Part shown: positions 1 to 35,537 of the stretch, in pieces | Numbering within the stretch: the first letter of the stretch is position 1 | How the letters are laid out: each line of letters starts with the position of its first letter | NCBI GenBank assembly: GCA_016649905.1 | Contig: JAENWU010000014.1 | Location: 1 to 35,537, forward strand | DNA from: Thermoleophilia bacterium | GTDB taxonomy: Bacteria > Actinomycetota > Thermoleophilia > Solirubrobacterales > 70-9 | Direction of reading: 5' to 3' | DNA: 35,537 nucleotides | The notes under the pieces: model-generated | What the model was told of the DNA's origin: nothing | Seen by the model: the letters and a program-made list of their open reading frames with translations, nothing else | Databases searched by the model: none | Made by a program: the position numbers and the translations under genes

Positions 1-354
1 GATCGCGGTGCGGACGCCCTCGCGGGCCGCCGCCACCAACCCGGCTCGGATGGGGATGTCGGGCTCCAATCCGGGCGGCGCGAACTCGGCCAGCACCACC
101 TGCTCGCTGGCGCCGACCCCCGCCAGCGCCTCCAGGTAGCGGCGCTCGTGGAGGACGCCAAGGGTGCGCTCGACCGCCTCGTCGTCGGCGTCGGCGACGA
201 CGGCGCGGACGCCGGCGTGGCGGGCGAGACCCTCGCCCAGCTCGGCCAGACGCTGGTTGCTGTCGTGCCCGGGCAGGGTGCGGCCGCCTTCGCGGACCCA
301 GGGGGCGGCGTCGTCGCTGCCGCGACGCTGCTCGATCATCAGCAGCTCGCTCAT
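1..354 (-). CDS. Arginase/deacetylase (HDAC/AcuC)-fold-like protein, N-terminal part, runs off the left edge
   Basis: Reverse-strand reading from ATG at 354: MSELLMIEQRRGSDDAAPWVREGGRTLPGHDSNQRLAELGEGLARHAGV...LHERRYLEALAGVG...PGLEPDIPIRAGLVAAAREGVRTAI, resembling the N-terminal region of HDAC-like deacetylases. ATGA overlap with the upstream GNAT gene. Family call is tentative because only 118 aa are visible. Confidence 0.4.
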   Translation of the reverse strand, partial: MSELLMIEQRRGSDDAAPWVREGGRTLPGHDSNQRLAELGEGLARHAGVRAVVADADDEAVERTLGVLHERRYLEALAGVGASEQVVLAEFAPPGLEPDIPIRAGLVAAAREGVRTAI

Positions 355-857
355 TCGAGCAACCGCCGCATCCTCGGCCCGAGGTGCTCGAACCCGTTGG
401 CGCTGTAGAAGGCCTCGGTCTTGGCGATCGCGGCGAAGCTCTCGCGCGGCAGCCCCACCTCCAGCCGCGCCGCCCCCTGCTCGCGGGCGAGCGCGGCCAG
501 TGCCTCGATCAGCGCCGCGCCGACCCCAGCGCTGCGCCAGGCGGGCTCGACCCAGAGGTCCTCGACAACGACGTAGCGCCCCGGAACGTGGATCGCCCGC
601 AGCCAGCTGGCCGCGAGCACGCCGACGATCTCACCCCCCGCCTCGGCGACCAGCACCTGGCCCTGGGACGGGTCGTCGACCAGCGCCCGCGCCTCCGCTT
701 CCAGCGCGGGGCGGGGCGGCCTACCCCCACCGAGCTCCGACAGCAGCGCCTCGACCGCCGCCGCCGCGGCGGCTACATCGCCCGGCCCCGCCCCGCGGAT
801 CAGCCAGTCCGAGCTCCCCGGCGCCTTGCCGGGCCTGGTCGCGGCCGGCTCGCTCAC
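351..857 (-). CDS. GNAT family N-acetyltransferase
   Basis: GTG start at 857 inside ORF 351..2567; VSEPAATRPG...VLVAEAGGEIVGVLAASW...VVVEDLWVEPAWRSAGVGAALIEALAALAREQGAARLEVGLPRES...AFYSANGFE is a typical GNAT pattern. Overlaps the pabAB stop by 4 nt. Confidence 0.85.
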   Translation of the reverse strand: MSEPAATRPGKAPGSSDWLIRGAGPGDVAAAAAAVEALLSELGGGRPPRPALEAEARALVDDPSQGQVLVAEAGGEIVGVLAASWLRAIHVPGRYVVVEDLWVEPAWRSAGVGAALIEALAALAREQGAARLEVGLPRESFAAIAKTEAFYSANGFEHLGPRMRRLLE

Positions 858-3058
858 GGCGCGACCCCGCCGATTGGCGAGTTGGTCAACCCCTGGTTGA
901 CAAACTCGCCACGCGAAGGCTCCAGCTCGACGCTCCAGGCGCTGCCCTGCTCGCCGCTGCCCGTCACCGCCTCGGCGATCGCCGTCATCGGCGCCCGTGC
1001 CTTGAGCAGGATCTCGTCGAACTCCTCCTGCGGATCGGACTGCATCACGATCGCCCCGCCGGCGCCGATCGTCGTCCGTCCCGGCCGCATCACGATCGTG
1101 CGGATGACGATGCTGAGGTCGGTGCTGCCATCGAGGCCGAAGTAGCCGATCCCGCCGGAGTAGACGCCGCGGGCCTCGGCCTCGAGGTCGTCGATGATCT
1201 CCATCGTCCGCTCCTTCGGCGCCCCGGTCATCGAGCCGCCGGGGAAGCAGGCGCGCACGCACTCGGCGGCGCTGCGGTGCGATTCCAGGCTGCCGACGAT
1301 CGTCGAGACCACCTGGTGGACGGTCGCGTAGGGCTCCACCACCATCAAGTCGGGCACGCTGACGCTGCCGACGTCGCAGACGCGGCCGAGGTCGTTGCGC
1401 AGCAGGTCGACGATCATCAGGTGCTCGGCCTTGGTCTTCTCGTCCTCGCCGAGGAAGGCGCGGCGGGCGGCGTCCTCGGCCGGGTCCTCGTGGCGGGAGA
1501 TCGTCCCCTTGATCGGCCGCGCCTGGACCTGGCGCTCGCGGTCGACGGAGAGGAAGCGCTCGGGTGAGGAGCTGACGATCGCCCGCTCGCCGAAGCGCAG
1601 GAAGGCGGCGAAAGGCGCCGGGTTGGTGCGGCGCAGCTGGCGGTAGAGCGCGAACGGGTCGGGGCTGGCGTCGGTCGAGATCTGGTCGGTGAGGCAGACC
1701 TCGTAGGACTCGCCGGCGGCGAGTTCGGCCTGTGAGCGAAGGATGTCGGCGAGGTAGCGCTCGCGGCCGCGGCCGCACTGGAAGCTGACGTGCCCGTCGG
1801 GATCCACGGGCGCGGCCAGGGGCGCCAGCGGCGGCGGCTCGGCGATCGCCGCGCTGACGATCTCCTCCGCCGCGGCGAGCCAGCGCTCGGCCTCGGGGTC
1901 GCCCGTTGGGCCGAGCGCGAACAGGTAGCTGCAGCCGTTGGCGTGGTCGACCGCGAGCACGCGGTTGGCGAGCATGAAGGCGGCGTCGGGGAGGTCGGAG
2001 CTGTGCAGGTTGACGGCGCCGCAGTCGGCCTTGCACTCGTAGCCGAGGTAACCGACGAAGCCGCCGATCAGACCGCGCTTGACCGCCGCCGGCGGCTCGA
2101 CCTCGTTCAGCGCCAGTTCCTTGTCGAGGAAGTCGAAGATCGACTTGTGCGCGATCGTCCTGACCCCGTCGCGCTCGACCGCGACCTCGCCGGCCTCGAC
2201 GTCGTATTCGAGTAGACAGCCGCCCGGCCCAGAGCTGGTTCCCAGGTAGGAGCACTGGGCGAGCCAGGTCGGCGCGTCGGCGCTGTCGAGCCAGAAGGCG
2301 CTCTCGGCCGCACCGAAGAGCCGTTCGTAGAGCTGCTCCGTCGGCGCCTCCCCCTCCAGCTCGCGCCAATACAGCCGCAGCCGCCGCTCCGGCGTCGCCG
2401 CCGGCCCCCCGGCCGATGGGCCGATTTCGGGAGATATAGGCCCGTTTTCGGCCCGTCGGCGGGGGATTGACGCCTGGGCGTGGCGAGCGGCCATCGCGTA
2501 GAAGTTTTCGGCGATCTTGCGGCCGTGCTCGGTGGCAACCGACTCGGGGTGGAACTGGACGCCCCACATCGGCCGGCCACCGTGCTCGATCCCCATCACG
2601 ACACCGTCGTCGGCCCAGGCGGTCTCCGAGCCCTCGGGACCCATCGACCTGGTGATCGCCAGCGAGTGGTAGCGGACCACCGAGAAGTCCTGCGGCACGC
2701 CCTCGAACAGGCCGGTGCCGCTGTGGCGCACCCGGCTGAGCCTGCCGTGCATCGCCTCGGGGGCGACGTTGACGCCGCCCTCGAGCAGGTTGCCGAGACC
2801 CTGGTGGCCGAGGCAGATGCCCAGCACCGGCACTTCGCTGTAGGTGAGGATGTCGCGGCAGACGCCGAAGTCGTGCCAGCGTTCCGGGCGGCCTGGCCCC
2901 GGCGAGAGCACGAAGGCGTCGAAGTCCGAGCGCGAGAGCACCCGCCAGGAGACGGCGTCGTTGTTGACCACGACCGGCTCCTCGCCGCAGGCGCTCGCCA
3001 GCAGATGGAAGACGTTGTACGTGTAGGAGTCGTGGTTGTCGACCAGGAGCGTCCTCAT
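854..3058 (-). CDS. pabB: Aminodeoxychorismate synthase, fused glutamine amidotransferase (PabA) + chorismate-binding (PabB) domains
   Basis: GATase motifs GICLGHQGL and GVQFHPES; chorismate-enzyme motif PIKGTISRHEDPAEDAARRAFLGEDEKTKAEHLMIVDLLRNDLGRV. The lysine in PIKGT is characteristic of PabB rather than TrpE (PIAGT). Confidence 0.93.
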   Translation of the reverse strand: MRTLLVDNHDSYTYNVFHLLASACGEEPVVVNNDAVSWRVLSRSDFDAFVLSPGPGRPERWHDFGVCRDILTYSEVPVLGICLGHQGLGNLLEGGVNVAPEAMHGRLSRVRHSGTGLFEGVPQDFSVVRYHSLAITRSMGPEGSETAWADDGVVMGIEHGGRPMWGVQFHPESVATEHGRKIAENFYAMAARHAQASIPRRRAENGPISPEIGPSAGGPAATPERRLRLYWRELEGEAPTEQLYERLFGAAESAFWLDSADAPTWLAQCSYLGTSSGPGGCLLEYDVEAGEVAVERDGVRTIAHKSIFDFLDKELALNEVEPPAAVKRGLIGGFVGYLGYECKADCGAVNLHSSDLPDAAFMLANRVLAVDHANGCSYLFALGPTGDPEAERWLAAAEEIVSAAIAEPPPLAPLAAPVDPDGHVSFQCGRGRERYLADILRSQAELAAGESYEVCLTDQISTDASPDPFALYRQLRRTNPAPFAAFLRFGERAIVSSSPERFLSVDRERQVQARPIKGTISRHEDPAEDAARRAFLGEDEKTKAEHLMIVDLLRNDLGRVCDVGSVSVPDLMVVEPYATVHQVVSTIVGSLESHRSAAECVRACFPGGSMTGAPKERTMEIIDDLEAEARGVYSGGIGYFGLDGSTDLSIVIRTIVMRPGRTTIGAGGAIVMQSDPQEEFDEILLKARAPMTAIAEAVTGSGEQGSAWSVELEPSRGEFVNQGLTNSPIGGVAP

Positions 3059-4749
3059 CGGTTGTCCCCCAACCCGAGTCCGCGCACGCCGTGGCCGATC
3101 ACCGTCTGGACGACCCGTTCGACCTCGGGCGGTCGCTCCTCTTCGCAGTACCAGCGGGCGAAGTGCGAGAGGTAGCGGGCCAGCTGGATGGCGTCGTAGT
3201 TCTCGATCGAGCTGCGCAAGTGGCGCCGGTACATCTCCGCCTGGACGACCGCGAAGCGGTAATCGGGGTCCGCCGCCGGGCGGTCACCTGCGAGCTGGCC
3301 GGCGCCGCCGCGATGGGCCTGCGCCCGGGCGAGGTCCCAACCGAGGCTCTCCTTGTTCGCCCGCAGCAGCTTCTCCGGCGTGAAGTCGACCTGCTTGGTG
3401 GTCGGCTGCAGCAGGAAGTAGCCGAGCGCGACCTGGGCCGGGATGCGATCGGGGGCCGGGTGGTTGCGCCGCACCTCCTCGCCACCCGGGTGGCGGCCGA
3501 TCTCCTGCTCGACCCACGCGACCAGCTCGTCGATCAGCAGCGCCCCTTCCTTGCTGGAGCTGATCGAGCGGTTCTCGCGCGCGACCATGCCGTGGAAGAT
3601 GTCGTGGGTCGGCGGCCCGCCGCCCTTGGCGCTGCCGTTGCCGTTGCCGTTGCTGACCCCGAGCGCGTCGATCAGCTGGCGCCTGCAGGTGACGTGGGAG
3701 ACCCACTCGTTGCCGCAGACCTGGAGGGAGACGCAGTCGTCGAGCTCGGGCGCCGCGGACCAGTAGGCGAGCGCCCGCATGTGCTGGGTGGGAAGGCCGT
3801 CGGAGCGCACCAGCGGCATCTCTTCCAACTCCTCGCGGCGGGTCTCGTACATCACCATGTCGTCGCCGTAGCGCCGGGTCAGCGTTCCCTCGCCGAGTCC
3901 GAGGTTGGTCAGTTCGGCGACCTCGGGCAGGAAATCGGACTCGAAGATCACCTTGTCGAAGGAGACGCCGAGGCGGGCCAGGGTCTTGCGCTGGCCGGAG
4001 ATCACCCAGGCGCGCGTTTTCGACCAGAGTTCGATCGCCTTCTGGTCACCGTCGAGCACCCGCATCATCAGCTCGTCGGCGCGGTCGTTGTGGATCGAGG
4101 ACTCGCGGGCGACCGAGTCCTCGGCGCCGTCGTCACCGTCGCCGCCGTTGCCGCGGCCGGACTTGACGTAGTCCGCGTAGCAGTAGCCGACGAAGTGATC
4201 GCTCTTCTCGTCGCCGTCGGGCCAGACCTGCTCCTCGCCGCCCTTGGCGACGACGCCGGCCATCGCCTCCCCCATGCTGCGGCCGATGTCGCAGATCAAG
4301 CTGCGGTGCTCGACCCGGCCACCGCCCTGCGTCAGGGAGGCCCCGATCGCGTTGCCGACGGCGAGGTTGCGCAGGTGGCCGATGTGCAGCGCCTTGGTCG
4401 TGTTGGCGCCCCAGAAGTAGACCGCAAAGCTTTGGCCCGAGGCGAGGTCGCCGTTGGCCAGCGCCCCTTCCCCCGCCTCGAGCGCTGCTCCCGCCGCCTC
4501 CACCCAGTCGTCGTCGAGCCGCAGCCGCACCGCGTCGCCGGTCTGGCTGACCGAGTCGACCCACGGCTCCGCTTCGATCCGCTCCAGCGCCTGCCGCGGC
4601 GCCTCGTGGTCCCACCAATCGGGAACCCGTGGGACCAGCATCAGGTCGAAGCCGGGCTCCGGCCGATACGGCGCCCGGGCCGCCCAGTGGACCTCGCCGT
4701 CCTCGCGGACTGCGATCCCGTCAAAGCTGTCGAAAAGGTTCTCCCCCAT
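3055..4749 (-). CDS. Arginyl-tRNA synthetase-like class I aaRS (possibly a paralog)
   Basis: HIGH-type motif ALHIGHLRNLAVGNAIG, KMSKS-like segment RSISSSKEGALLIDELV, C-terminal DALR-like helices YDAIQLARYLSHFARWYCEEE. Start set to ATG 4749 (MGENLFDSF); the longer ORF start at 4785 overlaps the tRNA. Confidence 0.8.
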   Translation of the reverse strand: MGENLFDSFDGIAVREDGEVHWAARAPYRPEPGFDLMLVPRVPDWWDHEAPRQALERIEAEPWVDSVSQTGDAVRLRLDDDWVEAAGAALEAGEGALANGDLASGQSFAVYFWGANTTKALHIGHLRNLAVGNAIGASLTQGGGRVEHRSLICDIGRSMGEAMAGVVAKGGEEQVWPDGDEKSDHFVGYCYADYVKSGRGNGGDGDDGAEDSVARESSIHNDRADELMMRVLDGDQKAIELWSKTRAWVISGQRKTLARLGVSFDKVIFESDFLPEVAELTNLGLGEGTLTRRYGDDMVMYETRREELEEMPLVRSDGLPTQHMRALAYWSAAPELDDCVSLQVCGNEWVSHVTCRRQLIDALGVSNGNGNGSAKGGGPPTHDIFHGMVARENRSISSSKEGALLIDELVAWVEQEIGRHPGGEEVRRNHPAPDRIPAQVALGYFLLQPTTKQVDFTPEKLLRANKESLGWDLARAQAHRGGAGQLAGDRPAADPDYRFAVVQAEMYRRHLRSSIENYDAIQLARYLSHFARWYCEEERPPEVERVVQTVIGHGVRGLGLGDNR

Positions 4750-4780
4750 AGCCCCGTTCCCCGGTCTCCCGTTTACGAAA

Positions 4781-4853
4781 TGCACCAGCCGGGGCTCGAA
4801 CCCGGATCTCCGGCTTACAAATCCGGCCCTTTAACCGATTAAGGCACTGGTGC
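4781..4853 (-). tRNA. tRNA-Thr(TGT)
   Basis: Reverse strand GCACCAG TG CCTT AATCGGTTA AAGG G CCGGA TTTGTAA GCCGG AGAT CCGGG TTCGAGC CCCGG CTGGTGC A; all arms fold; anticodon TGT; A31/G39 mismatch at the base of the anticodon loop; no encoded CCA. Confidence 0.92.
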
Positions 4854-5033
4854 GGGCTATGTCGACTTTCCGATCAGGAACCCTGATTGGTCGGCCGGCC
4901 GCGACCATAACAGCGCTCACCGTCTGGCGCAACTTATCTGAGTAAACGCGAAAGTTCGCTTGATCGTCGCTCAGCGAGGGCACCGGCGACGGGCGACGGG
5001 GTTAGGAACGAGGACCTCGCCCCTCCACCCGCC

Positions 5034-6044
5034 TCAGGGTGCGTCCGCGGGCCCGTCGGACGGCCCCGGCAACCGCACTGGGGTCGGCAACGGCTCCCCC
5101 CGCGCGGCGGCGAGCGCGTTGCGGGCGGCGAGCTCGGCCATCGCCGAGCGGGTCTCGATCGTTGCCGAGCCGAGGTGCGGGACGAGGGTGACGTTGTCGA
5201 GCCCGAGCAGCCCCGGGTGGACGTTTGGCTCCTGCTCGAAGACGTCGAGGCCGGCGGCCGCGATCGTGCCGGCCCGCAGGGCCTCGACCAGCGCCGCTTC
5301 GTCGACCACCGCGCCGCGGGCGGTGTTGACGAGCAGCGCCGTCGGTTTCATCCGCGCCAGCTCGGCAGCGCCGATCAGGTGGTGGGTCTCCGGGGTCAGC
5401 GGGCAGTGCAGGGTCAGCACGTCGGCGGTTTCGAGCAAGGCGTCGAGCGGCACTCGCTCAGCGGCCAGCGCCGCGGTCACCTCGGCCGGCGCCGGGTTGC
5501 GGCTCGAGTAGGCGATCTCCATCCCGAAGCCGCGGGCGCGCGCCGCGACGCAGCGCCCGATGCCGCCAAGCCCGACGATCCCGAGCGTCTTGCCCCGCAG
5601 GTCCCTGCCGAGCATGAAGGACATCCCCCACTCCCACGGCTCGCCCCTGCGAACCAGACGGTCGGCCTCGGCGATGCGGCGGCTGGCGCCGAGGATCAGC
5701 GCCAGGGCGAGGTCGGCGGTGGCGTCGTCGAGGACCCCGGGCGTGTTGGTCACCGCGACGCCATGGCGGGCAGCCGCGTCGAGGTCGATGTTGTCGTGGC
5801 CGACGGCGACGTTGGCGACCGCGCGCAGGCCCGGCCCCGCGGCGGCGAAGAACTCCTCGTCGACGCGGTCGGTGAGCATCGTCAGGACCACGGTGGCGCC
5901 GGCGATCGCCGCCAACAGCTCCGACCGCGGCAGCGGCGCTTCGCGGTCGAAGGCGACCACCTCGCCGGCCTCGGCGAGCAGTTTGAGGCCATCGCCGGGC
6001 AAGCGGCTGGTGACGACGAACCTGGGCCTGTCGGGAGCGGCCAT
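5034..6044 (-). CDS. D-2-hydroxyacid dehydrogenase (glyoxylate/hydroxypyruvate reductase type)
   Basis: NAD-binding GKTLGIVGLGGIGRCVAARARGFGMEIAYSSRNP, catalytic LLVNTARGAVVDEAALVEAL and DVFEQEPNVHPGLLGLDNVTLVPHLGSAT. Confidence 0.93.
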   Translation of the reverse strand: MAAPDRPRFVVTSRLPGDGLKLLAEAGEVVAFDREAPLPRSELLAAIAGATVVLTMLTDRVDEEFFAAAGPGLRAVANVAVGHDNIDLDAAARHGVAVTNTPGVLDDATADLALALILGASRRIAEADRLVRRGEPWEWGMSFMLGRDLRGKTLGIVGLGGIGRCVAARARGFGMEIAYSSRNPAPAEVTAALAAERVPLDALLETADVLTLHCPLTPETHHLIGAAELARMKPTALLVNTARGAVVDEAALVEALRAGTIAAAGLDVFEQEPNVHPGLLGLDNVTLVPHLGSATIETRSAMAELAARNALAAARGEPLPTPVRLPGPSDGPADAP

Positions 6045-6103
6045 CGGCGAGGCACTCTAGCCCGGCCTCCACGCCAGCCGGGGATCGGGCGCGGCGCCGC
6101 GGC

Positions 6104-7747
6104 TCAGGCGAGGCGGCGCTCGAAGACGCAATCCAACCGGCGCTCGTTGTCCTCGCCGGGGACCGTCTTGTCCAGCTTCATCTGCGCCTGGCGGCCGTCG
6201 ATCCGGATCGTCGCCACCTGGTTGTCGAAGAAGGGACCGTCGGTGAGCCGCCAGCGCAGGCCCGGGTCGGGGGCGCCGGCGGCGCGACCGAGCGCCCGGG
6301 TCAATGCCGCGAAGGGACGCGAGAAGCCTGCCTTGATCACCCGCCGCTCTTTCACGTCGAGGGGGTTGCGGTAGGGCGAGCAGACCGCCTGGTAGGCGGC
6401 GCTCTCGACGTTCGTCCCGGGCTGAAACCCGATCTCCGCCAGGTAGGCGTGGTGGACGTCGCCGGAGAGGACGACGATCGAAGCCGGCGGCTTGCCGCGC
6501 TTGCCCGAGCCGACTTCCGCGATCAGGTCGCGCAATTGCGCGAAGGAGTCGCCGAAGGAGGCCCAATGGTCGAAGTCGACGCCGCGCCGCAGCTTCTCCA
6601 CCGCCTTGGCAGCCACCCCACCCCAGGCGCCGTCGCAGACCCGCTCGCTCCAGGCCTCGAGGTGGTGGAAGCCGGGCGAGAGCAGAAAGGGGACGGTGGT
6701 CGCGATCAGCAGGTGGTCGAAGTCACCGCTGGCGTGCTCGACGATCCAGTCCCACTCCTCGTCGTCGACGATCGCGCGCCTGTCTTCCTCGAGCAGCCGT
6801 CCCGCGCGCGAGTCGACGAAGATCGTGCGGGTGTTGCCGACGTCGCGGCAGAAGCTCCAGCGGGTCCCGGAGCCGACCAGGTGGGCGTGCTCGGCGAACT
6901 CGCGCAGCGGTGCGGTGGCGTTCTCGTTGCCGCGCACGGCCTGGTAGAGCTCGTTCTCGTCGAGGTGGCGAGGCGAGAGGTTGCCGAGGTGCTGGTAGAC
7001 CCAGTAGCTCATCGCCCCCGCGGTGGCACGCCGGTGCCACCAGGACTTCTGGCGGATCTCCTCCAACCAGGAGTGGGAGATGTTCCAGTCGTCGCTGATG
7101 TCGTGGTCGTCCCACAGCATCGAGACCGAGACGGTCGAGAACAGCCAGCGGATCAACGGCTCGCTCCAGGACTCGTCGTAGAGCCAGGAGTACTCCTCGT
7201 AGTCGGTCACCTCCTCGCCGGGGGGCGTCGCGGTGCCGCGTCGTTGGCGGATCTTTTCCCGCGCCCGCGGGGAGCCCTCGTCGACGTAGACCTGGTCGCC
7301 GAGCAGGAACAGCAGCTCCGGCCACTCGGTGTGCTCGCCGCCGATCATCTCCGCCGCCAGCACCCGCAGCGCGTCGAACTCGCGGCCGTCTTCGTGGCGG
7401 TCCTTGCTGTGGATGTAGGGCTCGACGTGGGGGAGCGCCACCCGGCAGGAGCCAAAGCAGATATCCAGCGGGGCGTCGCGGCCGAGGGTGCGAATCGCGG
7501 TCGGCGGCAGCTCTGAGTCGGGCTCGGGCCAGTGGCGCTCGCCGTCGAGCGCCACCTCGTACTCATAGAAGCCGGCCGGCTCCAGATCTTCGAGCCGGAC
7601 CAGCGCGTAGTGGTGCTCCTCGACGCAAAAGGTCGGCTCGCGGCGGCCGAGGATCTCGACCTCGCAGGAGGCGTCGGTCTCGACCCAGACGGTCGCCTCG
7701 GTTTCGCCGACGTAGCGCAGCAGCGGTCCCAGCAGCAGGTTGGCCAT
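6104..7747 (-). CDS. PhoD-like alkaline phosphatase/phosphodiesterase
   Basis: MANLLLGPLLRYVGETEATVWVET..., FGSCRVA, LLGDQVYVDEG, MLWDDHDISDDWN, VVLSGDVHHAY match PhoD metallophosphatase motifs. Start chosen at 7747. Confidence 0.85.
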   Translation of the reverse strand: MANLLLGPLLRYVGETEATVWVETDASCEVEILGRREPTFCVEEHHYALVRLEDLEPAGFYEYEVALDGERHWPEPDSELPPTAIRTLGRDAPLDICFGSCRVALPHVEPYIHSKDRHEDGREFDALRVLAAEMIGGEHTEWPELLFLLGDQVYVDEGSPRAREKIRQRRGTATPPGEEVTDYEEYSWLYDESWSEPLIRWLFSTVSVSMLWDDHDISDDWNISHSWLEEIRQKSWWHRRATAGAMSYWVYQHLGNLSPRHLDENELYQAVRGNENATAPLREFAEHAHLVGSGTRWSFCRDVGNTRTIFVDSRAGRLLEEDRRAIVDDEEWDWIVEHASGDFDHLLIATTVPFLLSPGFHHLEAWSERVCDGAWGGVAAKAVEKLRRGVDFDHWASFGDSFAQLRDLIAEVGSGKRGKPPASIVVLSGDVHHAYLAEIGFQPGTNVESAAYQAVCSPYRNPLDVKERRVIKAGFSRPFAALTRALGRAAGAPDPGLRWRLTDGPFFDNQVATIRIDGRQAQMKLDKTVPGEDNERRLDCVFERRLA

Positions 7748-7784
7748 CCCCACACCTTCCCCGTGCCGGCGACCCCTCAAACTT

Positions 7785-8534
7785 TCAGATTCGGCCGGCC
7801 TCCAGCAGACGACTGAGGAAGCGGCGGGTCTCCGGCCGCTCCGGCTCGCCGAGGACCTTGGCCGGCGGCCCCGCCTCGACGATCCGGCCTTCGTGCAGGA
7901 AGGCGACCTCGTCGGCGACCTCGCGGGCGAAGCTCATCTCGTGGGTGGCGATCACCATCGTCAGCCCCTCCCCCTTGAGGTCGCGCACCGCCGCCAGCAC
8001 CTCGCCGACCAGCTCCGGGTCGAGAGCGCTGGTGACCTCGTCGAGCAGCAACGCCCGCGGCCGCCCGGAGAAGGCGCGGGCGATCGCCACCCGCTGCTGC
8101 TGGCCGCCGGAGAGGTTGTCGGGACGGTCGTCCTCGCGGCCGGCGAGCCCGAAGCGGGCGAGCAGGGCGCGGCCGCTCTCCTCGGCCTCGGCGCGGGAGA
8201 CGCCGTGCGCCCGCATCTCCCCCAGCACGACGTTCTGCAGCGCGGTCAGGTGCGGGAAGAGGTTGTAGGCCTGGAATACGAGGCCGAGCCGGCGCCGCAC
8301 CGCGACCGGGTCGACGGATGGGTCGGTGATCACCTCGCCGTCGAGGAGGACGTCGCCGTCGTCGATCTCCTCGAGCAGGTCGATGCAGCGCAGCAGCGTC
8401 GACTTGCCCGAGCCGGAGGCGCCGATCAGGGCGATCGCCTCGTGCTCGGTCACCGTGAGGTCGATCCCGCGCAGGACCTGGCGCTCGCCGAAGGCCTTGG
8501 TGACGCCGCGCAGCTCCAGCACCGGCGCCGCCAC
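7785..8534 (-). CDS. Amino-acid ABC transporter ATP-binding protein (GlnQ type)
   Basis: Walker A GASGSGKSTLLRC, signature LSGGQQQRVAIARAF, Walker B ALLLDEVTSALDPELVGEVL, H-loop ATHEMSFAREVAD. GTG start near 8534. Confidence 0.93.
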   Translation of the reverse strand: MAAPVLELRGVTKAFGERQVLRGIDLTVTEHEAIALIGASGSGKSTLLRCIDLLEEIDDGDVLLDGEVITDPSVDPVAVRRRLGLVFQAYNLFPHLTALQNVVLGEMRAHGVSRAEAEESGRALLARFGLAGREDDRPDNLSGGQQQRVAIARAFSGRPRALLLDEVTSALDPELVGEVLAAVRDLKGEGLTMVIATHEMSFAREVADEVAFLHEGRIVEAGPPAKVLGEPERPETRRFLSRLLEAGRI

Positions 8535-8536
8535 GG

Positions 8537-9421
8537 CTACCGCACCTCCCCGGGGGCGCCGCCCATACGGTCGACGAGCCGGGCCAGCGGCACCGTCACC
8601 GCCAGGTAGAGCAGCGCCGCCGCGATCAGCGGCGTGTAGTTGAAGGTCTCCCCCTGGAAGATCTGGGCGAGCCGGAAGGCCTCCAGCGGGCCGAGGATCG
8701 AGACCAGGGCGACGTCCTTCTGCAGGGCGACGAAATCGTTCAGGAGCGGTGGCACCACCCGGCGGATCGCCTGCGGCAGGATCACGTGGCGCATCGTCTG
8801 CGTCTCGGTCAACCCGACCGCGAGGGCGGCATCGCGCTGGCCACGGTGGACGGAGCGGATGCCGGCGCGGTAGACCTCGGCGACGTAGGCGCTGTAGGAG
8901 AGGCCGAGCGCGATCCCGCCGAGCACGACGGGGTCGGTCGGCAACCCGCTCAGCCGCAGCGCCGGGACCCCGAAGCCGACCAGGTAGACGAGCAGGATCG
9001 TCGGGATACCGCGGAAGAGGTCCACCCAGACCGCCGCGAGCAATCGCAGCGGGAAGAGGGCGGCGCCGCGGCTGGTGCGGATCAGAGCAATTGCCAGTCC
9101 CAGGATCAGCACCGCGATCTCGACGAGGACGAAGAGCTTGACGTCGAGCCAGAAGCCGTCGAGGACTTCGGGGAACGCTTCCTTGAAGACCTCCCAGTTG
9201 AAGAACAGCTCGCGGACTTCCGGCCAGCCGGGACTGCTGAGGATCCAGGCGGCGAGGCCGCCGAGCACGATGATCGTCGAAGCCGCCGCAATCCCCTGCG
9301 AACGCCGCTCCTGACGCCGCTTGGCAGCTTCCCGCTCCAGGCGTCGGTCGCTGATGACGGCGGCGGCGGACAATCTGCCGCGATTCTGACCGCGCCGGGG
9401 GACGGCGCGGAGGCGCACCAC
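8537..9421 (-). CDS. Amino-acid ABC transporter permease (HisM/GlnP type)
   Basis: VDLFRGIPTILLVYLVGFGVPAL...ALGLSYSAYVAEVYRAGIRSVHRGQRDAALAVGLTETQTMRHVILPQAIRRVVPPLLNDFVALQKDVALVSILG. The exact start may lie downstream of 9421. Confidence 0.92.
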   Translation of the reverse strand: MVRLRAVPRRGQNRGRLSAAAVISDRRLEREAAKRRQERRSQGIAAASTIIVLGGLAAWILSSPGWPEVRELFFNWEVFKEAFPEVLDGFWLDVKLFVLVEIAVLILGLAIALIRTSRGAALFPLRLLAAVWVDLFRGIPTILLVYLVGFGVPALRLSGLPTDPVVLGGIALGLSYSAYVAEVYRAGIRSVHRGQRDAALAVGLTETQTMRHVILPQAIRRVVPPLLNDFVALQKDVALVSILGPLEAFRLAQIFQGETFNYTPLIAAALLYLAVTVPLARLVDRMGGAPGEVR

Positions 9422-9481
9422 GTCGGCTTTGGCGAGTTTGTTCCACCCGTGGGAACAAAGTCGCCAATCGGCAGCTGTGCG

Positions 9482-10339
9482 CTATTCGAGGTTAGGTGCG
9501 CCGGCGGCTTGGCTCATCCACCGGGTGTTGAGCTTTTCAAGCTCACCCGAGGATTCGAGCTCTTCGACCGCTTCGGAGACGCAGGGGGTCAGCGGCGAGT
9601 CCTTGGCCAGCAGAGCGCCCCACTCGTCGCCGCCGGGGTCGCTGAACTGGCCGACCACAGTCGCCTCGGGGACTTCCACGGCGGTCAGGTAGAGCGCCGT
9701 CGGCAGGTCGACGACGATCGCGTCGATCTGGCCGTTTTTCAGCGCCGTGACGACGTCGGTGGAGTTGTTGAAGACTTCCGGCCTGGAGCTCGGGTCGATC
9801 ACGTCTTCGGTCGCCGAGAGGCTGGTGGTACCGATCTGGACGCCGAACTGGACGTCCTGCAGTTGTTCGAAGTCGGTCGCCTTGGCGGCGTCGGATTCCT
9901 TCAGCGCCAGCACCGCCTGGTTGGCGACGTAGTAGGGCGCCGAGAAGTCGACGGCCTTTTCGCGCACCGGCGTGATCGAGATCTGGTTGACGTCGAAGTC
10001 GAAGTCCTTGGGACCGGGCGCGTAGGAGGAGTTGAACGGCTCGACCGTCCACGTCACCTTCGCCGCCGGGTAGCCGAGCTGCTTGGCGATCGCGTAGGCG
10101 ACGGCGCTCTCGAACCCTTCCCCGTTGGTCGGGTCGTCGTCTTCGAAGTAGGGCGGGAAGGCCGGTTTGTCGGTGGCGACGGTGAGGGTGCCCGCATTCT
10201 CGGTCGGCAGGTTGCCGGGCTCGCAGACGTCGGCGGTCGTCGCGGTGTCCGAGCTCGAGTCATCGTCGGAGCTGCCGCAGCCGGCCACGAGCAGGCCGAG
10301 GGTCAGAGTGAGGACGAGAGTGGCGTGGAGCTTCTTCAT
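9482..10339 (-). CDS. Amino-acid ABC transporter substrate-binding lipoprotein
   Basis: Signal/lipobox MKKLHATLVLTLTLGLLVAGCGSSDDD, then GTLTVATDKPAFPPYFEDDDPTNGEGFESAVAYAIAKQLG (SBP family 3). Confidence 0.92.
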   Translation of the reverse strand: MKKLHATLVLTLTLGLLVAGCGSSDDDSSSDTATTADVCEPGNLPTENAGTLTVATDKPAFPPYFEDDDPTNGEGFESAVAYAIAKQLGYPAAKVTWTVEPFNSSYAPGPKDFDFDVNQISITPVREKAVDFSAPYYVANQAVLALKESDAAKATDFEQLQDVQFGVQIGTTSLSATEDVIDPSSRPEVFNNSTDVVTALKNGQIDAIVVDLPTALYLTAVEVPEATVVGQFSDPGGDEWGALLAKDSPLTPCVSEAVEELESSGELEKLNTRWMSQAAGAPNLE

Positions 10340-10402
10340 TGGCTTCCCGCGAAGGAAGCGGGCATCCTAGACGCTGGCGCTCCTTCGACGTAACCTCGGG
10401 CG

Positions 10403-11206
10403 ATGGCGGACGACGACGGCCCTCGCAAGCTCTCCAAGAAGCAGTACGAAAAGGAGCTCGGGCGCCTGCAGACGGAGCTGGTGAAGCTGCAGGAATGGGT
10501 GGGCCAGGAGGGCCTCAAAGTCGTCGTCGTCTTCGAGGGGCGCGACACCGCCGGCAAGGGCGGGGTGATCAAGCGGATCACCGAAAAGACCAACCCGCGG
10601 GTGGTGCGCACGGTTGCTCTCGGCACCCCCACCGAGCGCCAGAAAACCCAGTGGTACTTCCAGCGCTACGCCGCCCAGCTGCCGGCCAGCGGCGAGATCG
10701 TCCTCTTCGACCGCAGCTGGTACAACCGCGCCGGCGTCGAGCACGTGATGGGCTTCTGCACCGATGCCGAGTACGAGGAGTTCATGCGCTCCACCCCCCA
10801 CTTCGAGCGGATGCTGATGCGCTCGGGATTGGTCCTAATCAAGTACTGGCTCTCGGTCTCCGACGAGGAGCAGGAGCGGCGCTTCAAGGCGCGGATCGAG
10901 AACCCCGACAAGCAATGGAAGCTGAGCCCGATGGACCTCGAGGCGCGGGCCCGCTGGGTCGACTACGCCGAAGCCAAGGACGAGATGTTCGCCTACACCG
11001 ACACCAAGGAGTCGCCCTGGTGGGTCGTCGAGGCCGACGACAAGCGCACCGCCCGGCTCAACCTGATCAGCCACCTGCTCGAACAGGTCCCCTACGGGAC
11101 GGTGAAGCGGGAGAAGATCGAGCTGCCGCCGCGCCAGCAACGGGCCCACGAGCGGCCGCCCGCTGACACCCAGAACTTCGTCCCGACCCGCTACGAAGTC
11201 GGTTAA
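10403..11206 (+). CDS. ppk2: Polyphosphate kinase 2 (PPK2)
   Basis: VVFEGRDTAGKGGVIKRITEKTNPRVVRTVALGTPTERQKTQWYFQRYAAQLPASGEIVLFDRSWYNRAGVEHVMGFC are PPK2 signature blocks. Confidence 0.96.
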   Translation: MADDDGPRKLSKKQYEKELGRLQTELVKLQEWVGQEGLKVVVVFEGRDTAGKGGVIKRITEKTNPRVVRTVALGTPTERQKTQWYFQRYAAQLPASGEIVLFDRSWYNRAGVEHVMGFCTDAEYEEFMRSTPHFERMLMRSGLVLIKYWLSVSDEEQERRFKARIENPDKQWKLSPMDLEARARWVDYAEAKDEMFAYTDTKESPWWVVEADDKRTARLNLISHLLEQVPYGTVKREKIELPPRQQRAHERPPADTQNFVPTRYEVG

Positions 11207-12012
11207 CCGGCCGCGAAGGCGCCGGCGGTGGTGAAGCCGCTGCGGCCCGGCCCTTTGAGCCGTTTGATCTCGACGTTGAAGACGCCGTCGATCTCACAGA
11301 CGTCGTCGCGGAAGACCGAGATGTGGGCGCCGCCGTAGACGACGGCGCTATCGCAGGAGCCGCCGACGTTGACGCGGCGGATCAGCTTCTTGCCGACCCC
11401 GAGGCTCTTGAACTGGGAGACCTTGAGGTCGAGCGGCAAGACGATCGACTCGAAGCTCGATTGCAAGGCCTCGATCTGGGAGCCTCGCGGCGTCGGTCCG
11501 ATGACAGAGCCGCCGCTGCAACTGCTGTGCTGGTCGCCGCCGTTGCGCCGCGAGATCCCGATCGCAACCAGCCAAGGGGCTTTGTTGCGACCGTCGGGGA
11601 GCAGCGAAGCGGAGCCGGTGCCGGTGTGGCTGCCGCACTCGGGTTTGCGGCCCAGTTCGACCGGGTCTTCGGGCGGGCAGTAGTTGCTCTCGTGGTACTC
11701 GGAGAGGACGTTCTTGTTGGCGGCGCCGCCGGGCGACTTGGCGTCGGTGCTCTGGACGATCCTCTTGCCGATCCGTTCGATCTGGATCGTCCCGTTCACC
11801 TCGACCTCGACCTGGGCTTCGATCGTCCAGGCTTGGCCCGGCTCGCAACTGCCGGTGAAGTCGTGCTTGGTGGTGATCGTCAGGCCGCCGGCGACGTGCA
11901 GCTTCGCCGGGTAGGCCTGGCGGCCGCTGGCCGAGGCGGAGCTGGCGAGCGCGAGCAGGACGAGCGCCAGGATGGCGGCGAAGAGGCTGAGGCGCAGGGG
12001 CCGAGAGGACAA
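11203..12012 (-). CDS. Secreted hypothetical protein
   Basis: N-terminal signal peptide MSSRPLRLSLFAAILALVLLALASSASA and long uninterrupted ORF; overlaps the ppk2 3' end by 4 nt. Confidence 0.65.
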   Translation of the reverse strand: MSSRPLRLSLFAAILALVLLALASSASASGRQAYPAKLHVAGGLTITTKHDFTGSCEPGQAWTIEAQVEVEVNGTIQIERIGKRIVQSTDAKSPGGAANKNVLSEYHESNYCPPEDPVELGRKPECGSHTGTGSASLLPDGRNKAPWLVAIGISRRNGGDQHSSCSGGSVIGPTPRGSQIEALQSSFESIVLPLDLKVSQFKSLGVGKKLIRRVNVGGSCDSAVVYGGAHISVFRDDVCEIDGVFNVEIKRLKGPGRSGFTTAGAFAAG

Positions 12013-12135
12013 GACGCCCTATTCAATCACTGCCCGCGCCCCTGCGGACAAGAGTTGGAGCGCCGCTTCCGAGTTTGAGCGGGCTATAGCGAGCTCAAAG
12101 TCGGACTCGCGAGCGTGGGCGGCAGTATGTGGGGC

Positions 12136-12636
12136 ATGGATAGAGACGAGCTGCGATCGATTCAGGCTCCGCTGAAGGAGCGCTACGAGACCGAGCCAGA
12201 GGCGGCGCTGGTGACGCTGTCGGCCACCGGCACGCTCGGCGAGGGCGTCTCCTGCTCGGTCGCGACCGGGCGGGCGATCGCCGCGGCGGGCCTGCACCCG
12301 GCCTCCGGCGGCGACGGCTCGCTGCTGTGCTCGGGCGACATGCTGCTGGAGGCCCTGGCCGCCTGCGCCGGGGTGACGCTGCGGGCGGTCGCGACCTCGC
12401 TGGGGATCGCGGTCGAGTCCGGCAGCGTCCGCGCCGACGGCGACCTCGACTTCCGCGGCACCCTCGCGGTCGACCGCGACGCCCCGGTCGGCTTCCGCGC
12501 GATCCGCCTCAGCTTCGAGCTCGAGAGCGACGCCAGCGAGGAGGAACTGGCGACGCTGCTGAAGCTGACCGAGCGCTACTGCGTCGTCTTACAGACGATC
12601 GCCAGCCCGCCAGAGCTCTCGGCGACGATCGTGTAG
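12136..12636 (+). CDS. OsmC family protein
   Basis: VSCSVATGRAIAAAGLHPASGGDGSLLCSGDMLLEALAACAGVTLRAVATSLGI...LDFRGTLAVDRDAPVGFRAIRLSFELE...LTERYCVVLQTI. Confidence 0.85.
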   Translation: MDRDELRSIQAPLKERYETEPEAALVTLSATGTLGEGVSCSVATGRAIAAAGLHPASGGDGSLLCSGDMLLEALAACAGVTLRAVATSLGIAVESGSVRADGDLDFRGTLAVDRDAPVGFRAIRLSFELESDASEEELATLLKLTERYCVVLQTIASPPELSATIV

Positions 12637-12839
12637 CGGCGCGCATTTCCTTCGCGCCGGGATTCACACCCCGCCCGACGGGGTAGAGCGACACCGTGCT
12701 GATCGCCGCCGTCATCGCCATCCGGCAAATCGCGGAGCGCCGCCGACAAGAGCCATGAGGCCGGCAAGCAGGGGCGGTCCAAGCTGCCCTTCTAGGCAGT
12801 CGCCCGTCCTCTCTTGCTGACCCTCCTTCCCCCAGCCGC

Positions 12840-13533
12840 CGCGCCCGGCTTCCACTTCGGCGACGTCTACTCGGATCGAACGGGCCTCGGAGATCACCGT
12901 CGTGATCGCCCTCTTCTCGGTCGGGATCCGGCTCGACCGCAGGTTCAGCTGGCGCGGCTGGTCCTCGACCGCGCGGCTGATCGCCCTCGCGATGCCGCTG
13001 ACGATCGCCGCCGTGGCCTGCTTCGGCCACCTCGTCATGGGTCTCTCCTGGGGGGCGGCGATCGTGCTCGGGGCGATTCTGGCGCCGACCGATCCGGTCC
13101 TGGCCGGGGAGATCCAGGTGGGGCCGCCGGGAGAGGGCGGCGAGGAGGAGCCGCGCTTCGCCCTCACCTCCGAGGCCGGCCTCAACGACGGCCTCGCCTT
13201 CCCCTTCCTCTTCCTCGGGCTGCTGCTGGCCGGCCCCGACAGTGGCTGGTTCGGCGACTGGCTAGCCGCCGACGTCGTCTACGCGATTGTCGTCGGCCTC
13301 GCCATCGGCGCCGTCGCCGGCTGGGCCCTGGGAGCGGCCACCTCGGCCCTGCGCGAGCGCGAGTGGCTGCTGGCCGAGTACGACGGCTGGCTGGCGATCG
13401 GCGCCGGTGTCCTCACGCCACCGAGGCGACGACGATCTACTGGACCGCGATCGCCTGTGTCGGCGTCTCGATCGTCGTCCACGGCCTGACGGCGACGCCG
13501 GCGAGCCGAAAGCTGGGCTTCGACCCTCCCTGA
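12840..13533 (+). pseudogene. CPA1/NhaP-type cation:proton antiporter remnant (N-terminus missing, internal deletion/frame change)
   Basis: EITVVIALFSVGIRLDRRFSWRGWSS...LGAILAPTDPVLAGEIQVGPPGEGGEEEPRFALTSEAGLNDGLAFPFLFLG in frame 12902.., then after AIGAGVL the C-terminal piece ATEATTIYWTAIACVGVSIVVHGLTATPASRKLGF appears in another frame. Confidence 0.75.
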
Positions 13534-13596
13534 GCCGAAATCACGGTCTCCAGTCCACCGTCGTCCCCTGAATCAAGTCGCTGGAGCAAGCTGCTG

Positions 13597-14145
13597 TCAG
13601 TCGACGCGCACGGCTCTCCAGGCGGCCTCGGCCAGATCGCTTTCGACCTGCCGGAGAGAGGGGATCCGACCCGCCAGCCAGAGGCGTGAGAGCTCCTGCG
13701 CCGGCCCCAGCAGCACCGCGTAGAAGACCTCGCCGCGCAGGGACCGGATCGCGGGCTGGCCCTCGACCCAATCCGCGACCGCGGCGAAAAGGCTCCTGTT
13801 GAGCGCCTGCAGCTCGTCGCCGGCGGCCACCCGCGCCGCGCCGCTCTGCAGCAGGAAGCGGGCGCGCTCAGGGTTTCGCTGCACCCAGCGCAGGTGGTAG
13901 CGGACCAGCCCCCCCACCCCATCCTCGGCGTTGCGCGCACGTCCTAGGGCTTGCACGACTCCACCCTGATACCCGCGCAGAATCTCGATGTAGAGCGCCG
14001 CGGCGACTCCGTCGACGCCACCGAAGTGGTGGTAGATCGAGCCGACGCTGGCGCCGGAGCGCCGCTTGATCTCCTCGATCGCGGTCGTGCCGGTGGCGTC
14101 GAACGACTCCAGCGCGGCTTCGAGAATCTCCTCCTGGCGGCTCAT
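13597..14145 (-). CDS. TetR family transcriptional regulator
   Basis: N-terminal HTH: QEEILEAALESFDATGTTAIEEIKRRSGASVGSIYHHFGGVDGVAAALY. Confidence 0.88.
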   Translation of the reverse strand: MSRQEEILEAALESFDATGTTAIEEIKRRSGASVGSIYHHFGGVDGVAAALYIEILRGYQGGVVQALGRARNAEDGVGGLVRYHLRWVQRNPERARFLLQSGAARVAAGDELQALNRSLFAAVADWVEGQPAIRSLRGEVFYAVLLGPAQELSRLWLAGRIPSLRQVESDLAEAAWRAVRVD

Positions 14146-14147
14146 GG

Positions 14148-14162
14148 TAGAATTATATTCTA
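14148..14162. promoter_or_regulatory. AT-rich palindrome TAGAAT-TAT-ATTCTA, candidate TetR operator
   Basis: Perfect 6-bp arms around TAT between the divergent ATGs at 14145 (-) and 14167 (+). Confidence 0.5.
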
Positions 14163-14166
14163 GAAG

Positions 14167-14730
14167 ATGACTCTAATCGACGAGATCATGCCCAGCTGCG
14201 ACCGCCGCGAGCGGCACCGGCGCAGGACCAACGCCCCGGTGCCCGCCCTCTGGGACGCGGTCCACGATCTGAGCGCCAACGAGCTGCTGGTGATGCGAGC
14301 CCTGATGGGGCTGCGCACGCTCGGCCGCGGTGGCGGCGATGCCGACCGCACGGTGCTCGAAGGGTTCGAACGAATGGGCTTCCGCAAGGTCGCCGAGGAG
14401 CCGGGTCGGGAACTCGTCGTCGCCGGCATCGGGCGCTTCTGGAAGCTGTCGGGTGGTCTGCGACGAGTCCAGGGCCCGGAGTTCTTCACCCGCTTCGAGG
14501 AGCCGGGCTACGCCAAGGTCGCATTCAACTTCCGGCTCGGCGACGGTGAGCTCTCGACCGAGACGCGGATCGCCGGAACCGACGCCCACGCGCGGCGCCG
14601 CTTCGGTCTCTACTGGTTGGCGGTCCGGCCCGGCAGCGGCCTGATCAGGCACGAGTGGCTGCGCGCGATCGACAAGCAGGCGCAGTCGTCCCCGCGGGAC
14701 GTTGCGGACGCACCATTCTCGACCACGTAG
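14167..14730 (+). CDS. Hypothetical protein (SRPBCC/DUF2867-like fold suspected)
   Basis: Divergent from the TetR gene; MTLIDEIMPSCDRRERHRRRTNAPVPALWDAVHDL...FNFRLGDGELSTETRIAGTDAHARRRFGLYWLAVRPGSGLIRHEWLRAI. Confidence 0.65.
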   Translation: MTLIDEIMPSCDRRERHRRRTNAPVPALWDAVHDLSANELLVMRALMGLRTLGRGGGDADRTVLEGFERMGFRKVAEEPGRELVVAGIGRFWKLSGGLRRVQGPEFFTRFEEPGYAKVAFNFRLGDGELSTETRIAGTDAHARRRFGLYWLAVRPGSGLIRHEWLRAIDKQAQSSPRDVADAPFSTT

Positions 14731-14831
14731 GCGGGCACCGGCAGGCGGATGCGCTTCTCGTGGTCTTCGCCCTGGCGCCAGATGGCCGCGGAGGCGGTCA
14801 TCCAGCCGACGTTCAGCATCTCGATCTTCAC
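14709..14831 (-). pseudogene. N-terminal fragment of an MBL-fold lactonase-like protein
   Basis: MKIEMLNVGWMTASAAIWRQGEDHEKRIRLPVPAYVVENGA resembles the N-terminus of lactonase-type MBL proteins, then the reading runs antisense into the 3' end of the 14167 gene; no metal-binding HxHxDH is present. Confidence 0.4.
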
Positions 14832-14908
14832 TCCGGCATCCCCGATTCACTCGACGACCCGCGCGCCGATTCAGCGCAGCCTAGCCGGCTGCCTCGGGCC
14901 GGAGAATC

Positions 14909-16288
14909 TCAACCGGCTTCCTGCCGAGCTGCGTCCAGCTCGCGGCGAACCACTTCCGTCTGGTCCGGGATTTCCAAGCGCCGTTCGAGCACCGGGATCG
15001 CCTCTTCGGCTCGCCCACTGAGGCGCAGCGCACTGCCCAAATTGAAGAGGGCGTAGGCGTAGTCGATGTCTTCGGTACCGGACGGGAACGCGCGGATCGA
15101 TTCTTCGAGCAGGGGAACGGCCTCTTCGTAGCGCCCGGCCTGACTCAGTTCGAAGCCTTCCTGGTTGAGGGCGCTGGCCAGCTCCGGGTCGTCGCCGCTT
15201 GGCGCCGGGGCGCTCGCCGCCGGCGTTACTTCTGCTTCCGTCGTTTCGGGGTTCGGCGACTGATCGGCTTCCGAGCTGCCGGCAGGCTGCGACTGGCCAT
15301 CTCCGTCGCTGCTTCGGGCGGCGTCCTGGCGGCCCGCCCCGGCCTTCTCGTCACCGCCATTGCCGGCCACGACGATCGCAAACGCGAGGGCGAGTGCAGC
15401 GAGGGCGCCGACGATCGCGGTGGCCGCGCCCCAGCGGGTGCGCCACGAGGGTTGCGAGCGCAGCGGGCGGGTCGGCTCGGACAACGGGCGGGATGGCGGC
15501 GGGCTCGCCGCCTCCCGCGGGTCCGCAAACGTCGGTCTGAACGCCGCGATCGGTTGTCCCGCGACCCCCCGTCGATCGAGCTGAGCCAGCGCCTGTTTCG
15601 CCGAGGCCGGCCGGCTGCGCGGATCGTCGCTGGTCAGCCAGTTGACCAGCGACCCGAGGTCCGGGTCGCCCTCCCCGAGGCAGGAGCGCAGCAGAACGCC
15701 GCAGGAGTAGAGGTCGGAGCGCTCGGTCGCGGGCAGGCCCTTCATCACCTCCGGCGCCGCGTAGCGCTCGGTGCCCAAGACCAGGCCCGTCTGCGTCAGC
15801 GACGTCGCGTCGCGTGGCAGGGCGATGCCGAAGTCGATCAGCTTCGCGGTCCCATCCGGCGCGATCACGACGTTCTGGGGCTTGATGTCGCGGTGGAGAA
15901 TGCCGACCGCGTGGATGTGGGCGACGGCAGCGAGCAGCTCCGCGGCGAGCTTCCCGCAATCGACGGGCGAGCTCCGGGAGATGTGCGAGCCGAGGTCGTC
16001 GCCGGGGACGAACTCCATCACCAGGTAGGGGCGTTCGTCCCCCTCCGCGTAGTCGTAGACGTCGACCAGGTTGGGATGCGAGAGCCCCGCCGCCATCTTC
16101 GCCTCGCGCCGGAACCTGGCCAGGAACTCCGGGTCGGAGGCGATCGTGTCCGAGAGCACCTTGATCGCCACCGGCCGATCCAGAACCTCGTCGTGGCCCA
16201 GCCACACCGACGCCATGCCCCCTCGCCCGAGCAGGCGCTCGAGCCGGTAGCGATCCTTCAGCACTGCTCCGGCGGTGATCGATCCCAT
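14909..16288 (-). CDS. Serine/threonine protein kinase with TM segment and C-terminal TPR-like region
   Basis: DRYRLERLLGRGGMASVWLGHDEVLDRPVAIKVL, LHRDIKPQNVVI, LIDFGIA, GTERYAAPEV; TM AIVGALAALALAFAIVVAGN; C-terminal ALNQEGFELSQAGRYEEAVPLLEESIRAFP. Confidence 0.94.
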   Translation of the reverse strand: MGSITAGAVLKDRYRLERLLGRGGMASVWLGHDEVLDRPVAIKVLSDTIASDPEFLARFRREAKMAAGLSHPNLVDVYDYAEGDERPYLVMEFVPGDDLGSHISRSSPVDCGKLAAELLAAVAHIHAVGILHRDIKPQNVVIAPDGTAKLIDFGIALPRDATSLTQTGLVLGTERYAAPEVMKGLPATERSDLYSCGVLLRSCLGEGDPDLGSLVNWLTSDDPRSRPASAKQALAQLDRRGVAGQPIAAFRPTFADPREAASPPPSRPLSEPTRPLRSQPSWRTRWGAATAIVGALAALALAFAIVVAGNGGDEKAGAGRQDAARSSDGDGQSQPAGSSEADQSPNPETTEAEVTPAASAPAPSGDDPELASALNQEGFELSQAGRYEEAVPLLEESIRAFPSGTEDIDYAYALFNLGSALRLSGRAEEAIPVLERRLEIPDQTEVVRRELDAARQEAG

Positions 16289-16335
16289 GGACCTCCCCTA
16301 CCCGAATCCCCGCCAGGCAGCCGCGCGACGTCCGG

Positions 16336-16464
16336 TCAGACCTGCTCGCGCCGGAAGCAGTCGACGGCGTGGTCGTTGACGATCCCGACCGCCTGCATCC
16401 AGGCGTAGACGATCGTCGGCCCGACGAACTTGAAGCCGCGGCGCTTCAGCCCTTCGACACCTGT
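16336..16464 (-). pseudogene. tag: DNA-3-methyladenine glycosylase I C-terminal remnant
   Basis: Reverse-strand GVEGLKRRGFKFVGPTIVYAWMQAVGIVNDHAVDCFRREQV* matches only the Tag C-terminus; the rest is absent. Confidence 0.72.
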
Positions 16465-16509
16465 TCGGAGAGGTCGGATCGGAGTCCGCCCAGCCGCAGC
16501 GGTTGTGGC

Positions 16510-16914
16510 TCAGCTGCGCTCCAGCACGACGACCGGGATCTCCCGCTCCGTCCGTTGCTGGTACTCGTCGTAGCTGGGCCACTCGGCGATCATCTTCCGC
16601 CACAGCTCGGGCTTCTCCTCGGGGCTCGCGGTTCGGGCTCGAGCCTTGAAGCGGTCTCCCTTGACCTGGACCTCGACCTCCGGGCTCTCCGAGAGGTTGA
16701 GGAACCAAGCAGGTGGCGTATCGGCGCCGCCTTTGGATGCGACGACCGCGAAGGAGTCGCCAGCGGGGGCGTAGATCAGTGGCGTCGTGCGCTGCTCGCC
16801 AGACTTACGGCCGGTCGTGGTGAGCAGCAGGGTCTGGGTCCCCTCCCAGTCATGCCCTTCGGCACCGTCGGTTGCCCGATAGCGCTCGACGTGCTCGCGG
16901 CCGAACAGTTTCAC
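16510..16914 (-). CDS. Deazaflavin-dependent nitroreductase family (Ddn-like) protein
   Basis: TQTLLLTTTGRKSGEQRTTPLIYAPAGDSFAVVASKGGADTPPAWFLNLSESPEVEVQVKGDRFKARARTA. Confidence 0.88.
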   Translation of the reverse strand: MKLFGREHVERYRATDGAEGHDWEGTQTLLLTTTGRKSGEQRTTPLIYAPAGDSFAVVASKGGADTPPAWFLNLSESPEVEVQVKGDRFKARARTASPEEKPELWRKMIAEWPSYDEYQQRTEREIPVVVLERS

Positions 16915-16969
16915 GACCTGGATGCTAGTCGAGCCGACAGTCCGGTCCCCAACCCGAGAGGATGGGTAG

Positions 16970-17224
16970 ATGCCCCAACCCCGCCGCCCGAAAAAAAACG
17001 CCGAACCCGTCGACTACGGCTGGGTGATCTCGTTCGGCTGCAAGTCGGCCGGTGAGCTCCGGCGCCTCAAAGTCGACACCGACCCGGCCGCCGACACCCG
17101 GCCGATCCAAGTCCCCTGCTCCTGTGGCGAAACCCACCGCGTGATCGTCTCCCCGTACCGGCGCCGGCGCTCCGCCGACGAACCGTTCGACCTCGAGGTC
17201 ACCTCGCTCGACGAGCTGCGCTGA
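16970..17224 (+). CDS. Small hypothetical protein
   Basis: 84-aa ORF with internal CSCGETHRV motif; weak coding evidence. Confidence 0.45.
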   Translation: MPQPRRPKKNAEPVDYGWVISFGCKSAGELRRLKVDTDPAADTRPIQVPCSCGETHRVIVSPYRRRRSADEPFDLEVTSLDELR

Positions 17225-17277
17225 GCGCCGGGGTACGGATCGCCGGGATTCCGAGGTCGTGGCAGAGTGCTCACCGG

Positions 17278-18345
17278 ATGACCTGCTCGAAGCTCGCTCG
17301 AATCTCCTGGGTCGCGACGACCGCGATCTGCGTCGTGCTCGCCGGCGCCGGCTGCGCCGAGGCAGGCGCTCCCGGCGCCGGTGCATCGGCGGTTCATTGC
17401 GAGCCCCCGCTACAGCCCCAGGCCCCGCCCGAGCGAGCCACCGGAGGGCTCACGGTCGGGATCGATGGCGGCTACGGGAGCTGGACAGCGTGTGAAACGA
17501 GGCACCGCGCCGCGCTGGGTGCGGTGATCACCCGCCACGAGTGGTCCGCCGAGGCAGCCGTGAGCGCGCAGGACGCGCTCGTCTACAAGGCGGCCGCCAA
17601 GGCGCGTACGCGCATCCACGCGCTCCTGGGCGCGAATGACCTGGGCGATCCGGACGAGTACCGGCAGTTCGTCGTCGCTTTCATCCGCCGCTATGGAACC
17701 GGGGGCAGCTTCTGGGAAGAGCATCCCAAGCTCGATGCTCGCCGGTACGCGATCAGAACCTTCGAGCTGGGGAACGAGCCCTACTTCGGAGAGATGACGG
17801 CGGACGAGTACGCCGACGCCGTCCGTCCCACGCTCGAGCGGGTCAATCGCCTGCGCCTTCCCGCGAGGATCGTCCTGGCGAGCCGGGTCAGCGGGACCGA
17901 CGCGTCGTGGATGGAAGACCTCTACGAGGAGATTCCCCGCCTCAACTCCCTCTTTTACGCGTTCGCCGACCATCCCTATTGGTACGGACACGATCCGGCC
18001 GAGGCGGGAGGCGAAGGACCGTTCCAGCGCGTCGCGATCCTGCGCAGGAAGATGGACGCGTTCGGTGCCCCCGCGAAGCCGATATTCATCACCGAGTACG
18101 GAGAGTCGACCGGGGACTGCGGCGAGAACTGCGTCTCGGAGGCCACCCAAGCGCGGCACCTTCGCAGGATGATCCGGTTCTGCCAGCGGCCGGAGATGCG
18201 CATCGAGCTGCTTTCCGTCTACCAGTTGATCGACCGCGGTACGGAAAGCGACGATCGTGAGCTGCAGTTCGGCCTTCTGCGCCAGAACGGGTCGCAGAAG
18301 GCCGCTTACGGAGTGGTTCGCGCGGCGATATCCGGGGCTTTCTGA
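17278..18345 (+). CDS. Secreted glycoside-hydrolase-like (clan GH-A-like) lipoprotein
   Basis: Signal/lipobox VLAGAGCAEAG; FELGNEPYFGE (NEP acid/base) and IFITEYGESTGDC (nucleophile-like Glu). Confidence 0.7.
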   Translation: MTCSKLARISWVATTAICVVLAGAGCAEAGAPGAGASAVHCEPPLQPQAPPERATGGLTVGIDGGYGSWTACETRHRAALGAVITRHEWSAEAAVSAQDALVYKAAAKARTRIHALLGANDLGDPDEYRQFVVAFIRRYGTGGSFWEEHPKLDARRYAIRTFELGNEPYFGEMTADEYADAVRPTLERVNRLRLPARIVLASRVSGTDASWMEDLYEEIPRLNSLFYAFADHPYWYGHDPAEAGGEGPFQRVAILRRKMDAFGAPAKPIFITEYGESTGDCGENCVSEATQARHLRRMIRFCQRPEMRIELLSVYQLIDRGTESDDRELQFGLLRQNGSQKAAYGVVRAAISGAF

Positions 18346-18400
18346 GCACTCATCCGCCGGCTTGGTTCGCTCCTTCTCGCCCGGCCAATACTTCGCCGAG

Positions 18401-18820
18401 CTACCGAGGGGATGAGGATCCTTCGCTCTCCATTTCCTCGGCGAGCCCGGGGTGGTTGTACGGCCCCGGTTCGCGCAGTGCATCGATCACCTGCCGGCGG
18501 GTGGGCACATTCCCCGGGTCGGGCGGGTACCAACTCGGCGAGATATAGCCGTGCCGACCCTGCACGATCACCAATAGCTCTCCCTCGGTCAGCTTGTGGA
18601 TCTGGTCGTCGGGCCTACCGAGGTGGGTCACGATCGTCAACTCCGACGCCTCGTCGTCGACGAGGATCGGGTAGTGGGAGGCGACCAGGTCGCCATCGTT
18701 GTCGCTGACCAGAACGGCCCACGGGTTATCGCGGATCAGCTGGCGAACGACGTCAGGGTCGTCGCTGGAAGATGTCGGGTTGGATCGCATCGCGCCAGAT
18801 TCTGACGACCCACCCGGCAC
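18401..18820 (-). pseudogene. FMN-binding PaiB-like protein, C-terminally truncated
   Basis: LIRDNPWAVLVSDNDGDLVASHYPILVDDE...THLGRPDDQIHKLTEGELLVIVQGRHGYISPSWYPPDPGNVPT, then unrelated RRQVIDALREPGPYNHPGLAEEMESEGSSSPR where PaiB continues. Confidence 0.65.
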
Positions 18821-18835
18821 CCAGGCTGTCCTCAG

Positions 18836-19111
18836 CTAACGCTTGACGACGTTGTGAATCTCCAGCACCTCCGGCTCGCCGGGATCGATTCCGACCTCGG
18901 CGAGGATCGGCATCAATCGCTCGCCGAATGCCGCGAGTTGCTCTCGGTTATCCCAGATCTCACTGACGCGAAGACTTCCATCGCTACCGAAGCAGACGTG
19001 GTAGTCGAGTCCATCGGGAGGGAAGACACCGGCATCTTCGAGCTTGCGGATGCTCTCGTCGTACTGTGCCGCCGTCAGGCTTGCGGGGGCGAAGCGGATA
19101 AGGACGCTCAT
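18836..19111 (-). CDS. Small hypothetical protein (dimeric alpha-beta barrel-like)
   Basis: MSVLIRFAPASLTAAQYDESIRKLEDAGVFPPDGLDYHVCFGSDGSLRVSEIWDNREQLAAFGERLMPILAEVGID. Confidence 0.65.
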   Translation of the reverse strand: MSVLIRFAPASLTAAQYDESIRKLEDAGVFPPDGLDYHVCFGSDGSLRVSEIWDNREQLAAFGERLMPILAEVGIDPGEPEVLEIHNVVKR

Positions 19112-19244
19112 CGAGCTACTCCTTCGGTCGGGTTCCAACCGACCCTATCCGCGCGCGTGCGAATCGGCTAGGGGCGGGAAACCTCCCCGAAGAATCCTCA
19201 TCCGCCCTCGTTGACGGCTTGGGCCGTCTGGAGGACTGATCGAC

Positions 19245-19609
19245 ATGCTCGCTAAACGCCTCGCTCGCTTCCTGTCGGTTCCCCTCGCGCTCGCCTGCGC
19301 ATGGGCCGCCCTCGGGGCGTCCGCCGCCTCGGCGGTGCCGATCACCATCGGGCAGGTCGGCACTCTCCGCCGCTTGCGGAGACGCCTCCGACGCTGTTCG
19401 CCCCTCCGACCCAGACCCGTCGGGTCCCGAACCTCTCAGGCAAGAAGCTGAAAGCGGCCAAGAAACAGATCCGGGCCGCCGGCTGCAAGGTCGGAAAAGT
19501 GACGAAGAGGAAAGGCGGCACGGCCATAGGCGGCACGGTCTCGGCGCAGAGGCCCAAAGCCAGGAAGACCGTCCCAGCGGGCACCGCGGTCGCGGTCACG
19601 CTGGGCTGA
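19245..19609 (+). pseudogene. Secreted PASTA-domain protein, frameshifted
   Basis: Signal peptide MLAKRLARFLSVPLALACAWAALGASAASAVPITIGQVGTL in one frame; RVPNLSGKKLKAAKKQIRAAGCKVGKVTKRKG...VSAQRPKARKTVPAGTAVAVTLG (PASTA) in another, with the break near 19360. Confidence 0.7.
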
Positions 19610-19652
19610 GCCGCCCCGCGGCGCGTCGCTCCTTATAGGGCCGCGCCACCGG

Positions 19653-20456
19653 TCAGACTTTGTAGCCCCCGTCGACGCTGATCACCTGGCCGGTGATCCC
19701 GGCGGCATCGGGGCTGGCGAGGAGCACCGCCATCGGCACCAGCTCGCGCGGCTCCAGGACTCGACCCTGGACGGTCTGGGCCTCGGCCTTGGTCGCGGCC
19801 GCCACGGCACCGTCGCTGCCGCCCCAGTTGAGCAGCGCGGTGTCCGTCCACCCCGGGCAGAGGCAGTTGACGGTGATCTCCGCCGGCACCTGGTACGCCA
19901 GCGCGCGGGTGAAGCCGACGAGCCCGTGCTTGGCGGCGCTGTACGCGATCATGCCGCCGCCGTGATTGGCGTATCCGGACCCGATGTTGACGACGCGCCC
20001 GTAGCCTCCCTCGACCATGTGAGGCAGTGCCGCCCGCGAGGCGTAGTAGGCGGTGGTCAGGTTGAAGAAGACGTTCTGCTCGAACAGCTCGTCGTCGTGA
20101 TCGAGGGCGACCAGCTTCTCGACCTCGCCGATCAGGCCGCCGACGTTGTTGACGAGGACGTCGACGCGGCCGAGCCGCGCGTGCGTCTCCTCGATGGCCC
20201 GTTTCAGCGCCTGGCCATCCATGCAGTCGACGACGAGCGCGAGCCCGTCGCCACCGAGCTCCCGTGAGTCGGCGACCACGGCGTCCAGCTCGTCCTCGCT
20301 GCGCGAGATGACGGCGACCGTCGCCCCCTCGGCGGCGAGGCCGAGGGCGATCGCCCGGCCGATCCCGCGACCGCCGCCGGTGACGATCGCGACGCGATCG
20401 CGCAGCCTTCCACCCGCGTGGCGCGCGAAGGTCGCCGCCGGTGCCTCTGAAGCCAT
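19653..20456 (-). CDS. SDR family oxidoreductase
   Basis: AIVTGGGRGIGRAIALGLA, VNNVGG, YSAAKHGLVGFTRALAYQ, ITGQVISVDGGYKV. Confidence 0.94.
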   Translation of the reverse strand: MASEAPAATFARHAGGRLRDRVAIVTGGGRGIGRAIALGLAAEGATVAVISRSEDELDAVVADSRELGGDGLALVVDCMDGQALKRAIEETHARLGRVDVLVNNVGGLIGEVEKLVALDHDDELFEQNVFFNLTTAYYASRAALPHMVEGGYGRVVNIGSGYANHGGGMIAYSAAKHGLVGFTRALAYQVPAEITVNCLCPGWTDTALLNWGGSDGAVAAATKAEAQTVQGRVLEPRELVPMAVLLASPDAAGITGQVISVDGGYKV

Positions 20457-20524
20457 CTCGAACCTCCTGTCGGGTGACCGCGTCGAACGAGTCGAACGTA
20501 GCGCGGCCAGGAACTGCCGGAGGC

Positions 20525-21313
20525 TCAGCGTTCGAACCAGGCCCGTCGTTCCTCCAAGGGCCGGGAGAGGTAATCGCGGAGCGCCGGCGCGGCTTCGGGT
20601 GATTGCTTCGCCCGGTAGGCACTGTCGAGCTCGAAGTCCAGCGCGACCGAGAGCGGCACGCCCTGGCTCTGGTAGACGATCTTCTTCGCCATCGCGACGG
20701 CGGTCCGCGGCAGAGTCGCCATCCGTTCGGCGATCTCCATCGCCGTCGCCAACGCGTCTGGCTCGAGCAGCTCGAGGAGGCCGACCTCGTACGCCTCCTC
20801 CGGCGTCAGCGCCCTGGCGCCGGCGCCGAGCAGCATCGCCTTTCCCGGGCCGATCATCCGCGCCATCCGGGTCAGGCCGGTGCCGCCGGGCACTATCCCG
20901 AGCCTGGTCTCGATCAGCCCGTAACGGTGGTCAGCCCGTTCGCCGACACGGATGTCGGCGGAGAGGGCGAACTCGAAGCCGACGCCCATCGCGTCGCCGT
21001 TGAGGGCGGCGACGATCGGCATCGGCGCCTTGTTCATGTTCTGGGTGAGCAGATGGATCCGGCGGCTGCGGACCGGCGACTCGACAGGCCCCTCCGGCTC
21101 GACCTGCTTGACGAGGATCCCGTCGACATCGAAGTGAGTGATGAACTTGCCCGGCCGGCCCCCGGCGAGGACGACGGCCGGGACCTGGCGCGCCGTCCAT
21201 TCGGCGACGAGCTTCTCGAGCTGGCCGATGTCCTCATCGGTGTAGTAGTTCATCGGCGGCCGGTCGAACCGCGCGACGATGACCCCGTCGTCTCCTTCGG
21301 TGACCTTCCACAT
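20525..21313 (-). CDS. Enoyl-CoA hydratase/isomerase family protein
   Basis: MWKVTEGDDGVIVARFDRPPMNYYT...PIVAALNGDAMGVGFEFALSADIRVGE...YGLIETRLGIVPGGTGLTRMARMIGPGKAM. Confidence 0.92.
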   Translation of the reverse strand: MWKVTEGDDGVIVARFDRPPMNYYTDEDIGQLEKLVAEWTARQVPAVVLAGGRPGKFITHFDVDGILVKQVEPEGPVESPVRSRRIHLLTQNMNKAPMPIVAALNGDAMGVGFEFALSADIRVGERADHRYGLIETRLGIVPGGTGLTRMARMIGPGKAMLLGAGARALTPEEAYEVGLLELLEPDALATAMEIAERMATLPRTAVAMAKKIVYQSQGVPLSVALDFELDSAYRAKQSPEAAPALRDYLSRPLEERRAWFER

Positions 21314-21416
21314 GGGGCAGGAGGATATTGCGCCGAACGAGCGGGCAATCAAGAGTCCGCTTGCGGATCTGCGCTGGAACGCAGCTCGAAGGAGCGGCGC
21401 TAGGCTTTGATCGGCC

Positions 21417-21584
21417 ATGCAGCGACGCGAGAAGGACACCCCCTCCCCCGCCGAAACCGCTGAGGCGGTGCGGGTTCGGCGGCTGCGCGAAGACGCACGC
21501 CGTCCGATCAGCGTGAACTTGGCCGAGGGCATCGCTCTCAGCCACAAGCTGATGCGGTTCACGGGAGCGGCACGCAGCAGTTGA
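21417..21584 (+). CDS. Small (55 aa) partner protein of the downstream nucleotidyltransferase, antitoxin-like
   Basis: MQRREKDTPSPAETAEAVRVRRLREDARRPISVNLAEGIALSHKLMRFTGAARSS*; its stop overlaps the next start (TTGA). Confidence 0.6.
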   Translation: MQRREKDTPSPAETAEAVRVRRLREDARRPISVNLAEGIALSHKLMRFTGAARSS

Positions 21585-22057
21585 GCGAACCGGCCTTCGA
21601 TGAGCTGCTTCGGCGCCTCGCAGAAGCAGAAGTCGAGCTCGTCGTCATCGGCGGGCTGGCGGTGAACGCCTGGGGTGTCGTGCGAGGGACCAAGGACGTC
21701 GACGTGGTGGTCGCTCCCGACCCCGACAACCTCAAGCGGGTGGCCGAGGTCGCGGTCGCCGCCGGTGGGCGCGTTCAGAAAGGCGAAGCCCTGCTCGGAA
21801 GCCAAATTTCGATTGCCTCGGCACTGGCGAGTGGTGAACAGGTTGCAATCGAGACCGACCTCGGTCGACTTGACGTAGTCCAGGGCCTTGACGGTGTTCC
21901 GAGCTACGCCGACCTGCGTCTGCGGGCAAGCGAGGCAGAGATCCTCGGCGTCACGGTCGCCGTTTGCTCGATCGACGACCTGAAGACGATGAAGAAAGCC
22001 GCGGGACGCACCCGTGACCTCGCCGACCTCGAGGACCTCGAAGCCGCGAGCAGCTGA
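21581..22057 (+). CDS. Nucleotidyltransferase-like protein (AbiEii/MNT-like fold)
   Basis: ELVVIGGLAVNAWGVVRGTKDVDVVVAPDPDNLKRVAEV...DLGRLDVVQGLDGVPSYADL...CSIDDLKTMKKAAGRTRDLADLEDL. Confidence 0.8.
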   Translation: MSEPAFDELLRRLAEAEVELVVIGGLAVNAWGVVRGTKDVDVVVAPDPDNLKRVAEVAVAAGGRVQKGEALLGSQISIASALASGEQVAIETDLGRLDVVQGLDGVPSYADLRLRASEAEILGVTVAVCSIDDLKTMKKAAGRTRDLADLEDLEAASS

Positions 22058-22180
22058 TGCGGCTCAATCCGCGCTTCAGGTAGTCGGCCGCAAGGGCGGA
22101 TGCACGGAACGCCCTGAAAATCGCCTAACTGGACGGGACAAAGTCGGGTGCGCCACGCGGCTCGCCGCAGATGTGGGCTT

Positions 22181-22558
22181 CTAGTGCTCGGCGGCCTTCT
22201 CGCGCGCCTCGCCCTTCTCCTCGAGGGTCATCGCGCCGGGGTGGCCGTCTCCCGGCCAGGGGCTGAGGATCAGCAGCAGGCGCGAATCGGATCGCGCCGC
22301 GACCGTGTGGCGCTCGCCCGGCTCGAACTCGAGGAGGTGGCCCGGTACCCCCGACACGCTCTCCCCGCTCGGCATCGAAACCTCGACCTGCCCCTCGATG
22401 ACGACGACTCGCGCCCGCTCGTGCACCTCGTGCTCCTGCAGCTCCTCCCCGGCTGGGAGGTACAGGAGGATCGTCCGCGCATCGTCCGCCGAGGCGAGGA
22501 TCTCCGGTTGGTGCGGTTCGACCCCGACCGTCCTCAAATCCCAACTTTGCATCTCCAC
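22181..22558 (-). CDS. Cupin-domain protein
   Basis: LLYLPAGEELQEHEVHERARVVVIEGQVEVSMPSGESVSGVPGHLLEFEPGERHTVAARSDSRLLLIL. Confidence 0.82.
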   Translation of the reverse strand: MEMQSWDLRTVGVEPHQPEILASADDARTILLYLPAGEELQEHEVHERARVVVIEGQVEVSMPSGESVSGVPGHLLEFEPGERHTVAARSDSRLLLILSPWPGDGHPGAMTLEEKGEAREKAAEH

Positions 22559-22645
22559 CCTCCTTCGTCGTGACTCGCCCTCGCCAAAGATTATCCAACC
22601 GGTGACAAACGTTGACCGCTTGCGGCACCTGGGAACTGAACGACC

Positions 22646-23160
22646 ATGACGGCCAAACGCCTCGCTCGCGTCCTGTCAATCCCCATCGCGCTCGTCTGCG
22701 CATGCGCCACCCTCGGGGCGCCTGTCGCCTCGCGGCGCTGGTCACCGTCGGGCAGGTCGCGCCTCGACGGGCCCCATCGAATGGAGCACCCAGGCCGGCA
22801 TCACCCCGCTCCCGAACGCGAAACTCAAGGTCGTTCGCCCAGGACCAGGCCTCAACCAGTTCACCGTTGTCGGCGAAAGCAAAGTCGGGACCCAGACCAG
22901 CCAACAGATCGGGACCTTCGTGGCGGAAAACTCTCGGTCTCCGCGGTCGTGCTACCGCGTCCGACGGTCACGTCTGTCAGCCCGGCGAGCGGCGGCACCG
23001 CCGGCAAAACCGCGGTGACGATCAAAGGCGAAGACCTCCTCCTCCTCCTCCTCGTCAAATCGGTGTCCTTCGGGGGCGTGCCCGCCGAGTCGTTCAGCGA
23101 AGACTCCGACACCCAGGCCACCGCCGTCGCCCCCCCTGGAATGAGGTCAGCGCTCGGATA
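22646..23160 (+). pseudogene. Secreted IPT/TIG-domain protein, multiply frameshifted
   Basis: Signal peptide MTAKRLARVLSIPIALVCACATLGAPVA; VTVGQVAP in a second frame; PIEWSTQAGITPLPNAKLKVVRPGPGLNQFTVVGESKVGTQTSQQIGTFVAENS in a third; PTVTSVSPASGGTAGKTAVTIKGEDLL...VKSVSFGGVPAESFSEDSDTQATAVAPP (IPT/TIG) back in the first. Confidence 0.72.
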
Positions 23161-23514
23161 GACCTGCCGCACCTCACCGAGAGGGCCTGGAGCAGCTCTC
23201 CGCCTTCTTCCAGATCGCCAGCGGCCTGTTGACTGTCGAGGTCGTCCTCTGGATCATCGCCATCGCATCGACCGCGTAGAATTGACCCATGGGCCAGACT
23301 GCCTCACCCACTCCCCCCCCCAGAGCCAAAGCGTCCGAGCCCGATGCAGGTCGAGACGCGCGGACTCTCGCTCGGTAAGGCCAAGTAGCTCCTCTCCGTG
23401 AAGGCCAAGGGGCGAGTGGGGCGCCCTTCGCGCTGGCCGCTCGGCGGACAGTCCGCCTGTGTGCCAGATGGACCGGAAGTTATTTCTACATCGGGGTCAT
23501 TGGATGATGCGTTC

Positions 23515-23532
23515 GGTACCAGGAGCGGTACC
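23515..23532. repeat. GGTACC-AGGAGC-GGTACC, site 1 of 3 (candidate recombination core site)
   Basis: Read directly: ttcGGTACCaggagcGGTACCgcg; same architecture as 27264 and 30824. Confidence 0.7.
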
Positions 23533-23554
23533 GCGAAGCAGAACCTCCCAATCC

Positions 23555-23977
23555 TCAGTGGCGTGAGGAGACCTGTGCGTCGGCGCTACTGATTTGCCAG
23601 CGGACTCCCGGCCCGAACTCGAGGACGACGCCGCCGGGAGTGTTCAGCTCCCAGTTCGGCGGATCATCGTCGGCTTCGCGGGCGGCTGGCTTCACGTCGA
23701 GCAGCGAGCCATCGGAGAGCTTGCAGCGCAACTCGCCGGTCTCCTCGTCGATGTCGGCGTCTTCGATCGCGCGCCCGACCAGCTTGGCGGGGTCCGACGG
23801 CGACCAATCGGCGTCCTGGGTTGCGAGCCGCCAGAGGCCGCCTTGCGAGTCGCGGATCTCGACGTGGAGAACATCGGGATAGGCGAGGCGCGCATCGACA
23901 ACCGTCCCTCGCATCGAGCGAAGGACGTTCATCGGGGAAGCATCTAGGGCTATGACACTGGCCATCGGCCTCTCCAT
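23555..23977 (-). CDS. Hypothetical protein
   Basis: 140-aa ORF MERPMASVIALDASPMNVLRSMRGTVVDARLAYPDVLHVEIRDSQGGLWRLATQDADWS...; overlaps the upstream 63-aa ORF by 28 nt. Confidence 0.65.
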   Translation of the reverse strand: MERPMASVIALDASPMNVLRSMRGTVVDARLAYPDVLHVEIRDSQGGLWRLATQDADWSPSDPAKLVGRAIEDADIDEETGELRCKLSDGSLLDVKPAAREADDDPPNWELNTPGGVVLEFGPGVRWQISSADAQVSSRH

Positions 23978-24141
23978 TGTCGCAGCCAGGCCACCAGTTC
24001 GCCATAGCTCATGTGCTCCCGCGCGCCGCCGGAGGCCTTCTCGGCGTGCAGCGCCTCGCTGGCTGCATAGCGCTCCCGGGCAGTCAGACCGGCCTCCTTG
24101 CAGGCCTGCCGAAACTGCTTGATGTCGCGCTTCCTGGTCAA
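23950..24141 (-). CDS. Small hypothetical protein (63 aa)
   Basis: MTRKRDIKQFRQACKEAGLTARERYAASEALHAEKASGGAREHMSYGELVAWLRQWRGRWPVS; ATGA overlap with the hicB-like stop. Confidence 0.6.
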   Translation of the reverse strand: MTRKRDIKQFRQACKEAGLTARERYAASEALHAEKASGGAREHMSYGELVAWLRQWRGRWPVS

Positions 24142-24353
24142 ACGGAACGCGAGCTTAAATCGATACCGCGCACCTCCCCCTCCTCCTCCAGCACCTCGAG
24201 GTATCCCTTGATGGCGTCCTCGGCCATCGTCAGAGCTTCATCGCGGGTCTCACCCTGGGTATGGCAGCCCGGCAGAGCCGGAACCGACACGCTGAAGCCG
24301 CCCTCTTCTCCGGGCTGCAGCACGACCTCGAACTCGTGGGATTTAGCCATCAT
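24138..24353 (-). CDS. HicB-like antitoxin (orphan)
   Basis: MMAKSHEFEVVLQPGEEGGFSVSVPALPGCHTQGETRDEALTMAEDAIKGYLEVLEEEGEVRGIDL; classic HicB motif. Start set at 24353; the longer ORF reaches 24455. Confidence 0.85.
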   Translation of the reverse strand: MMAKSHEFEVVLQPGEEGGFSVSVPALPGCHTQGETRDEALTMAEDAIKGYLEVLEEEGEVRGIDLSSRSV

Positions 24354-24489
24354 CAAATGCAGCCCGGCGAGCCCGACAGGACCGATCAACTCGACCGGTA
24401 CTTGACAGAGATCGTCAAGGACTGATTTCGCCCCTGCTCGCAGGCGCAGTTGCAATCGCAGCCGTCGTGATGGTCGCGGTAGTGGTTGG

Positions 24490-25050
24490 TTGGTTCATGT
24501 ACTGATCTCCTGCTGCGCCGGCGGGGGCTTCGGGACGCGCACGCACTGCGCGAACGAGGAAGAGACCGTCTTCGAGCAGATGCGGCCGATCATCGTCAAC
24601 GGCCTCGACGCCATCGCCACCCGCCAGGATCTCCTCGATCGATCGATCGTCCTGCGGCTGCCGACGATCTCACGGCGCTTCACTGAGAAGAACTGCGGGA
24701 TCGATTCGCCGCACTCGCGCCGCTGGTGCTTGGTGCTCTTGCCGATGCTGTTGCGGTCGGCCTCGCGCGCTTGCCGCATGTGGAGGTGCCCGACCTCCCA
24801 CGCATGGCGGACTTCGGGAGGTGGGTGACTGCGGCCGAGCCGAGCTTCGGCTGGGACGAGGGCACCATCCTCGCCGCGTTCGAGGAGAACCAGGCGTCAG
24901 CCCTTCGCACCAGCCTGGAGGGCAGCTTGCTGGCCACGGCGATCCAGAGGCTCCTCGCGGACAGCGGGGAGATCGGCGCGACCCCGACCGACCTCTACGA
25001 GTCGCTGTCCTTCAAGATCGCCGAGGATCAGAGGCGGGCAAGGGCCCCCC
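24490..25050 (+). pseudogene. Phage/plasmid-type ATPase (primase-helicase-like) C-terminal remnant with frameshift
   Basis: GFGTRTHCANEEETVFEQMRPIIVNGLDAIATRQDLLDRSIVLRLPTIS in frame 24490, then DRFAALAPLVLGALADAVAVGLARLPHVEVPDLPRMADFGRWVTAAEPSFGWDEGTILAAFEEN in a different frame; break near 24700. Confidence 0.7.
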
Positions 25051-25051
25051 G

Positions 25052-25306
25052 ATGTCCACGAGAACGGTGCGGACGATGACGACCGTGATCGAAGACGGGC
25101 TTCTCAAGCCCGCCGAGGTCTGCAAGCTCCTCGCCGTCTCGCGCACCTGGGTCTACGCGGCAGCTGCCGAGGGGCGCATTCCAGCGATCCGCCTCGGAGG
25201 CCCAGAAGGGCCGCTGCGATTCGTTCGTGCCGATGTCGAGCGGTGGCTGCAGGACGCACGCGCAGAGTGGACGCCTGGCCGGAGCCAATCCGGCCAAGCG
25301 GCCTGA
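25052..25306 (+). CDS. Excisionase/AlpA-like HTH protein
   Basis: MSTRTVRTMTTVIEDGLLKPAEVCKLLAVSRTWVYAAAAEGRIPAIRLGGPEGPLRFVRADVERWLQD, directly upstream of the integrase. Confidence 0.85.
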   Translation: MSTRTVRTMTTVIEDGLLKPAEVCKLLAVSRTWVYAAAAEGRIPAIRLGGPEGPLRFVRADVERWLQDARAEWTPGRSQSGQAA

Positions 25307-25328
25307 GGGCAGCGGAAACGCGGTAGGC

Positions 25329-26446
25329 ATGGCGCGCGGCACGATCATCAAGAGGCGCACGAAGACGAAGGGCACCGTCTTCGATATCAAGTACCGGACG
25401 GCAGACGGCACCCAGGTCAAGCACAGGCGGTCGGCCCGTCGAAGCAGGAGGCCCAGCGGGTACTCAACGAGGCCCTCGCCGCTGTCCAGCGAGGCGCGCA
25501 GCGCTCCACCAGCAACGAGACCTTTGCCGAGGTCGCGGATCGCTGGCTGGAGCGCAAGCGCCCTCGAATCGAGGCGGCGACCTACCGCGACTACGAGATC
25601 CACCTGCGGAAGCGCCTGAAGCCCGCGTTCGGCAGCCTGAAGCTGCGCCAGATCACGCGGGCGAAGATCGAGGCCTATCTCGCCCAACAAGATCAGGACG
25701 CGAAGCTCAGTCGCAAGACCATCAACGACAGCATGATCCCGCTGCGGCAGATTCTCGAAGCAGCGATGCGCGAAGGCATCCTCGGCAATAATCCGGCAAA
25801 GAACGACGACCGCGACCATCCGCTGGAGCTTCCCTACGAGCGCCCAACGATGCGCCACCTGAACCGGGAGGAAGCCATCCGCTACCTCGACGCCTGCGAG
25901 CCCTGGTATCGCCCGCTCGGTGAGATGCTGGTTGGGGCCGGGCTACGGATCGGTGAGGCGATCGCGCTGGAGTGGCGCGACATCGACTGGGATGGCAGCG
26001 CCGTGCAGATCTCTCGCGCAGCAAAGGACGGCGGCGAGATCGGCACGCCCAAGGGCGACCGCTCCCGGACGGTGCTCCTAGCGCCGTACCTTCTCAACCT
26101 TCTGCGTGATCACCGCGCAGATCAAGCCAGCGCCAACGGCATCACGAAGCTGGTCTTCCGGAGCCCGGAAGGTCTGATGCTGAATCGTCACAACGTCCGC
26201 CGACGCGGACATGACATCGCCCTTGAGGACGCCGGCCTCTCCCCTCTCGTCCGCCTCCACGACCTCCGACACACGGCCGCGACCCTCTGGCTCGCCGCTG
26301 AAGAGTCGATCTACTTCGTCCAGCAGCAACTGGGACACGCCGACATCCAGACGACGATCGATCAGTACGGGCACCCCGACAAGCAAGCCCACCGGGAAGC
26401 CGCCGCCAGAGCAGCTGCCTGGTGGCGAGACGCGGCTTCGGAGTAG
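25329..26446 (+). pseudogene. int: Tyrosine recombinase/integrase, single frameshift near 25427
   Basis: MARGTIIKRRTKTKGTVFDIKYRTADGTQVK(HR) in one frame, then AVGPSKQEAQRVLNEALAAVQRGAQRSTSNETFAEVADRWLERKRP...VGAGLRIGEAIALEWRDID...LHDLRHTAATLWLAAEESIYFVQQQLGHADIQTTIDQYGH in another. Catalytic R, HxxR, H/W-box and Y are all readable. Confidence 0.9.
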
Positions 26447-26544
26447 CTCTCTCCAGTCTGCCGTTCAAATGTCGTCTCCAAAGCCGCAGACCGTGCCAGC
26501 GAATTCGCAGGATTAATCGGCGGCTTGCCGACCACACTGTTTCC

Positions 26545-27132
26545 CTATTGGTATTCGCGTCTACTCGGCCAGGGCGGCAATGGACCACCTACTTCGCGTT
26601 CATTCGCTCGTCTGGCTTCAAATGGCGCCGGTCGCCGGATCACTCGTTCAACGGTGATCGGTGCCGGGCTGACCTCGGACGTGCAGTATTTGCAGCGGCT
26701 CGCCTGGCGGGGAATCGACGAAAGGCAAAACGGGCAGTCGCGGCGTGAGCGGCGCCGAAACTCAAGCGACAAGACGGCCGCCGCCGACCCGGTCACAAGC
26801 AGCGCAAAAAGCCCCAGAGCCTGCGGCAGGTTGAACGACGTGAGATTTCCCGAGGACAGTTCGTCTCCAGGGTTGAAGGCGAACGTGATGATGGAGGAGA
26901 GAATCCCAAATGCTAGGTAGATGGCGCCCATGCGCCTGTGAAACTTGGATATTGGCATCCCAGCGAACTTGTCTCGCCTGCTAAGCGCAAAGAAGAAAGC
27001 CGGGGCTCCCAAGAATATGACGAAGTTGCCGTAGACGCCGAGCACGACGAAGGTGGCCTTGGACGATGCCGCGACCGCGATGAAGAGAATGATCGCGGCG
27101 AGTCCGGCAAGAGTGCTAGTGATTTTCTGCAC
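26545..27132 (-). CDS. Multi-pass membrane protein with C-terminal zinc ribbon
   Basis: Four hydrophobic segments (e.g. LAGLAAIILFIAVAASS, FVVLGVYGNFVIFLGAPAFFFAL, GLFALLVTGSAAAVLSL) then CPFCLSSIPRQASRCKYC. Start approximate (GTG near 27132); the ORF extends to 27285. Confidence 0.7.
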   Translation of the reverse strand: MQKITSTLAGLAAIILFIAVAASSKATFVVLGVYGNFVIFLGAPAFFFALSRRDKFAGMPISKFHRRMGAIYLAFGILSSIITFAFNPGDELSSGNLTSFNLPQALGLFALLVTGSAAAVLSLEFRRRSRRDCPFCLSSIPRQASRCKYCTSEVSPAPITVERVIRRPAPFEARRANEREVGGPLPPWPSRREYQ

Positions 27133-27263
27133 GATGGCGATATGAAAGCAAACAAGGTGGCGGAACCCGTCGAGTTCACCGCGGCCGCTCAAGAGTTCGA
27201 CCGCGAGCGGCGACCGCCACGAGAATGCCAACGGGTGGCGAGAGGCCTTCGGGAGTAGCTCTC

Positions 27264-27281
27264 GGTACCAAGGCTGGTACC
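27264..27281. repeat. GGTACC-AAGGCT-GGTACC, site 2 of 3 (candidate recombination core site)
   Basis: Read directly: agctctcGGTACCaaggctGGTACCacaacgggctcg. Confidence 0.7.
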
Positions 27282-27454
27282 ACAACGGGCTCGGGAACCC
27301 GCCTCAAGGCACCCAACTCGGCTCCCCAGGCAGCCTCGAACCGCCTGACAACGAGCGCATGACCACTCGGCAACTGACCGGGTGCAACCTTCGAAGCCAG
27401 ATCGGTCACCAGCCGTAATTCGGGTCGTAAATGTAGACGAGGACGGCAGCGATC

Positions 27455-30400
27455 TCAGGCCGTACAGAAGACGCGGAAATCTGCCTTCGCGACCTGGCGG
27501 ACGTAAAGCTCCGTGGCAGCGAGAAGCTCAAGCTGGTCGTTCCCCGCCTTCGCCTTGGAGAGGCCCGGCTGCGCGATGGCGATCGTGAAGCGAGGACGGA
27601 GACGCTCGGAGGCATCCTGTAAGTCGTAGAGCGTGGTCAAGTTGCCCACCTCGAATCCGTCGCGGTTGTAGCGCTGCTGGCGGTTTCGCTCGCGGCGGAT
27701 GAGATTCTGAAAGGTCGCAGCGGGATGAACGCGGCGGATCGTCGAGCGCTCGGCCTGACCGCAGACCTCATAGAGATCCTTAACACGAGCGCCGGGGGTG
27801 TCCTTGCTTGAGAACTTACAGTGGACAAGCATGAAGTGGATCTCGTCGCCGCTCTTGCGGATGGCAACGATGTCGGCGATCTCGCCTGACGTATCGTCAT
27901 CTAGAATGACCTCCCAGTTCTCAAGCTCCTTGACGAAGCCGATCGCGCGGGCCTGGACGGAGTCGGGGTTCTTCGGCCGGCGCTGAGACTCTTTCCTGAT
28001 CTGGAGGTCCTCGCCCCATGCTGGAACGATTAGCTTCTCGCGGGGGTAGGGCTGGCGCTCCGCCTCCTGCTTCGGCTGTAGGAGGTAGCCGGGCTGGACG
28101 ATCACTGCGTCCTTCTCGAGAATTACAAGCGGGCCAGTGCTCGCGGAGGTGAGGTACTCACCCAGCGGCATCCACCCGTGGAGACCGCGACGGATCTCAA
28201 CCTCGTCTTGCTCTGGACTGTAGGTGAGCACTTTTCCAGTGATTTCGGCGGTGTATGGAGCCGACCAATCGTCGGTGACAACCTCGAAGCGAATCGGACC
28301 GCCCGCCGTGAAGTCGCTGATCCGCATGTCGGCGTCAACAGCCGGCACCTCCTCGGCACCCCGACGCAGGGTCAATGCATCGCTAGTAGAGGTGACGAAC
28401 TCAATAGGCCACTCGATGGCGAGAGGGACGAAATCGGGCAGGGCGTCAAGCCTCTGGGGTGAGATGAAAGCCTTGTGGACGCGCTCGGGGTCGATGCTGT
28501 CGTCCAAAAGTAGCGGGCCGATTCGGTCGCACCAATCGACCCACTGCTTCAGGGTCTGGGCCGCGCGGCTCTCCCACACCCTCCCCTTCTTCGATGCGCC
28601 ACGGCTAACGCGCTCGCCGTTCTCGAAGCCCGAGCCGAAGACATTCGTCTGTTCCTTGGTCGCGGCCTCGGCCTCAGCGAGGCCGGCGGCGACGTTGCCG
28701 CCAGCGAAGGAGGTGAAGCGGCGGTCCGCGTCGCGGACATCGAGCAGGCCGAGCATGCTGGGGATCACCCGCTCGACGGAAGCAAAGGCACGGTAGACAT
28801 CGTCGCCTCCTACAAGGTCAGCCTTTCCTCCAGTGACGGCGTCAGCGAGCTTGGTGAGGCGAGTACCGGTGTCGGAGACGTTGATATAGAGAAGGCCGTC
28901 CTCCTTGTTCCAGTAGACAACGAAGAGGACGTATGCGGTCTCGGTGACCTCGGCTAGATGGCCCCAACGGACGGCCTCCTCGGACTTGACGACGAACCAG
29001 GCGACGCGCGCCACGGGATTGACCGGCAGCGGCTGGGAGAGCAGCGTCTCAAGTGGGTATACGTCGAGGACCGCATTTGGATTCCAGTCGTCGCAGCTAG
29101 TGCGGTAGACGACGGTGCTCATCTTCGGCGCGAGGCTGCGGATCGTCACCTCGTCGGGCTGGGAGCCGAAGCCTTCCTCGAACTCACTTGCCTCCTCCTC
29201 CGCCTTCGAGCTGTCCTCGCTGAGGTCACTGATTAGCTTGTTCCAATCGGCGTCCTCGGCAAAAAGGGGTCGCAGGCCGTGGCCGGGCGCGAGGTCGGGA
29301 CGACCGACGAAGACTGATGCCTTACCAAGTTTCTTATCGCTAGCGACACGAGCAAAGCGGCCGATGAACTGCAGGGTCACGGCGAGGCTCTTGTGGGGAG
29401 TGTGCAAGGCGGCGATCTTTAGAGCCGGCAGATCGAAACCCTCACCGAGCATGTCGACGCAGACGATGATGCGCGTATCACGCGATTGGAGGGCGTCGAG
29501 TGCCTCCCGGCGTTCAGGAGCCTTAAGATCGCTGTGGATCGCACGCGGGCCGAGATCAGACGCGATCTCCTCGTAAATTTCAAGGATTTGAGCAGTGCGC
29601 TTGATCGTGCTGACACGGGCCATGAGGACATGGTCGAAGCCTTGTTGTCGGTCCTCTCGCAAGCGTGCAACCGCCGCCTCAGCGATGGCGCGATCTGGTT
29701 CGCGCAGGTTGATGACCGAGGTGTAGTCAATCTCGGCGAAGTAGCCTTCCTCCTGAGCCATCGAGAGCGGATATCGGTAGAGGCGCTTGCCCGCAATCGG
29801 CTTCCCGTCTTCGCGATAGGGCGTGGCGGTGAATTGGAGAATGGGCTTGCCTTCAAAGCGATCGCGGATGCCGCGCCACTTGGGCGCCTCGACGTGGTGG
29901 GCCTCATCGACAAAGAGGTGCGAGCAGCCTTTGACGATGGCGGCGCGTGCCTCCTCGGACCGCTTTGAGAGCAGCGCCTGCGGGGTGGTGACGATGACGT
30001 TACAGGCGTCAACGAACTGCCTGGCGTTATCAAGCGACTTAAAGCCGTGTCTGAGGCGGCCGACGACGGGACGATGCGCACGGGGGCTGACCACGCCGGC
30101 CTTCTGCAGGACTCCGAGGCGCTCGAACTTGTCGGCGATCTGGGTTCTGAGGGCGTCCGACGGGACGATGACAAGGACGCAATCGACGCGGCCAGCTACG
30201 AGGATGCCGATCATCGCCTCAGTCTTGCCCGTACCGGTCGGCATCACGACCGTCGCTGGGTCCTCCGCGCCGGTGGTCCAGTAGCCGAGGACGGAATGAA
30301 TAGCGCCGAGCTGCGGGGACCAGAGCCCGTCGCGGTCGGCGTCCGGGTCGGCCTCGAGATAGTTGAAGACGTCGGCGTAGGTGTCGCGGATCGTCTCTGG

Positions 30401-30672
30401 AGACCCGGGATCGTTGGAGGTCAGCCACGTGAGCTCGATATCGTCGAAAGTCGCCTCGTGGTCGGTGAGGCACTCGGCCGGTGCGCTGAGAGCGAGACGG
30501 TCCCGAGGCCGCGGCGATCCTTGGCGAGGATGACCTTTCTACCATCACTCAAAGTGGCGTAGTGGCGGTCAGAAAAACTGAATACGAGGTCTTGGGCGGG
30601 GACCTGAAGCTGGCGGATCGTGTTGCCGTCGATCCGCAGCTGCTTGGAGTAGAGATCAGGGATGACAGTCAT
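27455..30672 (-). pseudogene. Large SF2 DEAD/DEAH helicase with nuclease-like C-terminus; N-terminus separated by one frameshift near 30485
   Basis: VVMPTGTGKTEAMIGILVAGR (Walker A), HLFVDEAHHVEAPKWRGI (DEAH), QFTATPYREDGKP, IIVCVDMLGEGFDLPALKIAALHTPHKSLAVTLQFIGRFAR (motifs V/VI), C-terminal EIADIVAIRKSGDEIHFMLVHCKFSSKDTPGARVKDLYEVCGQAERS. N-terminal part MTVIPDLYSKQLRIDGNTIRQLQVPAQ...GLGTVSLSA lies in a second frame and rejoins at APAECLTDHEATFDDIELTWLTSNDPGSPETIRDTYADVFNYLEAD. Confidence 0.85.
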
Positions 30673-30823
30673 CGGCGCCTAGTCGTACGGCTTAGAAGGC
30701 TGGAGATTCGATGGATAGCCACCCTGCCCACGGATCTTGAGCCGATAACCAGTCGAAGGATTCCTCGCGCAGGATCATTCCTGTGCAAAGAATGACGGAG
30801 CGGCCGGACCCGAGATTCTCTTC

Positions 30824-30841
30824 GGTACCAAAGTCGGTACC
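30824..30841. repeat. GGTACC-AAAGTC-GGTACC, site 3 of 3 (candidate recombination core site)
   Basis: Read directly: ttcGGTACCaaagtcGGTACCaccgggctc. Confidence 0.7.
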
Positions 30842-30913
30842 ACCGGGCTCACGAGAGCAGCTACGGAACAACCTCTTGGACTAAAAGCCGCTTCCCAAGC
30901 CGGCTCTCGAATA

Positions 30914-30987
30914 TCGGGGAGACAGGATTTGAACCTGCGACCGCTCGGCCCCCAGCCGAGTGCGCTACCAGACTGCGCCACTCCCCG
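30914..30987 (-). tRNA. tRNA-Pro(GGG)
   Basis: Reverse strand CGGGGAGTGGCGCAGTCTGGTAGCGCACTCGGCTGGGGGCCGAGCGGTCGCAGGTTCAAATCCTGTCTCCCCGA; cloverleaf folds; anticodon GGG. Confidence 0.96.
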
Positions 30988-31040
30988 TGGGGATCTGCAT
31001 CTTACGAATCCGCGGGCGGGTGGCTAGGCTTCCCCTGCAC

Positions 31041-31111
31041 GCGGCGGTAGCTCAACGGTAGAGCCTCAGCCTTCCAAGCTGATGACGCGAGTTCGATTCT
31101 CGTCCGCCGCT
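31041..31111 (+). tRNA. tRNA-Gly(TCC)
   Basis: GCGGCGGTAGCTCAACGGTAGAGCCTCAGCCTTCCAAGCTGATGACGCGAGTTCGATTCTCGTCCGCCGCT; anticodon TCC. Confidence 0.96.
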
Positions 31112-31182
31112 CTCCTTCAGGCGTCCAGTTTTGGCCGCTGGCGCTTCTGATTTGGGCGGGTGTGCCGATCTGAATTCCAAGG

Positions 31183-32286
31183 ATGCACACCGTTTCTTGC
31201 AGTCGCTCATCGTTCCTCGGCGGCTTGGTGCTGGCGCTCGTCGTGCTGGCTCTCGCCGGTTGCGGGGGGTCGGATGACGGTGGTGCCGGCAGCGGATCGA
31301 GCGAGAGTGGCTCGGGCCAACCCGGCTACGTTGCCTGGCCCTACTTCGGGCGGGTGCCGGAGCGGACGCACTACCTGCCCTCACACGAGCGGGTGCTCGA
31401 TCCGCCGCTGCGGCAGGCCTGGTCGATCAACACGCACGCGCTGATCGAGTTTCCGCCGGCAATCGCAAACGGGGTCGCCTACGTGATCAACAAGTACGGC
31501 AACGGCAAAGCGGTGCGGCTGAGCGATCGCAAGGTGCTCTGGGAACTGAAGCTTCGACCCAACGACAAGGGAACGCCCCTCGACGTCACCGCACCGGTCT
31601 ATTACGACGGCCGCGTCTACGGGGCGTTCCTCGACGGCTACGTCGCCGCCGGCGATGCCGCGACCGGCCGCAAGGTCTGGGTCCGAAAGCTCGACGCCCA
31701 CCTCGAATCCTCGCCGCTGCCGATCGGCGGGCTCCTCTACTTCGGGACCGACACCACCGACGTCCTGGCGCTGCGGACCTCCGACGGCACGACCAGCTGG
31801 AAGTTCAACGTGCCCGGGGCGGTGAAAGCCAGCCCAAGCTTCCACGACGGCAACGTCTTCGTCGCCGACTACGAGGGGTCGATGTTCGCCCTCGAGGCCG
31901 ACAGCGGCAAGCCGGTCTGGCGCACCAACACGACCACCCAGCCGCCCTTCGGACGGGGCGGCTTCTTCTCCTCCCCGGCGATCGCCTTCGGCAACGTCTA
32001 CGCCGCCCGCGACGACGGCACCGTCTTTGCCTTCGACGCGAAGACCGGCAAGCTGCGCTGGAGCTACGACGTCGGTGGTCCGATCCCCGGCACGGCCACC
32101 GTGATCGGCCACACCGTCTACACCTCTAGCTTCGAAACCAACAAGACGATCGGGATCGACGCGCGCACCCACAAGAAGACCTTCGAGCTCGACCAGGCCG
32201 GCTACACCCCGGTCGTCTCCGACGGTCGCCGCCTCTTCCTGGTCGGCTACTTCGACCTGATCGGGCTGGAACCGACCAAGCCGTAG
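31183..32286 (+). CDS. PQQ-binding-like beta-propeller lipoprotein
   Basis: Lipobox VLALAGCGG and repeated blades (VYYDGRVYGAFLDGYVAAGDAATGRKVWVRKLD; VFVADYEGSMFALEADSGKPVWR; VYAARDDGTVFAFDAKTGKLRWSYD). Confidence 0.88.
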   Translation: MHTVSCSRSSFLGGLVLALVVLALAGCGGSDDGGAGSGSSESGSGQPGYVAWPYFGRVPERTHYLPSHERVLDPPLRQAWSINTHALIEFPPAIANGVAYVINKYGNGKAVRLSDRKVLWELKLRPNDKGTPLDVTAPVYYDGRVYGAFLDGYVAAGDAATGRKVWVRKLDAHLESSPLPIGGLLYFGTDTTDVLALRTSDGTTSWKFNVPGAVKASPSFHDGNVFVADYEGSMFALEADSGKPVWRTNTTTQPPFGRGGFFSSPAIAFGNVYAARDDGTVFAFDAKTGKLRWSYDVGGPIPGTATVIGHTVYTSSFETNKTIGIDARTHKKTFELDQAGYTPVVSDGRRLFLVGYFDLIGLEPTKP

Positions 32287-32331
32287 GTGATCTGGATGCC
32301 GGGCGGCGGCACCGGCATGCTTGTAGCCACT

Positions 32332-33327
32332 ATGCCGGCCCGCCGATCGAGGATCCTCGTCGCGCCCGACTCCTTTAAGGGGACGCTGAGCGCCGTCGAG
32401 GTCGCGTCCGCGCTGGCCGAGGGCATCGAGGCGGGCGGCGCCGAGGCGGACATTTGCCCGCTCGCCGACGGCGGCGAAGGGACGACGGACGCCTTCCTCG
32501 CCGCCCGCGGCGGCAGCGCCTTCCAGGTCCAGGTCCACGACCCGCTCGGCCGCCCGATCGGCGCCAGTTTCGGGCTGCTCGACGGCGACGCCGAGGCGAT
32601 CGTCGACACCGCCGCGGCTTCCGGCCATGCGCTGCTCTCGCCGCGGGAGCGCGATCCGCTGCGGGCGAGCACGGCCGGCACCGGCGAGCTGATCGCCGCC
32701 GCGATCGAGGCCGGCGCGAAGCGCGTCCTCCTCGCCGCCGGCGGCAGCGCCACTGTCGACGGCGGCCACGGCGCGATCGAGGTGCTGGAGGCCGCCGGCG
32801 GCCTGCGCGGCACCGAGTTGGTTGTCCTCTGCGACGTCCGCACCACCTTCGAGGACGCCGCCGCGGTCTTCGGACCGCAGAAGGGCGCCGACGCCGACGC
32901 CGTGCGAGTGCTCGCCGAGCGGCTCGACGCCTACGCCGCGACGCTGCCGGCGGACCCGCGCGGGGTGCCGATGGGCGGCTGCGCCGGGGGGCTCAGTGGC
33001 GGCCTCTGGGCCGCCTTCGGAGCCGAGCTGGTGCCCGGTGCCGAGCGGATCTTCGAGCTGGTCGACTTCGACCTCCGCCTTGCGCGGGCCGACCTCGCGG
33101 TCACCGGCGAGGGCCGACTGGACGAGCAGAGCCTTGAGGGCAAGGTCGTCGGCGAGGTCCTGCGCCGCTGCGCCGAACACCACCGCGAGCTGGCGATCGT
33201 CGTCGGTGAAAACGCACTCGAGCCCGAGCGGCTGCCCTCGCCGCCGCTGCACTCGCTCGACGAGGCTGGCGACCCCGCCGCGCTCGCCGATGTGGGCCGG
33301 CGCATTGCCGCGGGGACGAGCGCCTAG
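32332..33327 (+). CDS. Glycerate kinase
   Basis: MPARRSRILVAPDSFKGTLSAVEVASALAEGIEAGGAEADICPLADGGEGTTDAFLAARGG and VTGEGRLDEQSLEGKVVGEVLRRC. Confidence 0.95.
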   Translation: MPARRSRILVAPDSFKGTLSAVEVASALAEGIEAGGAEADICPLADGGEGTTDAFLAARGGSAFQVQVHDPLGRPIGASFGLLDGDAEAIVDTAAASGHALLSPRERDPLRASTAGTGELIAAAIEAGAKRVLLAAGGSATVDGGHGAIEVLEAAGGLRGTELVVLCDVRTTFEDAAAVFGPQKGADADAVRVLAERLDAYAATLPADPRGVPMGGCAGGLSGGLWAAFGAELVPGAERIFELVDFDLRLARADLAVTGEGRLDEQSLEGKVVGEVLRRCAEHHRELAIVVGENALEPERLPSPPLHSLDEAGDPAALADVGRRIAAGTSA

Positions 33328-33329
33328 AA

Positions 33330-33498
33330 GAATGTCGTCGAGGACCGCTCGCTCGCCTACCAGCGGCTGATGCACGAGCTCTACGCGGCACAGCGCGACG
33401 CCCTGGTCCGCCTGCGCGACAGCGGCGAGGTGTCCGGTGAAGTGATGCGGCGGGTCGAGCGCGAGCTCGACCTCGAAGAGTCGCGCCTGGAGGTCTAG
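33330..33498 (+). pseudogene. C-terminal tail remnant of a Na+/H+ antiporter-like protein
   Basis: KNVVEDRSLAYQRLMHELYAAQRDALVRLRDSGEVSGEVMRRVERELDLEESRLEV*; resembles the cytoplasmic tail of CPA1 antiporters with no membrane domain upstream. Confidence 0.55.
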
Positions 33499-33514
33499 CC
33501 GGCCGGGCCCGCGC

Positions 33515-33700
33515 CGCCTTCGGCTTGCGCACGACCTTGGCGACGCCCTTGCCGCCGAGCTTAAGGGTGCCGGCGCTGGGGACCTCGACCGAGAAGGTCG
33601 CCGTCCCCTTGGCCTTGTTCAGCTTGACCTTGCCGAGCTTCAGCTTCGGTTTGGTGACCTTCAGCTTCGCCACCTGGGTGACGGTGCCACCGCTATTCAA
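33515..33700 (-). pseudogene. Fragment of an Ig-like/repeat surface protein
   Basis: GGTVTQVAKLKVTKPKLKLGKVKLNKAKGTATFSVEVPSAGTLKLGGKGVAKVVRKPKAA; no start context of its own and no in-frame stop at the expected end. Confidence 0.45.
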
Positions 33701-34734
33701 TCACTCCGCTGAGCCGTGTGACGGGCCTGTGGGACCAGCACCGCGGCGCCCCGGAAACGCCCGTGGCGGAGGTCCTCCAGCGCCGCGTTCGCCCCCTCCA
33801 GCGGGTAGGTCGTGACCTCGGTGCGGACCGGTATCCGCGGCGCCAGCGCCATGAACTCCTCGCCGTCGCGGCGAGTGAGGTTGGCGACCGAGCCGAGGCT
33901 GCGCTCCTCCCAGAGAATCTCGTACGGGAAGGAGGGGATCTCGCTCATGTGGATGCCGGCGCTGATCACCCGGGCGCCCTTGGCGCTGGCCCGCAGCGCC
34001 GCCGGCATCAGGGCGCCGGCCGCGGCGAAGACGATCGCGCCGTCGAGCTCCTCCGGCGGCGCTTCCTCGGAAGAGCCGGCCCACTCGGCGCCGAGCGAGC
34101 GCGCGAACGCCTGTCCCTCCTCGTCCCCCTCGCGGGTGAAGGCAAAGACGCGCCGGCCTTCGTGGACGGCCACCTGGCAGAGGATGTGGGCGGAGGCGCC
34201 GAAGCCGTAGAAGCCGATCCGCTCGGCCTCGCCGACCAGCCGTAGCGCCCGGTAGCCGATCAGGCCCGCGCAGAGCAGCGGCGCCGCCTGGTCGTCCGGG
34301 TAGGCGGCGGGAATCGGGAAGCAGAAGCGCTCGTCGGCGACCGCCAGCTCGGCGTAGCCGCCATCGAGGTCGTAGCCGGTGAAGCGGGCGTTGTCGCAGA
34401 GGTTCTCGCGACCGCTGGTGCAGTAGCGGCACGTGCCGTCGGTCCAGCCGAGCCAGGGGACGCCGACGCGCTCGCCGGGTGCAAAGCGCTCCGCTCCCTC
34501 CCCCGCGCCGGCGACGGTGCCGACGATCTGGTGGCCGGGCACCAGCGGCAGCTTCGGCTCCGCCAGCTCGCCGTCGAGGATGTGGAGGTCGGTGCGGCAG
34601 ACGCCGCAGGCGCGGACCGAGAGCAGCAGCTGTCCGGGACCCGGCTCGGGGTCGGGAAGCTCGGCCAGCCGCAACGGCTCGCCGGCCCGCTCCAGAACCA
34701 TCGCTCGCATCGACCCATGATCGCCCATCGCCAC
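33697..34734 (-). CDS. Zinc-dependent alcohol dehydrogenase family protein
   Basis: RACGVCRTDLHILDGELAEPKLPLVPGHQIVGTVAGAGEGAERFAPGERVGVPWLGWTDGTCRYCTSGRENLCDNARFTGYDLDGGYAEL. Confidence 0.95.
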   Translation of the reverse strand: MAMGDHGSMRAMVLERAGEPLRLAELPDPEPGPGQLLLSVRACGVCRTDLHILDGELAEPKLPLVPGHQIVGTVAGAGEGAERFAPGERVGVPWLGWTDGTCRYCTSGRENLCDNARFTGYDLDGGYAELAVADERFCFPIPAAYPDDQAAPLLCAGLIGYRALRLVGEAERIGFYGFGASAHILCQVAVHEGRRVFAFTREGDEEGQAFARSLGAEWAGSSEEAPPEELDGAIVFAAAGALMPAALRASAKGARVISAGIHMSEIPSFPYEILWEERSLGSVANLTRRDGEEFMALAPRIPVRTEVTTYPLEGANAALEDLRHGRFRGAAVLVPQARHTAQRSD

Positions 34735-34768
34735 CGTCGAAGAGTGCGGCCGGCGTAGAGTCGCCCCG

Positions 34769-35533
34769 ATGCTCTACTTCCGCGAGCTCTGCCGCGCCGG
34801 CGGCGGCGCGATCGACGCCTGCGAGATGACGCGGGCACTGCTGCGCGGCGAAGACGCGGTCGGCTACTGCTGCGTGCGCCCGTCGGGCCACCACGCCGAA
34901 CCCGACCGGGCGATGGGCTTCTGCCTCTTCGACAACGTCGCCGTCGCCGCCGCGATGGCAATCGAGGACCTCGGCTTGAAGCGGGTGATGGTGCTCGACT
35001 GGGACGTCCACCACGGCAACGGCACGGCCGAGATCTTCCGCCGTCGCGACGACGTCCTCTTCTTCAGCATCCACCAGTCGCCGCTCTACCCGGGCAGCGG
35101 CGCCGCCACCGACCTCGGCTCCGGCCCGGGTGAGGGCTACACGGTCAACCTGCCGGTCCCGCCCGGCTCAGGCGAGGAGATTTGGCTCTCCCTGGTCGAG
35201 CACATCGTCGTCCCGATCGCCGAGTCCTTCGGCCCCGAGCTGATCCTGATCTCGGCCGGCTTCGACGGCCACCGCGAAGACCTGCTGGCGGGCTGCAACC
35301 TCGAGGCCTCCTCCTTCGCCCAGATGACCTGCCACGTTCGCGACCTGGCGCGACGGCTCGGCGTCCCGCTCGGGGCCGTCCAGGAGGGCGGCTACCACCT
35401 CGGCTCGCTGGTCGAGTCGCTGCTGGCGACGATGGCGGCGCTCGGCGGCGAGGGCAAGGCGCGCGGCGCGGCGGCGGCGGAGGCCCTCACCCCGCGTGCG
35501 GCCGCCACCGTCGCGCCCTACTGGCCGCTCTGA
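34769..35533 (+). CDS. Histone deacetylase family protein (short N-terminus)
   Basis: VRPSGHHAEPDRAMGFCLFDNVAVAAAMAIEDLGLKRVMVLDWDVHHGNGTAEIF...ILISAGFDGHREDLLAGCNLEASSFAQM...AVQEGGYHLGSL; an in-frame stop at 34718 limits upstream extension. Confidence 0.93.
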   Translation: MLYFRELCRAGGGAIDACEMTRALLRGEDAVGYCCVRPSGHHAEPDRAMGFCLFDNVAVAAAMAIEDLGLKRVMVLDWDVHHGNGTAEIFRRRDDVLFFSIHQSPLYPGSGAATDLGSGPGEGYTVNLPVPPGSGEEIWLSLVEHIVVPIAESFGPELILISAGFDGHREDLLAGCNLEASSFAQMTCHVRDLARRLGVPLGAVQEGGYHLGSLVESLLATMAALGGEGKARGAAAAEALTPRAAATVAPYWPL

Positions 35534-35537
35534 TGGC

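What the first reader, a model, noticed from the sequence alone, without database searches (positions are those of the whole stretch)
23515..30841. Three GGTACC-N6-GGTACC sites with invariant spacing and variable spacers bound and subdivide the mobile island
Sequence: GGTACC-AGGAGC-GGTACC (23515), GGTACC-AAGGCT-GGTACC (27264) and GGTACC-AAAGTC-GGTACC (30824). Each has exactly 6 nt between two palindromic hexamers, and paired copies were not noticed elsewhere in the window (isolated GGTACC hexamers do occur). Sites 2 and 3 also share flanks (CGGTACCAA...GGTACCAC..CGGGCTC). Knowledge: tyrosine recombinase core sites consist of two inverted arm sequences around a 6-8 bp overlap (e.g. 6 bp in dif), and Tn916-type elements tolerate heterologous 6-bp coupling sequences. 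Inference: these are core sites for the integrase family at 25.3 kb, and the island is a tandem accretion of two segments, site1-site2 (HicB module, ATPase, xis/int, membrane protein) and site2-site3 (helicase-nuclease). In one frame the sites read GTK-x-GT, reminiscent from memory (unverified) of some actinobacterial integrase C-termini.
Basis: partly seen in the sequence, partly recalled or inferred. Interest (0 to 1): 0.78.

Follow-up and report, generated by a model that had tools for sequence, protein, structure and literature searches.

The report
Integrase arm sites with recognition code
The three repeated GGTACC pairs are most likely the docking sites that a mobile element's integrase grips on either side of a proline-tRNA gene; related integrases in the same bacterial order each use their own version of this short DNA word, and the word changes together with a few amino acids of the integrase, which suggests a readable recognition code.

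Summary
The three GGTACC-N6-GGTACC sites are real, far beyond chance, and the only ones in the 2.9 Mb genome. They are not crossover (core) sites. In relatives the same pairs lie at fixed distances on both sides of a tRNA-derived core: about 91-93 bp outside the 3' end of an intact tRNA, and about 98 bp inward of a displaced 3' tRNA half. This holds for many different tRNAs across order Solirubrobacterales and was absent from about 380 sampled genomes of the phylum outside it. That is the geometry of integrase arm-type sites. Among 70 integrases chosen only by their N-terminal domain, 49 have a four-copy repeat array just upstream, each with its own word (TGGTACCC, TGGTACTC, TGGTAGCC, TGTTACCC and others); 0 of 26 other integrases do. 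In all 4 non-GGTACC elements whose far end was reached, that end carries the same word. Word bases covary with four residues of a predicted three-stranded sheet, also on a tree. No binding data exist. In the window the sites mark a decayed tandem island at tRNA-Pro(GGG), about 21.34-30.91 kb.

The parts
23515..23532 (+). Site 1: arm pair of the distal class (flank TCATTGGATGATGCG as in G001 and G006)
27264..27281 (+). Site 2: arm pair of the int-adjacent class
30824..30841 (+). Site 3: tRNA-proximal arm pair; extended word starts 91 bp before the tRNA 3' end
30914..30987 (-). tRNA-Pro(GGG), integration target; right end of the island
30939..30964 (-). Anticodon arm of tRNA-Pro: inferred recombination core (GACCGCTCGGCCCCCAGCCGAGTGCG on the + strand)
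   Evidence: duplicated identity in relatives ends here
30887..30904 (.). Terminator-like hairpin between site 3 and the tRNA, conserved in relatives
25330..26446 (+). Tyrosine integrase gene; reading frame broken near 25424; N-terminal arm-binding domain encoded from about 25330 to 25430
27234..27263 (+). Copy of the integrase 3' end directly before site 2
27361..27385 (.). Core-like palindrome after site 2, conserved in four genomes, role unknown
24821..25306 (+). ORF with HTH_17 domain, excisionase-like
27455..30672 (-). Restriction-type helicase gene in more than one frame, cargo of segment 2
21321..21340 (.). Left chromosomal junction of the island (in G004 followed directly by a tRNA-Pro half)

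Best explanation
Each GGTACC-N6-GGTACC is a pair of arm-type (accessory) binding sites for the N-terminal domain of a tyrosine integrase. The element's attachment site reads: arm pair, about 70-100 bp, core (3' half of a tRNA gene), about 80-100 bp, arm pair or four-site array. Integration crosses over in the tRNA anticodon arm and restores the tRNA, leaving arm sites at each island end. In the window, elements integrated one after another at tRNA-Pro(GGG) and decayed; the three pairs are surviving arms. The arm word is read by four residues of a predicted three-stranded sheet at the integrase N-terminus. Shown by sequence: positions, spacing, tRNA duplication in relatives, word diversity, word-residue covariation. 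Inferred: binding, crossover point, role in the recombination complex.
For: Order-wide pattern half-tRNA + 85-115 bp + pair: 26 hits in 23 of 232 genomes, reversed control 0, gap 96-100 bp (105 and 107 for tRNA-Pro) across many tRNA types; none outside the order in a sample of 397 genomes of the phylum. Second pair 82-104 bp outside the matching intact tRNA in 7 elements and 91-92 bp in the window and three relatives. Of 70 integrases chosen only by N-terminal homology, 21 have a GGTACC pair upstream (next palindrome 2) and 49 have a four-copy array above all shuffles; 0 of 26 integrases chosen by catalytic homology do. Non-GGTACC elements repeat their own word at the far end, 4 of 4 reached. 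Covariation in 49 integrases: position 7 C with Arg 48/49, position 6 G with Met/Trp 48/49, position 5 A with Glu/Asp 46/49, position 3 G with Lys 45/49; independent pairs on a tree built without the N-terminus go the same way 6:0, 4:0, 2.9:0 and 4.5:0. The N-terminal model is beta-beta-beta-alpha with these residues in the strands.
Against: No binding or excision data. The window has no recognisable tRNA half at sites 1 or 2, and its int is frameshifted. 21 of 70 N-terminus-selected integrases show no array above shuffles under the grammar used. Pfam and PDB sequence searches have no match for the N-terminal domain, and fold searches are not significant. Exact base prediction for departures from TGGTACCC in held-out rows is uneven: 10/12 at position 6, but 4/10, 5/18 and 1/16 at positions 5, 7 and 3.
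Confidence: 0.93

Rival explanations
1. Core recombination sites: two inverted GGTACC arms around a 6-bp overlap, cut by the integrase.
For: Palindromic hexamers with exact spacing, confined to the island.
Against: The duplicated core is the tRNA. Spacers differ between the two ends of one element (6 and 7). Other members use non-palindromic direct repeats in four copies.
Confidence: 0.03
2. Binding sites of an excisionase (RDF) rather than of the integrase; RDF sites are also direct repeats about one helical turn apart (PMC7498355).
For: Direct repeats about 12 bp apart beside att cores.
Against: The word is present at both ends of elements, and its bases covary with integrase N-terminal residues.
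Confidence: 0.05
3. Operator of a repressor that controls int, because the array overlaps or lies just upstream of the int start in the larger family.
For: Array close to the int start. Autoregulation through arm binding is compatible with the main explanation.
Against: The same word stands near the tRNA many kb from int at a fixed distance, and in the window's family it lies after the int stop codon.
Confidence: 0.03

Closest known systems
Lambda-type heterobivalent integrase and its arm-type sites (PMC4880445)
   Same: A small N-terminal domain binds accessory sites in the arms on both sides of the core, at a distance
   Different: Different words, direct-repeat arrays with about 12-17-11 bp spacing, tRNA anticodon-arm cores; host bending proteins and stoichiometry unknown here
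Mycobacteriophage cluster K attP arm-type pairs (PMC3203893)
   Same: Pairs of 11-bp arm repeats flanking a core; the authors noted that arm base 7 differs together with Int residues 17 and 19 among four closely related phages
   Different: Here 49 divergent integrases, four base positions, a tree control, and a fixed array geometry
IntTn916 subgroup arm-binding domain (PMC8138268)
   Same: Three beta strands and one helix at the N-terminus of a tyrosine recombinase
   Different: The N-terminus has no Pfam or PDB sequence match here; subgroup membership was not tested
tRNA-targeted genomic islands (Islander, PMC4383910)
   Same: Intact tRNA at one end and displaced tRNA fragment at the other
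   Different: Several elements here keep arm pairs without a detectable integrase, and the window copy is a decayed tandem array

Membership tests
Tyrosine recombinase / phage integrase (PF00589) | Catalytic domain match above the curated cut-off | tested here: met
   83.3 bits against cut-off 27.1
tRNA-integrated genomic island | Intact tRNA at one end and displaced 3' tRNA fragment at the other | tested here: inconclusive
   Met in relatives; in the window only the intact tRNA end is recognisable
Arm-type site system | Repeated short sites on both sides of the core at fixed distance | tested here: met
Arm-type site system | Sites bound by the integrase N-terminal domain | not testable with these tools
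   Only covariation is available
Arm-binding domain | Three strands and one helix at the N-terminus | tested here: met
   Predicted E4-11, E15-23, E29-35, H38-55 at pLDDT about 80; no significant PDB fold match
Core site of dif/Xer or Tn916 type at GGTACC-N6-GGTACC | Inverted core arms around the overlap, duplicated at element ends as the crossover point | tested here: not met
   The duplicated core is the tRNA; the units are direct repeats
T-box leader or other Rfam element | Rfam match at the sites | tested here: not met
   Only three tRNAs found in the window

The most novel reading that the evidence does not exclude
A compact recognition code for integrase arm-binding domains: four sheet residues specify four bases of an 8-bp word, and word plus fixed spacing forms an address by which an integrase recognises its own element ends, including integrase-less islands carrying the same word that could be mobilised in trans.
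Probability: 0.55. Interest if true: 0.78.

Novelty: new variant of a known kind. Interest (0 to 1): 0.68.

Why it matters
In the papers I could search, how integrase arm-binding domains choose their sites is described for few proteins, with one small hint from four phages (PMC3203893). Here one lineage offers tens of natural integrase-word pairs with fixed geometry, so a residue-to-base code can be tested directly by mutation. The word plus spacing also marks both ends of elements, which would help to delimit islands and to find integrase-less passengers that may be mobilised in trans.

Tried and rejected
Core-site reading (rejected, see rivals). T-box riboswitch, because GGTACC occurs in T-box motifs: no Rfam hit. 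Coding origin in integrase C-termini: not supported. Search for tRNA-Pro halves in the window by k-mers and local alignment: nothing above background apart from the intact gene. Half-core at site 1: alignment to distal att sites not above shuffles, although the hairpin flank matches. Viral contigs with the compound pattern: 0. Genome-collection scan by DNA pattern: cap already used. Longer int structure: low confidence outside the N-terminus. PDB fold searches: nothing significant. PDB sequence search with the N-terminal profile: no integrase. Homology between the inserts separating int from its arm pair in the window and in G009: none. Exact base prediction from the code in held-out clades: good only at position 6.

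Full report
Observation. The three sites are exactly where reported and none is expected by chance. They are the only three paired copies in the 2.9 Mb genome, with none for the reversed pattern. In a search of 61 genomes (own plus 60 relatives) 22 have pairs. The flanks fall into recurrent classes: hairpin CATCGGACGATGCG before the pair (like site 1), GCTGAG...CTCAG before the pair, or an integrase 3' end before the pair.

Where the pairs sit. The right flank of the island contains tRNA-Pro(GGG) at 30914-30987. A search of the genus with that flank found tRNA-Pro 3' halves duplicated beside the pairs in relatives. Three positions recur: about 91-92 bp outside the intact tRNA 3' end (window site 3, G007, G009, G011), about 90-100 bp inward of a displaced tRNA half (G001, G006, G026 and others), and 5 bp after the int stop codon (G011, G007). 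Site 2 in the window follows a 30-bp copy of the int 3' end (27234-27263), the homologous place. Identity between displaced and intact tRNA ends in the anticodon arm, so the core is the tRNA and the pairs flank it.

The island. G004 joins the left chromosomal flank (window 20500-21336, 93% identical) directly to a tRNA-Pro half. The window island therefore spans about 21.34-30.91 kb. In G001 a nucleotidyltransferase-like module homologous to window 21425-22035 is followed by its own tRNA half, and G003 has several halves in tandem. Segment 2 cargo differs among genomes: a restriction-type helicase here, a GmrSD-like protein in G011. Tandem accretion is thus supported. The window copies look decayed: int is frameshifted, the helicase is in more than one frame, and tRNA halves are not recognisable.

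Generality. The compound pattern half-tRNA plus 85-115 bp plus pair gave 26 hits in 23 of 232 genomes of the order, reversed control 0, and none outside the order in a sample of 397 genomes of the phylum. The allowed gap had 31 values, but the measured gaps fall at 96-100, or 105 and 107 for tRNA-Pro. In family f2 the integrase begins at or just after the pair in most loci, and where it was reached the intact matching tRNA lies about 6-16 kb away, with a second pair (spacer 7) before it. Extended units read TGGTACCC in one orientation, that is, direct repeats.

Arm words. Seventy loci were taken only by homology to 77 N-terminal residues of one f2 integrase. Twenty-one have a GGTACC pair within 400 bp upstream; the next palindrome scores 2. 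Loci without GGTACC show direct repeats of other words at the same spacing. A blind search for four copies with spacing 11-13, 15-19 and 10-12 or 21-22 bp found 49 of 70 above all 30 shuffles, 25 of them perfect 8-mers in four copies. Twenty-six integrases selected by catalytic homology gave 0. In 20 elements with non-GGTACC words the far end was reached in 4; each carries the same word twice (one copy with one mismatch in one case), spacing 13, 91-93 bp from the matching tRNA (His, Met, Arg, Lys).

Recognition code. Aligning word and N-terminus, the strongest mutual information links word position 6 to the Lys of QVKRR, position 5 to the Glu of YYEAKW and position 7 to the Arg of LVVR; position 3 with the Lys of EAKW is weaker but among the top pairs. 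Counts in 49 integrases: Arg-C 32, other residues with T, G or A; Lys-C 32, Met-G 4, Trp-G 4; Glu-A 35; Lys-G 32. On a tree built without the N-terminus, independent pairs go the same way 6:0 (position 7), 5.6:0 (Lys, position 6), 4:0 (Met/Trp, position 6), 2.9:0 (position 5) and 4.5:0 (position 3), never the other way. Single tests reach p of about 0.03 at best because numbers are small. Among weaker hits, seven significant arrays with aligned residues obeyed the binary rules Arg-C at position 7 and Lys-G at position 3, 7 of 7 each (my tally of the printed rows; these rows are included in the 49). The window-type integrase (L042, same contig as L057) was not in the training set; the window int shares about 27-31% with most f2 members over full alignments. 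It has Lys, Asp, Lys, Lys at the four positions and uses GGTACC, as expected. Exact base prediction for rows under 60% identical is good only at position 6. Words were framed with a template, which slightly favours TGGTACCC in the first set; the later set used only positions 2, 4 and 8.

Structure. AlphaFold gives beta-beta-beta-alpha for the N-terminus at pLDDT about 80, with K8 in strand 1, D19 and K21 in strand 2, K31 in strand 3. Whether the side chains share one face was not measured. The order of elements agrees with the described arm-binding fold (PMC8138268). PDB fold matches are not significant.

Literature. Arm-type pairs flanking tRNA or tmRNA cores are known in mycobacteriophages, and a four-phage hint of residue-base correspondence exists (PMC3203893; see also PMC10865867). 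Seven searches of the held open-access library found no arm recognition code of this kind; subscription papers were not searchable.

Open points. The core-like palindrome at 27361-27385, conserved in four genomes without a tRNA T-arm, is unexplained. Integrase-less elements with arm pairs (G026 and others) suggest mobilisation in trans, untested.

Noticed in passing
window 27361-27385: Core-like palindrome resembling the tRNA-Pro anticodon arm but with a different 7-bp middle, conserved after the int-adjacent pair in four genomes; about one helical turn nearer to the pair than the tRNA core.
   Followed up: partly
L051 5640-8504 (G026): 2.7 kb island between tRNA-Pro and a displaced tRNA-Pro half with one arm pair and no detectable integrase; candidate passenger mobilised in trans.
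   Followed up: partly
window 25330-26446 and 27455-30672: Both the integrase and the helicase genes have broken reading frames: decayed island or assembly errors.
   Followed up: no
window 26447-27233: About 790 bp insert between int and its arm pair, leaving a 30-bp copy of the int 3' end; an unrelated insert of similar size sits at the same place in G009 (L037).
   Followed up: partly
L039 1201-18731 (G003): Intact tRNA-Pro and four displaced tRNA-Pro fragments in tandem: a record of repeated integrations at one tRNA.
   Followed up: no
L042 5209-7026 (G011): GmrSD-like / PDC-M55 family defence protein as cargo between the int-adjacent arm pair and tRNA-Pro.
   Followed up: no
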